From Fimbriimonadaceae bacterium (lineage in GTDB: Bacteria > Armatimonadota > Fimbriimonadia > Fimbriimonadales > Fimbriimonadaceae): a DNA stretch of 64,000 bases. Below, piece after piece: positions 1 through 64,000 of this stretch; within the stretch, counting starts at the first letter, position 1; every line of letters starts with the position of its first letter. A program made the position numbers and the translations under genes. The stretch spans positions 1,119,362 to 1,183,361 of the forward strand of contig CP075364.1 of NCBI GenBank assembly GCA_019454105.1, read 5' to 3'. The notes beneath the pieces are model-generated. The model was given only the letters and a program-made list of their open reading frames with translations, was not told the origin of the DNA and ran no database searches.

Positions 1-147
1 GTACTCGGACGGCCTCCGGTCGCGCATGTTGGGCCCGTGCTGGCCGGGCGGATAGGGCCGCTTGCTCGAAGGGCACTTGGTCTGGCCCCAGATGTTAAAG
101 CCGACTTTGCGGCAGATGTCGCTTCTTCTTCCTCGGTATGTCGCCAT
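1..147 (-). CDS. rpsD: 30S ribosomal protein S4 (N-terminal part, runs off window)
   Basis: Translating the minus strand from the ATG at 147 gives 49 residues that run off the left edge. They begin MATYRGRRSDICRKVG and continue with KRPYPPGQHG, the conserved N-terminus of ribosomal protein S4, with cysteines at residues 12 and 25. S4 binds 16S rRNA early in assembly of the small subunit and often represses its own operon. The gene is divergent from gyrA. An AAAGG about 15 nt upstream is only a weak Shine-Dalgarno candidate. Identification is firm because the PYPPGQHG block is diagnostic. The missing part lies left of the window. Confidence 0.9.
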   Translation of the reverse strand, partial: MATYRGRRSDICRKVGFNIWGQTKCPSSKRPYPPGQHGPNMRDRRPSEY

Positions 148-373
148 GCTGTGCTTTCAGCCTTTCCAGTAGGTTTCGCGCCGCGAACCGGCCGGTGCCG
201 GACACGGGCGGGCGTGAGCGAGGAGTATGGCAGATACGGCCCTTGAGTTCGCGGGACTCTGGCCCGCCCGCCCCGGCCAAGCCTCGGGGCAGAGGGTAAC
301 CTCTCCTTAACAAGGGCGGGACCGGTGCGCGAGGCGCCCCTGGCCCGTCTTGGATCCTGAGGGTACTCCGACC
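148..373. other. Divergent intergenic region rpsD / gyrA
   Basis: This 226-bp stretch separates the divergent rpsD and gyrA starts and must hold both promoters. No -35/-10 pair is convincing. The only clear start signal is a GAGGG at 359-363, 10 nt before the GTG at 374. A GGTTACC-type palindrome near 295-302 was noted without assigning a function. Confidence 0.4.
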
Positions 374-2830
<2,457 letters not shown>

Positions 2831-2863
2831 CACCAGGGGCCTGGCCGAGCCCCCACCCCCTAG

Positions 2864-2890
2864 CCCCCTCCCCCGTAACGGGGGAGGGGG
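2864..2890. repeat. GC-rich palindromic repeat, copy 1
   Basis: This is a perfect 12-bp inverted repeat: CCCCCTCCCCCG, a 3-nt TAA loop, and CGGGGGAGGGGG. It sits 33 bp after the gyrA stop and just beyond the end of the convergent SnoaL-like gene. Near-identical copies occur at 5179 and 11347. Its place between convergent gene ends would suit a bidirectional terminator or a dispersed REP-like element; neither role is proven. Confidence 0.85.
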
Positions 2891-2897
2891 AACTGGC

Positions 2898-3293
2898 TCA
2901 GGAGCCCATGAAGAACCGGGCTTCGCTGATCTTGCCGTCCTTGACGGTGTAGAGCGCGGTCTCCTTCATCTCGTGCCGCTGGCCTGCCATGGGGCCTTCT
3001 TTGAAGGTGCAGTCCATCCACATCTCGACCGCGAACTGGTCGCCGTTGGAGCGCGGCTCGCCGACGCCGCCGCTATGGAACTCATAGCTTTGCATGAACT
3101 TGGCGACCGCTTCTTTGATGGTCGCCTTGCCTTGGGAAACCGGCGACGAACCGTCGAACGAGAACGGTTCGACGTGGCGGACATCATCGGCATAGAACTT
3201 GTCGATGGCCTCGGCGTCCTTGCCCTCCTTCAACAGGGAGCAGAACTCTTCGGCGAGGGACTGAGTGGGTGATTTTGGCATCGTGTCGGGCAT
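2898..3293 (-). CDS. SnoaL-like / NTF2-fold protein
   Basis: The 131-residue product has the layout of the SnoaL-like NTF2-fold family: an early helical part (EEFCSLLKEGKDAEAIDKFY), then alternating strands ending LYTVKDGKISEARFFMGS, the typical final strand. Such proteins form a small cone-shaped alpha+beta barrel and include polyketide cyclases, isomerases and many of unknown role. No catalytic residue can be assigned with confidence. The frame is open further upstream, but that stretch is low in conserved character. The ATG at 3293 is preferred, with another ATG at 3281. It converges on gyrA across palindromic repeat copy 1. The substrate is unknown. Confidence 0.75.
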   Translation of the reverse strand: MPDTMPKSPTQSLAEEFCSLLKEGKDAEAIDKFYADDVRHVEPFSFDGSSPVSQGKATIKEAVAKFMQSYEFHSGGVGEPRSNGDQFAVEMWMDCTFKEGPMAGQRHEMKETALYTVKDGKISEARFFMGS

Positions 3294-3400
3294 ATGAGAA
3301 CTGTACCGGTCGGAAGCCTGCGTTGCCAGGGCAGGCCCCTGCCCCGGACCGACGGGGTGCCTTCGGCTTCGGATTGGAACCCGGACAGGCGCGCGGCCAG

Positions 3401-3406
3401 TACTAT
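3401..3406 (+). promoter_or_regulatory. -10-like box TACTAT, leaderless start of the M28 peptidase
   Basis: TACTAT ends 8 nt before the ATG at 3415, so transcription would begin at or next to the start codon. No Shine-Dalgarno sequence is present. It belongs to the recurrent pattern described in the findings. Confidence 0.55.
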
Positions 3407-3414
3407 TTAGGGTC

Positions 3415-5145
3415 ATGACCGCCGCACCCATCCTTTGGGCGCTGCTGCTCGCCCAGTCAGCCCCCGCGCAAACCCGCTACGACCTCAACGCGACGGCACT
3501 CGAACAGCACGTCCGGTTCTTGGCCGACCCGGCCCAAGAAGGCCGGTTGACCCTGTATCCCGGAGAGCACAAGGCGGCGGAGTACATCGCCAAGAAGTTC
3601 CGTGAGGCCGGGCTCCAGGAGGGCCCCAACCCCGGGTTCCTGCACGAATACGACATCACGATCAACGTCAGGCCGACGCCGGGGCAAGCCCTGAAGCTGA
3701 CTTTCGACGATGGCCGTACGGTCGAACTCACCGCGGGGGCTGACTTCGCCCCGTTGAGCGGCACCGCCACGGTCGAGGGAGCGACCGGCAAGCTCGTGTT
3801 CGTCGGGCAGGGCCTGGTGACCGAGGAGCGCGACGATTATGCCGGGGTCGACGCGACCGGAAAATTTGTGCTCGTGCTCCGCACCCAGCGCGAAGGTGAG
3901 CCCCGGGTGACCCCGCGCCAAGTCGCGATGGCGGCGAAAGCGAAGGGCGCGATCGGGGTCGTGATGATCGGCCCGCAGGTCGAAGGAGGGAGCGAGCTTC
4001 CCCGGCCATCTCGGCCGAGCGGCGTCCCTGGCGATTTGAACCTCGCCGCAGTCGGAGTGAGCGCGCGGTTCTCTGAAGCGATCACGGGCATGGAGTTCGC
4101 CGCCTTGAACTCGGTCGGGATGAGCCCGGCCCGCGAGCTTCCGGTGAGCCTGACCCTCTCGACCGGCACTGAGCCGAACAAGGGCCGGGGCCGCAATGTG
4201 ATCGGCTACCTGCCCGGCCATGATCCGAAGCTCAAGGACGAGTTCATCGTCATCGGAGCCCACTACGACCACCTCGGCTGGGGTGAAGTGGGATCGCGCA
4301 CGGGCCGGGAGCTCATCCACTTTGGAGCGGACGACAACGCGAGCGGGACTTCGGGAGTGATCGAACTGGCGCGGTATTTCGCCAGCACGAAGAGCAACCG
4401 GCGGACGTTGGTGTTCCAACTTTATAGCGGCGAGGAGGTCGGTCTGATCGGTTCGAGCGCCTGGGTGAGGGACAACAGTGAGAAGATCGCGCGCACGACC
4501 GCGATGATCAACATGGACATGATCGGGCGGGTGCGAGAAGGCAAAGTGAGCGCGATGGGGACGAGCAGCAGCGTCGAATGGGAAAAGCTGCTCGCCGGGA
4601 TCGCCGTTCCTGGGTTGACGGTCAACCAAAGCCCGGCGATCGCCACCAACAGCGACCATGCGGCCTTCGCCCGGGCCCAAGTGCCGATCGTCTTCTTCCA
4701 TTCCGGGCTCCACGAGGAGTACCACACCGAGAAGGACACAGCCGACACGATCAATTTCGAAGGGATGCTCGGCACGGTCCGGGCGGTGGCGGAACTGGTG
4801 AAGCGGGTCGACGCCCGTGACGATCGGCTCGCCTGGAACCCTGAGGCGAGGATGGGCCAGCGGCAAGGTCAAGGCCAGGGCCGGGGCGTGAGGCTCGGCC
4901 TGCTCCCCGACATGAACGGCACTGGGCCGGGCGTGCTCCTCCAAGGAGTGGCCACGGACTCACCGGCGGCGAAGGCCGGGCTCAAAGCGGGCGACCGGGT
5001 GGTGAAGATCGGCGCGGCCGAGGTCAAGGACATGGAGTCGCTGCAAGCTTCGTTTGCTGGGCTCAGGGCGGGCCAGGCGGTCGAGATCGTGGTGATCCGG
5101 AACGGGGAGCGGCTCACCCTCTCGATCACCCCTGCGGCGCCATAG
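3415..5145 (+). CDS. Secreted M28-family zinc aminopeptidase with PDZ domain
   Basis: This is an exported metallopeptidase of 576 residues. The N-terminus is a short signal peptide cut near APAQ. Residues from about 100 to 240 resemble a PA insert. The catalytic M28 domain follows, with GAHYDHLGWG, the metal-ligand block ADDNASGTSG, the catalytic glutamate in YSGEEVGLIGS, INMDMIGR, and a final histidine region (GLHEEYHTEKDT). A C-terminal PDZ domain (VLLQGVATDSPAAKAGLKAGD) ends the chain. M28 enzymes remove N-terminal amino acids using two zinc ions. A -10-like box lies 8 nt before the ATG. Palindromic repeat copy 2 follows the gene. Confidence 0.92.
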   Translation: MTAAPILWALLLAQSAPAQTRYDLNATALEQHVRFLADPAQEGRLTLYPGEHKAAEYIAKKFREAGLQEGPNPGFLHEYDITINVRPTPGQALKLTFDDGRTVELTAGADFAPLSGTATVEGATGKLVFVGQGLVTEERDDYAGVDATGKFVLVLRTQREGEPRVTPRQVAMAAKAKGAIGVVMIGPQVEGGSELPRPSRPSGVPGDLNLAAVGVSARFSEAITGMEFAALNSVGMSPARELPVSLTLSTGTEPNKGRGRNVIGYLPGHDPKLKDEFIVIGAHYDHLGWGEVGSRTGRELIHFGADDNASGTSGVIELARYFASTKSNRRTLVFQLYSGEEVGLIGSSAWVRDNSEKIARTTAMINMDMIGRVREGKVSAMGTSSSVEWEKLLAGIAVPGLTVNQSPAIATNSDHAAFARAQVPIVFFHSGLHEEYHTEKDTADTINFEGMLGTVRAVAELVKRVDARDDRLAWNPEARMGQRQGQGQGRGVRLGLLPDMNGTGPGVLLQGVATDSPAAKAGLKAGDRVVKIGAAEVKDMESLQASFAGLRAGQAVEIVVIRNGERLTLSITPAAP

Positions 5146-5178
5146 GCCCTCCGGCTGCCGCGTTGCGTTCGACCGCAT

Positions 5179-5203
5179 CCCCTCCCCCGTTACGGGGGAG
5201 GGG
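5179..5203. repeat. GC-rich palindromic repeat, copy 2
   Basis: CCCCTCCCCCG, loop TTA, CGGGGGAGGGG: 11-bp arms with perfect pairing. It lies 33 bp after the M28 peptidase stop, the same distance as copy 1 from gyrA. The match in sequence and spacing points to a shared 3'-end role or a shared mobile origin. Confidence 0.85.
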
Positions 5204-5300
5204 GGAGGGGGTGATTCGGGGTTCGTGTTCCTTTGTCCAACGACCGGCCATTAGTGGCGGACTCGTGTCCGCGACCCCGATCGGGACGAGAGCGCGGCGT

Positions 5301-5306
5301 CATGAT
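5301..5306 (+). promoter_or_regulatory. -10-like box CATGAT before the 5313 transporter gene
   Basis: CATGAT is followed by TGAGGC and the ATG at 5313, a 6-nt spacing. The GAGG in the spacer could alternatively act as a short Shine-Dalgarno sequence. The same CATGAT plus 6-nt arrangement recurs before the gene at 40004. Confidence 0.4.
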
Positions 5307-5312
5307 TGAGGC

Positions 5313-6275
5313 ATGGATCGGCAGACCCTTGAACGGCGGCAGGTTTGGATCTACCTGGCCTCGATTCTTGGGGGTCTGGCGGTCGGAGGGGCGTGGCCGG
5401 GCCTCGCGAAGCCGTTTGAAGTTCTCCTTTGGCCGGTGCTGGCCGCGCTCTTGTTCGTGACCTTCCTCCAGGTGCCGCTCCTGCATGTGCGCGACGCGTT
5501 CCGGGACCGGCGGTTCGTTTCGGCGGTCTTGGTCGGAAACTTCTTGGTGTTGCCGGTTCTGGCATGGTTGCTCGCCGCTTGTCTGCCGGGCGAGCCTGAC
5601 CTCAGGCTTGGCGTGTTGCTCGTTCTCCTCGTGCCCTGCACCGATTGGTTTCTGCCATTCAATCAGTTGGGGGGCGGGGATGCGGCGCGGGCGGTGGCCC
5701 TGACTCCAGTCAACCTCTTACTCCAGCTGTTCCTGCTTCCCGGATATCTCTGGCTTATGGCGGGAACCGAGTTCGTCGCGGTCTTCTCGCCAGCCACGGC
5801 CTGGCCCGCGGGCTTGGTCGTGTTCGCCCCTCTGGCGGCCGCCGCCTTGGCCGAGCGCTGGATCGAGTCGAGAGGGGCCGCCCCCGGCCTCCGGGAGCGG
5901 TCAGGCTGGTGGACGGTGCCGCTGTTGGCGGTCGTCGTGTTCTTGATCGCCGGGGCGCAGGTCGTGGCAGTCCGTGACTCGCTGTTCCTGTTGCCTGCCG
6001 TTGTGCCTCTCTTCATCGCGTTCTTGTTGGCCGCAGCCTGGTTGGCACGGGTCATGGCCCGGTTCTACAGATTGCCCGTCGACCAAGGTCGGACGCTCGC
6101 TTTCAGCTTCGGGACGCGCAACTCGTTCGTGGTGCTGCCCTTGGCGCTGGCCCTTCCGCCTGGGTGGGAGGCGGTGGCGGTCGTGGTGGTGCTGCAGTCT
6201 TTGGTGGAACTGTTCGGTATGGCGGTGTTCGTGCGCTGGGTTCCTGAACGGTTGTTCCCGGAAGGGGCCCGTTGA
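5313..6275 (+). CDS. Arsenite-efflux / bile acid:sodium symporter superfamily transporter
   Basis: This is a 320-residue integral membrane protein with about ten hydrophobic segments. The signature block near residues 105-140 (LLVPCTDWFLPFNQLGGGDA, then ARAVALTPVNLLLQLFLLPG) matches the arsenic-resistance (ACR3-like) branch of the bile acid:sodium symporter superfamily. In that fold discontinuous helices cross within the membrane. Known members export arsenite or take up organic anions. No arsR, arsC or other resistance gene lies nearby, so the substrate is open. It stands alone, followed by a convergent sugar-metabolism operon. Confidence 0.75.
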   Translation: MDRQTLERRQVWIYLASILGGLAVGGAWPGLAKPFEVLLWPVLAALLFVTFLQVPLLHVRDAFRDRRFVSAVLVGNFLVLPVLAWLLAACLPGEPDLRLGVLLVLLVPCTDWFLPFNQLGGGDAARAVALTPVNLLLQLFLLPGYLWLMAGTEFVAVFSPATAWPAGLVVFAPLAAAALAERWIESRGAAPGLRERSGWWTVPLLAVVVFLIAGAQVVAVRDSLFLLPAVVPLFIAFLLAAAWLARVMARFYRLPVDQGRTLAFSFGTRNSFVVLPLALALPPGWEAVAVVVVLQSLVELFGMAVFVRWVPERLFPEGAR

Positions 6276-6352
6276 AAGGGAAACAGAGTGCCGGGCCAAG
6301 GCCCAGCGCTCCGGAAAGGGCACCGCAACAAGCGACCGGCCTTGAGACGCGA

Positions 6353-7210
6353 CTACAGTCCCAGAATCGCGTCCATCGCCTTGGAGGCGTTGGCGCACCG
6401 CACAGCAGGGGCATGGCGGTAGAGCGGGATCATCTCCGCCACGACCGGGCCCGAGTAGCCGATCTCCCGCAGGGCCGCCATCACCCCGGGCCAGTCCACA
6501 TCGCCCTCGAGAAGGTCGACAAACCCCTCGATCGTCCCCACCGCCCTTCGGAAGTCCTTGAAGTGCACGCCGACCACCCGGCGGCCCAGATGGCGGAGCC
6601 AGTCCTCGGCATGACCCAAGGGCAACAGGTTCGCCACATCGACATACGCCCCGACCCAGGGCGACCCGAACTGGTCGATGAACGCGGCCATTTCGCCAGG
6701 TGACAGCAAGAACTTGTTCCAGACGTTCTCGATCCCGATCCGCACGCCCAACCGCTCGGCCCCGCCAAGCACCGCCCGCAGGCCTTCGGTCGCGTGTGCC
6801 CAGACCTCGGCATACGGCTGGGCGGGCCGGGATGGCAGAAAGAACACATCGACCGAACCAGGAATGGTCAAGAGCGTCTTGGCCCCGAGCCAGTTGGCGA
6901 TTTGGAGCATCCGCCTCAGGTCTTCCTGGGCTTGCTCACGGGCAGCCGGGTCGGCGTCGCCGAGAGACCGGCCCCAGTAGAGCCCGCTCGCAAGACTGGG
7001 AAGGGCCACCCCAGCCTCTTCGGCCGCCGACGCCCAGCCCCGGCACTGGGCCTCAGTGGCATCGACCGGGAGCGCGCTCCCGACGTCGCCGACCGCCAGT
7101 TCTACGGCCGGGAACCCGTGCTCCTTGGCCTGGCGCATGAATTCGACAGGATCGAGCGAGCCCTCAAGCCCGCCAGGATACGACCAATAGTTGACCGACT
7201 TCAGGAGCAC
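6353..7210 (-). CDS. Sugar phosphate isomerase/epimerase-like TIM-barrel protein
   Basis: The 285-residue protein belongs to the AP-endonuclease-2-like TIM-barrel family (IolE/IolI and xylose-isomerase-like enzymes). Recognisable blocks are VELAVGD, the metal-ligand strand IGIENVWNKF with its glutamate, the VGAYVDVANL strand, VVGVHFKDF with a ligand histidine, and a closing GPVVAEMIP. These enzymes isomerise or epimerise sugars or inositol derivatives with a divalent metal. It starts at a GTG, 21 nt after the upstream permease gene, and is the last gene of the ABC-importer operon. This suggests it acts on the imported sugar. The exact substrate is unknown. Confidence 0.85.
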   Translation of the reverse strand: MLLKSVNYWSYPGGLEGSLDPVEFMRQAKEHGFPAVELAVGDVGSALPVDATEAQCRGWASAAEEAGVALPSLASGLYWGRSLGDADPAAREQAQEDLRRMLQIANWLGAKTLLTIPGSVDVFFLPSRPAQPYAEVWAHATEGLRAVLGGAERLGVRIGIENVWNKFLLSPGEMAAFIDQFGSPWVGAYVDVANLLPLGHAEDWLRHLGRRVVGVHFKDFRRAVGTIEGFVDLLEGDVDWPGVMAALREIGYSGPVVAEMIPLYRHAPAVRCANASKAMDAILGL

Positions 7211-7231
7211 GGTTCAACTTACCCAAAGCCG

Positions 7232-8053
7232 CTATCCCTTCACGGCACCAGCGAGCATGACCTCGTGGATCTTGTCCTTGAAGACCCAATAGACGGCCAT
7301 GACGGGCAGCATCACGATGACGAGCCCGGCGAAGAGCGTCCCCCAGTTGGCCTGATATTCCGTCCGAAGGACGACGTCGGCCAAGCCGAGCGGCAGCGTG
7401 CGGTTCTCGTCTCGCGACAGAAGCACGAGGGCGAGCGGGTACTCGTTCCAGAGGCCGATGGCGTTGAAGACCGCCACAACCAGCACCCCGGGACGGGCCA
7501 GCGGGAACATGACCCGCCAGAACGTGCGACCGTGTCCGCACCCATCAAGCATGGCCGCCTCCATCAGCTCGTTTGGAAGGCGCTGGAAGAAGCCGGTCAG
7601 CACGAAGACGGTGAAGCTGAGCGAATAGGAAACATAGACCAAGACAAGCCCGATCATCGTGTCGAGGAGCCCAAACTCGCTCATGAGGAGGAACAGCGGC
7701 ACCGCGACCAAAAAATTGGGGAACATCATCCCGGCCAGGAACATGCCGAAGAGGCCTTTGGAGCCCCAGAACGTGTATTTGGCGAAGACATAGGCGGCCA
7801 TCGCCCCGATCGGGATCAGGACGAGGAGCGTCCCGACCGTCGCGACCACCGAGTTCAAGAAGTAGCGCGAGATCCCGGCCTGGCTCCAAGCGTCGGCATA
7901 GTTCTGCCATTGGGGCGAAGCGGGGAGGCCCCAAGGATTAGAGAAGACCTCGGAGCCGGTCTTGAGAGAGCCCACCAGCACCCAGACCAAGGGAACGAGG
8001 ACGACGAGCGCATAAAGGGCTAGACCAAGGCCCGCGCCCAAGGCTCGCCTCAC
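7232..8053 (-). CDS. Carbohydrate ABC transporter permease, MalG type
   Basis: This is a 273-residue inner-membrane permease with six predicted helices. The cytoplasmic EAA loop reads EAAMLDGCGHGRTFWRVMFP and contacts the ATPase. MalG-type permeases pair with a MalF-type partner, here the gene immediately upstream, with a 4-nt overlap that implies translational coupling. The signature early segment is GSLKTGSEVFSNPWGLP. No ATP-binding subunit is encoded in the window; in many bacteria a shared MsmK/UgpC-type ATPase encoded elsewhere energises such importers. Confidence 0.9.
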   Translation of the reverse strand: MRRALGAGLGLALYALVVLVPLVWVLVGSLKTGSEVFSNPWGLPASPQWQNYADAWSQAGISRYFLNSVVATVGTLLVLIPIGAMAAYVFAKYTFWGSKGLFGMFLAGMMFPNFLVAVPLFLLMSEFGLLDTMIGLVLVYVSYSLSFTVFVLTGFFQRLPNELMEAAMLDGCGHGRTFWRVMFPLARPGVLVVAVFNAIGLWNEYPLALVLLSRDENRTLPLGLADVVLRTEYQANWGTLFAGLVIVMLPVMAVYWVFKDKIHEVMLAGAVKG

Positions 8054-8940
8054 GATCGGGCTCCCTCTGGGTCATGTCGAAACCAGAAGAGGACCAGGGC
8101 CGTGACCGCCATGGTCAGCACGAACACGACCACGGCCTGGGCGCTGGCGAGGCCGAACGTGCCGTTCTCAAACCCGAGTTCATAGAGGTAGGTCAGCACG
8201 ACCTCGGTCGCGCGGTCGGGATCGCCGCCTCGAGTCATGAGGAAGACCAAGGCGAATAGGTTGACGACGTTGATCACGACATAGGCGACAGCCACCCGCT
8301 TCACCGACCACAGCATCGGCCAGGTCACGAGCCGGAACCGCCGCCAGCCTTGGGCCCCATCGAGCTCCGCCGCCTCGTTCACTTCGCTTGGCACCGACCG
8401 GAGACCCGCCAGGAAAAGCATCACATAAAAGCCCAGGGCCCACCAGACGAAGGCGGCGGTGACGCTGGGGAGGGCCGTCACACTGGTTCCGAGCAGGCCC
8501 GCTGGGGCGACGTCACCGCCCCAAACCGCGGCCCCGGCCCCGATCAGGCCGAACGAAGGGTTGTAAAGAAACTTCCAGATGATCGCGACTGCGACGAGCG
8601 AAACGACCTGGGGAAACAGGAACACGCCACGAAGGAACCGGGCGAACCGGCCACTGTGCTGGAGCAGATGGGCGATCCCCACCCCGAGGGCCACGAGACT
8701 GAGCCCACCGAACACGAGCACCCAGCCAGAATTTCGCAGGGATTGCCAGAAGGCGTCGCTCCGGAAGAGAGTCTCAAAATTCCGGAGACCGATGTCGGTG
8801 CGAGTGGTCGAGACGCCGCTCCACTGATACCGCGAGTCGTTGAACGCCTGGAGGAGGGGCCAAACGAGGAAGAGGGCGTACAGCAAGACCGAGGGGGCCA
8901 TGAAGGCCGCGATGAAGGCGCGCCGAGAGACCTGCTTCAT
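8050..8940 (-). CDS. Carbohydrate ABC transporter permease, MalF type
   Basis: This is a 296-residue membrane permease. A short basic N-terminus (MKQVSRRAF) leads into the first helix, typical of the shorter MalF/UgpA-like subunits without the large periplasmic loop. The EAA motif is EVNEAAELDGAQGWRRFRLV. It overlaps the MalG-type gene by 4 nt and lies 13 nt after the binding-protein gene, so the three genes are one operon. Together they form the translocation pore for a sugar delivered by the adjacent lipoprotein. Confidence 0.9.
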   Translation of the reverse strand: MKQVSRRAFIAAFMAPSVLLYALFLVWPLLQAFNDSRYQWSGVSTTRTDIGLRNFETLFRSDAFWQSLRNSGWVLVFGGLSLVALGVGIAHLLQHSGRFARFLRGVFLFPQVVSLVAVAIIWKFLYNPSFGLIGAGAAVWGGDVAPAGLLGTSVTALPSVTAAFVWWALGFYVMLFLAGLRSVPSEVNEAAELDGAQGWRRFRLVTWPMLWSVKRVAVAYVVINVVNLFALVFLMTRGGDPDRATEVVLTYLYELGFENGTFGLASAQAVVVFVLTMAVTALVLFWFRHDPEGARS

Positions 8941-8953
8941 CGCGGCCCGCGCC

Positions 8954-10270
8954 CTAGCCCGCCACCTTGTGCTTGGTGACGGTCTCGTCGCGGCGCACGG
9001 CCTCGGCCACTCTCTCGACCCGGTCGCAGAAGGCTCTCGGCGTGGTCTCGCCGTTCAGCATCGCGGTCAGAGCATTCTCGATCTCTTTGTTGAACGCCGG
9101 GTACCACTGGCGGTACTGGACGGCCCAGACCGACTTGGCAGCCTTGACCGCCGCAGCTGGCTTCACAAGAACCTCTGGGAGGGCGACGCCTTCGTCCGAG
9201 CCTTTGATCGACATGAGCGTGCCTTTCTGTTCGACGAACTGGCGGGCCTTGGTCACGGAAGTCATGTACTTGAAGAACTCGATGGCCTTGTCGGACTGGC
9301 GGGCCTTCGACGGCACCATCCAGGGCTCGATCCCGATCAGAACTGAGGTCGGGTCGCCCTTGCCGCCAGGGGCGGCGGGGGGAAGGAAGAACTCCATCTT
9401 GGGTGCCGGGTTCATCGTCTTGGTCTGCTCGGCCATTTCCGAAGAGAGCCAACTGCCGCACGGCACCATGCCCGCCTTGCCGAGCAAGAACTGCATCTGA
9501 GCTTCGGTATGGCTCATGGCGACGGCGCCCTTCTGCAAATAGCCCGACTTGTTCAGCTCGTCGATCATTTCGGCGGCACGAAGCATGGCCGGCGAGCTCC
9601 AGGCCCCGGGCTCGAGGTTCTGGGCGGCGTCCACCGCCTCCTTCCCACCCACGCTCATGGCCCAGGGAAGGAGCATGCCGTCGATCATGTAATAAGGGTA
9701 CTGGCCCTGGTAAGTGATGGGGGCGATTCCCTTCGCCTTCATCTTCTCGCACAGCGCGAGGAGCTCGTCCCAGGTCTTGGGGACGGACCAACCGTTGGCC
9801 TTAAAGACCTCAGGGTTGTGCCACCAGCCATAGACCATCATGTAATAGGGCAGCATCCAGGTCTTGCCGTCCTGTTGGCAGAGCTTGAGGAGGTTCGGGT
9901 CGAACGTGTCGCGCCAGGTTCCTCCGCCTTCATAGGGCTTGCCGTCCAAGGCCTCGTCGAGCGCCATGAGCTGGCCCTCGGCCACCAGCGCCCAGTGGTC
10001 CATGCCCCAACCAGGGAACGCCAAATCCGGGGGTGTGCCGCCCACGAACCTGGGCCGGAGTTGCTCCCAGACGCGAGGGCTGCCCCAGACCATGACTTCG
10101 ACCCCTGTCTTCTCCTTGAACTCTTTGCCGGCTTGGACGTAAAAGTCCGTGTCGTATCCGCCCTTGAAAGCGGCGACGTCAAGGATGTTCGCCGCGTTGT
10201 TGGTCGGGTCGCCGGAGTTGCCACAACCCAGGGCCGCGACAAGGGCCAATGTCCAGATCCACCGTCTCAT
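8954..10270 (-). CDS. Extracellular sugar-binding lipoprotein of ABC importer
   Basis: This is a 438-residue family-1 solute-binding protein. The ATG at 10270 gives a clean lipoprotein signal (MRRWIWTLALVAALGCGN) with Cys16 as the probable lipidation site. A longer frame adds 16 residues without signal character. Later blocks fit the sugar-binding group: FKEKTGVEVMVWGS, GTPPDLAFPGWGMDHW and WWHNPEVFKANGWSVPKTWDE. It would capture a carbohydrate and pass it to the two permeases downstream. A TATCAT box lies 12 nt upstream. The gene is divergent from the dehydrogenase at 10327, so the 56-bp gap may be co-regulated. The ligand is not predictable from motifs. Confidence 0.88.
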   Translation of the reverse strand: MRRWIWTLALVAALGCGNSGDPTNNAANILDVAAFKGGYDTDFYVQAGKEFKEKTGVEVMVWGSPRVWEQLRPRFVGGTPPDLAFPGWGMDHWALVAEGQLMALDEALDGKPYEGGGTWRDTFDPNLLKLCQQDGKTWMLPYYMMVYGWWHNPEVFKANGWSVPKTWDELLALCEKMKAKGIAPITYQGQYPYYMIDGMLLPWAMSVGGKEAVDAAQNLEPGAWSSPAMLRAAEMIDELNKSGYLQKGAVAMSHTEAQMQFLLGKAGMVPCGSWLSSEMAEQTKTMNPAPKMEFFLPPAAPGGKGDPTSVLIGIEPWMVPSKARQSDKAIEFFKYMTSVTKARQFVEQKGTLMSIKGSDEGVALPEVLVKPAAAVKAAKSVWAVQYRQWYPAFNKEIENALTAMLNGETTPRAFCDRVERVAEAVRRDETVTKHKVAG

Positions 10271-10313
10271 TTGGTGCCGCCTATGATACGCGCAAGCGGC
10301 CCCAGAACGGGCG

Positions 10314-10319
10314 TACAAT
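10314..10319 (+). promoter_or_regulatory. -10-like box TACAAT, leaderless start of dehydrogenase
   Basis: TACAAT is followed by 7 nt and then the ATG at 10327. The hexamer is one base from the sigma-70 consensus, and no Shine-Dalgarno sequence is visible. This spacing fixes the start at 10327 rather than the longer frame beginning at 10249. Confidence 0.6.
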
Positions 10320-10326
10320 CGACGCG

Positions 10327-11322
10327 ATGGTGCGGGTGGTTCTTCTCGGTTGTGGGTTTATGGGGCGGATGCACGCCAGCGTGTACCGGCTGTTGCCCGA
10401 CGCAGAACTGGTGGCGGTGGTCGACAGAGACCCTGAGAAGGCGTCGATGTTTGGACAAGAGTTCGGCGTGCCATCGTTCACCGACTACGCGGCGTGCCCA
10501 GTCGATCATGACGCGGTGGACGTTTGCTTGCCGACCCACTTGCACGCCAGCGCCACGATCGAGGCGGCCCAGAGCGGCAAGCACGTCGTCTGCGAAAAGC
10601 CGATGGCCTTGACCCTGCCCGACGCTGACGCGATGATCGAAGCATGCTCTAAGGCCGGGGTGCAGCTCTTGGTCGGGCACTGCATCCGCTTTTGGCCGGA
10701 GTACGCCCATTTGAAGGACCTCGTGGACGGAGGGACGCTTGGGCGGTTGCTCTCGCTCACGCTGGTGCGGTTTGGGGAGTTCCCGCACTGGTCGAGCGAG
10801 AACTGGTTGGCCGACGAGTCGAAGTCGGGTGGCGGGGTGCTCGACATGCACATCCACGACACCGACTTCGCGCTTTATCTTTTGGGGACGCCCTTGGAGG
10901 TCGCTGCCTATGGGGTGGTCGACGATCGTGGGCCGAGCTACGCCTACACCACGCTCCGGTATCCGGGCACGGTGGTGCTCAGCGAGGGTGGTTGGAACCT
11001 GCCGACCCACACACCGTTCAAGATGGCTTTCCGGGCCGTGTTTGAGCGTGGCGCGGCCATCATGGACGGCGGGCCGTTGACGGTTTATCGTCCGGGGCAG
11101 GAGCCCGAAGTCGTGGAGTTCGAGCAGATCGAAGCGGAAGGAGGGGGCAACATCTCGAGCCTCGGGGGCTACTTCGTGGAATTGAAGGAGTTCATGGACT
11201 GCCTGGCGACTGGTCGCCGCTGCACGACAGTCACGCCCGAATCTTCGCGCCAGTCGCTGGCGACCGTGCTGGAGGAGATCCGGCAGATCAGGTCTCGAAC
11301 TGCCCCGCCGGTTTCGGCGTGA
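10327..11322 (+). CDS. Gfo/Idh/MocA-family NAD(P)-dependent oxidoreductase
   Basis: The 331-residue enzyme starts with a Rossmann fold: VLLGCGFMGRMHASVY, then a VDRDP acidic turn. The family signature CEKPMALTLPDAD follows near residue 95, with the lysine that normally takes part in catalysis. The C-terminal half carries the catalytic-type GGGVLDMHIHDTDFALYLLG, with Asp and His. Family members oxidise or reduce sugars, inositols or their derivatives. It is divergent from the sugar ABC-importer operon and probably belongs to the same catabolic pathway. A -10-like box 7 nt before the ATG suggests a leaderless mRNA. It converges with the KARI-like gene over palindromic repeat copy 3. Confidence 0.9.
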   Translation: MVRVVLLGCGFMGRMHASVYRLLPDAELVAVVDRDPEKASMFGQEFGVPSFTDYAACPVDHDAVDVCLPTHLHASATIEAAQSGKHVVCEKPMALTLPDADAMIEACSKAGVQLLVGHCIRFWPEYAHLKDLVDGGTLGRLLSLTLVRFGEFPHWSSENWLADESKSGGGVLDMHIHDTDFALYLLGTPLEVAAYGVVDDRGPSYAYTTLRYPGTVVLSEGGWNLPTHTPFKMAFRAVFERGAAIMDGGPLTVYRPGQEPEVVEFEQIEAEGGGNISSLGGYFVELKEFMDCLATGRRCTTVTPESSRQSLATVLEEIRQIRSRTAPPVSA

Positions 11323-11346
11323 CTCGGGAGAACGGGCCGCGCGCAT

Positions 11347-11373
11347 CCCCCTCCCCTGTTACGGGGGAGGGGG
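11347..11373. repeat. GC-rich palindromic repeat, copy 3, supplying a stop codon
   Basis: CCCCCTCCCCTG, loop TTA, CGGGGGAGGGGG: 12-bp arms with one G-T mismatch. The minus-strand reading of the loop is the TAA stop of the KARI-like gene, and one arm encodes its last residues, YPPPP. The repeat lies between two convergent genes, as copy 1 does. Confidence 0.85.
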
Positions 11374-12345
11374 ATAGGGGGTGGGGGCCGAGTCTCGTAC
11401 GGAGGCCCCGGTCGCCTCGATCGGAGCCGCTGCAAGGGCGGCCCGGTTGGCCAGCAACCGTGGCTTCCCTGCCCCGGCCTCGGCGAGCCACTCCCGGGCG
11501 AACTCGCCCGATTTGATACGGGCCAATGCTTCCTTCATTGCCGCCCGCGACTCTGAGCCGACAACACGGGGTCCTGTCTGATACGCCCCCCATTCGGCTG
11601 TATCGCTGATCCTCTCAAACATGCCTGCGATTCCGTGGAAGGCGATCAAGTCGGCGAGCAAGCGCACCTGCTGAACGCACTCCAGATAAGCGACCTCGGG
11701 TCTGATCCCTTGTTCGACCAAGGTCTCCCAAGCTGCCCGGGCCAGTTCTGCAAGCCCCCCGCACAAGACCGCTTGTTCGCCGAAGAGGTCGCATTCTGTC
11801 TCCTCTCGAAACGTGGTGGCGACGAGGCCTGCCCGGGAGCAGCCCACCGCCCAAGAGTAGGCACGGGCCGAGTCTAAGGCCGAGACGGGTTCGGCCGCGA
11901 TTAAGGCCGTGACGCCCCGGCTTGCTTCGAACTCGGTTCTGACCGCCGTTCCGGGCCCACAAGGCGACACGAGCAGGGCCGCCACCCCTTCTGGAGGCAC
12001 GACCTGACCATAGACAAGCGCGAATCCGTGCAAGAACACAAGGGCCCCGCTCGAAGAGTGGAACGGGGCGATCTCGCGACGATACACCTCTCCGACCGAT
12101 TCATCGGGCAGGGCCAGCACGACCCAGTCCGCCCATTGTGCCGCCTCGGAGATCCCCAAAGGCCTGAACCCATCTGACTCAGCCTTGTCCCAGCCAGCAC
12201 CGGCCCTGGCCCCGACCCGCACATCGACGCCTTGGTCTCGAAGGTTCAGGGAGTGGGCCCGGCCCTGGTTGCCATAGCCCATCACTGCGATGCGTCGTCC
12301 CAAGACCAGCGCCGGGTCGATCCGGTCCTCGCCGCGCTCGATCAT
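11359..12345 (-). CDS. Ketol-acid reductoisomerase-like protein lacking key catalytic residues
   Basis: KARI (IlvC) performs the second step of branched-chain amino acid synthesis using NADPH and two magnesium ions. This 328-residue protein has the family frame: MGYGNQGRAHSLNLRDQGVDV, HGF (His106), FREETECDLFGEQAVLCGG with metal ligands Asp186 and Glu190, Glu222, and ISDTAEWG with Ser247. However, the PK(G/C)PG motif reads SPCGPG, so the catalytic lysine is Cys129, and the second glutamate of the ExxxE metal pair is Gln226 (ECVQQV). Both need two-base changes or more. The ATG at 12345 overlaps the upstream gene by 4 nt. The stop falls in palindromic repeat copy 3. It is probably a divergent paralogue; KARI activity is doubtful. 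Confidence 0.85.
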   Translation of the reverse strand: MIERGEDRIDPALVLGRRIAVMGYGNQGRAHSLNLRDQGVDVRVGARAGAGWDKAESDGFRPLGISEAAQWADWVVLALPDESVGEVYRREIAPFHSSSGALVFLHGFALVYGQVVPPEGVAALLVSPCGPGTAVRTEFEASRGVTALIAAEPVSALDSARAYSWAVGCSRAGLVATTFREETECDLFGEQAVLCGGLAELARAAWETLVEQGIRPEVAYLECVQQVRLLADLIAFHGIAGMFERISDTAEWGAYQTGPRVVGSESRAAMKEALARIKSGEFAREWLAEAGAGKPRLLANRAALAAAPIEATGASVRDSAPTPYPPPP

Positions 12346-12890
12346 TCGCCCACCCGTTTGACCGTCGCCTTGAGCTCGTCCCACAACACAGGGTGCACCG
12401 TCCGGGGGATCGTCTCCAGGAACCGCTCGCTCTGCCAGACGTACCTCACCAATTTCTTGCCGCGCCGGGTCCGGCCCGCTTCTTCGAGGTTCGAGATGCG
12501 GTCGCAAAGCTTCACCATCATCGCCCTTGGGCTCATTTCGGCCACATCCTCGATGAGCATGTCGGCCCGGAGGCGCCAGAGGGCGTCCTTGTCGAGGCCT
12601 TCGGTTTCGCTCGGGCTCGGCTCCCGCCGGGTGAGCTCGGCCACCAGCTGGGCCGCACTCTCTCCAAACCGCTCTTGGACCTCAGCGAGGGTCGTCCCCG
12701 TCTCTTCGACCACGTCATGGAGGAGGGCCGCCACGAGCATGGCCTCATCGGTGACGCCCCCTGTTTGGCGGAGCCGGAGCATCACCTCCACGGGATGGAA
12801 GACATAAGGCAAGGGGTCGTCCCCTTCCCGCCATTGGCCACGGTGCCGATCAATGGCGAACTCCAGCGCCTCGGTGAGCACGTCATTCAT
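12342..12890 (-). CDS. Small HD-domain (p)ppGpp hydrolase-like protein (MESH1/SpoT-HD type)
   Basis: This 182-residue protein consists only of the HD hydrolase domain of RelA/SpoT enzymes. Visible ligands are the early histidine in YVFHPVEVMLRL, the HD pair in VAALLHDVVEET, and the downstream Asp in VKLCDRISNLEEA. The size fits single-domain small alarmone hydrolases, which remove pyrophosphate from (p)ppGpp using manganese. No synthetase or regulatory domain follows. The ATG at 12890 is chosen because a longer frame would run through the tRNA-Ser gene. It is coupled by a 4-nt overlap to the KARI-like gene. A nucleotide substrate other than (p)ppGpp cannot be excluded. Confidence 0.82.
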   Translation of the reverse strand: MNDVLTEALEFAIDRHRGQWREGDDPLPYVFHPVEVMLRLRQTGGVTDEAMLVAALLHDVVEETGTTLAEVQERFGESAAQLVAELTRREPSPSETEGLDKDALWRLRADMLIEDVAEMSPRAMMVKLCDRISNLEEAGRTRRGKKLVRYVWQSERFLETIPRTVHPVLWDELKATVKRVGE

Positions 12891-12943
12891 GTCCCAGGAT
12901 GGCACGTCGCGCCGCTCGCGGGCCGTCCATAATGCAGGGTCAC

Positions 12944-13035
12944 GGAGCGGTGTCCGAGTGGTCGAAGGAGCGCGACTGGAAATCGCGTATAGGGCACAAA
13001 CTCTATCGAGGGTTCGAATCCCTCCCGCTCCGCCA
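12944..13035 (+). tRNA. tRNA-Ser (anticodon GGA)
   Basis: The acceptor stem pairs GGAGCGG with CCGCTCC. The anticodon stem CGCGA/TCGCG frames the loop CTGGAAA with anticodon GGA at 12978-12980. A long variable arm (TATAG...CTCTA) is diagnostic for a serine tRNA. The T arm is GAGGG-TTCGAAT-CCCTC. A discriminator G and a genomically encoded CCA end the gene. It reads UCC and UCU codons. Confidence 0.97.
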
Positions 13036-13044
13036 GCCGATCCC

Positions 13045-13374
13045 ATGACTGAGCCCACTGCCAGCGAGGCCGAGACCCTGGCCCAGGTGCTGGGCCGGAT
13101 CCGAAGAGCCACGGCCAAGAGCGAGATGATCCGGTACGACCCGGCTCCAGGAAGCCTGTTTTCTGGCACGCTGGGGGAGTTTGCCTATGTGTTCGAAGGC
13201 GAGGACGACCTGTTGCACCTGGCGGTCTCGCGTTTGGACGGCGCGCCGGTCAGCCCGGAAGAGGGCCAGGCCGTGGCGGCAGTCGTGTTGAAAGGGGTCG
13301 CCCCAGGATTGGTGTGGTTCAAGCCTGGGGCGAGGTCGCAGCACTTTTACTTAGGCCACGACGACCTACCTTAG
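13045..13374 (+). CDS. Hypothetical protein, 109 aa
   Basis: This small gene of unknown function begins 9 nt after the tRNA-Ser CCA end and may share its transcript. The 109 residues are soluble, without signal peptide or membrane segment. An N-terminal acidic helix (ASEAETLAQVLGRIRRATAKSE) is followed by strand-like stretches (LFSGTLGEFAYVFEG, LHLAVSRLDG, GLVWFKPGARSQHFYLGHDDL). No known motif is recognised. It ends 2 nt before the convergent ftsZ stop. Confidence 0.65.
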   Translation: MTEPTASEAETLAQVLGRIRRATAKSEMIRYDPAPGSLFSGTLGEFAYVFEGEDDLLHLAVSRLDGAPVSPEEGQAVAAVVLKGVAPGLVWFKPGARSQHFYLGHDDLP

Positions 13375-13376
13375 AG

Positions 13377-14570
13377 TCAGGGCTTTTGTTGCCGATGCTG
13401 CCGAAGGAAAGCGGGAATGTCGATCTCGCTGTCGTCGTAGACGTCCTGAGGCTGTGTGGCGTCGCGGAGACCCGCCTGGGCCTTCTCCCAAATGTCGCGC
13501 GGTGAGATCCTTCGGTCGTTGGGCAGATCCTTGCTCGTTGATGTGGCAGGCTCGGCAGGCTCCTCGGCGGTTTCGACTACGGCGGTCGCGGGCCGGAGCA
13601 CCGGGGTGTGGCGGACGACCTCCGGGTTGAACCCGGTGGCGAGCACGGTGATGCGCACCTCGCCTTCCATGTTCGGGTCGACGACCGTTCCAAAGAAGAT
13701 GTTGGCGTCGTCCTGGTCGCAGAGCGAGTGGATGTAGGCCATGGCCTCGGTCACCTCGGCCAAGGTCAGGTCCTCCCCGCTCGTGACGTTGACGAGGAGC
13801 CCTCGGGCGCCATGGATCGTTTGTTCGAGCAAACGGCTGGAGGTCGAAGTCTGGGCAGCCTGAAGCGCCCGTTGGTCGCCCACACCGTAGCCGATCCCCA
13901 TGAGGGCGGGGCCTGCGTTGGACATGACCGCCTTGACATCGGCGAAGTCGACATTGATCTGTCCGGGGACGGTGATGATGTCGGAGATGCCCTGGACTCC
14001 CTGGCGAAGGACGTCGTCAGCGATCCTGAAAGCGTCGATCAGGGTCGTACGGCGCTCGGCCACGTCCATCAGTTTGTCGTTGGGAATCGTGATGAGGGTG
14101 TCGACTCGCCCAGTGAGTGTCGTGACGCCTTGGTCAGCGAACCTTGACCGCTTGGGCCCCTCGAAGACGAACGGGCGGGTGACGATGGCGACCGTCAAGG
14201 CGCCGAGTTCGCGGGCCAATTCAGCGACGACGGGAGCGGCCCCGGTGCCGGTGCCCCCGCCCATTCCGGCCGTGATGAAGACCATGTCGGCCCCTTCGAG
14301 GGCCTTTCGGACGTCGTTCTTGCTCTCTTCAGCCGAGGCGGCGCCCACTTCAGGGTCGCCTCCAGCCCCGAGACCTCGTGTGAGGTTGGTCCCGAGTTGG
14401 ATCTTCTTGTCGGCCTTTGACCGGTCAAGCACCTGGACGTCCGAGTTCATCGCGACGAACTCGACGCCCTGGATCCCGGCCTCGATCATCCGGTTGACCG
14501 CGTTCGATCCGCCGCCACCGACCCCGATGACTTTGATGACCGCGCCGTTGTGTCCCATATCCTTGTTCAT
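13377..14570 (-). CDS. ftsZ: Cell division GTPase FtsZ
   Basis: FtsZ is the tubulin-like GTPase that polymerises into the division ring. The 397-residue protein shows [15 protein letters not shown] at the nucleotide-binding N-terminus, the tubulin signature [10 protein letters not shown] near residue 105, and the T7 loop region [10 protein letters not shown] with its catalytic aspartate. After a variable linker it ends with [15 protein letters not shown], the conserved tail that binds FtsA and other partners. GAGGAG lies just upstream of the ATG. It is the last gene of the dcw cluster, 24 nt after ftsA. Confidence 0.98.
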
Positions 14571-14594
14571 TGTCTCCTCGCCGTCATCCGGCTC

Positions 14595-15824
14595 TCATTT
14601 GGCGGTCCCGAAGTACGACCTCAAAGACCGAATCTTCTCCTTCCAGTTCGCGAACCCAGAGACGGGCGCGAACTCTTGGTCGTCGCCTTGTAGGGCGACT
14701 TGTGCCAGACCGATTGCAGCGCTCATGGCAGGGGACTCGACGAGCCTGGCTCCCGACCCGCCAACCTTGGCCGAGCCGAGCCTGGCTTCAGACCCGAAGA
14801 CCTCGGCGAAGAGGTCGCAGGCTCCGGCCAGGTGGCTGCCCCCGCCGGTGAGGACGACCGTCCCTCTCAGCCCTTCCGTCGCCCCCGACTGCTCCAGGGC
14901 GCGCTGGGCCAAATGGGCGATCTCGCGCATCCGGCTCTCGACAATCTCGCAGAGTACCCGACGCTGCATCGGCCGAGGCTCCGGACTGCCCATCTGGGCC
15001 ACTTCGACCGCCTCGCCCTCGGGAACGAGCCGGGCAATCGCCGCACCGTGGTCCAGCTTGAGCCTCTCGGCGAAGTCGAGACTGGTCTTGAGGAGGGCCT
15101 GGATGTCGGTCGTTACGTGGTTCGAGCCCAAAGGCAGGCTCACGTGGCACTCGGGCGCCCCCAATGAGAACGTGGCCACTTCGGTCGAGGCCGAGCCGAT
15201 GTCGACCACGACGCACCCTTTGTCGAGCTCTTCTTCGGTCGCCAGCGCGAGCCCCGTGGCGATTCCCGTCGGCACCATCTGTTCGACGCTCCTCCCGCTC
15301 AGGGTGACGGCGCGCTCGATCGAATGGAGAGTCTGGGTGGCTCCGGTCACGATCAAGGTCGTGACCTCGAGCCGAGTCCCCGTCCTGGACGTGGCCCGGG
15401 TCAGGCCAGCCTGGTCGTCAACCCGGAACTCTCTGGGCACTGCCAACACTTGTTCGTGGCCCGATGGCACGAAAGCTTGGCGGCTGTGGGTGACGACCTG
15501 AAGTTCGTCTTCGCGGCGAATGGCCCTCCCAGCGGGGACGATGTGGACGATCCCTTGCCCAAAGAGGCTCCGCAAGTGCGGGCCGGAGACGTTGGTGACG
15601 AGACTATCGAACCCCCGGCCGACCGTGCGCTCGACCCTGGCGACCGCCTCATCGATCGCCTTTCCGGTTGTCTCTGGGTCAATGACGGCCCCCCGGCTCA
15701 ATCCAGCGTGCGCCACGCTCGAGGCTCCCTCGACCCTCAACCGCCCCCGGTCGTCGAGACCAGCGGCGACACACGCGACCTTGGAAGTGCCCAGGTCGAC
15801 CGCGCAAGCGAGGTCTTGTCTCAT
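14595..15824 (-). CDS. ftsA: Cell division protein FtsA
   Basis: This is an actin-fold ATPase that tethers FtsZ to the membrane. The 409-residue protein has the phosphate-1 motif CAVDLGTSKVACV at its start, the inserted 1C-type domain, phosphate-2 VVVDIGSASTEVATF, and the adenosine motif VVLTGGGSHLAGACDLFAEVFG. The C-terminus (FANWKEKIRSLRSYFGTAK) is basic and amphipathic, as expected for a membrane-targeting helix. The ATG overlaps the stop of sbp by 4 nt. Confidence 0.96.
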   Translation of the reverse strand: MRQDLACAVDLGTSKVACVAAGLDDRGRLRVEGASSVAHAGLSRGAVIDPETTGKAIDEAVARVERTVGRGFDSLVTNVSGPHLRSLFGQGIVHIVPAGRAIRREDELQVVTHSRQAFVPSGHEQVLAVPREFRVDDQAGLTRATSRTGTRLEVTTLIVTGATQTLHSIERAVTLSGRSVEQMVPTGIATGLALATEEELDKGCVVVDIGSASTEVATFSLGAPECHVSLPLGSNHVTTDIQALLKTSLDFAERLKLDHGAAIARLVPEGEAVEVAQMGSPEPRPMQRRVLCEIVESRMREIAHLAQRALEQSGATEGLRGTVVLTGGGSHLAGACDLFAEVFGSEARLGSAKVGGSGARLVESPAMSAAIGLAQVALQGDDQEFAPVSGFANWKEKIRSLRSYFGTAK

Positions 15825-16243
15825 GTTACGGCCGATTGTTGCGCTTTTTGCTCAGCATCCTGCGGGGCCCCTTGCGCTTCTTGGAGCCGGCGCCGCTCTC
15901 TGGCGTCGCGCCAGCGGGTCAGCATGAACCTTCTCACAAGGCTCAGGTTCGTGAAGATGCGCCAACCCATCACCAGCACCGCGGCGAAATAGACATTGAT
16001 CCCTATCATATCGCCGAACCAGGCCAGAAAGAAAGCGATCAGCACGTTCGAGACGAACCCGGTGACGAAGACGTCGGTGTGGAACTTGCCTTCGAGGGCG
16101 CTGCGAAGGCCTCCGAAGACCGAGTCCAGCCCTGCGATCACGGCGACTCCCAGATACACGCCTGCGATGCCCGTGACAGGGCTGTTGATCATGAAGCCGA
16201 TCGCGAGACCGACCAAGAACGCCAAGACCGGGACAAGGATCAT
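15821..16243 (-). CDS. sbp: Small basic protein (Sbp, DUF1290 family)
   Basis: The 140-residue membrane protein has four hydrophobic stretches and a basic tail (RRFMLTRWRDARERRRLQ). The conserved core PVTGIAGVYLGVAVIAGLDSVFGG followed by VSNVLIAFFLAWFGD is typical of the Sbp/DUF1290 family found in division clusters of Firmicutes, Actinobacteria and related lineages. Its role is unknown; B. subtilis sbp is not essential. It is coupled by 4-nt overlaps to the DUF881 gene before it and ftsA after it, so a division-linked role is inferred from context. Confidence 0.9.
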   Translation of the reverse strand: MILVPVLAFLVGLAIGFMINSPVTGIAGVYLGVAVIAGLDSVFGGLRSALEGKFHTDVFVTGFVSNVLIAFFLAWFGDMIGINVYFAAVLVMGWRIFTNLSLVRRFMLTRWRDARERRRLQEAQGAPQDAEQKAQQSAVT

Positions 16244-17001
16244 TTCTTGTCCTCAGGAACCTTGGCTACCTTGAAGATCGTCGAGCCCGAATAACCAGGG
16301 AGCCGTAAGGACTTGACCGGCTTGATCTCGACCATCTTCGGGTCGTACTCTCGGATCTCGCTGACGACGCCTCCCGGCATGGTCATCGCGCCGAAGAGGG
16401 TCTCGGGGTCTCCCACGGCCCGGATCACGACCGGCGAGGCGATCTTGACCTCGTCCACATGGATCGTGGTGCCGACGCACCGGAAATTGGTGTTCGGCCC
16501 GACTCGCCGATTGTTGACGCTCAGAGCCTCGGCACCGGCGTTCCGAAGCTCGTTCACCACGCGGAGCACGTCGTTGTCGTGGATGATCGGCCCCACCGCG
16601 TTCATCACGGTGTCGGCGGGGCTCGTGGAGTCGCGAAGCGTCACGATGACACCAGGGCCCTCAATCTCGGTCAATCCCGCGAAGACCTTGATCTCTTGGA
16701 GGCTTTTGTTGAGAGACTGGCTGGCGTTGCTGTTCTCCGCGACAGCGTTTTGGAGCTTGGTCACGTCGTCGCGAAGCTTGGTGACTTCAGAACGCAGCTG
16801 CTCGTTCTCGTCGGTGAGGTCGAGCTCTCCGGCCGCGTACCTTTGTTTCAACTCGGGCGAAAGCGATTGAAGTCGGCGGCTGCGGTCGTCGTTCGTGATC
16901 CAAGCGAGCGACGACATGAAGCCAACGACGACGGCCATGACGCTCACCGGGACTACCCAAGCGTTCTCGGACTTGCGGGAACTAAAAGGATTGAACATCA
17001 C
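16240..17001 (-). CDS. DUF881 (YlxW/YlxX-like) membrane-anchored protein
   Basis: This 253-residue protein has one N-terminal membrane helix (VVPVSVMAVVVGFMSSLAW), then a coiled coil rich in leucine and charge (residues about 55-100). The globular DUF881 domain follows, with GPGVIVTLRDS, IIHDNDVLRVVNELRNAGAE and ALSVNNRRV, the hallmark of the family. In Gram-positive dcw clusters such genes sit beside sbp, as here. The function is uncertain; interaction with the division machinery is inferred from the conserved neighbourhood. It starts 7 nt after ftsQ. Confidence 0.9.
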   Translation of the reverse strand: MMFNPFSSRKSENAWVVPVSVMAVVVGFMSSLAWITNDDRSRRLQSLSPELKQRYAAGELDLTDENEQLRSEVTKLRDDVTKLQNAVAENSNASQSLNKSLQEIKVFAGLTEIEGPGVIVTLRDSTSPADTVMNAVGPIIHDNDVLRVVNELRNAGAEALSVNNRRVGPNTNFRCVGTTIHVDEVKIASPVVIRAVGDPETLFGAMTMPGGVVSEIREYDPKMVEIKPVKSLRLPGYSGSTIFKVAKVPEDKK

Positions 17002-17008
17002 AACACTG

Positions 17009-17746
17009 TCAACCGCGCACGACGACCGGACGATCCGGCGCCGTAAGGTTCAGTCTACGCACCTGACGCATAAGACCTGGAGTCGCGTCGAGAATCTTGC
17101 CCAGGACCTCGATTTTTTCGTCCAAGTCTTCTGTCGATCCGAACTCGACCATACCGCCGTGCTCGAGTGTCAAGGATATAACGCCGCGAGGGTCCACCGC
17201 AAGGCTACAGGCCTCTTGGGGGAACAACCTTCGCAAAGCAGTCAGCAAGCCGACGATCGCCCGACCCTCCACCGGGCCGCACAGGGTGGCTCCGGCACGG
17301 ACGGCTTCGGGCGGAACCGAGACGAGGGGCAATATCTCCGCTTCTTGCCTTGAGGCGAACAGATTGCCCGAGGCGTCCATGTACACCCTGCCCGACTCCA
17401 CAATCCGGGCCACGGGCTCCCTCATCTCGATTTTGAGGACACCCCGGCCAAAGACATTTGCCGTGAAGTGCGCCGACTCGACGTCGGGATCGTTCCGGAG
17501 CCGAGAGGCGATCCCGGTTTGGTCGAGTCTGGCGAAGGGCACTGTCCGGAGTCCCTTCACGGTGGCCTCTGACTCCTCGCGTAGAAAGTCTGGGCAACCG
17601 ACGATCCGCACGGTGGAGACCCTGGTGAGGGGGCTGAAGCCGATCCCGATCACCGCGCTGAGGCCGAACAAGAACCAAAGCACCGTGGCCCAAGGGACGT
17701 CGGGCCAGCGCCTAGGCCGTCGCCTTCGGCGCCTTGCGGGCCGCAT
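17009..17746 (-). CDS. ftsQ: Cell division protein FtsQ/DivIB
   Basis: This is a bitopic membrane protein of 245 residues. A very basic cytoplasmic start (MRPARRRRRRPRRW) precedes one membrane helix. A POTRA-type domain (VSTVRIVGCPDFLREE, then RLRNDPDVESAHFTANVFGR) and a beta domain with VYMDASGNLFA follow. FtsQ links early and late divisome proteins through FtsB and FtsL. Its start lies 35 nt inside the end of the murC/ddl gene, so the two are translationally linked. Sequence divergence is normal for this family; the position confirms the call. Confidence 0.9.
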   Translation of the reverse strand: MRPARRRRRRPRRWPDVPWATVLWFLFGLSAVIGIGFSPLTRVSTVRIVGCPDFLREESEATVKGLRTVPFARLDQTGIASRLRNDPDVESAHFTANVFGRGVLKIEMREPVARIVESGRVYMDASGNLFASRQEAEILPLVSVPPEAVRAGATLCGPVEGRAIVGLLTALRRLFPQEACSLAVDPRGVISLTLEHGGMVEFGSTEDLDEKIEVLGKILDATPGLMRQVRRLNLTAPDRPVVVRG

Positions 17747-19967
17747 CTTGCACCATCCATTCGCAAAGGTCTTCGAAGCTCATCCCAGCGGCGAGCGCGC
17801 TGCGCGGCACCAGGCTCGTGGGCGTCATGCCGGGCAGCGTGTTCGTTTCGAGCACCACGATCCGACCGGGGGCGACGATCATGTCCGTCCGAGTGCAGCC
17901 TTCACAGCCCAACGCCCGGTGCGCCCGCAAGGCGTATTCCTGGCACTTGGCAGTCTCTTCCGGGGAGATCCTTGCCGGACAGACCTCTTCGGTCGCCCCG
18001 GGCGTGTACTTTGAGGCGAAGTCGTACGTCCCGCTCGAAGGGACGATCTCGACGACGGGCAAAGCGCGGTCGCCCAGCACAGGGACGCTGACCTCGGTGC
18101 CCCTCACCCACTCCTCGACCAAGGCGCCGGTGCCATAACGCAAGGCCGACTCGACCGCGTTCGTCAGGTCTCCTGACCGTTCGACGAACGATAGGCCGAC
18201 GGTCGACCCTTGGGCGTTCGGCTTGACGACCCAACCTTGGGCTCCCAGCCGTTCCATCACATCGTCTTTCAAATCATCTGGCGACCATACGAGAAAGCCC
18301 TGTGGAACTGGGATCGAAGCGGCGCGAAAGGCGGACTTGGCTTTGTCCTTGTCCATGGCCAGGGCACTGGCGCCGATGCCCGATCCCGTATAGGCCACGT
18401 GCAACAGCTCAAGGAGGCCCTGGACGGCTCCATCTTCGGCGTTCGTGCCGTGCACGGCGAGAAAGCAGACGTCCGGCCTTGACGGGCCGACCAACCGGCC
18501 CACATCGCGACCGCCGAGAAGCAGCTCGCTGACATCGATCCGAAAGACTTCGTGGCCCTTGGCCCGAAGAGCCGACTCGACGGCGAGGCCGCTGTGGATC
18601 GAGACCTCTCTCTCCGCGCTGTCCCCGCCACAAACGACCGCGACGCGCAAGCCCTCGCGCCCGAGCTCAAGGAGGAATTCTGGAGCGAACTCGGAAATGT
18701 CTCCCGCACCCATGCCGACCACCAGGTCTCCTTGTCGCACGACACCGGCGACGAACCGGGGCAGCAGACGCCTTTGGGGGACGTAGTGGCACGGGGCGCT
18801 CGCTGACTCGACGATCCGAAGGCTGCTGACGCCCGGGACAGGCGTCTCGCGCGCCGGGTAGATGTCGGTCAGCACGACGACGTCGGCCAGCGACAGGGCC
18901 TGAGCGAACTCCTCGACCAGGGGCTGGGTCCGCGAATACAGATGAGGCTGGAAGACGACGATCAGTCGCCCTTTAGATGCTTCGGGTCGCAGCGCCTCGA
19001 TCGACGCGACGATCTCCGTCGGATGGTGAGCGTAGTCGTCATAGACCGTCACACCGCGCGCTTGCCCCAGCCGTTGAAGCCGTCGTTCAGCTCCGGTGAA
19101 AGTAGCGATGGCCGCTCCGGCCAGCTTTGGGTCGGCCCCGACTTCGCGGGCCACTTCGAGCGCCGCTTGGGCGTTCAGCTGGTTGTGCCTCCCTGGAACT
19201 CGAGACCTGGCATCGCCCAGCGAGTAAGGCCGGGCCGCCACCCCTGCCTCCGCTGCGATTTCGCGCGCCCCGGGATCCTCTTCGCAGTAGAGCAAGACCC
19301 GTGCCCGGCGGACAAACGCCAGCACGCTCGATTTGAGGCCCTCCCAGTCGCCATGAAAGTCGACGTGATCCATTTCGAGGTTGGTGAGGACGATGATTTC
19401 GGGGTCGAAATCGCGGAGCGAGTCATAGGCTTCGCAGGCCTCGATCACGGCCCACTCGCTTCGTCCCTCGACCACAGGGCCGCCGAACTCAGGCACGTCG
19501 GCACCCACGACGATCGTGGGATCGAGTCCTGCAGCACGAAGCCCGCTCCCGGTCATCCCGGTCGTCGTCGTCTTACCGTGCGATCCCGTCACGGCCACCA
19601 ACCGCTTGTCCTTGAGCAACCAACCCAGGGCCTGTGACCGGCGAAAGAGGGGGCAGCCCAGAGACTGGGCGGCAGAGACTTCGGGCGAGGAGTTCAGATC
19701 GATCGCGTCGGTCAGGACCACCGCGTCGCCAGGCTCGATGAAGTCGCCGGTGTGACCGACCACGACTTCAATGCCTTCTGACCGAAGCCCTTGCACGGCG
19801 GGCGATAGTGACGAGTCAGTGCCCCGGACCCTGTGCCCGCGTTGGGCCAACATTCGGGCGATCCCGCTCATCCCCGCTCCGCCGATTCCGACCAAGTAGA
19901 ACGAGTCGACCTGGTCAAGGACGTCGCGGGACGCAAAGGCGGTCTCGATCTCGCGTCGCGTCCTCAT
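17712..19967 (-). CDS. murC/ddl: MurC-Ddl fusion: UDP-MurNAc-alanine ligase / D-Ala-D-Ala ligase
   Basis: One 751-residue frame carries two peptidoglycan enzymes. Residues 1 to about 440 are MurC, which adds L-Ala to UDP-MurNAc: GIGGAGMSGIARML, the ATP loop VTGSHGKTTTT, NLEMDHVDFHGD, VPGRHNQLNA, and YDDYAHHPTEI. Residues from about 445 are D-Ala-D-Ala ligase: VVCGGDSAEREVS, AVHGTNAEDGAVQGLLEL, WVVKPNAQGSTVGLSF, YDFASKY and LETNTLPGMTPTSL. Chlamydiae have the same fusion order. The end of the MurC central domain is shortened: YSLGDARSRVPGRHN replaces a stretch usually about 30-40 residues longer. It starts 15 nt after murG. Confidence 0.94.
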   Translation of the reverse strand: MRTRREIETAFASRDVLDQVDSFYLVGIGGAGMSGIARMLAQRGHRVRGTDSSLSPAVQGLRSEGIEVVVGHTGDFIEPGDAVVLTDAIDLNSSPEVSAAQSLGCPLFRRSQALGWLLKDKRLVAVTGSHGKTTTTGMTGSGLRAAGLDPTIVVGADVPEFGGPVVEGRSEWAVIEACEAYDSLRDFDPEIIVLTNLEMDHVDFHGDWEGLKSSVLAFVRRARVLLYCEEDPGAREIAAEAGVAARPYSLGDARSRVPGRHNQLNAQAALEVAREVGADPKLAGAAIATFTGAERRLQRLGQARGVTVYDDYAHHPTEIVASIEALRPEASKGRLIVVFQPHLYSRTQPLVEEFAQALSLADVVVLTDIYPARETPVPGVSSLRIVESASAPCHYVPQRRLLPRFVAGVVRQGDLVVGMGAGDISEFAPEFLLELGREGLRVAVVCGGDSAEREVSIHSGLAVESALRAKGHEVFRIDVSELLLGGRDVGRLVGPSRPDVCFLAVHGTNAEDGAVQGLLELLHVAYTGSGIGASALAMDKDKAKSAFRAASIPVPQGFLVWSPDDLKDDVMERLGAQGWVVKPNAQGSTVGLSFVERSGDLTNAVESALRYGTGALVEEWVRGTEVSVPVLGDRALPVVEIVPSSGTYDFASKYTPGATEEVCPARISPEETAKCQEYALRAHRALGCEGCTRTDMIVAPGRIVVLETNTLPGMTPTSLVPRSALAAGMSFEDLCEWMVQDAARKAPKATA

Positions 19968-19982
19968 GCCCGGACCGTCAGT

Positions 19983-21086
19983 TTAGGCTACGGCCCGGGC
20001 CTGCGCGTTTCCCAACAGGCCTAGTATGCGGTCGGTGCTGTCGGGCGTGTCCCATGCGGCAAGGGCCCGTTCGGCCTGCTCTTGCCGAACTGGGTCGTTC
20101 AGCCAAGCATGGATCCGAACCTCTAATGAGGCCGCCATCAGCTCAGATTGAGGCAGGATCTCCGCCGCCCCCAACCGTGCGAACTCGTGCGCGTTGGCGG
20201 TCTGATGGTCGGCAAAGGCGTGTGGATAGGGGACGAGGACCGACGGCTTGCGGAACGCGGCCAGTTCGGCCAATGTGCCAGCCCCTGATCGGCACACTGC
20301 CACCGAGCACGAGAAGAGCGCCGCGGCCATTTCTTCAGCTCCAAGGTATGCACGGACCGCATAGTCCGACCGCACGGCCAGCTTGCGGAGCGACTCCATC
20401 GTACTGTCAAAGTGGCCCGTCCCCGTGATGTGGAGCCACTGGACTTCGGTCGCGGCCATGCGGACGGCAGTTGCCAGGGCCACATCGTTCAGAGCGACGC
20501 TGCCCTGCGAGCCGCCCATGACCAGCACGATTGGGCTGGGGGAACCAAGGTTCTGCCCGAGCGGCAACCGCCCTTGCGCCGACTCTCGCAACTCGCGACG
20601 GATCGGCATTCCCGTCCGCACGACCGTGCACCCCGGGAACCAGCTCTTCGACGACTCGAAGACGGTGCAGACGGCCCGAGCGTCGCGTGAAAGCATCCGG
20701 TTCGTCCGCCCCGGCACGGTGTTCTGCTCGTGTAGCCAGTAGGGGATCCGCAAGCGACGGGCCGCCTGTACCACTGGGGCTGAGGCGTATCCACCGGTCG
20801 AAAAAACCGCGTCCGGCCGCGTCTCGATGAGCTTCACCTGGGCTTGCTTCATGGCTCGGAGCATTTTGATGGCCGACCGCCAGCCCTTCGGCGTCATCAT
20901 CCTGGCCAAGGGTTCGACCGCGAAACCGCAGAAGGGCAGGCCGATGGCCTCCGCCTGGGCCCCCTCAATGCCGCGCACCGAGCCCAAATAGTTCACGGAC
21001 CAGCCAGACGCCAGGGCCGCTCTCGCCGTCTCAAGCGCGGGAAAGACGTGTCCGCCTGTACCGCCACCGGTCACGACCAACTTCAA
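19983..21086 (-). CDS. murG: UDP-GlcNAc:lipid I N-acetylglucosaminyltransferase MurG
   Basis: MurG converts lipid I to lipid II on the cytoplasmic membrane face. The 367-residue GT-B protein opens with the donor/acceptor G-loop VVTGGGTGGHVFPAL. It has the hydrophobic membrane-association region, YWLHEQNTVPGRTNRML, a second G-loop VLVMGGSQGSVALNDV, and the UDP-binding signature VCRSGAGTLAELAAFRKPSVLVPYP. The start lies 56 nt inside the end of ftsW, giving a coupled ftsW-murG pair. All core motifs are intact. Confidence 0.97.
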   Translation of the reverse strand: MKLVVTGGGTGGHVFPALETARAALASGWSVNYLGSVRGIEGAQAEAIGLPFCGFAVEPLARMMTPKGWRSAIKMLRAMKQAQVKLIETRPDAVFSTGGYASAPVVQAARRLRIPYWLHEQNTVPGRTNRMLSRDARAVCTVFESSKSWFPGCTVVRTGMPIRRELRESAQGRLPLGQNLGSPSPIVLVMGGSQGSVALNDVALATAVRMAATEVQWLHITGTGHFDSTMESLRKLAVRSDYAVRAYLGAEEMAAALFSCSVAVCRSGAGTLAELAAFRKPSVLVPYPHAFADHQTANAHEFARLGAAEILPQSELMAASLEVRIHAWLNDPVRQEQAERALAAWDTPDSTDRILGLLGNAQARAVA

Positions 21087-22260
21087 CTGTCTCTTCCTCC
21101 TTTCCTTTGACGCTCAAGACCGACTGGCAGATGCCTAAAAGCGCCCAAAGCGCGACGAGGCTCGAGCCGCCCGCGCTGACGAACGGCATCGGGACACCGA
21201 TCGGCGGGGCCGTCCCGTTGCCCATGACGATATTGGTGCATGCCTGCACCCCGACCCATGCCGCCGCTCCGCCCAAGACCAACCGGCTGTGACGGGTCGG
21301 CCCGCGCCGAGAGAGCCAGAGCAGCCTCCAGGACACGCCGCCGACCAGGCCAAGCACCACCACTGTGCCGAGAAAGCCCGTTTCTTCGGCCACGGTCGTC
21401 ATGACGAAGTCTGTGGTCGGGGCGGGAAGCGTGTGTTTGGCCCGTCCCTGGCCCAGTCCCACGCCCAGCAGCCCGCCTTGCGCCATCGCCGCTTCGCTCT
21501 GGGTCGTCTGGTAGCCGATCGAGCCGACGTTCCCTGCCGCCCATCGGTCACCGTGGTTCAAGATCCTTTCCATCCGGTAGGGCTCGGTGACGACCATCCA
21601 TCCGGCCACGACGACGAGGCCCCCGGCGAGCATCGCGAGGCTCTTTCCGCTCACGCCGCCGAGGAAGAACATCACCCCTGCGATCGCGGCCACCACCATC
21701 GCCGTCGCAAGATCGGGCTCCATTTCGATCATGACGACCGCCAGGCCGACCACCAGTAAGGGCCAAGCGCGGCGCAGCCTTGGCACCCACACATGGTCGA
21801 GCGCTTCTCCCCAATGTCGAGGACGCCGCTTGAGGGCGGCCAAGGGCTTCCGGTCGGCGAACACACCCGCCAGGTACACGACGGTGGCCGCCTTCACAAA
21901 CTCCGAAGGCTGGAACATGAACGGTCCAAGATCGATCCATCGCTGGGCCCCGTTCACTTCTTTGCCGAAAACCTTGACCAGCGCCAGCCCGACGATGCCG
22001 AGGACGAAGAGGAGAGCCCCGGCCCGCTTCCAGAAGTCGCCTCGCACCAGCCAGCACAATCCTCCGACAAAGACGGCCGCGATCGTCGCGAAGAACTGGG
22101 ACAAGACTTCGCGCGGGACGACTTGTCCGACAGCGGCAGCCCTGGCATATCCCGAGTCCCAGATCGCGACGATCCCGACCAGCGTCGCCGCCAGGGCGAG
22201 CAGGAACAGGATGGGATCGAACGGCCGGGCCTTTTCGATTGCTGACTCGAATCTGTCCAT
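21031..22260 (-). CDS. ftsW: Lipid II polymerase FtsW (SEDS family)
   Basis: This is a polytopic SEDS glycosyltransferase of 409 residues that polymerises septal peptidoglycan with its cognate PBP (FtsI). About ten helices are visible. Diagnostic blocks include GAQRWIDLGPFMFQPSEFVK, the EPDLATAMV loop, GGLLGVGLGQGRAKHTLPAPTTDF, and the C-terminal PIGVPMPFVSAGGSSLV. The ATG at 22260 overlaps the murD TAA by one base, so it is preferred over the longer frame that runs into murD. It lies within the dcw cluster, between murD and murG. Confidence 0.95.
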   Translation of the reverse strand: MDRFESAIEKARPFDPILFLLALAATLVGIVAIWDSGYARAAAVGQVVPREVLSQFFATIAAVFVGGLCWLVRGDFWKRAGALLFVLGIVGLALVKVFGKEVNGAQRWIDLGPFMFQPSEFVKAATVVYLAGVFADRKPLAALKRRPRHWGEALDHVWVPRLRRAWPLLVVGLAVVMIEMEPDLATAMVVAAIAGVMFFLGGVSGKSLAMLAGGLVVVAGWMVVTEPYRMERILNHGDRWAAGNVGSIGYQTTQSEAAMAQGGLLGVGLGQGRAKHTLPAPTTDFVMTTVAEETGFLGTVVVLGLVGGVSWRLLWLSRRGPTRHSRLVLGGAAAWVGVQACTNIVMGNGTAPPIGVPMPFVSAGGSSLVALWALLGICQSVLSVKGKEEETVEVGRDRWRYRRTRLSRA

Positions 22261-23633
22261 TACAGCGAACCCCCTTCGATCCAGACGGACGCGAGGGCGC
22301 GGAACGCGTCGCCCCGCTCCCGAAAATTCGTGAACGGATATGAACTGGCACACCCTGGAGCCAAGAGCACCGTGTCACCTGGCCGTGAAGCCGAAACTGC
22401 CGCCGAGAACGCCTCTTCGAGCGAGTCATAGACGGGTGGCGCCAGGTTCAGGGTTTCCAGGAGGGCTTCGTTGCCTTGACCGAACACGTAGACGCAGTGG
22501 CCGGACTCGCGGAGATAGTCCCCGACTGCCGAGTATTCGAGCCCTTTCGTCTCCCCACCCACAAGCAGGTGCTGACGCCCAGGAAGGCTCCTGCTGCTCG
22601 CGATGAGCGCGGCCGGGTTCGTGCACATCGAGTTGTTCACGACTGTGACCTGGCCACGGACGCCGACACGCTCCATGCGGTGGGCCAGACCCTTGAACGC
22701 TAGCAGAGCTTCCCACATCCCGGAGTTCGGTTCGACGACCCGTGTGGCCATCTCCCAGGCCACCATCGCGTTCGCAATGTTGTGCTCGCCATAGAGCGGG
22801 AGATCTTCGGCCGGAGCCACGAAGGGGCCGAACGATAGGATCTGGCCGTCCCGATGGGTCGATCCGTCCCCCTTGTGCCGGCCGCTCGGGGACACCTTGA
22901 GCAAGGTCGGCCCGCTCGGGATCTCGTTCACGCGTGGCCTGGCCTCGTCGATGTTGAGCACCACAGTGTCTTCACTGGTCATATTCGAGAAGATCCGGAG
23001 CTTGGTGGCGGCGTAGTCCTCGAAAGTCGGGTGACGGTCCATGTGGTCGGGCGTCACGTTGGTGACAGTCGCGACGCGAGGTCGGAACTCGTCCACCCAT
23101 TCGAGTTGGAAGCTGCTCACTTCGGCGACGAGAACTTCGCCGGGACCAGCCTTGAGCGCCGCTTCGGTCAATGGCATCTCCGGGTAGCCGCTGCCCGCGA
23201 TGTTGCCGCAAAGCCAAGCTCGTTGTCCTTGGCCGTTCAGAAGGCTCCAAAGAAGGACCGTCGTCGTGCTTTTTCCGTTCGTGCCAGTGATGGCAAGGAT
23301 CGGGGCCCGGGCGATCCGATAGGCGAACTCGACCTCGCTCCATACCGGCCGCCCGCCCTTCAGGGCGTCGCGCACGGCCGGATGGTCGCGAGGGAAACCC
23401 GGGCTGACGACGAGCAAATCGAACGCGGAAGGATCCAGCCTGCCGTGCCAACTGGTGACCACTTCGATCCCTTCTGCGGTCAGTCCGTCGACCGCCTCGA
23501 TGAGGCGCGGGCTGTCGTTCGGCTTTTCGTCGAAGACTGTGGGATTTGATCCGAGTTTTTGAGCGGCCGTGGCCACTGCCTGGCCGCTGACCCCCAGTCC
23601 GGCGATGGCGATGCGCCTATAGGCGAAGCTCAC
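22260..23633 (-). CDS. murD: UDP-MurNAc-L-alanine:D-glutamate ligase MurD
   Basis: This 457-residue Mur ligase adds D-Glu to UDP-MurNAc-L-Ala. The start is a GTG at 23633 that overlaps the mraY stop as GTGA. The chain begins YRRIAIAGLGVSGQAVA, the short UDP-binding Rossmann domain typical of MurD. Then come the ATP loop AITGTNGKSTTT, the VTNVTPDHMDRHP block, and the C-terminal HLLVGGETKGLEYSAV. A longer in-frame extension upstream lies inside mraY and lacks conserved residues. All expected catalytic motifs are present. Confidence 0.95.
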   Translation of the reverse strand: MSFAYRRIAIAGLGVSGQAVATAAQKLGSNPTVFDEKPNDSPRLIEAVDGLTAEGIEVVTSWHGRLDPSAFDLLVVSPGFPRDHPAVRDALKGGRPVWSEVEFAYRIARAPILAITGTNGKSTTTVLLWSLLNGQGQRAWLCGNIAGSGYPEMPLTEAALKAGPGEVLVAEVSSFQLEWVDEFRPRVATVTNVTPDHMDRHPTFEDYAATKLRIFSNMTSEDTVVLNIDEARPRVNEIPSGPTLLKVSPSGRHKGDGSTHRDGQILSFGPFVAPAEDLPLYGEHNIANAMVAWEMATRVVEPNSGMWEALLAFKGLAHRMERVGVRGQVTVVNNSMCTNPAALIASSRSLPGRQHLLVGGETKGLEYSAVGDYLRESGHCVYVFGQGNEALLETLNLAPPVYDSLEEAFSAAVSASRPGDTVLLAPGCASSYPFTNFRERGDAFRALASVWIEGGSL

Positions 23634-24535
23634 GGCGTCCGCCCCCAGACGCACAGGGCCACTGCCACGACCACGAGGCTCGCCTGGACTAAGTGGAACA
23701 GGGCGACGATCTTGGTCTCGGGCCAGCCTGCGGCCTGAAACCCGTGATGGATCGGCGTCTTGAAAGAGAACATCCGTTTGCCGGTTAGTTTCACCCACCC
23801 GATCTGGAGAGGCACTGGGACAAGCTCAGCGATCAAGACCAGAGAAAGGACGGTGAGAGGGGCCACGGACGCCACAGGGTACTGCGACCGCATCAGGCAC
23901 TCGGCCACGCACCATCCGATCACGGCGCCAATGGGCAATGATCCGACGTCGCCCATGAAGACCTTCGCCGGGGGCGAATTGAGGACCAAGAAGGGGATCG
24001 CGGCCACGGCGAGCGGGAGGATGACGGGCCACACTTGCGACGCGGCTCCCGAGAAGAAAGCGACTCCGGCCAGCCCCAACGCCACAATGACGAGCAGGCC
24101 GCCTGCCAAGCCGTCCATTCCATCGGCAAAGTTGTAGGCGTTCGCATAGAACAGTATAAGAAACACGGTGATTCCTGACCATATCGGATCAGGAATCGTC
24201 ATGAAGGCCGCAATCGCCGCGACGACCACTTGGAAGACGAGCTTGGGTATCCATGACAAGCCTCTTGATCCCGGGGAGCGCCTCGGGACTATGAAGTCGT
24301 CGGCAAATCCAACGACCGCAAAGCCGAAGAGCAGCACAAGAACGCTCCAAGAAGACCCGGACGCCAACATCCCCGCCGCCCCGCCGATCAAGACGATCAG
24401 CCCTCCCATTGTCGGGGTGCCTTGCTTGGCCGCGTGTTCGGGCAGGTGTTGACTGACATTCTGCTGGCTCTTAGCCTTCAGCAACCACCGGTAAACGGGG
24501 TTGGCGACGATCGCAGCAGTGATCAACGCGACCAC
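23630..24535 (-). CDS. mraY: Phospho-MurNAc-pentapeptide translocase MraY
   Basis: MraY transfers phospho-MurNAc-pentapeptide to undecaprenyl phosphate to form lipid I. The 301-residue protein is polytopic. Key blocks are KQGTPTMGGLIVL, FADDFIV with the catalytic aspartate pair, NAYNFADGMDGLAGGL with the metal-binding Asp, FMGDVGSLPIGAVIGW, and the histidine-rich TPIHHGFQAAGWPETKIV. The GTG at 24535 is the only usable start. It makes the first helix short, and an AGGAG lies unusually far upstream (17 nt), so the true N-terminus is somewhat uncertain. The gap to murF is 20 nt. Confidence 0.95.
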   Translation of the reverse strand: MVALITAAIVANPVYRWLLKAKSQQNVSQHLPEHAAKQGTPTMGGLIVLIGGAAGMLASGSSWSVLVLLFGFAVVGFADDFIVPRRSPGSRGLSWIPKLVFQVVVAAIAAFMTIPDPIWSGITVFLILFYANAYNFADGMDGLAGGLLVIVALGLAGVAFFSGAASQVWPVILPLAVAAIPFLVLNSPPAKVFMGDVGSLPIGAVIGWCVAECLMRSQYPVASVAPLTVLSLVLIAELVPVPLQIGWVKLTGKRMFSFKTPIHHGFQAAGWPETKIVALFHLVQASLVVVAVALCVWGRTP

Positions 24536-24555
24536 TTGGCCGGTCGCGGCGACTC

Positions 24556-25923
24556 CTAGGAGGTCGCCGCTGGCGATGACAGCCCCTCCAGCGCCCGTTC
24601 GAGACCCAGGGCGCGGCTTCCTTTGACCAAGACGGTGTCGCCTGCTTCGGTCGAAGCGATGAATCGATGGATCTGATCAAGATTTAGCGACTCGATATGA
24701 ACAATACGGTCAGCAGGAAAGCCTGACCGACGGGCTTCGTCCAAGGCGTGCGCCATGGGCGCCCCAACGAGGAGGGTCCGGTCGATCCTGGACTCCGCCA
24801 GGGCCCGCCCGACCATTCGGTGGCCGCTCTCAGAGAAGTCTCCCAGCTCAAGCATCTCGCCGAGCACCGCCAGCCGCCGTCCGCCAATCGGAAGTTCGTC
24901 GAACGTCTTGATCGCCGCGACCGTGCTGTCCGGGCTCGCGTTGTACGTGTCCAAGAGGGCGGTGCCCAGCGGCAACGCCACCACCTGCATCCGGAGAGGA
25001 GGCAGTTCTGCGCGAGCAATTCCCTCGACAGCGTCACGAGGGTCGACTCCGGCAGAATCGGCCGCCAACAAAGCGGCCGCTGTGTTCAGGGCCATGTGGC
25101 GTCCCGGTGCCGGAAGAGACACATCCACTTTCACTCCTCCGAGTTCGATCCGGGCCGTTCCCCCGGTCAGTCCCTCCGGGCGGTAGCCCGTGATCCGGCA
25201 CTCGGCCTCCTGCGAGAATCCAAAGCTTCGGACGGGAGCCGCCGATGCCCTCGCGAGATCGTCGAAGTACTCGTCTTCACGCCAAGCGATCGCCGTCCCG
25301 TCCGGCGGCAGGGCCGCCAGCAGTTCGCTCTTGGCTTGGACGATTCCGGCCCTCGATCCCACCATTTCGATGTGGGCGGTGCCAATCATGGTGACGATGC
25401 CAATTGTCGGTTTTGTAAAGGTCGCCAAGTGAGCGATCTGTCCAAATCCACGCATCGCCATCTCAGCCACGACCGCTTTGTGCCGATCGAGTGAAGCCCA
25501 GACCAGGGGGGCGGAGTACTCGGTGTTGTGGTTTCCGGGCGACTTGAGCACCGGCCCGAGACTCCCCAGTGCGGCCGCCACGAGTTCCTTTGTCGTCGTC
25601 TTGCCGTTGCTTCCTGTCACTCCGACTACAGGCCCCGGGAACTCCTCCCGCAAACTGAGCGCGAAACGGGCCAGGGCCTCGACAAGGTTGTCCACGACCA
25701 GGCACGGCCCGGCCATCGGTCGTTCGACCACTGCCGCCACCGCTCCAGCACGAAGGGCCTCAACGACGTGGTCGTGGCCGTCGGCCCGCGAACCCTTGAT
25801 CGCCAGGAAGACAGAGCCTGGACGGACGTCCCGGCTGTCCCAAGAAAACCCCAAGAACTGGCCCGTCGGGGCCGCGTTCTTGGCCCCCAATCGAATCGCC
25901 AGATCTTGCAGGTCGGTCGTCAT
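24556..25923 (-). CDS. murF: UDP-MurNAc-tripeptide:D-Ala-D-Ala ligase MurF
   Basis: MurF adds the D-Ala-D-Ala dipeptide, here made by the Ddl half of the fusion in the same cluster. The 455-residue ligase shows WDSRDVRPGSVFLAIKG in the substrate domain, the ATP loop VTGSNGKTTTKELV, the NHNTEYSAPLVW block, GTAHIEMVGSRAGI, and DTYNASPDSTVAAIKT in the C-terminal domain. The ATG at 25923 is favoured; a TTG six codons earlier is possible. The gap to murE is 33 nt. Confidence 0.95.
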   Translation of the reverse strand: MTTDLQDLAIRLGAKNAAPTGQFLGFSWDSRDVRPGSVFLAIKGSRADGHDHVVEALRAGAVAAVVERPMAGPCLVVDNLVEALARFALSLREEFPGPVVGVTGSNGKTTTKELVAAALGSLGPVLKSPGNHNTEYSAPLVWASLDRHKAVVAEMAMRGFGQIAHLATFTKPTIGIVTMIGTAHIEMVGSRAGIVQAKSELLAALPPDGTAIAWREDEYFDDLARASAAPVRSFGFSQEAECRITGYRPEGLTGGTARIELGGVKVDVSLPAPGRHMALNTAAALLAADSAGVDPRDAVEGIARAELPPLRMQVVALPLGTALLDTYNASPDSTVAAIKTFDELPIGGRRLAVLGEMLELGDFSESGHRMVGRALAESRIDRTLLVGAPMAHALDEARRSGFPADRIVHIESLNLDQIHRFIASTEAGDTVLVKGSRALGLERALEGLSSPAATS

Positions 25924-25956
25924 GGTCACTATTGCGTACAAGAAACTGGCTAGAAC

Positions 25957-27453
25957 TTATCCATTACTAACCAAGGAGCCCAAAGCTTCAGACGCCATCT
26001 CCCGGTCGCTCATTGGGAACTTCTCCCTCCCGATGATCTGATAGTCTTCGTGGCCCTTCCCTGCGATCACAACCACGTCCCCCGGCCTCGCCTCGTTCAG
26101 CGCCCAACGGATCGCTTCTTTCCGGTCGGCCACGCGGTGATGCTCAGTACCGTTCGGGATCCCCGCCACGACCTCGTCGATAATCGTCTCTGGATCTTCT
26201 GTCCTCGGATTGTCAGAGGTGACCACACAAAGATCGGAGAGCTCGGCCGCAGCCGCCGCCATGAGGGGGCGCTTGCCACGGTCCCGGTCCCCGCCGCACC
26301 CAAAAACGGTGATGACTCGCCGAGGCTGCAGATCCTTGACCGAGCGAAGCAGCGAGGTCAAAGCGTCAGGCGTGTGGGCGTAGTCCACCAACACGCCGAT
26401 CCCATGGTCGTTGGGCACCGCCTCGAACCGCCCAGGGACCGGAGGCACAGTCGCCAAGGAGTCGAGGGCCTCTTCTGTTCCCCATCCCAAGGCGACCAGG
26501 CCCGCCAGGGCAGCACGGGCGTTCTCGCCGTTGTATCGCCCGCCAAACCTCAACCGGGCCTCCGCCCCGTTCGAAACCAAGGTCAGCCCATCAACCTTGA
26601 CATCGGTCGCGACCGCTTCTACCATCGAACCTGGCGCGCCGTAGCTGAACACAGGCGACGCTAAGTCCGGGGCCCACTTCCTCGCGGCTGGGTCGGCCAT
26701 GTTCAACACCGAAGCGAACTCTTTCCCGCTAGCGGCCGCATATTCTGTGAAGAGCAACTTCTTGGCCGCTTCATAAGCCTCCATCGTGCCGTGATAATCC
26801 AAGTGGTCCTGTGTCAGGTTGGTGAAGATACCGATATCGAGCGAGACGCCCGAAAGGCGGCGGCCGAACAAGGCGTGTGACGACGCCTCCATGACGAGTG
26901 CTTCGGCGCCGTCGGCCCGAGCGGTGTCGATGAACCCCCAGAGCTCCACTGGGAACGGCGTCGTATTGGCCAGTTCGAGCGACCTTGAAGGGGTCACGAG
27001 CCCGAGTGTGCCCAGGTAGGCGGCCGGGCATCCGAGTTCGTCCAGGGCGTGCTTCAGCATCCACGCCGTCGTGGTCTTCCCGTTGGTCCCTGTGACGCCA
27101 ACGACGCGCATCGAAGCCGACGGATCGTCATACAAAGACCGACAAATCCGGCCAAGACAAAAGTTGAACGACTGACCTTCGTCGGTCAGGCCGACGACAG
27201 CGAGGCCAAGCCCCTGGGCCACTGTCAGGGCCTGAGCGTCATGGATGACGCAAGCGACCGCCCCGGCCTCCTTGGCCTCGGGCAGGAAGTCGTGCGTGTC
27301 CCGTTGCGCCGACGGCATGCAGACGAACAGCGCACCAGGCGCCACTTGCCTAGAATCGGCCGTCACCGACTGGATCCAAGGATCGGGGCCCAAATCGGCA
27401 AAGTGCCGTACGTGGGCACCGTCAAGAGCCTCGGAAAGCCGTTTGGGGTTCAT
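25957..27453 (-). CDS. murE: UDP-MurNAc-tripeptide synthetase MurE (meso-DAP type)
   Basis: MurE adds the third residue of the stem peptide. The 498-residue protein has TADSRQVAPGALFVCMP, the ATP loop VTGTNGKTTTAWML, the substrate-binding block ANTTP, EASSHAL, NLTQDHLDYHGTMEAY, and DYAHTPDAL. The amino-acid selector reads DNPRTEDP, the DNPR form that goes with meso-diaminopimelate rather than lysine, so an A1-gamma-type peptidoglycan is predicted. It lies 9 nt downstream of ftsI. Confidence 0.96.
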   Translation of the reverse strand: MNPKRLSEALDGAHVRHFADLGPDPWIQSVTADSRQVAPGALFVCMPSAQRDTHDFLPEAKEAGAVACVIHDAQALTVAQGLGLAVVGLTDEGQSFNFCLGRICRSLYDDPSASMRVVGVTGTNGKTTTAWMLKHALDELGCPAAYLGTLGLVTPSRSLELANTTPFPVELWGFIDTARADGAEALVMEASSHALFGRRLSGVSLDIGIFTNLTQDHLDYHGTMEAYEAAKKLLFTEYAAASGKEFASVLNMADPAARKWAPDLASPVFSYGAPGSMVEAVATDVKVDGLTLVSNGAEARLRFGGRYNGENARAALAGLVALGWGTEEALDSLATVPPVPGRFEAVPNDHGIGVLVDYAHTPDALTSLLRSVKDLQPRRVITVFGCGGDRDRGKRPLMAAAAAELSDLCVVTSDNPRTEDPETIIDEVVAGIPNGTEHHRVADRKEAIRWALNEARPGDVVVIAGKGHEDYQIIGREKFPMSDREMASEALGSLVSNG

Positions 27454-27462
27454 GGTTCCAGG

Positions 27463-29145
27463 CTACCGTTCTGCCGGCCGGGTCGGTGGGATCGAATACG
27501 TTCTGATGAGGCTTCGGGCGATCTCGGTGAAAACGGGGCCGGCCACGGTTCCTCCATAGTAAGCTCCCGCCGACGGCGAGTCGATCATCACGAGAATCAC
27601 GGCCCTGGGCTCGCGCGCTGGCACGAACCCAACGAAGTTGGAGACATATCCGCCGCCGGATCCGAGCTTTTGGGCGGTGCCGGTCTTGCCCGCCAGCCGG
27701 TAACCGGGTATGCGCGACGACTTGCCGGTTCCCGAGTCCGATTCGATCACCGACTCCATCAGCCGGAGGACGGTGTCGGCGGACTCGGGGCTGAAGAGCG
27801 CCTCGCCTTCCTCGCGGGGCAACTCGGATCGGCCCACCCGGTCGATCAGGCGGGGCGGCATCATCGTCCCGTGGTTCGCAAGCGCCCCAAACGCGGCGGC
27901 AAGTTGGAGCGGGGTCACGTTCAGAGCCTGGCCAAAACCAAGGTTGGCGGTCTGCAGGGCTGGCGCGCCGTCCTTTCTGTTGAAGACGCCGCCCCGAGCT
28001 CCAGGAAGTCCGACGCGAGGGCGCTCCAGAATGCGACTCGCCTCGATCAAGCCCACCATCTTTTCATGGCCAATGCGCAATGCCCAAGAAGCGGCGGCCA
28101 CGTTGCAGCTCTTGGCGATCGCCCGTTCGTTGTCACAGACCCCGTGGGCCCGGTTTCCGCCGTGGGCTGCGCACTTCACCTCGCGTTTGCCGACCTTCAG
28201 GACGCCGTTGCAGACCACGGTGGATCCCGGCGTCACCACTCCTTCGTCCAGAGCCTTAGCCAGAGTCAGTGCCTTGAACGTCGAACCTGGCTCATAGGCT
28301 CCCATGACGGCCATATTAAAGTCGTCGCCGGGTTTCCAAGGCCGGTCAGGATCGAAGCTCGGCCAGTTTGCCAAAGCCAGCACGTCGCCGGACCGCGGAT
28401 CGAGGACGATGGCACAACCAGCCTTGGCCTTGTTCTTCGTGACGGCTTCCCTCACGGCTTGGGAGGCCACCTGTTGGAGGGTCGCGTTCAGGGTGAGCCT
28501 CACCGTCTCGCCCTGCCTCACCGGATCCTCGCTCGTCCGCACGAAGAGTCCGGTTCTGTCCACAAACCCCGTCCGATGTCCCGGCGCCCCGGTCAGGCCC
28601 GTGTCGAGTCCTCGTTCGATTCCATTGAGAGCCACCCCGTTCCTGAGGACCCCGACGACGCCTGACGCGTCCGCACCAAGCGGGTATCGGCGCGACTCCA
28701 AACGGTCGAGCGAGACCCCGTCGGCCCGCCACGATTTCCGGACAGCCCGGACGGCTTCTCCTGCGGCGCGACCCAGGGGCTCCGACCAAGTCCGGCTCTT
28801 CTTGCCCTCTAGGCTCGGCTGCTTCAGTTCGGCCTCGGAGATCCCAGACGCCTCGGCGAGGGCCAAAAAGAACGCAGGAGACTGGGGCACTCGGCGATAG
28901 TCCAGCCCAAACACGTAAGATTCGGTGCTTTGGGCCAAGAGGGCGCCCTGCGAATCGAGGACCGATCCCCGCACGGGTTTGTCGACCCGCGTCATCGAAC
29001 TTACGTTCGCCTCTTTGAACTCCTCAAGCACGGCCTGGCGCCGAAAGATCTGCACGTTGGCCTGGGACGCGACCGCGCCGAAGAACAGAGCCATCATCGC
29101 CGTGACGACCCAATTTGACCGCACGACTTCTTGCTTCCTGTCCAT
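27463..29145 (-). CDS. ftsI: Septal penicillin-binding protein FtsI (class B transpeptidase)
   Basis: This is the transpeptidase that cross-links septal peptidoglycan, the partner of FtsW. The 560-residue protein has a short cytoplasmic start, one membrane helix (VVTAMMALFFGAVASQANVQ), a dimerisation-type domain with RGSVLDSQGALLA, and the catalytic domain. The nucleophile motif is STFK (within EPGSTFKALTLAKALDEG), the second motif is SCN (AIAKSCNVAA), and the third is KTGTA (AGKTGTAQKLG). No PASTA domain follows. It starts 5 nt after the ftsL-like gene. Confidence 0.95.
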   Translation of the reverse strand: MDRKQEVVRSNWVVTAMMALFFGAVASQANVQIFRRQAVLEEFKEANVSSMTRVDKPVRGSVLDSQGALLAQSTESYVFGLDYRRVPQSPAFFLALAEASGISEAELKQPSLEGKKSRTWSEPLGRAAGEAVRAVRKSWRADGVSLDRLESRRYPLGADASGVVGVLRNGVALNGIERGLDTGLTGAPGHRTGFVDRTGLFVRTSEDPVRQGETVRLTLNATLQQVASQAVREAVTKNKAKAGCAIVLDPRSGDVLALANWPSFDPDRPWKPGDDFNMAVMGAYEPGSTFKALTLAKALDEGVVTPGSTVVCNGVLKVGKREVKCAAHGGNRAHGVCDNERAIAKSCNVAAASWALRIGHEKMVGLIEASRILERPRVGLPGARGGVFNRKDGAPALQTANLGFGQALNVTPLQLAAAFGALANHGTMMPPRLIDRVGRSELPREEGEALFSPESADTVLRLMESVIESDSGTGKSSRIPGYRLAGKTGTAQKLGSGGGYVSNFVGFVPAREPRAVILVMIDSPSAGAYYGGTVAGPVFTEIARSLIRTYSIPPTRPAER

Positions 29146-29150
29146 GGTCG

Positions 29151-29513
29151 CTACCGGCCCTGTGCGCCTTCAAGCCGGGCCAGCCAACCGTCAGAAGGGT
29201 GCATCATGCCCCGAGCCGAGGCCCAGCCCACAAGGGCGTCCGGCGAGGTCGCCAAATCCAGCCTCTTCTTGGCCTCTAAGAGCCTTGACGAAGCAGACCT
29301 GGCCCGCAAGTCGGCTCGGGCCAAGTCTCTCTGCGCGGTCGCGGCCAATGATTCGCCAGTCAGGGTCGAGACGACATAGACGCATAACGAAAGACAGGCA
29401 AGGGCCACCAACCTCGGCAAGACGAGACTCCTCCTGCGGGCCTTCGTCCTGACCGTAGGACGGACCGGCGCGACCTGTCTGCGCGGGATCTCGAACGCGG
29501 GCGCCGCGCTCAC
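29151..29513 (-). CDS. ftsL: FtsL-like divisome membrane protein
   Basis: This 120-residue bitopic protein has a basic cytoplasmic part (RTKARRRSLVLPR), one membrane helix (LVALACLSLCVYVVSTL) and an extracytoplasmic alpha-helical heptad region (RDLARADLRARSASSRLLEAKKRLD, which I split at the arginines when reading heptads). Sequence conservation in FtsL is very low, so the name rests on size, topology and its position between rsmH and ftsI, where ftsL normally lies. It overlaps rsmH by 4 nt. Confidence 0.75.
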   Translation of the reverse strand: MSAAPAFEIPRRQVAPVRPTVRTKARRRSLVLPRLVALACLSLCVYVVSTLTGESLAATAQRDLARADLRARSASSRLLEAKKRLDLATSPDALVGWASARGMMHPSDGWLARLEGAQGR

Positions 29514-30415
29514 GACAGCCTCCTGATGCCGCGCAACTTGGCGCTGCGGCTCTTGGGGTTCGATCGGACTTCAGCTTCTGTCGGTGTCATGGGTTTCCTC
29601 GTTGTCTCCTCAAAACTTCCCTCTTGCGCCAGTTGGCGGAAGGCCCTCTTCACGGCCCGGTCCTCACCACTGTGGTAGCTGAGCACCGCCATCACGCCGC
29701 CTGGCTTCAAGGTCTTTGCGGCGGCGCCCAGGGCTCCTTCCAATCCGTCCAACTCACGATTGACGTGGATCCGGACGGCTTGAAACGTGCGGGTGGCCGG
29801 GTGGAGACGTCGGTCGCGTTTGGCGGCGGGCACCGCCGCGAGAACACAGTCGACCAAATCTGCCGTGGTCTTGAGCGGCCGATCCTTCCGACGGTCGACG
29901 ATCACCTGGGCGATCCGCCTGGCCCACCGTTCGTCCCCCAGATTGAACAAAACGTTTTCGATCTCCCGCGCCGTGGCCCTGTTGAGCCAGGCAGCGGCGG
30001 GTTCGCCGCGCGAACGGTCCATCCTCATGTCGAGCGGCCCGTCTTGTCTGAAGGAGATCCCCCGCTCCGCGTCATCGATCTGGGCGGCGTTAAGCCCCAG
30101 GTCAAGCAGCACGGCGTCGGCGCCGTTCTGACGCCCTTCGGCCAAGCACGCGTCGGCAAGGGACTCGGGCAACTGGCGATAGTCAGCGTGATAGGGCCGG
30201 ACTCTCACGCCCTCGATGGCCCGAAGCCGTTCGATGGCCGCCTTGAGCATCGCCTCGTCCCAGTCGAGAGCGATGAGAAGCCCGCCCGGAGCGCTCGCCT
30301 TTGCAAGCTCGGCGGCATGGCCGCCGTGGCCCACGGTTCCGTCGACGATGGTCGCTCCAGGTTGAGGGGCTAACGTCTCCATCACTTCTCGGATCATGAC
30401 GGGGACGTGGGTCAT
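29510..30415 (-). CDS. rsmH: 16S rRNA (cytosine-1402-N4)-methyltransferase RsmH (MraW)
   Basis: RsmH methylates N4 of C1402 in the ribosomal P site using SAM. The 301-residue protein begins HVPVMIREVMETLAP and has the SAM-binding VDGTVGHGGHAAELA, then LIALDWDEAML, DAVLLDLGLNAAQIDD, and the signature RGISFRQDGPLDMRMD. C-terminal blocks are TRTFQAVRIHVNREL and LSYHSGEDRAVKRAF. It overlaps mraZ by 4 nt and ftsL by 4 nt, in the standard first position after mraZ. Confidence 0.96.
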   Translation of the reverse strand: MTHVPVMIREVMETLAPQPGATIVDGTVGHGGHAAELAKASAPGGLLIALDWDEAMLKAAIERLRAIEGVRVRPYHADYRQLPESLADACLAEGRQNGADAVLLDLGLNAAQIDDAERGISFRQDGPLDMRMDRSRGEPAAAWLNRATAREIENVLFNLGDERWARRIAQVIVDRRKDRPLKTTADLVDCVLAAVPAAKRDRRLHPATRTFQAVRIHVNRELDGLEGALGAAAKTLKPGGVMAVLSYHSGEDRAVKRAFRQLAQEGSFEETTRKPMTPTEAEVRSNPKSRSAKLRGIRRLS

Positions 30416-30894
30416 GGCCTGGCGGCTAAGGATGAATAGGCGCTTTCAATGGTTTCGCGCCGGTTGCGGTCAAATCCGTTCGGGTCGTTCTGATAGGCCT
30501 CGTAGTTCTCCGGGGACCAGATCTCGACGCTCTCGGTCAAGCCAATGAGAAGGGCCCTGTCTTTGAGCTTGGCGAAAGCCCGAAGCTCGCGAGGAAGAAG
30601 GACACGGCCTTGTTTGTCCGGGACGAGACCCGTGGCCGCGCCTCCGATGATGAGGCGTTCGAACGCCCCACGGGACGGGTCGAGCCGAGGCGCCTTCAAA
30701 ACGAGATCCAGGGTCTCTTTCCACTGGGCGGGCGTATGGACGACCAAACAACCGACCGGCCCTCGCGCGATCGCGAAAGGCTGGCCGATTCTGGCCCGGA
30801 TGCTGGCTGGGATCACGATCCGCCCTTTTTCGTCGACGGAGACCTCTCCACCGCCACCCTGGCCCTCGAAAGTCGTCTCGGACGCAAATGACAT
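30412..30894 (-). CDS. mraZ: Transcriptional regulator / division protein MraZ
   Basis: MraZ is an AbrB-fold DNA-binding protein that represses its own dcw operon in several bacteria by binding closely spaced direct repeats in the promoter. The 160-residue protein has two such domains, each with a DxxGR core: VDEKGRIVIPASIRARIG and PDKQGRVLLPRELRAFA. The ATG at 30894 matches the family start; an upstream in-frame extension is non-conserved. Candidate binding repeats lie at 31031-31067. Confidence 0.95.
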   Translation of the reverse strand: MSFASETTFEGQGGGGEVSVDEKGRIVIPASIRARIGQPFAIARGPVGCLVVHTPAQWKETLDLVLKAPRLDPSRGAFERLIIGGAATGLVPDKQGRVLLPRELRAFAKLKDRALLIGLTESVEIWSPENYEAYQNDPNGFDRNRRETIESAYSSLAARP

Positions 30895-31030
30895 GGCTCT
30901 TGCGGGCCGGCGCGCGTCGGCTCTCTGGAGGGGGCCACCTTCCTTGGCGGCCCCGTCTGAGACTTTCCGAGCGCCCCGCCCGGTTCTGGCCCCCGCTTCC
31001 ATCCTTGGTCGCCGAAGCCGTTATCAATTT

Positions 31031-31067
31031 GGCACAGATCACCACAAAATGGCACTTATTGGGCCAC
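31031..31067 (-). promoter_or_regulatory. Candidate MraZ operator: four GTGsy repeats on one helical face
   Basis: Read on the minus strand towards mraZ, GTGGC (31067-31063), GTGCC (31055-31051), GTGGT (31045-31041) and GTGCC (31035-31031) recur at 12, 10 and 10 bp. A possible promoter, TTGTGG with GATAAC 16 bp later, overlaps the last two repeats. Known MraZ boxes are three or four short GTGGG-type repeats of about one helical turn, so autoregulation of the dcw operon is a reasonable inference. Confidence 0.55.
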
Positions 31068-31213
31068 AGAATCAGACCAACTCTTGAATTTTGCATAGAA
31101 TGTCTGTCACTTACGCAGTCTTGGAAAATTGATGTCTACTATTATCAACCAAGAAGGAGGCTCTTCCGCGCCCAAAGAACGGCTGTGGGGAAACGTGGGG
31201 GTCAGAACAACGC

Positions 31214-31235
31214 AGCCCCCTGCAAGCAGGGGGCT
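31214..31235 (-). terminator. Strong hairpin, possible terminator of the small minus-strand gene
   Basis: AGCCCCCTG and CAGGGGGCT pair perfectly over 9 bp around a 4-nt loop. On the minus strand it lies 28 bp past the stop of the small gene at 31264 and is followed by GCGTTGTTCT, a weak T-containing tail. A terminator role fits but is unproven. Confidence 0.4.
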
Positions 31236-31263
31236 GGCGATGGGCAAGCAAGGAGCAGAGACA

Positions 31264-31377
31264 CTAGGGGCCGTCGCCGGCCTCAGGGCGTTTCAAAGCT
31301 TCTCGAGTCAGGTTCCAGGCGCCGCAGACGGCTGCCAAGGCGACACAAAGCGCGACTAGGGAAGACAGGACATTCAT
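31264..31377 (-). CDS. Possible small membrane protein, 37 aa
   Basis: An ATG-initiated minus-strand frame encodes 37 residues. It starts MNVLSSLVALCVALAAVCGA, an uninterrupted hydrophobic stretch long enough to span the membrane once, and continues with a polar tail WNLTREALKRPEAGDGP. Single-helix small proteins of this type are common and often missed. Support is limited to the helix pattern, the hairpin just downstream and the otherwise unexplained gap. No Shine-Dalgarno sequence is visible. It could be chance. Confidence 0.35.
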   Translation of the reverse strand: MNVLSSLVALCVALAAVCGAWNLTREALKRPEAGDGP

Positions 31378-31556
31378 GGCAAAGACCACAAGAACAGAGT
31401 GGTCATTCCGCCCCGGGCCGGTGGAGAACTAACAGGGAGGCTGGCCAGAGCGCCGGTTCGATGGCGAGAACAGGGGTTCCTGCCATCGGCATCTGCACGG
31501 ACCGCATTCCTGCGTTCAGTCCCTTTACTGGATCCGAGGCATGCTTCTCGGGGTGC

Positions 31557-31562
31557 GATAAT
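31557..31562 (+). promoter_or_regulatory. -10-like box GATAAT (extended TGC), leaderless start of 31569
   Basis: TGCGATAAT resembles an extended -10 element and ends 6 nt before the GTG at 31569. This supports GTG 31569 over an ATG at 31461 that would place the promoter inside the gene. Confidence 0.5.
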
Positions 31563-31568
31563 TCTCCT

Positions 31569-34142
31569 GTGCTTCTAGGGTTGCTTCTTGGTCACCATCA
31601 GGAGTCCCCTTTCACGCTCGAGAATGACGGTTTGGTCGCCGAGGTGGTGCCCGATGGATCAAGTTGGCGAGAAAGGTACGGTCTCCGGCTCAAGGACGGC
31701 TCGTTCGCTGTCGTCCTGGATTCTTTGAGCTCGACGACAGGTCCGCCGACCCTCGAAAGAGAGTCCAAGAACGCCCTCCGCGTGACGGCCCGGGTCGGTG
31801 GGCGGCAATGGGTCCGGCGAATCTCGTACCACGCTTCCCTTGAGGCATGGAGGATCGAAACCACAGTCGAGAGCCAGCGCGCTTGGAGCCTGGCAACCGA
31901 ATATCGCGCAGACCCGAACGGCAAATGGTCCTTTTCTGGTGAAAGGCGGCTCTCCACCTACGCTGACACATGGAGGCCCCTTGTAATGAGGCAGGGCTCG
32001 GGGCCGTCGTTTGCGGTCTGGACCGACAATGAGACCTGGAGGCGCCATCAGCCTGGAGAGGTCGGAATCGACCTGTCGAACGAGAAGGACGCTCTCTACA
32101 TCGGTCTGCGACCGGGACTCGAGCACCGGGCTCGCGAATCCATGGGACAAATCGACCGGGCACCCGTCACGCCACCGACCGTCACGTTCGCCTACTGGAT
32201 CAAGACGCTTCCTGCAGGGTCATTGGGGCTCGGGCGCTGGATTTCTGAAGCGACTTGGAACCCTCGGGGTGTGGCGCGACTCCGGATTCCCCTCCCTCAG
32301 GTCGTCCCATTCAAGTATTCGACCCGACCTGTCTACACGCTCCAGGAGTGGGACAGGCAGGCTGTGCCCCTTGACGGCCGCGTCTGGTGGAGCCGAGGCA
32401 ACATCGGTGGCGCAGGTACCGGGGCCGTTTCCTATGGTGCCAAACAGAACGCTCTGCGCGCAGCTTGGGCGATGGGGCTCTGGGGCGAGAGGCTCGGCCA
32501 ACCCGCGTGGCGAAACCGGGCCAGCCAAGCATTGGAGCTTTGGCTGTCGGCCGAGTCTCCCGCGCCAGCTCAATACGACCCAGGCACGGAAGCTTTTTCG
32601 GAACAGAGTGATTGGGAAGCAGGTTGGGCCAGCGGACACTGGGCCGCCCTGTGGCTCCAGACCCGTCGTGACGGTCTGCCCGACCCTCGGTTGACCTCCC
32701 GGATCGAAGCCCTCGTCGAGAAGGCTGAGCGGGAGACAGTCGGTTCGCGACCTCTGTTCGATTTTCTGGCCGAGGCCCATCGGACCGACACTTTGCCCGA
32801 AGTCCTGCGGGAGCGGGCACAAGGGGCTCTTGAAAAGGTCAGGCCAGGGCCGGACGCCGACCTCGAGACCCGGCTCGCCTGGCGTCTGGCTCTTTGCGAG
32901 TCGGTGGGGGCCGACTCAAGCGCCGTCGAGGAACTGGCCGACGAATTGGTCCTGAAGCAGTCGGTCTGGGAGCGGCCAGGCAAGCCGGCGGACTGGTTTG
33001 GCTCGATGGGTGCCGCTCTTGACCGTCAACCATCCGACGATCGTTCGCTGCTCTTGCTTCGCGCTGGAGTCGCCACAGGCAGGCGCGACCTCTTCGAACG
33101 TGGAGTCGCCTCACTTCGGTCGGCCTTGGCCGTGTTCCGTGAGTCGGCGGCGAGCCTTAACGGAGTCCGAGTCGAAGGCGACGTACCCTTGAACGGAGTC
33201 GCCGTGGGGGCCGCCAGCCTTGAGCAAAGCCCGACTTATGCGGGCTTCGACGCTGGGGAGGGGGCGATGCTGGCCCTTGCGACTTACGCTCTGGAACGGT
33301 TCGGATCCGTCTATATCCATCCAAGCGGATGGTCGTGCGGCGTCGACGCCGTCGAACTTTCCGAGGCTGGAGATCCCCTCTCGCTCCTGGTGAACAACCC
33401 TCGGCCGTACCGGGGAGAGTTCCCAGTGAAACTCCGTCGTGGCCCGACCTCCGACGAGCCGGTTTTGGCGCGTGACCCTGTTGCAGTCAGCCGCATCGAA
33501 CTTGGCTGGGACGGCGGGCTGTTGAAGCTGACCGCAGTTCCCTCAGCGGCGGCCATGCGCCCGGGCGAGACGACCGGGGTGTTCCGATTCTTGCCGGCCG
33601 GGCCTGTCGTGCCTGCCCGAACTGGGGCCCGGGGGTTCGAAGCCACCATGAAGTTGGGCAATTTTCGCCAAGGCCTTGTCGAGTTCGAAGGCAAGATCGG
33701 CTCTTTTCCGGTGCGCACGAGGCCCTCGATCCTGAGGGTGTCTCCCGAGTTCGAACTTGCGGTCCCTGCGCCGGTCGGGTGGTTGCGGACGGGCGACCTG
33801 GCCCGCGTCTGGTATCCCGTTCGAGGTCATGCGAGTACTGGGGACGACGGCCAGTCCGAGTTGCCGAACTCGGGCCTGAAGGGCAAGTTGACGTCGGCCC
33901 CGTTCTTGGCGACGCCATCGCTGCTGAAGTTCACGCTCGCCGGTCAGGGCGGCACCCGGCTCCGACTCGTCGACGAGACCGAAGGCGGCGAACTCTGGTC
34001 TGCCTCGCCGAGCGACAAGCCAACAGCGAAGGAAATCGACCTCGAGCCATGGGCTGGGCGGATGGTCCGATTGATCTTGGAGGACGAAAGTGCGGAAGGT
34101 TGGGTCGAACTTCGCGACCCGGTCTGGACGCCCCGAAGCTAG
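31569..34142 (+). CDS. Large protein with probable alpha/alpha-barrel region, unknown function
   Basis: The 857-residue product starts MLLGLLLGHHQES, a short hydrophobic lead that may be a minimal export signal. Residues about 15-250 are strand-rich and end in GRWISEATWNPRGVARLRI. Residues about 250-560 look like a helical toroid: WDRQAVPLDGRVWWSRGNIG, AVSYGAKQNALRAAWAMGLW, SDWEAGWASGHWAALWLQT. This resembles six-hairpin glycosidase-like proteins, but no catalytic acid is confidently assigned. The C-terminal third is beta-sandwich-like (FEATMKLGNFRQGLVEFEG). Placement next to a mutarotase-like gene hints at carbohydrate. The start is set by a -10 box 6 nt upstream; ATG 31461 is the alternative. 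Confidence 0.65.
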   Translation: MLLGLLLGHHQESPFTLENDGLVAEVVPDGSSWRERYGLRLKDGSFAVVLDSLSSTTGPPTLERESKNALRVTARVGGRQWVRRISYHASLEAWRIETTVESQRAWSLATEYRADPNGKWSFSGERRLSTYADTWRPLVMRQGSGPSFAVWTDNETWRRHQPGEVGIDLSNEKDALYIGLRPGLEHRARESMGQIDRAPVTPPTVTFAYWIKTLPAGSLGLGRWISEATWNPRGVARLRIPLPQVVPFKYSTRPVYTLQEWDRQAVPLDGRVWWSRGNIGGAGTGAVSYGAKQNALRAAWAMGLWGERLGQPAWRNRASQALELWLSAESPAPAQYDPGTEAFSEQSDWEAGWASGHWAALWLQTRRDGLPDPRLTSRIEALVEKAERETVGSRPLFDFLAEAHRTDTLPEVLRERAQGALEKVRPGPDADLETRLAWRLALCESVGADSSAVEELADELVLKQSVWERPGKPADWFGSMGAALDRQPSDDRSLLLLRAGVATGRRDLFERGVASLRSALAVFRESAASLNGVRVEGDVPLNGVAVGAASLEQSPTYAGFDAGEGAMLALATYALERFGSVYIHPSGWSCGVDAVELSEAGDPLSLLVNNPRPYRGEFPVKLRRGPTSDEPVLARDPVAVSRIELGWDGGLLKLTAVPSAAAMRPGETTGVFRFLPAGPVVPARTGARGFEATMKLGNFRQGLVEFEGKIGSFPVRTRPSILRVSPEFELAVPAPVGWLRTGDLARVWYPVRGHASTGDDGQSELPNSGLKGKLTSAPFLATPSLLKFTLAGQGGTRLRLVDETEGGELWSASPSDKPTAKEIDLEPWAGRMVRLILEDESAEGWVELRDPVWTPRS

Positions 34143-35035
34143 GCTCGGGTTCGATCGGCCAGGGCTTCGAGCCAGTCGGAAATTCCTGCCTCGTCCCTTG
34201 GGAGGTTCGAGGCCGGAACCAAGGCCCAACGTTCACTATGGACGGCTGACTCGCCAGGCTCAAGAGTCGCCAAAGCCCCAAGAGACTCGACTTCAAGCAT
34301 GTCGTGCCGGGTGAAGGTCTCAAAGTTGCACCCGAAGTCGGGGAGCCTGCCTGGGGCCCCCACGTCGAATGTCTTGAGAAAGACGTTCCCATGGTTCAGG
34401 TAAGCGGCCCACCCTTGGCTTAGCCAAGCTCCGACCTTCTGGGGCGTTGGCGCGTCGGTCTGGCGAAGCCGCACCAGCCGCCGGCCCCATGTCCAGCGCG
34501 GGTCGGTCATGTCGGTGTAGTGCCAAAGAACAAGCGGCGCCGCCGGAAGCAGCGCCTCGATGTGGGGCTTGGAGGGCGGCATCGGGAAGACGCACTCGCC
34601 CCCAGTCGCCATGACGGTGAGGCACCACGGCGCGCAGAAGAGGGACTGGGTGGAGTGGTTGGTCACCCGATGCGACAACGCCAGGACTTCCCCGTCGAAC
34701 CTGAGACTGATAGCCCGGCCGATCTTGGTCGGCCCGAGAGGCTTCTCGACCGTCAGCCACCCTTCGGCCTCGGTCGCGAGCACGGGTTCATTGTCCGGCT
34801 CATAGGTGACTTCGGGCACCTCCGGAGCGACCCACAGCCTGTGGCCGCCATAGCTCCGGTACTCGTTCCCACCGCTCAGCCCCGCATGACGGGGGTATTC
34901 GACAAGCTCGTTTGGACCGCCGACCTGGCCGAATCGAATGACGCGGGGGCCGACCTCGAGAGTGACGAGCGCCTCGAGCCCGCCCGAGGAAAGCCGAGCG
35001 CACCGGGCCCAACCCCCATAGGCGACGGTTTCCAT
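34139..35035 (-). CDS. Galactose-mutarotase-like protein (DUF4380-type)
   Basis: This 298-residue, strand-rich protein has the layout of aldose-1-epimerase-like folds: LEALVTLEVGPRVIRFGQVG, then NEYRSYGGHRLWVAPEVPEV, and a central histidine region (LALSHRVTNHSTQ). The YGGHRLW block is typical of the DUF4380 branch, whose function is unknown. A TACACT box lies 9 nt before the ATG. It converges on the 31569 gene, and both stop codons lie within one CTAG (34139-34142). A sugar-related role is likely but unspecified. Confidence 0.65.
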   Translation of the reverse strand: METVAYGGWARCARLSSGGLEALVTLEVGPRVIRFGQVGGPNELVEYPRHAGLSGGNEYRSYGGHRLWVAPEVPEVTYEPDNEPVLATEAEGWLTVEKPLGPTKIGRAISLRFDGEVLALSHRVTNHSTQSLFCAPWCLTVMATGGECVFPMPPSKPHIEALLPAAPLVLWHYTDMTDPRWTWGRRLVRLRQTDAPTPQKVGAWLSQGWAAYLNHGNVFLKTFDVGAPGRLPDFGCNFETFTRHDMLEVESLGALATLEPGESAVHSERWALVPASNLPRDEAGISDWLEALADRTRA

Positions 35036-35044
35036 GAGCCCGTG

Positions 35045-35050
35045 AGTGTA
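35045..35050 (-). promoter_or_regulatory. -10-like box TACACT before the 35035 gene
   Basis: On the minus strand TACACT is followed by 9 nt and the ATG at 35035. No Shine-Dalgarno sequence is present. The spacing is the longest of the leaderless-type set. Confidence 0.4.
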
Positions 35051-35061
35051 CTCAAGGCTGG

Positions 35062-38000
35062 TCAGAACCGGAGCGAATAGTCCAGTCTCAGGTTCCAGTT
35101 CTGGAGCCGCTGGTCGTTGGGCCTTGCAATCTCCCAGTTGACGTTACCGAGCGAAAGGGAGAGGTTCTGGTTGAGTCCAGGGCGTTGGTCGTATCGGAAC
35201 CGGAAACCATGGGACCGCTGCTTCGGGCCGGTCTGGTTGGAATCGGCCATCACGTACTCCAGGTACACAGGGGACGGACAATCCGCGAACAGGGTGAGGC
35301 CGAGGCGGCTGGCGTAAATCTGATGGCCGGTCAGCTGGTTCAGAAGCTCTTCGTATGTGAAGGCGCCGTGAACAGACTTCTCCCGATTGTAGGCAATGGT
35401 CCAACGGTTTGATTTGGCTGGGTCAGCCCTGGTGCCAAGGAGCACGTTGGGGTCGTTGATGAGCGGGTTCGTCGAGAGCGTGTGCTGGATTTGGAGGCCG
35501 CGCGTCGGTTCGGCCACCATGTTGTAGTTCCGCACCATGACCTGGTTGCCCTCGGGCAGGGTGCGCAGGATGTATGAAAGCTCGGCCCTCAACCAGCCTT
35601 TGCCAGTCACGTCCGAAGTCGCCTTGAACTCGCGGTCGATGGCCATCTCGCCTGATTGGGGAAGGGTCTGGCTCCGGTAGCCGAACCCGAAGGCAAAGCT
35701 ACCGAACCGACCGCCGAACCCCATCGAGCGGTTTTCGCGCTGCCACATATTGTGGTCGCGGACAGTGTCGACCCCGTAATTGAAGTTCACATCCTTGACG
35801 AACCCCCAGTCCAGGGGCTTCACGTTCGAAAGCGAAACGGCTCCGATGTGCTGGTCGCGCCGGTGGTCCCACCCGTACCGCTGATAGCTGGCGCTGTCAA
35901 GCTTGATTCCCTGAAACTCGCCGGGCGTGACGTTGACGTTGTTGTCGAGGGTGCCTTCGGTCTCGCCTCGAAGCGAACGCAAGCTCTTGTAGTTGAGCCT
36001 GATGTTGCGCCCGAAGTCGATCCAGAACCCGTAGTGTCGGTGCGTCTCGTCGAGCTTGTCTCCGTCGCGTTTGATGTTGGTCTGGGTCACGGACACGCCC
36101 GTCCGAGGCGTGAGTTGCTGGGCGAGGGTGTTGCTCGTGAGCGTCTCGCGTTCGCCGTTCTCGTACCGAGTCTGCCCGTGCTCTGACCGTACGGTCGTCG
36201 TCTTTGAAAGCTGGGCGTCGTAGACCACCGACTGGCGCACCGAGTCGGGGCTCTGGTCTTCCACGCCGTTGAAGCGTTTGTCCTCTTCCGAGACCGTCAT
36301 CTTGCCAAGGGCGCCGAAGTCGCGGCTGACGCTGACCGTCTCGACCTCTCGGTCGATCAAGGTCTGGGACGGATCGGTGTTCTTCCAAACGTTCTTTGAG
36401 GCCGCGATCTGAGTGGATTTATCGAGCCGGTAGACGGCGGAGGCGGCGCTGGCGAAACGATGGACACCCGTGGTCTGGTTGCCCGACCGGTCTTCGCGCC
36501 AGTCGAGCGACACGCTGGGCAGCAGTTGCCAGGCCACGGCTGTTTCCCGCTGCTTGAACCCGATCATGCCCAGGAACCGGTCACGCTCGGGATCGACCGT
36601 GGTCGGCAGACCCGAATAGCTGGCGTCGACCTCCCGCTCCGCGACGTCGATCTTGAGGCCCTTGTCCGAGAAACTGAGGGTCTGCCTGCCGGCCCCGCCG
36701 GTGGCGTCGCTCATCCCCATCTTGGAATAGGCGAGCAACTTGGATCCGCCCAAGCGGGACTGAAGAGTGAGATCGGTCTTCTCGAATCCGGTGGAGAGCC
36801 CCAGAGCTTGCTGTTCGGTGAGCGTCATGCGCTTGACCTCGCCGAACTCGGCCCCGGTGTCCTGGTGGCGCCAGGAAGCGTTCAGCGACGGGCTCGAAAA
36901 GCCATAGTTCGTGACCATCAGGCGGTCTGTCTCGCCCTGGGCGACATATTGGTCGGCCTTGACCGCGGTTCCCCGGCCGAAGTCGAACCCAGCCCGCCAG
37001 ACCGATCGGGACAGGCCCGCCGACGCGCCCCAGGCGTTCCAATCCGGGCCCTGGACGCCTGCCCCGGGGTTGACCATCCGCACCATCGCGCCGAGGTGGT
37101 TGCCGACCTCCTCCCTCGCCAAGGCGCCGAGACCAGTGAATCCGGCCTCCACCTCGCGGCGGGCATGGTCGAAAGTGAACCGGCCCACCTTGCCCGAAAG
37201 GTCTTGGGCGAGAAAGTCGCCGTTGTCGCTTCGGACGGCGCCTCGGTTGTAGGCAAGTTTGAGATCGGCGGCGGGCCGGACCATCGTCGGTTGGCCGTTC
37301 TCGCCCGCTGGACCGGGACTGCTGCGGCCGGTCACAACCTTGGTGCTGACGTCCACCGAGAGCGCCTCACGCGACAACCCGCCCTCGCGGGCCAGCTGGC
37401 CGCGGTCTCCCTCGCGAAGGTCGTTGAACCGGCTGAACCCTTCGTCGATCTGTTGGTCGCTCAAGCCGATCTTGACGGTCGGGGTCTCAAGCGCGAAGCC
37501 ACGGCGGTGAATGCCTTTCGAGTCGTCGGCTTCGATCTTGGTGGTGTTGAACCGGAACTGACCCCCAGCGAAGCCCTTGGAGAGGCCGAGGCTCTCGCGA
37601 ACCATGCCTTGCTCCTTGGCCAATTGCTCGCGGTCGGACTCCGCGATCTCTTTGAATTTTCTGAAGCCTCGGTCGACTCGGTGCGAAGCGTAGTTCAAGT
37701 CCATTCCCGCGACCTTGGCCGAGTAATCGCGCCACTCGATCGACGCGCCTTCGTCGCCGACCGACCTGAGGCCGAACCCGACTCGAAATCCCTTTCCACC
37801 GAGTTCCCGCCCTTGGAAGTTTGTGCGCTTAAGACCCCGCTCGTGAGACAGCCGCTGGACTGTCGCTTGGTCGTAGCCCGCCGCTTCGACCGCCTGGAAC
37901 CCGCTGAATTTTTCGTCGACGTCTTGGTAGTCGACCTGAAGGTTGCCGCCCAGCCCCTTGGCCGACAAGCTTTGGAGGATAGCAGTGCCGCGTCCTTCTT

Positions 38001-38598
38001 GAACAGGGGCCGTGCCCGCGCCCTCGCCCATCAAGCTCGTTGTCTGGGCCCGCTTGCGGTCGCCGACCATGAAGAAACCTTTGAGGTTGCCCGCTCCCAG
38101 GCTGAACGAGTTGTTGAGGCCATAGACGTTCGACTCAAGGACGGTGCCGTCTCCGAGCCGCTCAGTGACGCCGAGCCCCATGACGAGCGACGCTTCCTTT
38201 CGGAGCTGGAATGTGAAGCCTTGGAACTGACTGCCCGATGATCCGAGCCCGAAGGAGCCCTTTTGCCCGGTCGCCGGGTCATACCGATACTCCACCGTGA
38301 CGGCCTCGCCGGAACTGCTCGGAACCTTGAGGTAGACGACTCCGGAGACGTAGTCGATGAAGTAATCGCGCTCCCGTACGAGGGTTCGGCCCCGGAAGGT
38401 GACCCGCTCGGATCCGACTTTCACCTGGCCGTTGCGCAAAGGCACCGAGTTCTTGTCCCCGTTCAGGCGGACGAGGTCAAAGGAGGTCTTCCCGCCGATC
38501 TGGGCTACCGCCGCTTGGGGCGAGGCAGGATCAGTCTGGCCCGCCGCTGCCCATGGCAACGCCGCGAACGCCAAACCGAGTCCGAGGATCCTCTTCAT
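35062..38598 (-). CDS. Giant outer-membrane beta-barrel-like protein with internal repeats
   Basis: This 1178-residue protein of unknown function has a signal peptide (MKRILGLGLAFAALPWAAAG). A domain at about 35-110 (FRGRTLVRERDYFIDYVSGV, then VYLKVPSS) follows, and then hundreds of residues of alternating strand and turn. The chain ends LRLDYSLRF, with terminal Phe and alternating aromatics, the classical outer-membrane insertion signal. Six copies of a unit like VDxGFxxFxxLxxxDRxQLAxExGL recur near residues 227, 307, 383, 482, 579 and 655. An outer-membrane barrel with helical inserts is inferred. A GATAAT box near 38620 suggests a 25-30 nt leader. No homologue family is recognised. Confidence 0.75.
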   Translation of the reverse strand: MKRILGLGLAFAALPWAAAGQTDPASPQAAVAQIGGKTSFDLVRLNGDKNSVPLRNGQVKVGSERVTFRGRTLVRERDYFIDYVSGVVYLKVPSSSGEAVTVEYRYDPATGQKGSFGLGSSGSQFQGFTFQLRKEASLVMGLGVTERLGDGTVLESNVYGLNNSFSLGAGNLKGFFMVGDRKRAQTTSLMGEGAGTAPVQEGRGTAILQSLSAKGLGGNLQVDYQDVDEKFSGFQAVEAAGYDQATVQRLSHERGLKRTNFQGRELGGKGFRVGFGLRSVGDEGASIEWRDYSAKVAGMDLNYASHRVDRGFRKFKEIAESDREQLAKEQGMVRESLGLSKGFAGGQFRFNTTKIEADDSKGIHRRGFALETPTVKIGLSDQQIDEGFSRFNDLREGDRGQLAREGGLSREALSVDVSTKVVTGRSSPGPAGENGQPTMVRPAADLKLAYNRGAVRSDNGDFLAQDLSGKVGRFTFDHARREVEAGFTGLGALAREEVGNHLGAMVRMVNPGAGVQGPDWNAWGASAGLSRSVWRAGFDFGRGTAVKADQYVAQGETDRLMVTNYGFSSPSLNASWRHQDTGAEFGEVKRMTLTEQQALGLSTGFEKTDLTLQSRLGGSKLLAYSKMGMSDATGGAGRQTLSFSDKGLKIDVAEREVDASYSGLPTTVDPERDRFLGMIGFKQRETAVAWQLLPSVSLDWREDRSGNQTTGVHRFASAASAVYRLDKSTQIAASKNVWKNTDPSQTLIDREVETVSVSRDFGALGKMTVSEEDKRFNGVEDQSPDSVRQSVVYDAQLSKTTTVRSEHGQTRYENGERETLTSNTLAQQLTPRTGVSVTQTNIKRDGDKLDETHRHYGFWIDFGRNIRLNYKSLRSLRGETEGTLDNNVNVTPGEFQGIKLDSASYQRYGWDHRRDQHIGAVSLSNVKPLDWGFVKDVNFNYGVDTVRDHNMWQRENRSMGFGGRFGSFAFGFGYRSQTLPQSGEMAIDREFKATSDVTGKGWLRAELSYILRTLPEGNQVMVRNYNMVAEPTRGLQIQHTLSTNPLINDPNVLLGTRADPAKSNRWTIAYNREKSVHGAFTYEELLNQLTGHQIYASRLGLTLFADCPSPVYLEYVMADSNQTGPKQRSHGFRFRYDQRPGLNQNLSLSLGNVNWEIARPNDQRLQNWNLRLDYSLRF

Positions 38599-38718
38599 TC
38601 AGGCACAACGCCTCTGCTTGTATTATCGCTTATCGGCATCCTTCCGGTGCGCCCTCCGACAAACTCCTGGTGAATGTGCTGGAGCCCCTTCCAAGGAGAC
38701 GTCTCGGACAGCCAAGGG

Positions 38719-39843
38719 CTACAGGTTCACCCAAGCCTTGCTGGCCGCGCTCCTCTCGACCGCGTCGAGTACCCGCTGGTTCAAATAGCCATCCTCGATG
38801 TCAGGCCTGAACCTCTCTCCCCGGTCGCGGGCCACAAGCGCCTCGGCGACCAGATTGATGAAGGTGTGCTCGTAACCGATGATATGGCCCACCGGCCAGT
38901 ACCTCCCCGCAAAGGGGTGTGAGGAGTCAGTGGCAAGGACAGTCCGGAACCCTCTTGTGCCGGGGGGGTCGAGCTCGCTGTAGTACTCCAGTTCGTTCAT
39001 CCGCTCGAGGTCGAAGACGAGGCTGCCTTTCTCGCCATTGATCTCGAAGCGGTTCGCGTTCTTCCGACCGACCGCAAAGCGCGTCGCTTCGAAGGTGCCA
39101 AGAGCCCCGGAAGCGAACCGAGCGATGAACGCGGCCGCATCATCGACGTCGACGGGCCCGCTCCCTCCGCCTTCAGGCAGGGGCCGCTCCGTGACGAACG
39201 TCTCGAGTTGACCGACGACGCTCTGAATTTCCCCGACAAGGTGACGGCCTAGGTCGATGATGTGAGAGCCGATGTCTCCCAAGGCGCCGGATCCGGTCCT
39301 GGCCTTCTCGAGACGCCAGACCCGTGGGAACTGAGGATCGGCGATCCAATCTTGCAGATAGGCGGCGCGAAAGTGGAAGATCCGACCAAGGCGTCCCTCA
39401 TCGATCCACTTCTTGGCCAAGGACACTGCCGGCGCGAACCGATAGTTGTGGAAAACGACGCTCGGCTTGCCGCTCTTGGCCACGGCGTCGCGCATCTTGG
39501 CCGCTTCTGCGATCGTGTTCCCGATCGGCTTCTCGCACCAGACCGACTTCCCCGCTTCGGCCGCCGCGCAGACAATGTCGCAATGGCTGTCGCCAGGCGT
39601 GCTGACATCAATGATGTCGATCTCGGGATCGTCGACCACACGCCGCCAATCAGTCTCGAACCCCTCCCATCCGAAGGTCTCCGCCGCCTTCCGGACGCCA
39701 GTTTCCGTGCGGCCGCAGATCGTCTTCATGCGCACATCGACGGGAAGGTCGAAGTACCGGCCGACTTGGCGATAGGCGTTGCTGTGGGCCTTGCCCATGA
39801 ACTGGTAGCCGATGAGGCCGACGGTGAGGGTTGGCTTGCCCAT
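38719..39843 (-). CDS. Gfo/Idh/MocA-family oxidoreductase
   Basis: This 374-residue NAD(P)-dependent dehydrogenase is distinct from the one at 10327. The Rossmann start is VGLIGYQFMGKAHSNAYRQ. IDVSTPGDSHCDIVCAAAEAGK leads to the CEKPIGNTIAEA signature with the catalytic-type lysine. The second half has GSGALGDIGSHIIDLGRHLVG and FEINGEKGSLVFDLERMNEL, typical of sugar or inositol dehydrogenases acting on larger substrates. The ATG at 39843 is fixed by a TAGAAT box 8 nt upstream; the frame continues 40 residues further without conservation. The substrate is unknown. Confidence 0.9.
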   Translation of the reverse strand: MGKPTLTVGLIGYQFMGKAHSNAYRQVGRYFDLPVDVRMKTICGRTETGVRKAAETFGWEGFETDWRRVVDDPEIDIIDVSTPGDSHCDIVCAAAEAGKSVWCEKPIGNTIAEAAKMRDAVAKSGKPSVVFHNYRFAPAVSLAKKWIDEGRLGRIFHFRAAYLQDWIADPQFPRVWRLEKARTGSGALGDIGSHIIDLGRHLVGEIQSVVGQLETFVTERPLPEGGGSGPVDVDDAAAFIARFASGALGTFEATRFAVGRKNANRFEINGEKGSLVFDLERMNELEYYSELDPPGTRGFRTVLATDSSHPFAGRYWPVGHIIGYEHTFINLVAEALVARDRGERFRPDIEDGYLNQRVLDAVERSAASKAWVNL

Positions 39844-39851
39844 GGCGACAG

Positions 39852-39857
39852 ATTCTA
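39852..39857 (-). promoter_or_regulatory. -10-like box TAGAAT, leaderless start of the 39843 gene
   Basis: On the minus strand TAGAAT is followed by 8 nt and the ATG at 39843. No Shine-Dalgarno sequence is visible. Confidence 0.55.
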
Positions 39858-39991
39858 TCCCGGACTGTTGTCCCGCCCAAGCCGTGTCCGATCCGACGAC
39901 GGATTGACCGTCCTGTCGGAAATCATGTCGGATCGACAAACGGGCCAAACCGCCGTCAGGCAAGTCAAGGACGGCGGCTCCGGGGCGTCCT

Positions 39992-39997
39992 CATGAT
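39992..39997 (+). promoter_or_regulatory. -10-like box CATGAT, leaderless start of the PEP-CTERM operon
   Basis: CATGAT is followed by 6 nt and the GTG at 40004. It would drive the three-gene operon 40004-42258. Confidence 0.45.
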
Positions 39998-40003
39998 CGA
40001 AGC

Positions 40004-40729
40004 GTGCGATGTTTCCGTCACGCTTTGATCCTTCCTTTCGCGATGGTCGCCTCAATGTCGTTTGCCGAGACCTTCAGCCAGGAGACTGTCGGCGACGTCT
40101 GGGTCTATGACCGCGCCACCGACCCTCGGTTCGACCCCATCCTCAGAGTTTGGGGAGACGGCACGGATTCCTACAACAAGAACGGCTATCCGCCAGGCGA
40201 GGAGTTCTCCCACAGCTACCTGATGTTCGACCTCTCAGGCGTCGCTTCTGGCGACTACTTCGTCACGTCGGCCACCCTGAAGCTCCGCATGCGGCCAGCG
40301 ACCTACACGCTCGACGCGGCCCGCGCGAACCCCCTCGAAGCGCGCGCCCTCGGAACGTCGTGGAACGAGTCGACATGGGACTACAACGCCGGAAATCCGA
40401 ACCCTGAGCCCGTCCGGTTCGGAATTGGCGACCTGTCGAACTACAGCCAGACCGGCGAGTGGGACATGACGATCGACCTGCTCGGCGGCACCGGATTCGA
40501 AGCGAGCTTCAATCAGGCTTTGAACTCCAACGGCACGATCGCCATCGCTCTGACCAGTTCCATCCTTGTCCAGGGCCAGGGCGGGGCCCCCTACCGCTTC
40601 TATAGCCGCGACTTCGGACTGCCAGGATCGGCCCCCAAGCTTGACCTGACCTTCACTCCGGTGCCCGAGCCTGGAACGATGGCCGCCCTGGCCTTGGCCG
40701 GGCTCATGTTCCGTCGCCGGCGGTCCTGA
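40004..40729 (+). CDS. PEP-CTERM-anchored DNRLRE-like beta-sandwich protein A
   Basis: This 241-residue exported protein has a signal peptide (LPFAMVASMSFA), a beta-rich domain with VGDVWVYDRATDPRFDP, EFSHSYLMFDLSG, LEARALGTSWNESTWDY and YRFYSRDFG (the pattern of DNRLRE/disaggregatase-like domains), and a C-terminal VPEPGTMAALALAGLMFRRR. The PEP motif, hydrophobic helix and arginine cluster form a PEP-CTERM sorting signal, which exosortase cleaves during surface export. The start is a GTG with a -10-like box 6 nt upstream. It is paralogous to the gene at 41479. No exosortase gene lies in the window. Confidence 0.85.
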   Translation: MRCFRHALILPFAMVASMSFAETFSQETVGDVWVYDRATDPRFDPILRVWGDGTDSYNKNGYPPGEEFSHSYLMFDLSGVASGDYFVTSATLKLRMRPATYTLDAARANPLEARALGTSWNESTWDYNAGNPNPEPVRFGIGDLSNYSQTGEWDMTIDLLGGTGFEASFNQALNSNGTIAIALTSSILVQGQGGAPYRFYSRDFGLPGSAPKLDLTFTPVPEPGTMAALALAGLMFRRRRS

Positions 40730-40735
40730 GGAACC

Positions 40736-41482
40736 ATGAAACAGAGACGCTTCGGATTCACGCTCATCGAGTTGCTGGTCGTTTTGGCGATCGTCGCCAT
40801 CCTCGCCGCCGTCCTCTTCCCTGTCTTCGCCCAGGCCAAAGCGGGCGGGAAGAGGGCGGCGAGCCTGGCCCACGCTCGCCAGGTCGGTGTGGCCGCCTTC
40901 CTCTACCTGGACGACAACGGCGACCGGCACCCAATGCTCCAGTACTCCGGGCCCGCGGGCCAGACCGCTCCTGACAACTTCGGGTTTTTCCGATGGCCAT
41001 GGTTGCTGCGGCCCTATGCCAAGAGCTTCGACGTCTTCCTGGACCCGGCCGACTGGGAGCGGCCCGATTTCCGCGACAAGAACGACCCCAACTTTGGCTA
41101 TGCCTTCGGGCTTTGCCCAAGCTTTGGTTACCACGCGCGGCTGTTCTCGCCGGGTGCCGAAGAGTACTTGCCCGACCACGAGCCGTTCGCACCCATCGTC
41201 GCTTCGGTCGTTCAAGCCCCGACCGAGACCGTCTTCCTCGCCCAAAGCACCTGGTTTTGGCCGCTCGACAAGCCGAACGTGGGCTACTACCGGATCTATC
41301 CGCCCGAGCGCTGGACCCGGCAACTGCCTGCCAGCGGCCGGACTTGGGGGCACTTCTGGCCCCGCCACTTCGGCACCCACGGCACGGTGCTGTTTGCCGA
41401 CGGCCATGTCAAGTCCATGACCCCGACCACCCTCGACCGCGCCGGCTATTGGAACGGGCTCGGGCTCCAGACACGACCATGA
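40736..41482 (+). CDS. Type IV pilin-like / pseudopilin protein (prepilin N-terminus)
   Basis: The 248-residue protein has a class III prepilin leader: MKQRRFG, with peptidase cleavage before FTLIELLVVLAIVAILAA and Glu at +5. The FPVFAQAK that follows and the C-terminal HGTVLFADGHVKSMTP are typical of the DUF1559-type pseudopilin-like proteins abundant in Planctomycetes and Armatimonadota. The globular part contains a WLLRPYAKSFDVFLDPADW block. It is the middle gene of an operon: 6 nt after PEP-CTERM protein A and overlapping protein B by 4 nt (ATGA). The function is unknown; a surface filament or secretion role is inferred. Confidence 0.88.
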   Translation: MKQRRFGFTLIELLVVLAIVAILAAVLFPVFAQAKAGGKRAASLAHARQVGVAAFLYLDDNGDRHPMLQYSGPAGQTAPDNFGFFRWPWLLRPYAKSFDVFLDPADWERPDFRDKNDPNFGYAFGLCPSFGYHARLFSPGAEEYLPDHEPFAPIVASVVQAPTETVFLAQSTWFWPLDKPNVGYYRIYPPERWTRQLPASGRTWGHFWPRHFGTHGTVLFADGHVKSMTPTTLDRAGYWNGLGLQTRP

Positions 41483-42258
41483 TCCGACCTCTGTTTCTCG
41501 CCGCTGCCAGCCTCATTCTCATCGTTCCCTCTCCCGCCCAGTCTTTGAGCCTCCGCCCGACCGACGACGTCTGGGTTTATGAGCACTCCGTCGATCCCGG
41601 TGGAGACCCGATCTCGCGCGTCTGGGGCGACGGGACGCGGTCGTTTCGTGACAGCTACCCGCCCGGGCAAGAGTTCTCTTACACCTATCTGCGTTTCGAC
41701 CTCGGATCTTTGAGCGGGAGTTCCTACCGGGTGGAGAGCGCTGTGCTCCGCATCACGAGCCGTCCCGCCGGTTACTCACGCCAGGCGGCGCTCGCCAACC
41801 CGCTCGAGGCAAGGGCCCTCGGAAGGGACTTTACCGAGGCCACGTGGAACTATGCCGACCCCACCAACCCGAACCCGCTTGGTCTATTCGGCTCAGGCGA
41901 CATGGGTGGGCACAGCACTGCGTCGGACTTTGTGATCCCCATCGACCTGAACCAGAACCGGTCGCTCTTTGGCCAGGCCCTCAACGCGGCGGTGAAAGGC
42001 GACAAAAAGCTCAAGGTGGCGCTCACGTCGCGTCTGCGTGTGGACGACATGGGCGGCCAGCCCTACCGCCTTTACACGCGGGACTTCCCGTTGGTCGTCC
42101 GGCAGCCTCTGCTGGAACTGACGCTTCGCCCAGGCCCGGAGCCGATCGGCGGCCCGACGCCGGTTCCAGAGCCCGCCACATTGTCGTACGGCCTGATCGC
42201 CCTGGGCATGCTCGCCCGGCGGTTCTCACGGTCGAAGAGCCAATCTGGCCCAAAATAA
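41479..42258 (+). CDS. PEP-CTERM-anchored DNRLRE-like beta-sandwich protein B
   Basis: This 259-residue paralogue of the protein at 40004 shares its core in the same order: DVWVYEHSVDPGGDP, VWGDGTRSF, YPPGQEFSYTYLRFDL, NPLEARALGRDFTEATW and YRLYTRDF. A signal peptide (FLAAASLILIVPSPAQS) precedes it. The tail PVPEPATLSYGLIALGML followed by ARRFSRSK is a PEP-CTERM signal. The ATG overlaps the prepilin stop by 4 nt. Protein B may have arisen from A by duplication and was then separated by the prepilin gene. The ligand and partner are unknown. Confidence 0.85.
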   Translation: MIRPLFLAAASLILIVPSPAQSLSLRPTDDVWVYEHSVDPGGDPISRVWGDGTRSFRDSYPPGQEFSYTYLRFDLGSLSGSSYRVESAVLRITSRPAGYSRQAALANPLEARALGRDFTEATWNYADPTNPNPLGLFGSGDMGGHSTASDFVIPIDLNQNRSLFGQALNAAVKGDKKLKVALTSRLRVDDMGGQPYRLYTRDFPLVVRQPLLELTLRPGPEPIGGPTPVPEPATLSYGLIALGMLARRFSRSKSQSGPK

Positions 42259-42295
42259 GGATCTGAGTCCCTATCCACCTTTCAGCCTCGGACCG

Positions 42296-43285
42296 GTGCG
42301 GGTCGATCCGCCGCTCCTCCTCGCTCCGATGGAGGACGTCACTGCTCTTCCGATGCGCCTGATCGCCAAGCGCATCGGAGGGCCAGGCCTCATGTTCACC
42401 GAGTTCGTCAGCGCGATGGCGGTGCACCACGGCGCCAAGAAGACCCTCAAGAAGCTTTGGGTGGATCCTCTGGAGCGCCCGCTCGGCATCCAGATCTTCG
42501 GCGGCGAGCCGGACGTGATGGTGGAAACGGCCCGACTTTGCGAAGAGGCTGGCGCGGATTTGGTCGACATCAACATGGGTTGCTGGGTGCCCAAGGTCTG
42601 CAAGACAGGGTCGGGAGCGGCTTTGCTCAAGGATCCGGATCGGGCCGAGGAGATCGTCCGGGCCGTGGCGCGAGCGGTCCGTGTGCCCGTGACTGTGAAA
42701 GTGCGCGCCGGGTGGGACTGGTCGCTCTTCGCCGCCCCAGAATTGGCACTCAGGTTCCAGGACGCGGGGGCGCAAATGATCACTCTCCACGCCCGCTTCG
42801 CCAAACAGGGCTTTGAGGGAGAGGCTGACTGGCGGCTCATTTGCGAGATGCGGAAGGCGGTGCGGGTGCCACTGATCGGCAACGGCGACGTCAAGTCGCC
42901 GGAGGACGCCCGCCGGATGATCGACGAGACAGGGTGCGACGGGGTCATGGTGGGACGGGCCGCGATCAGCAACCCTTGGGGCCTGCGGTCGATCCGTTGC
43001 GGGCTGACCGGCGAGCCCGATCCAGGGCCCCCGGCGCTGGCCGAGCGGGTCGAGGTCGCGCTGGAGCACGCCCGGGCCATGGTCGAGTATGAGCGACGGG
43101 CCGACCCGTCGTCGGACGCCGCCCAAGTCGAAGCGCGGGCGATCCGGGCCCTCCGCGGGCAGTTGCCCATGTACATCAAGGGCGAACCCGGCGCGGCCGC
43201 CCTTCGTCAGAGGATCACGCTTTGCGACAGCGTCGCCGAGTTGGAAGACATTCTGCTCGGCTTTGCCGGTCAAGCCAAGACCTGA
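42296..43285 (+). CDS. dus: tRNA-dihydrouridine synthase family protein
   Basis: Dus enzymes are FMN-dependent and reduce uridines in tRNA. The 329-residue TIM-barrel protein begins with GTG and then PPLLLAPMEDVTALPMRLI. It has GIQIFGGEPDVM, VDINMGCWVPKVCKTGSGAA with the catalytic-type Cys, VTVKVRAGWD with the FMN lysine, TLHARFAKQGFEG, VPLIGNGDVKSPEDA and GVMVGRAAISNPWG. The usual GCP motif is GCW here, an odd change right after the catalytic Cys. It starts 37 nt after the PEP-CTERM operon and overlaps the convergent GT9 gene by 16 bp. DusB-like subtype is the best guess. Confidence 0.9.
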   Translation: MRVDPPLLLAPMEDVTALPMRLIAKRIGGPGLMFTEFVSAMAVHHGAKKTLKKLWVDPLERPLGIQIFGGEPDVMVETARLCEEAGADLVDINMGCWVPKVCKTGSGAALLKDPDRAEEIVRAVARAVRVPVTVKVRAGWDWSLFAAPELALRFQDAGAQMITLHARFAKQGFEGEADWRLICEMRKAVRVPLIGNGDVKSPEDARRMIDETGCDGVMVGRAAISNPWGLRSIRCGLTGEPDPGPPALAERVEVALEHARAMVEYERRADPSSDAAQVEARAIRALRGQLPMYIKGEPGAAALRQRITLCDSVAELEDILLGFAGQAKT

Positions 43286-44238
43286 AGCACGGCGTCCTCA
43301 ACCTCGTCGACCGTGATCGCAAGGAAGCAGTCGCGACGACAGGCGTCCAGATCGACCCCACAGGCCCAGGGGCACTCGCTTTGGATCAAGCAGTGACCCT
43401 CCCCCCATGGCCGGTAGTGCTCGATCCGGGTCGGGCCGAAGAGGCCGACGACCGGCGTGCCCATCGCCGCAGCCAAGTGCATGGGGCCGCTATCGTTGGT
43501 CAGAAGCAAGGCCGACTCGGCGAAGACAGCGGCCGATTCGAGAATCCCGGTGTCGCGGTGCTCGACTCTGGCGGGAACCGGCGACCCGGGCCCAAGAGGC
43601 CCGACCCAAAGAACCTTGAGCCCCCGGTCAAGGAGACGCCCCGAGACTTCCGCGAACCGCTCCAAGGGCCATTGCTTGGCCGGGTGAGAGGCGCCCACGT
43701 TGACCGCTACCTGGCTAGGCCGACGCGGACCGTGGGCGATTTCGAGACAGGGGCGCCAGTCGCCTGATTCGACACCGAAAGCTGCGAACAGCCGTGCCAA
43801 TGTTCCTGGCGTCTCGATGGTGCCTCGCTCATAGAGGACGCACGCGTCGAACCGCTTATCGTCAAGCGAGTTCGCCACCCCGACGACGGGACCGGCCCCG
43901 GCCAGGCGCACGGCCCTGAGCGTGCCGTTGTGGGCGTAAGAGGCGACGACCAGGTCGGGATGGAACCGACGCAGCCTGAGGGCCAGCGCCCCGAGCCCGA
44001 AGGCACCCGATCCGCGGTCCCAAACCTCATCGAACCAGGGACAGGCCCGCGCGACCTCAAGGGCCGGGCCCTTGGAGACGCCGACCAAGCGGACGCCCGG
44101 CCAAGCCGACTTCATCCACCTGGCCACCGGCGTCAGATTGACCGTGTCGCCGATCTTTGGCTGGAGGTGAAAAGCCACCCGCTTGGGCGGGCGCTCCTCC
44201 AGGACGCGGGCGAGCGTTGAGGCGCTGGGGCTGACCAC
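43270..44238 (-). CDS. Glycosyltransferase family 9 (heptosyltransferase-like)
   Basis: This 322-residue GT-B enzyme is related to ADP-heptose:LPS heptosyltransferases. It has PKIGDTVNLTPVARWM, VAVNVGASHPAKQWPLERFA at the donor site, and LLTNDSGPMHLAAAMGTPVVG then LFGPTRIEHYRPWG at the nucleotide-sugar pocket. A cysteine-rich end (ECPWACGVDLDACRRDCF) is common in the family. GTG 44238 is preferred because AGGAG sits 6 nt upstream; an ATG at 44268 would overlap the divergent start. Family members build lipopolysaccharide cores, which fits a diderm cell. Confidence 0.85.
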   Translation of the reverse strand: MVSPSASTLARVLEERPPKRVAFHLQPKIGDTVNLTPVARWMKSAWPGVRLVGVSKGPALEVARACPWFDEVWDRGSGAFGLGALALRLRRFHPDLVVASYAHNGTLRAVRLAGAGPVVGVANSLDDKRFDACVLYERGTIETPGTLARLFAAFGVESGDWRPCLEIAHGPRRPSQVAVNVGASHPAKQWPLERFAEVSGRLLDRGLKVLWVGPLGPGSPVPARVEHRDTGILESAAVFAESALLLTNDSGPMHLAAAMGTPVVGLFGPTRIEHYRPWGEGHCLIQSECPWACGVDLDACRRDCFLAITVDEVEDAVLQVLA

Positions 44239-44250
44239 GGGTGGCTCCTG

Positions 44251-44258
44251 ACTATACT
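44251..44258. promoter_or_regulatory. Palindromic -10 box shared by divergent genes
   Basis: ACTATACT reads TATACT on the plus strand, 8 nt before the ATG at 44267, and TATAGT on the minus strand, 12 nt before the GTG at 44238. Overlapping inverted -10 elements can fire in both directions. The leftward reading is weaker, because its start point would fall beyond the AGGAG used for the GT9 gene. Confidence 0.45.
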
Positions 44259-44266
44259 TGACCCGC

Positions 44267-45094
44267 ATGGGGCCCCCGACAATCGTCAGCGCCGCGTTCT
44301 TCGGACTGCGGACCGACCGCGACACTCGGGCGTACTATTCCACCTTGCTGAACCAACTGGCCCCGATCTATCCGGGCCCCGTCCATGTCTTCACCAACGA
44401 CCCGGGCGCGTTCGGCCATGGAATCGAAGTGGAGAAGGTCGACGACCTAGGCCCGTTCATGGCCGAGATCTGGCCCGATCCCGACTGGGAGGCCAAGGTC
44501 CGGCCCTTGCTTGGGTGGCACCGCCGAAACCACCGTCTGGCCCAATGGCGGCAGCCTCGTCTGTTGCTGCCCTGGCTCGCCAAGCCCGGGCTTGTCAGGC
44601 GGGCCGCCGAGCGACACGGACCGGTCTTTTGGCTTGACGCGGGACTGCTCTACAGCGTTGATCACGGTCACTCGGTACCGGCCGTCCCAGTCGGATACGA
44701 CGAGGGTCTGATCTATGACCGATTGCTTCCTGCGCTCGAGCGAGCGGCGAGGTCGCCGGTCCCGACAGTGGCCACCGTCGACCGGAAGGGAGGGTGGCAC
44801 AAGGCTTGGCGACCGACTTTTCATGGACTCAGTTGGGCGGACATGGGCCAGTTGGCGCGGCGGTGCGGGACACGTCCCGACGCGAGCCACACGGTCGGGG
44901 CGGCGGCCTACTGGCCCGAAGGGTGGCCAGCCCGCGTGACCGACGAAGGGCGCGACGTTTGGCGCAAAATGCTCGGGATGGGCCGGATCGGGACTGAGGA
45001 GACCGTCTTGAGCGTTTTGCGCTGGAAGCACGGCTGGGACGGGCTCAGCACGCAATCGTGGTGCCGCCTCATGGCTCCGGCTCCAGAAGAATGA
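44267..45094 (+). CDS. Uncharacterised protein of the glycosyltransferase island
   Basis: The 275-residue soluble protein begins IVSAAFFGLRTDRDTRAYYS. It has a GT-A-like alternation of strands and helices, a GPVFWLDAGLLYS block reminiscent of the metal-binding DxD-like strand in HtrL/YibB-type proteins, and several Trp-rich segments (RDVWRKMLGMGRIGTEETVL). No family can be named firmly. It opens a three-gene run with two GT4 enzymes (4-nt overlaps), so transfer of a sugar to a surface glycan is a fair inference. The ATG at 44267 is 8 nt after a TATACT box. Confidence 0.6.
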   Translation: MGPPTIVSAAFFGLRTDRDTRAYYSTLLNQLAPIYPGPVHVFTNDPGAFGHGIEVEKVDDLGPFMAEIWPDPDWEAKVRPLLGWHRRNHRLAQWRQPRLLLPWLAKPGLVRRAAERHGPVFWLDAGLLYSVDHGHSVPAVPVGYDEGLIYDRLLPALERAARSPVPTVATVDRKGGWHKAWRPTFHGLSWADMGQLARRCGTRPDASHTVGAAAYWPEGWPARVTDEGRDVWRKMLGMGRIGTEETVLSVLRWKHGWDGLSTQSWCRLMAPAPEE

Positions 45095-46062
45095 TGCGTT
45101 TTTGCTTTCTGGGAACGGGCCGCACGCCGATCCCGCCTCCCGGCCGAGGAGCGGTCGAGACGATCCTGTGGGCCTATCGAAACGAGTTGGTGGCGAGAGG
45201 ACACCACGTGTCGATCGTCAACGTCAAGAGCGACAGGCTTTGGGCCGCTTTGCCTCTGGCCGTTCGTCGCGAAGGCCCTTTCGATTGGGTGTGGTGTCAC
45301 CAAGAAAGAATGGTGCCGATAACCACCTTTTGGGGACGCGTGCTGGGGTTTCGCACTCTTGAGACCACCCATCGACCCGTGTCCGACGTCGAGCCGGTGG
45401 ACCGGTTCTCCGCCTGGCAGTTCAGGCGTGCGGCCCGGGCCCCATACCACGCGTGCCTGCAGGAGGACCTCGCCGTCGCGATGCGGGCCCTGAACCCAAA
45501 GAGCCGGGCGATGGTGCTCCCGAACGCGACCGAGGTCGGTGCGTATACCTGGAGGCCGGGCGGGAACGGGCGCGCCGTTTGCCTTGGCGGAGTGTCGTCC
45601 CGCAAGCGGCAGGCCGTGGTCGCCGTGGCTCTTGAAGGCAGCGGGGTGCATTGCGACTTTGTCGGTCCGATCGACCACGACGACGACCACACCCGGCTTA
45701 TCGCAGCCCATCCGAACTACTTGGGATCCTGGAGTCGGGAAGACGTCGTGGAGCGCCTGACCGACTACTCTTGCCTGGTGCTCTTCAGCGTGGCCGAATG
45801 CCATCCGTTAGTGGTCGGCGAAGCGATGGCGGCCGGGTTGAGCGTCGTGGTCTCGTCGTCGAGCACGGCCAACATGGACGTCAGTCTGCCTTGGGTGACG
45901 GTGGTGGACGACCCGCGGGAGCTTGGGTGCGCGGTCAAGCGGGCTATCTCCGAGAACCCAGCCCATAGATCGGCGATCCGCGACTATGCCGAAAAGAATC
46001 TGGCCTATGGGCCCACACTGAACCGGTTGCTCGCCCAGCTGAGGGAGTGGCAGGACTCGTGA
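45091..46062 (+). CDS. Glycosyltransferase family 4, tandem copy 1
   Basis: This 323-residue GT-B enzyme opens CFLGTGRTPIPPPGRGAVET, the acceptor-side G-rich loop of GT4 proteins. Later come GRAVCLGGVSSRKRQAVVAV, the donor loop, and AECHPLVVGEAMAAGLSVVV, which carries the E-x7-E-type signature for nucleotide-sugar binding. It overlaps the preceding gene by 4 nt and the next GT4 gene by 4 nt. It is clearly paralogous to the next gene. The expected product is a surface polysaccharide or glycolipid; donor and acceptor are unknown. Confidence 0.88.
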   Translation: MMRFCFLGTGRTPIPPPGRGAVETILWAYRNELVARGHHVSIVNVKSDRLWAALPLAVRREGPFDWVWCHQERMVPITTFWGRVLGFRTLETTHRPVSDVEPVDRFSAWQFRRAARAPYHACLQEDLAVAMRALNPKSRAMVLPNATEVGAYTWRPGGNGRAVCLGGVSSRKRQAVVAVALEGSGVHCDFVGPIDHDDDHTRLIAAHPNYLGSWSREDVVERLTDYSCLVLFSVAECHPLVVGEAMAAGLSVVVSSSSTANMDVSLPWVTVVDDPRELGCAVKRAISENPAHRSAIRDYAEKNLAYGPTLNRLLAQLREWQDS

Positions 46063-47072
46063 AGGGGCGCCTCTGCCTGGTCGGCCATGGCTCCATCCCG
46101 ATTCCTCCGCCCGGCTGGGGAGCGGTCGAGACAGTGATCCACGAACAGGCCACGATCTTGCGGGCCCGTGGGTGGGAGGTCGACATCGTCAACGTGAACC
46201 GCAAGTTGGCCCCGGGCGCGGTCGTCCGGTTGGCCCTGGGCGGCCGCCGCCCTGATTGGGTCTGGTGCCACAACGAGAAAGCAGTTCCGGGGCTGGCCCT
46301 CGCATGCTCGGCATTGAGTCTCCGGATGATCGCGACGAGCCACACGCCCGCGAGCGACTGGGCCGCCCGCGACTTTCCGGCCCACAGGCCGTTGTGCCGG
46401 GCGTCTCGGGCTGCCTTCCACTTGGCCCTGACCAAACCTGTGGCCACGACGATGAAGATCCTCAACCGGAAGTGCCTCGCCGAGGTCCATCCGAACGGCG
46501 TCGCCGTCGATCTCTTCCGATACTCGCCGACTGGGAACGGGAGGGCGGTTTGCGTCGGGCAGATCCACCATCGGAAAAGGCAGCCTGAGTTGCACCGCCT
46601 CGCCCAGCGGGAGGACCTCCCGATCGATTTTGTGGGGCCCCACGCCCAGGACTTGCCACCTCGCGACAGGATTGAAGGCTCTGACCTGTGGCTGGGAGAG
46701 TGGAGCCGCGGCGAGATGCACGACCGGCTCACCGAGTGGTCGTGCCTGGTGCTTTGGTCGGCTTCAGAGGCCCACCCGCTCGTCGTCCTTGAGGCCATGG
46801 CGGCCGGACTCTCCGTCGTGGTGAGTCCAGAGGCCTCAGCGAACCTTGACCGGAGCCTTCCCTGGATCCACATCGCCAAGACAGAAGAAGACGTCGCCAC
46901 AGCCGTCCGCGAGGCGGTCCATGCGAACCCGGCCTATCGCTCCCAGATCCGGGCATGTGCCAAAGAACGTTGGTCATGGGAGAAGGCGGTCGACCGGCTT
47001 GAGTCGATCCTGGACAAATGGGCCGGTGGACGGGCCCCCAACCCGCTGAGCCTCAATTTGGACGACCACTAA
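46059..47072 (+). CDS. Glycosyltransferase family 4, tandem copy 2
   Basis: This 337-residue paralogue of the gene before it shares PIPPPGWGAVETVI, PDWVWCHNEKAVPG, GRAVCVGQIHHRKRQPEL and SEAHPLVVLEAMAAGLSVVV. The order and spacing match copy 1 throughout, so a tandem duplication followed by divergence is likely. The GTG at 46059 overlaps the preceding stop as GTGA; a GTG at 46047 is possible. Its TAA lies in a CTAA that also contains the stop of the convergent biotin carboxylase gene. Confidence 0.88.
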   Translation: MKGRLCLVGHGSIPIPPPGWGAVETVIHEQATILRARGWEVDIVNVNRKLAPGAVVRLALGGRRPDWVWCHNEKAVPGLALACSALSLRMIATSHTPASDWAARDFPAHRPLCRASRAAFHLALTKPVATTMKILNRKCLAEVHPNGVAVDLFRYSPTGNGRAVCVGQIHHRKRQPELHRLAQREDLPIDFVGPHAQDLPPRDRIEGSDLWLGEWSRGEMHDRLTEWSCLVLWSASEAHPLVVLEAMAAGLSVVVSPEASANLDRSLPWIHIAKTEEDVATAVREAVHANPAYRSQIRACAKERWSWEKAVDRLESILDKWAGGRAPNPLSLNLDDH

Positions 47073-48565
47073 CCGGTGACGCGGAAGCCGTCTCCCACGC
47101 CCCAGGCGGGCCGAAGATCCTTTCGCGCGACCGCGGCCTCGCGGGCAGGACGGGCGAGGGCGGCCAGGTGGAGCACGGCCGGGGGCACGTCGTCAGACGG
47201 ACGCCAGTCCGGGAGGGCCCGGCCCAACCACCCGGTGTCGAACTCGGCCTTGCCGAAATCGGGATGGCGGACGACGTCGAGTAAGAATCCAATATTGGTC
47301 GCAGGACCGATGACGTGGGTGTCGAGAAGGGCCTGCTCCATCCGTTTTGCGGCAGCCTCGCGCGACTCGGCATGGGCGATGAGCTTGGCCACCAAAGAGT
47401 CATAGTGGGGCGAGACTTCGTCTCCCGCGCCGAAACCTGTGTCGAACCGGACGCCCGGCATTCGGGGCTCGGCCCACCCCAAGATGCGGCCGACGCTCGG
47501 CAGGAAACCCTGGGCGGGGTCTTCGGCCACGATCCGGGCCTCGATCGCATGACCACACAGCGCGGATCGGTCGCCCGCCATGAGCTCGGGCCGCAGGGCC
47601 AACCGCTCGCCGGAAGCCACCCGCAACTGCCACTGCACCAGGTCGACTCCGGTGACCGCCTCGGTGACAGGGTGCTCCACTTGGAGCCGCGCGTTGACCT
47701 CCAAGAAGAAGAACTCGCCTGTGGCTGCATCGACCATGAATTCGACGGTACCGGCGTTCGAGTAGCCAGCGGCCTTCACGAGGCGGACGGCGGCGTCGCG
47801 CATCGCGCCCCAAAGATCGTCGGTCATCACTGGCGACGGCGCCTCTTCCAAGATCTTCTGGTGGCGGCGTTGGATCGAGCACTCGCGCTCGAAGAAGCAG
47901 ACGACGTTGTCGTGGTGGTCGGCCATGACCTGGACTTCAATATGCCGAGGACGCTCGACGAACCTCTCGACCATCATCGCGCCATCGCCAAAAGCCTTGA
48001 GGGCTTCTTCGCTCGCCAGCCGGAGGGCGTCGTCGAACTCTGCCGGGTCTCGAACGACGCGCATCCCCCGTCCCCCGCCCCCGGCGCTCGCCTTGAGCAT
48101 GACCGGATAACCGATCCGTTGCGCCGCTTGGCGAAGGTCAACGGGAGTGGCCCCAGGCTCAAAGTAGCCCGGCGCCACCGGCACTTGATTGGCCACGGCC
48201 AGTGTCTTGGCGTCGATCTTGCCGCCCAAGAGGTCCATGGCCTCAGGGCTTGGGCCGATGAAAACGAGGCCCGCCTCGCGGCAAGACCGGGCGAACGAGG
48301 AGCGCTCACTCAGGAAGCCATAGCCGGGATGAACAGCGTCGGCCCCGGTCGCGGCCGCGGCCCCCAAAATCTTGCTTTGGTCCAGATAGCTCGTCGTGGG
48401 CTCAGGGCCACCGATCTCGACCACTTCGTCGGCCAGGAGGGCGTGCATCGCGTTCGCGTCGGCGACGCTCGCCACGGCGACTGTGCGGATCCCGAGCTCG
48501 CGGGCCGCCCGGAAGACCCTGACGGCGATCTCGCCGCGGTTGGCGACCAAGAGCTTTCGGACCAC
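47069..48565 (-). CDS. accC: Biotin carboxylase subunit of an acyl-/acetyl-CoA carboxylase
   Basis: Biotin carboxylase uses ATP and bicarbonate to carboxylate biotin on a carrier protein. The 498-residue protein starts VRKLLVANRGEIAVRVFRAA and has HPGYGFLSE, the ATP-grasp glycine loop KASAGGGGRGMR, ERFVERPRHIEVQVMAD, FFERECSIQRRHQKILEE, and LEVNARLQVEHPVTE with catalytic Glu, Asn and Arg. A linker ends the chain without a biotinyl domain. Carboxylase partners (accB or a carboxyltransferase) are not adjacent. It may serve acetyl-CoA or a longer acyl-CoA. Confidence 0.92.
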   Translation of the reverse strand: MVRKLLVANRGEIAVRVFRAARELGIRTVAVASVADANAMHALLADEVVEIGGPEPTTSYLDQSKILGAAAATGADAVHPGYGFLSERSSFARSCREAGLVFIGPSPEAMDLLGGKIDAKTLAVANQVPVAPGYFEPGATPVDLRQAAQRIGYPVMLKASAGGGGRGMRVVRDPAEFDDALRLASEEALKAFGDGAMMVERFVERPRHIEVQVMADHHDNVVCFFERECSIQRRHQKILEEAPSPVMTDDLWGAMRDAAVRLVKAAGYSNAGTVEFMVDAATGEFFFLEVNARLQVEHPVTEAVTGVDLVQWQLRVASGERLALRPELMAGDRSALCGHAIEARIVAEDPAQGFLPSVGRILGWAEPRMPGVRFDTGFGAGDEVSPHYDSLVAKLIAHAESREAAAKRMEQALLDTHVIGPATNIGFLLDVVRHPDFGKAEFDTGWLGRALPDWRPSDDVPPAVLHLAALARPAREAAVARKDLRPAWGVGDGFRVTG

Positions 48566-48592
48566 AAGAGAATTCTAGCCTGGCTGTGAGCG

Positions 48593-49723
48593 CTAGAAGA
48601 AGTCCATGCAGACGACGGACGATTGGGGAAAGAGCCGACCGAGCCTCTCGACGACGGCCGGCGAAGTGGCTTTGAGAAGGCCGACAGAGGCGAGTTGCCA
48701 GGCTGAGCATTCACCGAGGACGAGCTGTGCGAGGACGTCGATGCCCATCTCAGCGTCCGGGTCGCCTTCTGTGATTCGCTCGACCGAGTCTCCCAACCGC
48801 CAAAGTCCCTGGTTCCAAGGGGCGAGCTGGTCCGAGACTCTCAGCACGAGCCCTTTTTCCTCACCTAGAAAAGGAGCAAGGGACAGAGGAAGATCGATCA
48901 AGCGGAACATCGTGGGCCTGTGCAGGGCGACGCTGATCCCTTGATCCAGGTAATGCGGCACAAACAGACCGTCCCTCGGTTCGCACCAGGTGACAGTCGA
49001 CTGACTGGCCGCTATCCCCGACAGGAACGTCAGGACGCTCGCATGACCCCGGCTCGAAGTCCAGGCCACCTCTCCCACCACGGCCTCCCCCCAAAAGTCG
49101 GAAAGGTTCACCCAAAGGTAGGCCTCCGCCGGCTCGCCAAACGCATAGATGCTGGGGGGGCGCTTGCCGAGCCGGTCCTTCCAGTCAGCTTCGGTGCGCA
49201 TGAACGAGCCGGAACGGGCCCGTGCGAAGCTTGTATACACGGGATCGAGGCTCGGAGAGTCTTTCGCGGAAACCTGCCGAACTGGGAGCCCTCCGTCGAT
49301 CCGAGGCAACCGGTGGGCGGGGCACTTGATCTGCCATCGCCACCCGCAGGTGGCATAACCGAACTTTCTGTAGAACGGCTCCCGAAAGGCATAAAGGGCC
49401 GAAATCGCGAGACCCTCGTCTCTCATCGTGCCCAACACATCCGTCATCAGCCGCGAGGCTGCCCCAGTGCGCCGATGCTCCGGCAACGTCGCGACCACCG
49501 CCACACAACCGCACGACAAGTCTTTGTCGTTTCGGGCCACCGTTGTCCGGGTGACCGAACATGCCGACGCTGGTCGTCCGTCCAGCAGGGTCAAATAGCG
49601 TTTCTCGCCCTCCCTGGCGGGCTCGAACGGTTCGTCCGACGGTCGGTTGCGGTAGACAGTCTCGACGACTCCCCGCCAGGCGAGGGCCAAGTCTTGGCCT
49701 GCCTCGCGAGTCTCGAAGCTCAT
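48593..49723 (-). CDS. Eis-like GNAT N-acetyltransferase
   Basis: The 376-residue protein has an N-terminal GNAT domain (VAVVATLPEHRRTGAASRLM is the acetyl-CoA pyrophosphate loop, then ALYAFREPFYRKFGYAT), a second GNAT-like half, and a sterol-carrier-like end. It finishes VVCMDFF, matching the Eis family, where the C-terminal carboxylate of a Phe takes part in catalysis. Eis proteins acetylate amines, including aminoglycosides. The gene is coupled by a 4-nt overlap to the Lrp-type regulator, which may control it. The natural substrate is unknown. Confidence 0.85.
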   Translation of the reverse strand: MSFETREAGQDLALAWRGVVETVYRNRPSDEPFEPAREGEKRYLTLLDGRPASACSVTRTTVARNDKDLSCGCVAVVATLPEHRRTGAASRLMTDVLGTMRDEGLAISALYAFREPFYRKFGYATCGWRWQIKCPAHRLPRIDGGLPVRQVSAKDSPSLDPVYTSFARARSGSFMRTEADWKDRLGKRPPSIYAFGEPAEAYLWVNLSDFWGEAVVGEVAWTSSRGHASVLTFLSGIAASQSTVTWCEPRDGLFVPHYLDQGISVALHRPTMFRLIDLPLSLAPFLGEEKGLVLRVSDQLAPWNQGLWRLGDSVERITEGDPDAEMGIDVLAQLVLGECSAWQLASVGLLKATSPAVVERLGRLFPQSSVVCMDFF

Positions 49724-50229
49724 ATGGGCAAGCTGGACGTCTGCTTGTTCACGGCAAGCACGAAGCAGCTATGGATCTTGCCGACGCCATTGATCGAGCT
49801 CAGTTTCTCGCGCACCAGTTTTTCATATGACGCCATGTCGGGAACCACGACTTTGAGGAGGAAATCGAAATCGCCGGAGACGTGGAGGCACTCGAGCACC
49901 TCCTGGATCTCGCCGACTTCTTGCCGGAACCTCTCGATCGGCTGCTCCTGATGCAGGGCCAAGCTGACCATGGCCATGACCTGGAGCTTGAACCCGATCT
50001 TTTCCTGATCCAAGATCGCGACATAGCCCTTGATCAGGCCCGACTCCTCAAGCTTGCGCACGCGCTGCAGGACGGACGGCGGAGAGAGACCGACCCTCCG
50101 GGCCAATTCGGCGTTCGTGATCCGGCCGTCGTTCTGAAGGAGGCGCAAGAGCTGGGCATCGACTTCGTCCAGTCGAAACCGGACGCGTGATTCCGGGGCT
50201 TTCATCGGTTCGCGGTTCAAAAGTGCCAT
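49720..50229 (-). CDS. Lrp/AsnC-family transcriptional regulator
   Basis: This 169-residue regulator has an N-terminal winged helix (DEVDAQLLRLLQNDGRITNA, then ELARRVGLSPPSVLQRVRKL) and a C-terminal RAM ligand-binding domain (VSLALHQEQPIERF, LHVSGDFDFLLKVVVPD). Such proteins form octamers and respond to amino acids. ATG 50229 is fixed by AGGAG at 50236-50240, a 6-nt spacing; it is one of the few clear Shine-Dalgarno sites here. It is divergent from pepF and coupled to the Eis-like gene, so both may be its targets. Confidence 0.93.
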   Translation of the reverse strand: MALLNREPMKAPESRVRFRLDEVDAQLLRLLQNDGRITNAELARRVGLSPPSVLQRVRKLEESGLIKGYVAILDQEKIGFKLQVMAMVSLALHQEQPIERFRQEVGEIQEVLECLHVSGDFDFLLKVVVPDMASYEKLVREKLSSINGVGKIHSCFVLAVNKQTSSLPI

Positions 50230-50326
50230 CAATTTCTCCTGTCAAAGTGATCTCAGTTCCGGAGGGGCGAACGTCGGGCGGCGCCAAGCCTTTCTTGCTC
50301 CTCGAAAGGTATGTTCATCCAAGGCC

Positions 50327-52105
50327 ATGCGAACGATCGCTGAACTTCCCCGATGGGACCTGACTCCGTTCTTCTCCAGCCCTGACTCTACCGAATACCA
50401 TGAGGCCCGCGCGAGGCTGGCAGGGCTTGTCGAGCGTTGTTCAAGCGGAGTGCGGCGGCTCATGGACGGTGCGACGGCGCCCGAGCCAGGTCTGACGGCC
50501 CTGACGGGTGCCCTTCGGTCCAGTCTCGATTCGCTCAATGAGGCCCTCGCCCTGGCCCGGCTCCTCCGATCCTATTCATCTGCCATGGTGTCGACGGACT
50601 CCCGCAACGAGACGGCCCAGGCGGCGAGCAGCCTTCTGGCCCCTTCGATGACGGGGCTGTCACAAGCGCTCGCCCTGTTCGACGCTGCGGTCGCGCTTAT
50701 CGACCTCGACAGTTTGGGAGCCGATCCGGTCGTGCGGGCGCACCGATATCGCCTCGACCGCACCAAGGCCCGAGCCCACACGCTCTTGAGCCCGGAAGAA
50801 GAATCCTTGCTGGCCGAACTCGCCGACAGCGGGCCGCTCGCATGGTCGCGGCTCCACGGCAACCTGACGAGCCAAATCGTAGTGGAGTTCAAAGGCGAGA
50901 AGCTCCCCATGGCGAAGCTACAGACAATGGGTCGCGACCCAGACCCGGAGGTGCGTAGGGAGGCTTATCAAGCCGAACAGGCGGCGTGGAAGGAGAACGA
51001 GACCGCCCTGGTGGCGGCTATGAACAGCGTCAAGGGGCACTCTGTTCGGGTCAACGCGCGACGCGGCTGGCCGAAGCCGCTTGACGAGGCGGTCTTCACC
51101 AACGCCATCGACCGCACGATCCTCGACGCGATGATGGCGGCAGCCCACGAGTCCTTCCCTGACTTCCGCCGGTTCTTTCGGGCCAAGGCGCGTCTGCTCG
51201 GGCACGGCGGTGGCCTGCCATGGTGGGACCTTTACGCTCCTTTGGGACGATTCAAGACCTGGCCCTACGCTGAGGGGTGCGAGTTCGTGGTGCGCCACTT
51301 CCGAACGTACTCGGACAAGCTCGCCGACTTCACGCAAATGACCTTCGACCAGAACTGGGTGGACGCCGAGCCTCGTGCAGGCAAGCGCGGGGGCGCCTAC
51401 TGCACTGGACTCACCCCGGGTGTCAGCCGAGTGTTCATGAACTATGAGCCTTCTTTCCTCTCCGTCTCAACCTTGGCTCACGAATTGGGCCACGCCTACC
51501 ATGGCCTTTGTCTTCGCGAGCGGACCGAGCTCCAGTCGTCCCTCCCCATGACCTTGGCCGAGACGGCGAGTATCTTTTGCGAGACCCTGATCAAGCAGGC
51601 GGCCCTCGCCGAGGCTCATGGTGACGAGCGCATGGCCCTGCTCGACGCGACGCTCATGGGCCCGACCGGCGTCGTCGTCGACATCACGTCACGGTTCTTG
51701 TTCGAGCAAGAGGTTTGCGAAAGGAGGAGCGAACGAGAGCTTTCTGCAGCCGAGCTTTGCGACGCGATGCGGCGGGCCCAGGTGGCCACCTATGGCGACG
51801 GCCTCGATCCAGAGTGGCTTCACCCCTACGCCTGGGCCGGCAAGCCGCACTATTACGCCCGCGACTTTTACAACTTTCCGTACATGTTCGGTCTCCTCTT
51901 CGGACTCGGGCTCTATGAGGTGTACAGGGCCGAGCCGAACGGGTTCCACGAGCGTTACGACGCGCTCCTGTCGGACACGGGGATGGCCAGCGCGCTTGAA
52001 CTCGGCCAAAGGTTTGGCATCGACTTGCGCGAGTCCGACTTTTGGCGCCGATCGCTCGCGACAGTCCGCAAGGACATCGACGACTTCGTGTCGCTCGCTT
52101 CATGA
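50327..52105 (+). CDS. pepF: M3-family oligoendopeptidase F
   Basis: This is a cytosolic zinc peptidase that hydrolyses short oligopeptides. The 592-residue protein has the M3B layout, with long helices, and the metal site STLAHELGHAYHG (HExxH), followed 25-30 residues later by the third ligand in MTLAETASIFCETL. Other family blocks are AYCTGLTPGVSRVFMNYE and the C-terminal HYYARDFYNFPYMFGLLFGL. No signal peptide is present. It is coupled by ATGA to the HisH-like gene, an unusual partner. It is divergent from the Lrp regulator. Confidence 0.94.
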   Translation: MRTIAELPRWDLTPFFSSPDSTEYHEARARLAGLVERCSSGVRRLMDGATAPEPGLTALTGALRSSLDSLNEALALARLLRSYSSAMVSTDSRNETAQAASSLLAPSMTGLSQALALFDAAVALIDLDSLGADPVVRAHRYRLDRTKARAHTLLSPEEESLLAELADSGPLAWSRLHGNLTSQIVVEFKGEKLPMAKLQTMGRDPDPEVRREAYQAEQAAWKENETALVAAMNSVKGHSVRVNARRGWPKPLDEAVFTNAIDRTILDAMMAAAHESFPDFRRFFRAKARLLGHGGGLPWWDLYAPLGRFKTWPYAEGCEFVVRHFRTYSDKLADFTQMTFDQNWVDAEPRAGKRGGAYCTGLTPGVSRVFMNYEPSFLSVSTLAHELGHAYHGLCLRERTELQSSLPMTLAETASIFCETLIKQAALAEAHGDERMALLDATLMGPTGVVVDITSRFLFEQEVCERRSERELSAAELCDAMRRAQVATYGDGLDPEWLHPYAWAGKPHYYARDFYNFPYMFGLLFGLGLYEVYRAEPNGFHERYDALLSDTGMASALELGQRFGIDLRESDFWRRSLATVRKDIDDFVSLAS

Positions 52106-52683
52106 GCCGGCGCGTGGCGGTCGTGAGGACGGGGCGGGCGGGCTCGGCGTCGCTTCTGGCCGCGCTCCGGCGGTGCGGAGCGGAGCCGTTCTTTCCGGAA
52201 AACCCGGGCGAAGTCGAGGCGACGACTTTCTTGGCCCTCTGCGGAGCCGGACCGTTCGGTCAAGCGATGGCGGCCCTGGAGACAGCCGGTTTCGTCGAGC
52301 CTCTCCGCACCCGGATCGAGTACGACCGCCCGACGATCGCCATCGGGCTCGGGATGCATCTGTTGTTCGAGACCTGCGGCACTTTGGGGGGGATCGCCGC
52401 CGTGCCGGGAGAGGTCGGCCAACTCCCGAGCCCGCACATCGGCTGGAACGCGGTCGAGGGCGAGGACGCGACCTTGCCAGAGGGCCTCGCTTACTTCTGC
52501 CACTGCATGGCCACTCTGACCGAGCCGGACGGTTGGCTCGCCAGTTGGGCCGACCACGGTGGCCCCATCGTCGCGGCGGTCCAGAGAGGAACCGTGCTCG
52601 GGAGCCAGTTTCATCCCGAGCTTTCCGGTGGCTACGGCGAGCGGATCCTGCGGACTTGGCTCATGGAGTGGGCGTCGTGGTGA
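52102..52683 (+). CDS. HisH-like glutamine amidotransferase lacking the catalytic cysteine
   Basis: HisH supplies ammonia to HisF for imidazole-glycerol-phosphate synthesis. This 193-residue class-I amidotransferase-like protein keeps the histidine and glutamate of the triad in SQFHPELSGGYGERIL (His171, Glu173), plus GAGPFGQAMAAL. The nucleophile motif usually reads GICLGMQLLFE; here it is AIGLGMHLLFE, so Gly82 replaces Cys. The change needs two base changes at least. The oxyanion PG region reads CG. It overlaps pepF by 4 nt and the HisF-like gene by 4 nt (GTGA). Glutaminase activity is not expected. Confidence 0.82.
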   Translation: MSRRVAVVRTGRAGSASLLAALRRCGAEPFFPENPGEVEATTFLALCGAGPFGQAMAALETAGFVEPLRTRIEYDRPTIAIGLGMHLLFETCGTLGGIAAVPGEVGQLPSPHIGWNAVEGEDATLPEGLAYFCHCMATLTEPDGWLASWADHGGPIVAAVQRGTVLGSQFHPELSGGYGERILRTWLMEWASW

Positions 52684-53366
52684 AGAAGCGGGTCGTCCCG
52701 TGTCTCCAAGTCCGATCGGGCCGCGCTGTGCGCGAGGTCAAGTTCGAGGGGCTCGACGACCCCGGCGACCCGAAGGCGGTCCTGCTCGCCTTTCAAGCCC
52801 ATGGGGCGGACGAGGTCTACCTCGACCAATTCGCCGGCCCCGAAGACGATATTGGTTTGTTTGTTTCCGTCTTGGAGTCGGTGCGTGAGGAGTTGGCCAT
52901 TCCCATGACGGTCGGGGCCGCCTCCACGGTCGATGAGGCCGAGTCGTGGTTCATGGCTGGGGCGGACCGCGTGTCCGTCCAATTTGATCCGCCCGAAGGA
53001 CGCGACTTGTTGACCAGGCTCGTTGCGGTTCATGGAACCGAGCGGGTCGTGGCCAAAGTCTCCGGTGGGTCAGCGGCGAAAGTGGTCGCGGCCGAGGCCG
53101 AACGGCTCGGAGCCGGAGAGATCCTCCTCGTCCTCGCCAATGGAGATGGTCGAGACGTTGTCAGCCCCGTCTGTCATGCTGTCCGTGTGCCAGTCGCGAC
53201 GCTTGGCGCGACCGAATCGCCCCAAGCAATGCTGGCCGCGTTCGAGGCTGGGGCGGCGGCGGCCCTCGCCGCTACCGTCTTCGCCGATCAGGTTGTGACC
53301 GTCGCCGACATCAAGCGCCGCCTCGTCTCCCTCGGCGCCGACGTCCGACCGCCTAACGACCTCTAG
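52680..53366 (+). CDS. HisF-like TIM-barrel protein lacking both catalytic aspartates
   Basis: HisF cyclises PRFAR with ammonia to give IGP and AICAR. This 228-residue protein, about 25 shorter than usual, follows the HisF frame: KKRVVPCLQVRSGRAVREVK, GADEVYLDQFAGPED, AIPMTVGAASTVDEA, GAGEILLVLANGDGRD and an alanine-rich final strand. The first catalytic aspartate (PCLDV in active enzymes) is Gln10, and the second (VVAIDAKR) lies in VVAKVSGGS, with no acid. The phosphate-loop glycines of TVGGGI are altered, and a loop of about 20 residues after the second site is missing. The start is GTG. Classical activity is very unlikely. Confidence 0.82.
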   Translation: MKKRVVPCLQVRSGRAVREVKFEGLDDPGDPKAVLLAFQAHGADEVYLDQFAGPEDDIGLFVSVLESVREELAIPMTVGAASTVDEAESWFMAGADRVSVQFDPPEGRDLLTRLVAVHGTERVVAKVSGGSAAKVVAAEAERLGAGEILLVLANGDGRDVVSPVCHAVRVPVATLGATESPQAMLAAFEAGAAAALAATVFADQVVTVADIKRRLVSLGADVRPPNDL

Positions 53367-56044
53367 TCGGGTGTGGGCTTCAGGCTCTTGGCGAGAGCGC
53401 GCACCTGCGGCACCGGGTCGGACCGCAAAGAGAGGAAGCTCTCGATGTACTCCTGAGGGCATCGGCCAGCCAAGACGAGCAGGGCCTCGGCCCGGACCCC
53501 CGGTCTCGGGTCCATCAGCAGGGCCCCCACGCGGCCCAGAGCCTCGCCGCTCTTGGACTCGCCCAAAAGCCGGACCCCGACCCTGGCGCGGCGGTCGTCC
53601 GCGTCCATGACCAAAGTCGACGCGAGCGCGACGGCTTGGTCTGGAAACTTGCCAAGAAGCTGGGCCGCCGCCTGCCAGGTCGGCAAGTCGGTCGAGTTCA
53701 GCATCGATTGGGCCGTGCCGAGCGTACTCGGATCAGCGATCTGGTTCAACGAAACCATAGCGGCACGGGCCAGGAGCCGGTCTTGGCTCAGACACATGCG
53801 CGACAATGCGGGCAAGGCCCCGACCGCTTTGAGCGGGCCCGCCGCCTTGGCCGCAGGGAGCTGAAGCTCTGGATCCTCCAAAGCGGACGGGACGAACGCG
53901 GCGAATTCGGTCGCTCCTGCGTCGACGGCGATGCCGAGAAGATGGCGCCGCTCGGTGACACTGCCCTGGATCCAGGCCCGTGCCAGCACGGGCGAGGCGG
54001 ATGAGCCTAGGGCCTTGACGACGGCCGAGAAGCAGCGCTGCTGAAGACGGTCGGAGCCGGCCAGCCGCTGGGAGACCATCCACTCCAGTGCCGGCACCCC
54101 GATCGCGATCAGCTTGTCGGTCGCATCGGCGACGGCGGCCTGGGCTGAACCGACGCCCCACTGGGTCGCAGTCTTGTAGAGCGCGGCCAGTTGCTCGTCG
54201 CTGGGCTTGGGGGTCGATCCGGGTTCGGGCTGGGGTCGAGACTCGGTGGCCAGAGCGACTGAAGCCGATTCAGCGTCATACGCGACTCCCCAGGTCGAGC
54301 CCGAAGTGGCCGCGCCGTCCTTCAGGCCCTTTCGATAGTCGTCGGTTCCTCCCAGGTCGACGAAGACGCCCAACGAGCCCGTTCCCCGGGCTGCGTTGCC
54401 TTGGCCGGGCGGGCCCTCGTAGCGGTCGTTCCCGGCCGAGTCGATGAAGATCCCAAGCCCGTTGGCGACGCCGATCCCGGGTTGTCCCCCTTGCGAAGAG
54501 TAGCAATCATTGCCCGCTCGGTCGAGGAGCAGGGCCACACCGTAATCGTGGCCAATCGCGTGGCAAGCCCCCACCTTGACCATATAGGAATCATCGCCCT
54601 CCAGGTCGATCAAGTAGGCGGCGGTGACGTGCATCGCGCTCGCTTGGGCGTAGTGGTGGGCGGTATAGGAGTCGTTCCCAGTCGCGTCGAAGAGCGAGCC
54701 GAGGGCCAGCCAGTAGGACGCGCCCTGGCAATAGGTGTCGCCCAAGTAGGAGTCGTTGCCGCCCAGATCGCTGAGAAGGCCGATACCTCCGCTGACCCCG
54801 CCTGTGTCTTCGCGGTATCCGGAGGCGAACCCCTGGGCGAACGAGTAGGAGACGCCGGTGAAGAGAGGCTCGTTCATCGAGAGGCCGCCCGCGCGGTAGA
54901 TGTCCGATCCGGAGTGGTCGATCAACCAACCGACGCCTTGGGTACGGGCGGCGCCTTGGCCAAAGAGGCGGACGCTGTAGTGGTCGTCGCCCGCTCGGTC
55001 TTCACAGACTCCAACGCCGAAGAGCCCGAAACCTTGGGCCAACGCCCAAGAGCGGTAGACGTCGTTGCCTTGGGCATCGAGCAAGTAGCCGAAACCAGCG
55101 ATCCCGGCCCCAGCCGTGATGTTGCGTGCCGAGTAGACGTCGTCGCCTGAGAGGTCCACGGCAACCCCAACGCCCAAGACTCCGGCCCCGACCGAGAGAT
55201 CCCGGGTGGCGTACCGGTCGTCACCTGCCAGGTCGATCAAAACCCCGGTGTAGCCCACGCCGGCTCCGTGACGCCCACGGTAGACGTCGTCCCCACCAAG
55301 GTCGACAATGAGTCGGACGTCGGTCTCGTCGTGCTGGTCGTTCCCGTTTCCAGCGACGACGACAGGCAGGCCGTGCACCCGGAGGCGGACTTTCCCCTCC
55401 ATCGTCACCTTGGCGTCGCGAAGCTGCTGCGCGGCCCGTACAGCGACGCCGGCGACCAGCTCCCCGGCCTCGCGGATCTTGGCCAAATCAACCCGGGAGA
55501 GCAACTCGAGCAACCGCTTTCGAGGCGAAGGTTGAGATCGGACGAAGTCGAAGACGACCAAGGGTTCTTCGACCGCCATGACAGGGAGGCCCTCGATCAG
55601 CTCGCGCTGTTCGGCCGGGGTGAGTCCCTTGACCGCTTCAAGGATCTGGGCGTCCGAATGGCGCATCGCTTGGGTGAGGGCCGAGATTGGTGTCCGCAAC
55701 GGAGCAGCAAGGGCGTCCAGACCCTCGATCGTGGCTAAAGGCGCCGGCGACATCGGGGCCGCGCCCCCCAACACCTCGCGTCGAAGACTCGCGAACGGGT
55801 CCCCTCCTTCGACTCGGTGCAAGCGCATCAAAGGTTCGAGAGTGGCGATCGGGTCGCGAAGGGCCGCATCGACGAGGCCGAACCGATATTTGTCCTGGAA
55901 TGGCAGTCGTTCGAACAGGAGGTCCGACGGCTTCATGTTTCCGAGGAACAGGGCGTCGTCGACTCCTCGTCGTTCCTCGACCGTGAGTTGGGCCCAGCCC
56001 ACTGCCCCGAACATCGACACGACCGCGGCCAGCCAAAGGCGCAT
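53363..56044 (-). CDS. Exported repeat protein: twelve DxxGxDxY units plus HEAT-like repeats
   Basis: This 893-residue protein has a signal peptide (MRLWLAAVVSMFGAVGWAQ). Residues 20-240 are helical. From 248 to about 573 a unit like GxxxDxxGxDxY followed by small and glycine residues recurs twelve times. Its first Asp lies at 248, 271, 297, 323, 349, 376, 426, 453, 480, 508, 535 and 563, a period of 26-28 with one 50-residue gap. The acidic turns look suited to calcium, and a beta-solenoid is inferred. From about 610 to the end, helical HEAT-like repeats follow (ARAAMVSLNQIADPSTLGTA, VRAEALLVLAG). No named function is known. A CATAAT box is 5 nt before the ATG. It converges with the HisF-like gene on one CTAG. 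Confidence 0.8.
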   Translation of the reverse strand: MRLWLAAVVSMFGAVGWAQLTVEERRGVDDALFLGNMKPSDLLFERLPFQDKYRFGLVDAALRDPIATLEPLMRLHRVEGGDPFASLRREVLGGAAPMSPAPLATIEGLDALAAPLRTPISALTQAMRHSDAQILEAVKGLTPAEQRELIEGLPVMAVEEPLVVFDFVRSQPSPRKRLLELLSRVDLAKIREAGELVAGVAVRAAQQLRDAKVTMEGKVRLRVHGLPVVVAGNGNDQHDETDVRLIVDLGGDDVYRGRHGAGVGYTGVLIDLAGDDRYATRDLSVGAGVLGVGVAVDLSGDDVYSARNITAGAGIAGFGYLLDAQGNDVYRSWALAQGFGLFGVGVCEDRAGDDHYSVRLFGQGAARTQGVGWLIDHSGSDIYRAGGLSMNEPLFTGVSYSFAQGFASGYREDTGGVSGGIGLLSDLGGNDSYLGDTYCQGASYWLALGSLFDATGNDSYTAHHYAQASAMHVTAAYLIDLEGDDSYMVKVGACHAIGHDYGVALLLDRAGNDCYSSQGGQPGIGVANGLGIFIDSAGNDRYEGPPGQGNAARGTGSLGVFVDLGGTDDYRKGLKDGAATSGSTWGVAYDAESASVALATESRPQPEPGSTPKPSDEQLAALYKTATQWGVGSAQAAVADATDKLIAIGVPALEWMVSQRLAGSDRLQQRCFSAVVKALGSSASPVLARAWIQGSVTERRHLLGIAVDAGATEFAAFVPSALEDPELQLPAAKAAGPLKAVGALPALSRMCLSQDRLLARAAMVSLNQIADPSTLGTAQSMLNSTDLPTWQAAAQLLGKFPDQAVALASTLVMDADDRRARVGVRLLGESKSGEALGRVGALLMDPRPGVRAEALLVLAGRCPQEYIESFLSLRSDPVPQVRALAKSLKPTPD

Positions 56045-56049
56045 GGCCG

Positions 56050-56055
56050 ATTATG
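56050..56055 (-). promoter_or_regulatory. -10-like box CATAAT, leaderless start of the 56044 gene
   Basis: On the minus strand CATAAT is followed by 5 nt and the ATG at 56044. It overlaps the 3' end of the upstream gene, so it would be an internal promoter. Confidence 0.45.
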
Positions 56056-57121
56056 TCTGAGGAGCCAAAGACTGTTCGACCCACTGCCAAAGCGGGGCGA
56101 CCGGGGCCTTTGGCTCGACCAAGGTGCGCTCGTCAAAGGGCCACCCACCTTCGCCTGGCCAGGCAACAGCCAACCCGCCCTCCAGGCCCGGCACGGCCAC
56201 AAGCAAGGACTCTGCTCGCCGCACCATCGCCGGGCCGATCAGTTCGTCTTCAAGCCGGCGCCATGCGGCAAGTCGCTCCTCGAGGTCATCGGGATCGGGC
56301 GCAGGCATAACGACGATCCGATCTCGCGGCCCCGACAGGTCCGTCGGGGAACGGCCGAGGAGCCGCCGGTGGCCGTATCGGACCAGCCGCGCCAACCCCG
56401 CGATCGCCAAGTCGTCGGCATCGACCTGGGCCGGGAAGCCCCGCCTGAGAGCCAGGTTTGGCACGGCCCGACGGTGACCCCCGCCCCAAGGCCAGAGGAT
56501 GTTGAAAGGAACTCTCCCTTCGTCGGTCCTCCTCCGGTTGAGGTCCAAAGCGGAAAGAAGCTCGACGCTGTCCTCGATGAGGCGTCGGAGCGCCGCCTCG
56601 CCGTCGCCCTCGGGCCAGACCTCGCGATAGTGCCGACCGACCGCCCCGCTCCAAGGCGTCAGTCCGAGATCAAGCGAACCCCGTTCCCAAACAAGCCCGT
56701 TCTGGCCTGCCTGTCCGAGGACTGGGACCAAGACGCGAGTGCGGAGCCGTTCAAAGACTTCTTCGAGCCCTGAGACCAGCGGAAAGTCGCGCACGCCGCG
56801 CAGGGTCCCGTCTTCGCTGATCGATCCCAAGGTCAAGCAGAACTCCACGCTCCTTTCCGGCGGGTCGCAATCGAGTCCCGCGACCCACAACGGCCCGGGC
56901 GGCATCCAGTTCTCGCGCGGATCCAGTCCGAGAGCCTCGAAAGGGGCGGTGTCGGGGTTGGCCCGTGTCAAACGCCCCACCGTCCCGGTCTCGGCGAGCC
57001 GGTGGGTGACAGGCCCAGCTTCCCTTAGGATCCCCGGAGAGTCCGGCGTGCCGACCGTCCCCGGGGCGATCAGGACGAGCCGCTCGGTTTCTGACCCTTT
57101 TCCGCCCACCATGCCCGCCAT
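56051..57121 (-). CDS. Degenerate archaeal-type phosphoglycerate mutase (ApgM) relative
   Basis: The 356-residue protein follows the order of cofactor-independent ApgM of the alkaline phosphatase superfamily: GILREAGPVTHRLAETGTVG, then DTAPFEALGLDPRENWMPPG, LTPWSGAVGRHYREVWPEGD, the RVPFNILWPWGGGHRR block, and DELIGPAMVRR. Metal and catalytic residues are missing: the DGxGD start reads APGTVG, the serine of SDTA is Pro, and the HVEAPDExGH segment reads MPAPDPDDLEE. Mutase activity is not expected. The start is within the VanZ gene (52-nt overlap); ATG 57112 or GTG 57109 are alternatives. The role is unknown. Confidence 0.7.
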   Translation of the reverse strand: MAGMVGGKGSETERLVLIAPGTVGTPDSPGILREAGPVTHRLAETGTVGRLTRANPDTAPFEALGLDPRENWMPPGPLWVAGLDCDPPERSVEFCLTLGSISEDGTLRGVRDFPLVSGLEEVFERLRTRVLVPVLGQAGQNGLVWERGSLDLGLTPWSGAVGRHYREVWPEGDGEAALRRLIEDSVELLSALDLNRRRTDEGRVPFNILWPWGGGHRRAVPNLALRRGFPAQVDADDLAIAGLARLVRYGHRRLLGRSPTDLSGPRDRIVVMPAPDPDDLEERLAAWRRLEDELIGPAMVRRAESLLVAVPGLEGGLAVAWPGEGGWPFDERTLVEPKAPVAPLWQWVEQSLAPQT

Positions 57122-57741
57122 TGTGGTGCTAGCAGAACAGTCATGCCCAAGACATCCAAGAGGACGTCACCAAAGGCACCTGTGCGAGTCCCGGCGGAAA
57201 AGGTCTGGTGCCATTCGTCGAGACAGGCGTGGGGAACCGCCCACCCGTATCCGGCCAGAAGCTGAGATCCAGGCTTGCTTCCAGCCGCTTGGCCTGCCGA
57301 CCAGGCTAAGACCCCGTAGGCGAGCACGTGGACCGCCTTGCGCACCACGAAGTTCACCAACTCGGCTTGCTGAAGTTCCAGGCCGACGAACTCGGTCAAG
57401 AAGGATAGCAACCGCCCGGGGCCACCGGCCGGGCCGGATCCAAGCACGGTGAGAAGGCCCAACAGCAACGCAAGGAGAACGAACCATCGGGCCCTTCTCC
57501 TCTCCGCCCCGACCGCAAAGGGGGCCAGGACAGCGAGCCCCATCGCCGCGACCAACAACACGCTCTTGGGGAGCAGGCTCTCCCCTCCCGGCCAAAGATG
57601 CGCGACGGGCCCGGCCACGGCCCCGATCACGACAGCGGCCGAATAGAGCCACGCGCGACGCTGGATCCGCAAAGGATCCAGGACCGCCAAGAACCCGGCC
57701 ACGACCAGGGCCCCACCGATGGCCTTGAAGTACGGCTCCAC
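57070..57741 (-). CDS. VanZ-family membrane protein
   Basis: This 223-residue membrane protein has six or so hydrophobic segments. The family signature is present: NFVVRKAVHVLAYGVLAW, then CLDEWHQTFSAGTRTGAFGD leading into VLLDVLGM. VanZ-like proteins are widespread; in enterococci VanZ lowers teicoplanin binding, but most homologues have no assigned role. It overlaps the ApgM-like gene by 52 nt, so the two are cotranscribed, and it is divergent from surE. There is no sign of a vancomycin-resistance cluster. Confidence 0.88.
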   Translation of the reverse strand: MEPYFKAIGGALVVAGFLAVLDPLRIQRRAWLYSAAVVIGAVAGPVAHLWPGGESLLPKSVLLVAAMGLAVLAPFAVGAERRRARWFVLLALLLGLLTVLGSGPAGGPGRLLSFLTEFVGLELQQAELVNFVVRKAVHVLAYGVLAWSAGQAAGSKPGSQLLAGYGWAVPHACLDEWHQTFSAGTRTGAFGDVLLDVLGMTVLLAPQWRAWWAEKGQKPSGSS

Positions 57742-57766
57742 GCGGTGAGACTAGCATCCTGCGCGG

Positions 57767-57772
57767 TAGTCT
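57767..57772 (+). promoter_or_regulatory. -10-like box TAGTCT, leaderless start of surE
   Basis: TAGTCT is followed by 7 nt and the GTG at 57780. The intergenic space to the divergent VanZ gene is only 38 bp. Confidence 0.45.
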
Positions 57773-57779
57773 TGGCTCC

Positions 57780-58547
57780 GTGAGGATCTTGGTCACGAAC
57801 GACGACGGCATCGAGGCTGAAGGCATACGCCACCTGGCCTTGGTGGCGGCCCAATTCGGCACGGTGAAGGTCGTCGCTCCGGACCGGGAGCGCAGCGCCT
57901 GCGGCCACGCGATGACGATGCGAGACCCCTTGCGAGTCAAAGAAACCGACTTTCACGGCCTGGAGGGCTATATCGTGAACGGCCTGCCAGTGGACTGCGT
58001 CAATGTTGCGCTCACCGTCGCCTGGCCGGACGGGTGCGACCTCGTATTGAGCGGGTTCAACAACGGCCCTAACCTTGGGTTCGACGCCACTTATAGCGGC
58101 ACGGTCGCAGCGGCGATGGAAGGACGGATCAACGGGATCCGGTCGATCGCACTGTCGATGTGCGTCTTTGCCGACGGTGCTCCTTTCCACTATGAGACCG
58201 GATCCAAGTGGCTGGAGGAGAACTGGGGCTGGCTGACAGCGCTCGACCTCCCGGAGCTGACGTTCTTAAACGTCAATGTGCCCGCGCTGGCCTGGCCGGA
58301 GATCGAAGGCCACCGGTTCGTGGCGATGGGGCGTCGGGTCTATGAAGACCGCGTGGAGAGGCGAGAGGATCCATGGGGCAGGCCTTACTACTGGCAAGGG
58401 GGCGTGGTCGTGATGCGGCCCGATATGGTGGGGACTGACGTCTGGGCCGTGACGAACGGGTATGTGTCGGTATCGCCCTTGAGCCTTGACTGGACGAACG
58501 CCGAGGCCCTGGCCCGGCTCGTCTCCGGAGCCAAGGCCGCGACTTAG
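57780..58547 (+). CDS. surE: 5'/3'-nucleotidase SurE
   Basis: SurE dephosphorylates nucleoside monophosphates, with metal dependence, and helps survival in stationary phase. The 255-residue protein begins RILVTNDDGIEAEGIRHLA, with the Asp pair for metal binding. APDRERSACGHAMTM carries the conserved Ser, and LVLSGFNNGPNLGFDATYSG carries the Asn ligand and GTVAAAMEG. It starts at GTG with a -10 box 7 nt upstream. Its stop overlaps the convergent gene's stop in TTAG (58544-58547). Confidence 0.94.
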   Translation: MRILVTNDDGIEAEGIRHLALVAAQFGTVKVVAPDRERSACGHAMTMRDPLRVKETDFHGLEGYIVNGLPVDCVNVALTVAWPDGCDLVLSGFNNGPNLGFDATYSGTVAAAMEGRINGIRSIALSMCVFADGAPFHYETGSKWLEENWGWLTALDLPELTFLNVNVPALAWPEIEGHRFVAMGRRVYEDRVERREDPWGRPYYWQGGVVVMRPDMVGTDVWAVTNGYVSVSPLSLDWTNAEALARLVSGAKAAT

Positions 58548-59233
58548 CTTCCTTCGAGCCATGCCGCGAGAGGAGAGCGGGCTGCCTCCGAGAGCAGATC
58601 GCGCAAGGTCTGCTCGCCGAGTATCCATCGGAGGACTTGGTGCGGCACCCGGGCGGCCTGATCTGAAGACAGCGGCTGTGGCCAGAGCAAAGAATCGTGC
58701 TCAAACCCTTCGGGCATGAGGACTCCCCGGACAAGGCTCACGACCCGGGCTCGGCGGGGAGCCAGTTGGGCGACCCGCGACAGCGCCTCACCGATCACGG
58801 CCTCGCGGTCGCGTCCGATGTCCGTCGGACTGGACAGAATCGCCCGTGTGCGGGGGCTCAGGCGGTCGAGCGGTGTCGGCCGGTTCGGGTCGCCATGCGG
58901 GATGAAAACCTCGTCCTCATCGACCCGCTCTTCGAACTCCTTGACCGAGGTGAGGCCGAGCATCCTCCATGCGCCGTCCTCGTTCAGGGCGACGATGACT
59001 TCCGTGGCCTCTTCCAAGGCTTCCGAGAGCTCGGTCGTGGCCCTGACGGGCGCGTCGTTGTCCGTTTCTTCCAGGCACGCCCGAAAAAATCGGTCGAAGA
59101 GATCCAGCCGTTCTTCGTTCGCGTCGTAGAGTCGGAACTCGGCCTGTCCCGTTGGGCGCCAGACTGCGAGCACGGCGAGTACCGGCGGCATGCACCGAAG
59201 GTTCCCGGCTCCGATCACGGCCACCCGCCTCAT
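58544..59233 (-). CDS. Short GH4-like Rossmann-fold protein
   Basis: This 229-residue protein starts RRVAVIGAGNLRCMPPVLAV with an NAD-binding glycine motif, then FRLYDANEERLDLFDRF. This is the opening of family-4 glycosidases and alpha-galacturonidase-like enzymes, which are about 430 residues long. The middle has EVIVALNEDGAWRML where GH4 enzymes carry their substrate loop. The Cys and His metal ligands and the second domain are absent. It may be a reduced regulator, or a dehydrogenase-like relative with another job. The ATG at 59233 lies 7 nt after a TAAACT box; a start seven codons upstream is less likely. Confidence 0.6.
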   Translation of the reverse strand: MRRVAVIGAGNLRCMPPVLAVLAVWRPTGQAEFRLYDANEERLDLFDRFFRACLEETDNDAPVRATTELSEALEEATEVIVALNEDGAWRMLGLTSVKEFEERVDEDEVFIPHGDPNRPTPLDRLSPRTRAILSSPTDIGRDREAVIGEALSRVAQLAPRRARVVSLVRGVLMPEGFEHDSLLWPQPLSSDQAARVPHQVLRWILGEQTLRDLLSEAARSPLAAWLEGS

Positions 59234-59240
59234 TTCCCAT

Positions 59241-59246
59241 AGTTTA
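59241..59246 (-). promoter_or_regulatory. -10-like box TAAACT, leaderless start of the 59233 gene
   Basis: On the minus strand TAAACT is followed by 7 nt and the ATG at 59233. Confidence 0.5.
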
Positions 59247-59301
59247 CGGCACACTGACGGCTCCGCCGCTCACCTTCTCGGCGCCATACTGGACGGGCAG
59301 C

Positions 59302-60210
59302 ATGAACCAGACGTACGCCGCGGCGGACATCGGGAGCAACACCGTCCATCTCCTCGTCGCCCGGCTGGATGAAAAGGGCCGGTTGCACCGCATTGAGAAC
59401 GACAGCGTCTGGCTCTCCCTCGGTGAGATCGTCAGCCGTCTCGGGGAGATTCCCGAAACGAACGTCCAAGAATTGGTCACGACGCTCAAACGGTTCCGTG
59501 ACATGGCCCGAGACCGAGGGGCCGAGTCCATCTATGTCTTCGCGACGGAAGCTGTCCGCCGGGCCGTCAACCATGAGGCCGCTCTTGCCAAGATCGAGGC
59601 GCAGATCGGTCTCCTGGTCGATCTGATCTCGCCGGAGCGGGAATCGGCCCTTGGCCTGGCCGGCGTCCTGCTCGACCTGCCGCAGCCCGGCCAGTTCGTC
59701 ATGGCGGAGACAGGGGGCGGCTCGATGCAAGTGGCGTCCTGCGACGGGGCCGACGTGATCTGGTCCGTGTCGCTACCACTGGGAACCGGCTTTCTCATCG
59801 ACCAAGCCAAGATCGACCAACCGTGTTCGCCAGACCAGGAGGCCCGTGTCCGCCAGATCATCGATGAGGCTTTTGAGGCGTTGGGTTCTGGCGAGTCGAG
59901 ACCGGTGGTCGCTTGTGGCGGCGTGAGCCGGGGGCTCTGGCGGGCCCTCCACCCGGACGGAGAAAGGACGCTCCATCGAGAAGAGCTTCGTTTCCTGGCT
60001 TGGGACGCAGCCCGGCTTGACGTGCCGACCATCGTCCGGAGGTATTCGGTCAAAGTGAAGAGGGCATCCACCCTCTTCCCCGGCGCGCTTGTGTATCATA
60101 AGTTGCTTGACTGGGCGGGTCAACAGAGCATGTCGGTGAGCGAGTTTGGAGTTCGGGAAGGAGCCGTCCTGCAGATGGCCCAAGGCAAGGTGGCGGCGTG
60201 TCGGCTTTGA
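59302..60210 (+). CDS. ppx: Ppx/GppA-family phosphatase (exopolyphosphatase-like)
   Basis: This 302-residue actin-fold phosphatase of the Ppx/GppA family acts on polyphosphate or pppGpp. The P-loop is AAADIGSNTVHLLVARL. YVFATEAVRRAVNHEA and LISPERESALGLAGVL hold the catalytic-type glutamate. AETGGGSMQVAS is the second phosphate loop, and VACGGVSRGLW follows. The size matches the short two-domain form without the HD domain. The gene overlaps ppk1 by 13 nt, so polyphosphate making and breaking are coupled. ATG 59302 gives the family N-terminus. Confidence 0.9.
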   Translation: MNQTYAAADIGSNTVHLLVARLDEKGRLHRIENDSVWLSLGEIVSRLGEIPETNVQELVTTLKRFRDMARDRGAESIYVFATEAVRRAVNHEAALAKIEAQIGLLVDLISPERESALGLAGVLLDLPQPGQFVMAETGGGSMQVASCDGADVIWSVSLPLGTGFLIDQAKIDQPCSPDQEARVRQIIDEAFEALGSGESRPVVACGGVSRGLWRALHPDGERTLHREELRFLAWDAARLDVPTIVRRYSVKVKRASTLFPGALVYHKLLDWAGQQSMSVSEFGVREGAVLQMAQGKVAACRL

Positions 60211-62291
60211 ACCAATCGAACCGTCCGGGCTGGGCCCAGCACAGCCGTTACGTCAACCGGGAGTTCAGCTGGTTGCAGTTCAATTCTCGAGTATTGGCCG
60301 AGGCGGAGAACCGCAACAACCCGCTCATAGAACGACTCAAGTTCCTTGCGATCTTCGAGTCGAACTTGGACGAGTTTTTCATGGTGCGGGTCAGCGGCTT
60401 GATCGAACAGGCGGAGACGGGGGTGACGGAGGTGACACCCGACGGCCTCAGCCCAAGCCAACAGCTGGCGATGATCACCGAGACGGTGAGACCCCTGCGA
60501 GCCAGGGCGGGCGAGGTCTGGGAACGCGACCTCAAACCGGCCCTGGCGCGCGCGGGCATCACGATCAAACCTTTCGCCTCCCTGGGGGAACAGGCCCGGC
60601 GCGACCTTACCGACTATTTCCACAGATCGGTTTTTCCGCTGTGCACCCCTCTGCAGCTCGAGCCCGCGACGACCTTCCCTTTCATTTCGAGCCTTTCGTT
60701 GAACATGGCGGTCGAGCTCGACGACGACGGCACTCAACGGCTGGCCAGAGTCAAGATGCCGACCAACGTGCCGAGGCTCGTCCCGGTGCCTGGAGAGGCG
60801 TCCACCTTCATCTTGCTTGAGGACCTGGTCGCCGGGCACCTCCACCTGCTCTTCCCCGGTGTCAAGGTGCTCGACCGCCATATGTTCCGTGTCATCCGCG
60901 ACGCCGACATCGAGATCCGAGAGCTTGAGGCGGCCGACTTGATCTCGGCCATCGAACAGACCCTACGATTGCGGAGGTATGGCGATCCGGTGCTGCTCGA
61001 GTGCGAGGAGTCTCTTGACGACCAGTGGGTGAGCACTCTGCGGCGCGGACTCGAGTTGGAAGAGAGCGACGTCATGCGGGTCAAGGGACTGGTCGGATTC
61101 GACTTGCTCTGGGAACTCGCGCGGATCGACCGGCCCGGCTTGAAGTTCGCGCCGCACGTGCCGGTGCTCCATGAGCGGCTCGCCCATCACGAGACGCTGT
61201 TGCCCGAGATCGCCCAGTCGGACGTGCTGCTCCACCACCCGTACGACTCTTTCCGAACTGTGGAGGAGTTCGTCGCTTCGGCCTCGCTGGATCCCAAGGT
61301 CGTGGGGATCAAAATGACGCTCTATCGGGTGGGCAGCGAGTCGCCGATCGTCGAGACGCTCTTGCGGGCGGCCGAGGCAGGCAAGCAAGTCGCGGTCATG
61401 GTCGAGCTCAAGGCCCGGTTCGATGAAAGCAACAATCTCGGTTGGGCGCGGGCCTTGGAGCGGGCCGGAGTCCACATCACGTTCGGGTTCGCCGAGATGA
61501 AGGTGCACTGCAAGCTGTGCCTCTTGGTGCGGAGCGAACCGTCTGGGATCCGGCAATACGCGCACATCGGCACGGGAAACTACAACCCAAGCACGGCCAG
61601 GATCTACACCGACCTCGGGCTCATGACCACCGACCCGGACATCTGTCAGGACATCGGAGAACTCTTCAACTACCTGACCGGTTTTTCGAGGCAGTCCGCC
61701 TATCGGAAGCTCCTTGTCGCACCGCTCAACTTGCGCGAGGCGATCATCGAGCGCATCGAGCGTGAGATCGACTGGTGCCAGAAGACGGGCCGGGGCCGCA
61801 TCATCTTCAAACTCAATTCGCTCGTCGATCCGGAAGTGATCGATGGTCTATATGAGGCCAGCCGAGCAGGGGTCGAGGTGCTTTTGGCCGTGCGTGGGAT
61901 CTGCTGCCTGCGCCCCCGGGTCCGGCGGCTCAGCGAGAACATCAAAGTGGTGAGCATCGTCGGCCGCTTCTTGGAGCACAGCCGGATCTACTATTTCGAG
62001 AACAATGGCGACCCCGAGACCTTTATCGGCTCGGCCGACATGATGCGCCGCAACCTAGACAGGCGGATCGAGGTTTTGGTGCCGGTTCAGGATCCGCGCA
62101 TGGTCGCCTATCTTCGAGACACGGTGCTCCTTCCGCACTTCATGGACAACCAGAACGCTTGGGAACTTCTCCCGACTGGGCTTTACCGTCGCATACGGCC
62201 GGCAAGAGACGCGGCCCCGTTTGAGCTCCAACGGTTCCACATGCAGCATCCGGCTTCCGCTCTCGTGCCGAACTCTCAGATCCCGGCGTAG
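60198..62291 (+). CDS. ppk1: Polyphosphate kinase PPK1
   Basis: PPK1 makes polyphosphate from ATP through a phosphohistidine intermediate. The 697-residue protein shows YVNREFSWLQFNSRVL and RLKFLAIFESNLDEFFMVRV (N domain), VGIKMTLYRVGSESPIV, RFDESNNLGWARAL, YAHIGTGNYNPSTARIYTD with the catalytic His, DFFNYL-like GELFNYLTGF, SIVGRFLEHSRIYYF with the second His, and NLDRRIEVLVPV. It starts at GTG inside the end of ppx and overlaps the convergent murB by 16 bp. Confidence 0.97.
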   Translation: MSALNQSNRPGWAQHSRYVNREFSWLQFNSRVLAEAENRNNPLIERLKFLAIFESNLDEFFMVRVSGLIEQAETGVTEVTPDGLSPSQQLAMITETVRPLRARAGEVWERDLKPALARAGITIKPFASLGEQARRDLTDYFHRSVFPLCTPLQLEPATTFPFISSLSLNMAVELDDDGTQRLARVKMPTNVPRLVPVPGEASTFILLEDLVAGHLHLLFPGVKVLDRHMFRVIRDADIEIRELEAADLISAIEQTLRLRRYGDPVLLECEESLDDQWVSTLRRGLELEESDVMRVKGLVGFDLLWELARIDRPGLKFAPHVPVLHERLAHHETLLPEIAQSDVLLHHPYDSFRTVEEFVASASLDPKVVGIKMTLYRVGSESPIVETLLRAAEAGKQVAVMVELKARFDESNNLGWARALERAGVHITFGFAEMKVHCKLCLLVRSEPSGIRQYAHIGTGNYNPSTARIYTDLGLMTTDPDICQDIGELFNYLTGFSRQSAYRKLLVAPLNLREAIIERIEREIDWCQKTGRGRIIFKLNSLVDPEVIDGLYEASRAGVEVLLAVRGICCLRPRVRRLSENIKVVSIVGRFLEHSRIYYFENNGDPETFIGSADMMRRNLDRRIEVLVPVQDPRMVAYLRDTVLLPHFMDNQNAWELLPTGLYRRIRPARDAAPFELQRFHMQHPASALVPNSQIPA

Positions 62292-63238
62292 CCCGACCAG
62301 TCTCCCAAGTACAACACCTCTTCTTCCAGATCGACTTCAAATGTCTGGGCGACGCGTCGCTTCACCAGTCCGGCGAGTTGGCGGATGTCTGTCGCGGTGG
62401 CACGCCCGGTGTTCACAATAAAGTTGGCGTGCTTCCGGGCGACGGCGGCCCCCCCGACTCTGAGTCCTGGCAGCCCAGCCCGCTCGATCAAGAAACCGGC
62501 GGGCACGACTCCCGCCTCCTTGAGCTTCTCGGGGAGTTCGGCAAGGCTCTCTGCGAAGCGTCGGTCGGTCACGTTCTTGAAAAAACTGCCAGCGCTCGCC
62601 TGCGGGGGTTGCTTGGAGATTCTTTGCCGCTGGTACTCCCGGGCTTCGTCAAAGATCGACTTGCGGTCGCGCACAGGCATCAAAAGCCGCACCCGAAGGA
62701 GGGCCACAGCAGGAGGGTCGTCTCGCCTCAGGATCGAGTCACGGTACGAAAACTCCATGAATTCGGGATCGACCCACATCCGTTCGCCTTGGTGGACGAT
62801 CTCCAAAGCCGTCAAGAACTCAGAGACGTTGCTCCGATAAGCCCCAGCGTTGCTCACGAGCGCGCCGCCCAAAGTGCCAGGAATCCCGACCGCGAACTCG
62901 AGCCCCCCCAACCCGGCCTGGGCGGTCTTGAGGAACAGCTCTTGGAACAGGCACCCGCACTCGGCGACCACCTCGCCGTCCCGCCGAACATCGATCCGAC
63001 TGGCTTGGTTCAAGACCACGAACCACGGCACGCCTTGGTCCGAAGGGAGGACGTTGCTGCCCGAGCCGAGGACGGTGGTTCTCCAGTCCAATGACTGCGC
63101 CAGCAGCGCGGCTTCAGCCAGGTCGTCCAAGGTCGTCGCCGCGAAGAACCGCTCGGCAGGGCCGCCAGCGCGCAGCGTCGTCAAGGACCGCAACGACCGG
63201 TTGCGCTCGATTCGGGCCGGATCCAAGGAGATCGTCAC
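62276..63238 (-). CDS. murB: UDP-N-acetylenolpyruvoylglucosamine reductase MurB
   Basis: MurB reduces UDP-GlcNAc-enolpyruvate to UDP-MurNAc with FAD and NADPH, the step before MurC. The 320-residue protein has TTLRAGGPAERFF, the FAD loop VLGSGSNVLPSD, GGLEFAVGIPGTLGGALVSN, YRDSILRR, SAGSFFKN with the catalytic serine, and KHANFIVNTGRATATDI. It is encoded outside the dcw cluster. The GTG at 63238 overlaps the tsaB stop as GTGA, which fixes the start; a longer frame is non-conserved. Confidence 0.94.
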   Translation of the reverse strand: MTISLDPARIERNRSLRSLTTLRAGGPAERFFAATTLDDLAEAALLAQSLDWRTTVLGSGSNVLPSDQGVPWFVVLNQASRIDVRRDGEVVAECGCLFQELFLKTAQAGLGGLEFAVGIPGTLGGALVSNAGAYRSNVSEFLTALEIVHQGERMWVDPEFMEFSYRDSILRRDDPPAVALLRVRLLMPVRDRKSIFDEAREYQRQRISKQPPQASAGSFFKNVTDRRFAESLAELPEKLKEAGVVPAGFLIERAGLPGLRVGGAAVARKHANFIVNTGRATATDIRQLAGLVKRRVAQTFEVDLEEEVLYLGDWSGYAGI

Positions 63239-63792
63239 GGCGTCTCCCGGACGATATGCGGAACCTTGGGCACCGAGATGCTCGGCTCGGACAGGTAGGC
63301 GGGGACGAGCTCGGACGGAGAGAGCTGACGGGTCATCGTGAGGGCCGCACGGGCCGCGTCCGGAAAGCCGTCGGCTCCCTCCCAACCGTAACCGCGCGCC
63401 CCCGAAGGCGGCTCGGCGACCGGGACGGGCTCTTGGCCCGGAGTCCGCAAGAGCCAGAGTCCCTTACGGACCGGGAGCGCGACAGACTCTTGAGGATCGA
63501 CCAGGTCGAACGCGCTGACGCCCCCGACGGGGCTACCCAACGCCAGGCCCCATGATTTCACCATCGTCACTCCGACCTTCACCCCAGAAAAACTGCCTGG
63601 ACCGACGTCAGCGACAAAGAGTCTGATGCTCTCGAGCCTCGCCCCGGCACGGTCGAGGGCCCCTTGCACCAGCTCCACGACGGCGCCGCTCGCAGCGCGA
63701 TGGGCCTCGGCCCGGCCGTGCGCGGTCAGTCCATGAGGCCCAATCAGGGCGACGGACACCCAGGGGCTGGAGGTCGAGACGACCAGCGTCAT
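63235..63792 (-). CDS. tsaB: tRNA threonylcarbamoyladenosine biosynthesis protein TsaB
   Basis: TsaB is the non-catalytic scaffold of the TsaBDE complex that makes t6A37 in ANN-decoding tRNAs. The 185-residue protein starts TLVVSTSSPWVSVALIG, then HRAASGAVVELVQGALDRAG and VADVGPGSFSGVKVGVTMVKS, the signature block with the PGSFSG turn. The C-terminal half is short and divergent, as is usual for TsaB. The gene overlaps murB and the gene upstream by 4 nt each. Confidence 0.9.
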   Translation of the reverse strand: MTLVVSTSSPWVSVALIGPHGLTAHGRAEAHRAASGAVVELVQGALDRAGARLESIRLFVADVGPGSFSGVKVGVTMVKSWGLALGSPVGGVSAFDLVDPQESVALPVRKGLWLLRTPGQEPVPVAEPPSGARGYGWEGADGFPDAARAALTMTRQLSPSELVPAYLSEPSISVPKVPHIVRETP

Positions 63793-64000
63793 GACGACGG
63801 CTCGACGAACAGGGCTTTGGCGAGGGCGTCAAGGGCCCGACGGTCGACGGCGATCGAGTCCGGAGTAGCGGAGCGGTACTGAACTGTCCACGTCAGGTTC
63901 TCGAAGTGGAACGTCCAATTGGCGATCGCCATTCGACCCTTCTCGGCTTCTCCATCTCGGAAGGTCATCCATGTCAGGGCCCCTGAGTCGGCCACTCTCG
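63789..64000 (-). CDS. C-terminal part of an unidentified gene (runs to window edge)
   Basis: A minus-strand frame ends at 63789 and overlaps tsaB by 4 nt. Up to 70 codons lie inside the window. The segment reads MAIANWTFHFENLTWTVQYR and continues with PDSIAVDRRALDALAKALFVEP. Start codons occur at 63995 and 63968, but the frame stays open to the edge, so the gene may be longer. No family is recognised. The overlap with tsaB suggests an operon. Confidence 0.45.
   Translation of the reverse strand, partial: RVADSGALTWMTFRDGEAEKGRMAIANWTFHFENLTWTVQYRSATPDSIAVDRRALDALAKALFVEPSS

Follow-up and report, generated by a model that had tools for sequence, protein, structure and literature searches.

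In the window, that is, the whole stretch of 64,000 nucleotides that was analysed, the two genes that follow oligoendopeptidase F (pepF) encode homologues of HisH and HisF, the two subunits of imidazole-glycerol-phosphate synthase (IGPS). Catalytic residues have been lost in both, the predicted folds are intact, and the face by which HisF docks HisH is preserved in preference to the catalytic face. The two proteins are designated HisH* and HisF* here. The reading put forward, to which slightly less than an even chance is given, is that they make up a lineage-specific pseudoenzyme heterodimer, produced together with oligoendopeptidase F, which would act by binding rather than by catalysis. Somewhat more tentatively, this doubly dead IGP-synthase heterodimer, with its docking surface kept, is taken to be a binding or regulatory module that works with oligoendopeptidase F.

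Gene arrangement and family membership

First of all, HisH* (52102..52683, + strand; 193 aa, HisH-like class-I glutaminase fold) and HisF* (52680..53366, + strand; 228 aa, HisF-like (beta/alpha)8 barrel) are joined by a GTGA overlap (52680..52683, +), in which the stop of the former meets the start of the latter. Upstream, pepF (50327..52105, +), which encodes oligoendopeptidase F (peptidase M3), is the first gene of a likely pepF-HisH*-HisF* operon; its stop and the HisH* start form an ATGA overlap (52102..52105, +), at which translational coupling is expected. The initial annotation had described the overlapping pair and its coupling to oligoendopeptidase F away from any his gene, and the frames and both junctions were found exactly so, with the his operon of the genome lying about 406 kb from the pair. 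The divergent gene of an Lrp/AsnC-type regulator (49720..50232, −), syntenic with pepF in relatives, may encode a regulator of the operon.

Together with an Eis-like GNAT that carries an SCP2 domain, this regulator and pepF form a block (48593-52105 of the window) that is syntenic in several relatives, including the one designated G091; downstream of pepF the genes of these relatives are unrelated, and pepF is retained in relatives that are without the HisH*-HisF* pair. On its other side the pair is convergent with the gene of an 893-aa protein (53363-56044, −). In this protein GND/GDD-type motifs recur many times and HEAT repeats lie at the C-terminus; its gene overlaps the HisF* stop by 4 bases and was not found beside pepF in relatives. 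Further upstream (45058-47072, +) there are two neighbouring, overlapping group-1 glycosyltransferase genes with a common N-terminal PIPPPGxGAVET motif, which look like a tandem duplication.

As for family membership, HisH* matches the HisH family TIGR01855 with E=8.5e-29 and 100.8 bits, slightly below the curated cut-off of 105.4, and HisF* matches the HisF family TIGR00735 with E=8.7e-31 and 107.1 bits, far below the curated cut-off of 294.55; the Pfam GATase and His_biosynth matches of the pair exceed their cut-offs. Judged by these profiles, the kinship of both proteins to the IGPS subunits is not a matter of chance. A fourth, weak PF00977 match in the window belongs to a dihydrouridine synthase and was set aside as no further HisF.

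The glycan-amidating systems WbuY/WbuZ and AglZ/HisF2 (NCBIfam) likewise have an additional HisH-HisF pair that lies apart from the his operon; there such HisH2/HisF2 pairs give ammonia to a sugar amidotransferase, and the two glycosyltransferase genes about 5 kb upstream would be in keeping with a role of this kind. However, HisF* scores 76.1 bits against the WbuZ family (cut-off 299.7) and 64.3 bits against the AglZ/HisF2 family (cut-off 310), both far below the cut-offs and lower than its HisF score; no WbpG-like amidotransferase was seen beside the pair, and ammonia production is not expected of a HisH* whose nucleophilic Cys is absent. Owing to the family scores and the missing Cys, glycan amidation was rejected and is held to be extremely improbable.

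Active sites and the docking face

Residues were mapped by alignment of HisH* and HisF* to T. maritima numbering, using HisH and HisF reference sequences of this species whose key positions were checked. In HisH*, the nucleophile is replaced (C84→G82, T. maritima numbering first) and the His and Glu of the triad are retained (H178→H171, E180→E173), that is to say, the Cys-His-Glu triad is incomplete. N12, P49, V51, Q88 and E96 (T. maritima numbering) are lost as well, and among them Gln88 and Glu96 are glutamine-site residues of the HisH family. Two of the others concern the oxyanion hole, Val51 as the residue that forms it and Asn12 as its support in the active state (PMC8115485). At the interface, Trp115 and Tyr131 of HisH* are retained. 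The catalytic Cys is kept in all 80 of the 80 best GTDB HisH loci, and HisH* of the window alone is without it.

In HisF*, both catalytic aspartates are replaced (D11→Q10, D130→S128), G81/G82 are changed to Ala, the phosphate loops are broken, and the other changes include N103→Q, S201→L, T171→V, K19→R and D51→Q; the equivalent of K99 is Arg97, a conservative change. On an independent list of 23 published HisF active-site positions (PMC5980557), HisF* keeps 7/23 and the HisF of its own genome 20/23, the range over the latter and the canonical relatives being 20-22. About 20 residues are missing: on the catalytic face, one in-frame shortening follows beta5 (beta5-alpha5) and another lies in the beta6-alpha6 loop. 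The alignment agrees with the initial annotation on Gly82 in place of the nucleophilic Cys with His171 and Glu173 present, on Gln10 and an acid-free segment (aligned as Ser128) in place of the catalytic aspartates, and on the altered TVGGGI phosphate loop; the amount of its loop loss is right as well, but not the attribution to a single loop. Moreover, where side chains are expected to point into the HisF* barrel, large or hydrophobic residues have come in (A128→K, V48→Y, S201→L, T171→V), and the ammonia tunnel may be blocked at these positions.

Some of the replacements (A128→K126, L50→D49, V48→Y47, T104→Phe) go beyond simple loss, and the barrel fold and Asp156/Gly157 are retained, which is consistent with an enzyme that has acquired a new barrel site, for example Lys126 (on beta5, Ala128 in HisF) with Asp49, Asp156 or Cys8, and in which HisH* would serve as a structural cap. 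But no homologue with such a residue set and no clue to a substrate were found, the phosphate loops are broken, and the loops that usually form the pocket are shortened; a new enzyme is regarded as improbable.

AlphaFold2, supplied with aligned sequences of 39 canonical relatives, predicted that the eight-stranded barrel of HisF* is intact (pLDDT 91.7, pTM 0.90) and that HisH* has an intact HisH fold (pLDDT 95.9). Among solved structures, a Foldseek comparison placed the models closest to IGPS chains or to engineered derivatives of HisF. Among invariant HisF positions, HisF* keeps 20/23 on the HisH-docking (N-terminal) face versus 12/29 on the catalytic (C-terminal) face (Fisher p=0.0013; p=0.0019 at an 80% conservation cut), the faces having been split by the strands of the AlphaFold2 model after the residue lists had already been seen, and some of the kept positions being structural glycines. 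HisA, the sister barrel without a HisH partner, was taken as the control; in this small sample of six proteins, the docking residues R4, E45 and E147 are kept in 0% and the catalytic residues D10, D50, G80, G81 and D128 in 100%, and the retention pattern of HisF* is, as far as these alignments go, the mirror image of that of HisA.

The docking and gate residues of HisF* (Arg4, Glu45, Asp96, Arg97, Glu147 and Arg223) are kept or conservatively changed, and fE167 and the hinge pair fR249/hW123 are all retained in the pair. It has been reported that the alanine mutant of fE167 binds HisH 10-fold more weakly and that fR249/hW123 is a hinge pair (PMC9032424). Against a retained complex stands the absence from HisH* of N12, a residue in contact with fD98 when the complex is active; this contact belongs to activation. 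On the whole, the preferential preservation of the HisH-docking face fits a complex that is putatively retained.

Like IGPS of T. maritima (1GPW/7AC8), the pair consists of two genes with overlapping frames, has the same folds (predicted for the pair) and shares the docking-face residues (R5, E46, D98, E167 and R249; hW123 and hY138). Unlike IGPS, it is without the catalytic Cys and both catalytic Asp, and its phosphate loops and catalytic-face loops are degraded. That is to say, the predicted fold and the docking face of IGPS are present and its catalytic equipment is not; catalytic residues gone from an intact gene with an intact predicted fold are one mark of a regulatory pseudoenzyme.

Probable origin of the pair and history of the reading frames

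The same genome carries a complete hisG-hisB-hisH-hisF-hisA/IE operon at about 764-769 kb of the contig, with all catalytic residues present, which is the second, canonical hisH/hisF that the initial annotation had proposed to look for; histidine synthesis is therefore independent of HisH*-HisF*. The relative G091 has the same his operon (hisG 74% and hisA/IE 70% identical to those of the host). HisH* is 46% identical to the HisH of G091 and 41% to that of its own genome; for HisF* and the respective HisF proteins the identities are 39% and 37%. HisH* belongs to a subfamily with an HPELSG end and a TGxAN-like start, as do its own HisH and that of G091. In the tree, the branches are very long; HisF* is unplaced, and HisH* is placed only within the ELSG clade. 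Since the canonical hisH-hisF junction of G091 has the same GTGA overlap as the pair, hisH-hisF was probably copied as one block, and the insertion of this copy behind pepF would be the simplest account of the origin.

In this HisH subfamily, Leu/Ile (HPELSG) stands at the position of T. maritima Lys181 (HPEKSS), and TGxAN replaces the usual DYGxGN start; its loci are L013, L052-L056, L066 and L111-L114. Because the title of structure 2wjz, a T. maritima HisH that carries both K181A and Y138A, speaks of constitutive activity, the regulation of this subfamily may be different. In addition, several GTDB loci (L113, L126, L130, L135, L137, L138, L147 and L160) have HisH and HisF in one unbroken frame, and these are apparently natural bacterial fusions resembling yeast HIS7.

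Searches at the level of family, order, class and phylum, the last covering 291 genomes, yielded no orthologue of the pair, the best relatives being canonical; nor did scans of GTDB contigs by exact peptides and by alignment, in which the 80 best loci are all of canonical type and records very near the host genome are possibly absent; viral contigs and plasmids held canonical-type HisH/HisF or nothing. The pair is known from one genome only, as a sequencing or assembly artefact would be. But the host genome, of the order Fimbriimonadales, is one contig of 2.74 Mb that is 99% complete, and each gene has many independent active-site changes, all in frame and with normal codon usage, so that an artefact is scarcely credible.

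The absence of the pair from every relative searched and its very long branches would also agree with slow decay, that is, with a redundant duplicate that gathers active-site replacements and whose stop or frameshift is still to come. The branch dN of HisF* is 0.56 against 0.16 for its own HisF (about 3.4 times), and that of HisH* is 0.38 against 0.25 for its own HisH (about 1.5 times). However, at about 60% amino-acid divergence HisH* and HisF* have zero stops and zero frameshifts, all indels relative to the canonical pair are whole codons, the overlaps and codon usage are intact, and the losses are skewed to the catalytic face. The codon-position GC of the pair matches that of functional neighbours. 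When the genome's own hisH and hisF were simulated to drift without selection and stops were counted, drift to 41% identity gave a mean of 5-9 stops with P(no stop) <=0.005, and drift to 64% identity, in which part of the divergence is neutral, gave P(no stop) <=0.035. Differences between HisH* and its own HisH at codon positions 1/2/3 are 0.455/0.414/0.497, a weak third-position excess. In dN/dS estimation (NG86, YN00 and ML), dS was saturated and the ML dS absurd, and no omega is claimed for that reason.

Since stops are absent where the simulation yields them and the indels are whole codons, selection on the reading frames was probably active over most of the history of the pair, and recent relaxation is possible. 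Long neutral decay appears unlikely on these counts, and slow decay in general is given a low probability. The initial annotation had taken open frames and normal codon use to mean retained function; the codon use and the case against long neutral decay hold up, but the open frame does not carry much, for although that of HisF* runs open for 582 codons, this is weak evidence alone because the DNA is GC-rich (64.5% GC).

Comparable systems and the putative role

Regulatory dead paralogues are already known. PDX1.2 (PMC6829848), like HisF*, is a dead (beta/alpha)8 barrel that derives from a glutaminase-coupled enzyme (PLP synthase) and is retained in the genome; it is one non-catalytic subunit, occurs in eudicots only and regulates vitamin B6 synthesis, whereas in the present pair neither subunit is live and any role is putative. 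The trypanosome prozyme (PMC5201418) and a dead deoxyhypusine synthase (PMC3663545) are likewise dead paralogues whose binding surface is expected to be kept, but their partner is an active paralogue and has been shown biochemically, while the present pair is known from sequence and models. A pair with both IGPS subunits dead would be new, as a single case, and no paper on such a HisH/HisF pair was found in a literature search with few subscription journals.

In all three of these precedents the dead paralogue binds an active relative, and the main functional rival is of the same kind: HisF* would dock the genome's own HisH, or HisH* its own HisF, and the mixed IGPS would inhibit, stabilise or tune histidine/purine flux. 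The canonical partners are encoded by the same genome, and the retained docking residues are those common with canonical HisF. On the other hand, both members of the pair are dead and have stayed together in overlapping frames, an arrangement for which a one-subunit poison has no need; the pair adjoins pepF and no his genes; and HisH* and HisF* share just 41% and 37% identity with the subunits whose place they would take. Such subunit exchange is considered unlikely, if less so than the other rivals.

According to the preferred reading, a pseudoenzyme heterodimer produced with oligoendopeptidase F, the hisH-hisF block would have been copied and placed after pepF in one lineage, and both subunits would then have lost catalysis together with the sites for glutamine and phosphate and several inward tunnel positions, with their folds and mutual docking face retained. 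The HisH*-HisF* heterodimer would still be formed, its production in step with PepF, and would act without chemistry by binding another protein, for which PepF and a regulator related to amino acids are candidates. The pepF overlap and the adjoining Lrp/AsnC regulator suggest a role linked to peptide or amino-acid use. The paired pseudoenzyme complex with a new role that the initial annotation had put forward as possible is favoured by the loss of catalytic residues in both subunits and the sparing of the docking face. Ligand sensing, its suggested role, is not, for the losses fall on the site for glutamine, the two for phosphate and the tunnel-side positions; sensing of PRFAR, IGP or glutamine by the pair appears unlikely because those ligand sites are gone.

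In the precedent regulatory pseudoenzymes found here, one dead subunit stands beside a live one, and in the present case both subunits of a coupled bienzyme are concerned; homology-based annotation as HisH/HisF can mislabel non-enzymes. If the reading is true, docking would be set apart from both catalysis and allostery in a glutamine amidotransferase complex that has been the subject of much study, and the pair would offer a natural test of the interface residues that serve binding only (fR5, fE46, fE167, fR249 and hW123, which are kept) against those of activation (hN12, hV51 and fK19, which are changed).
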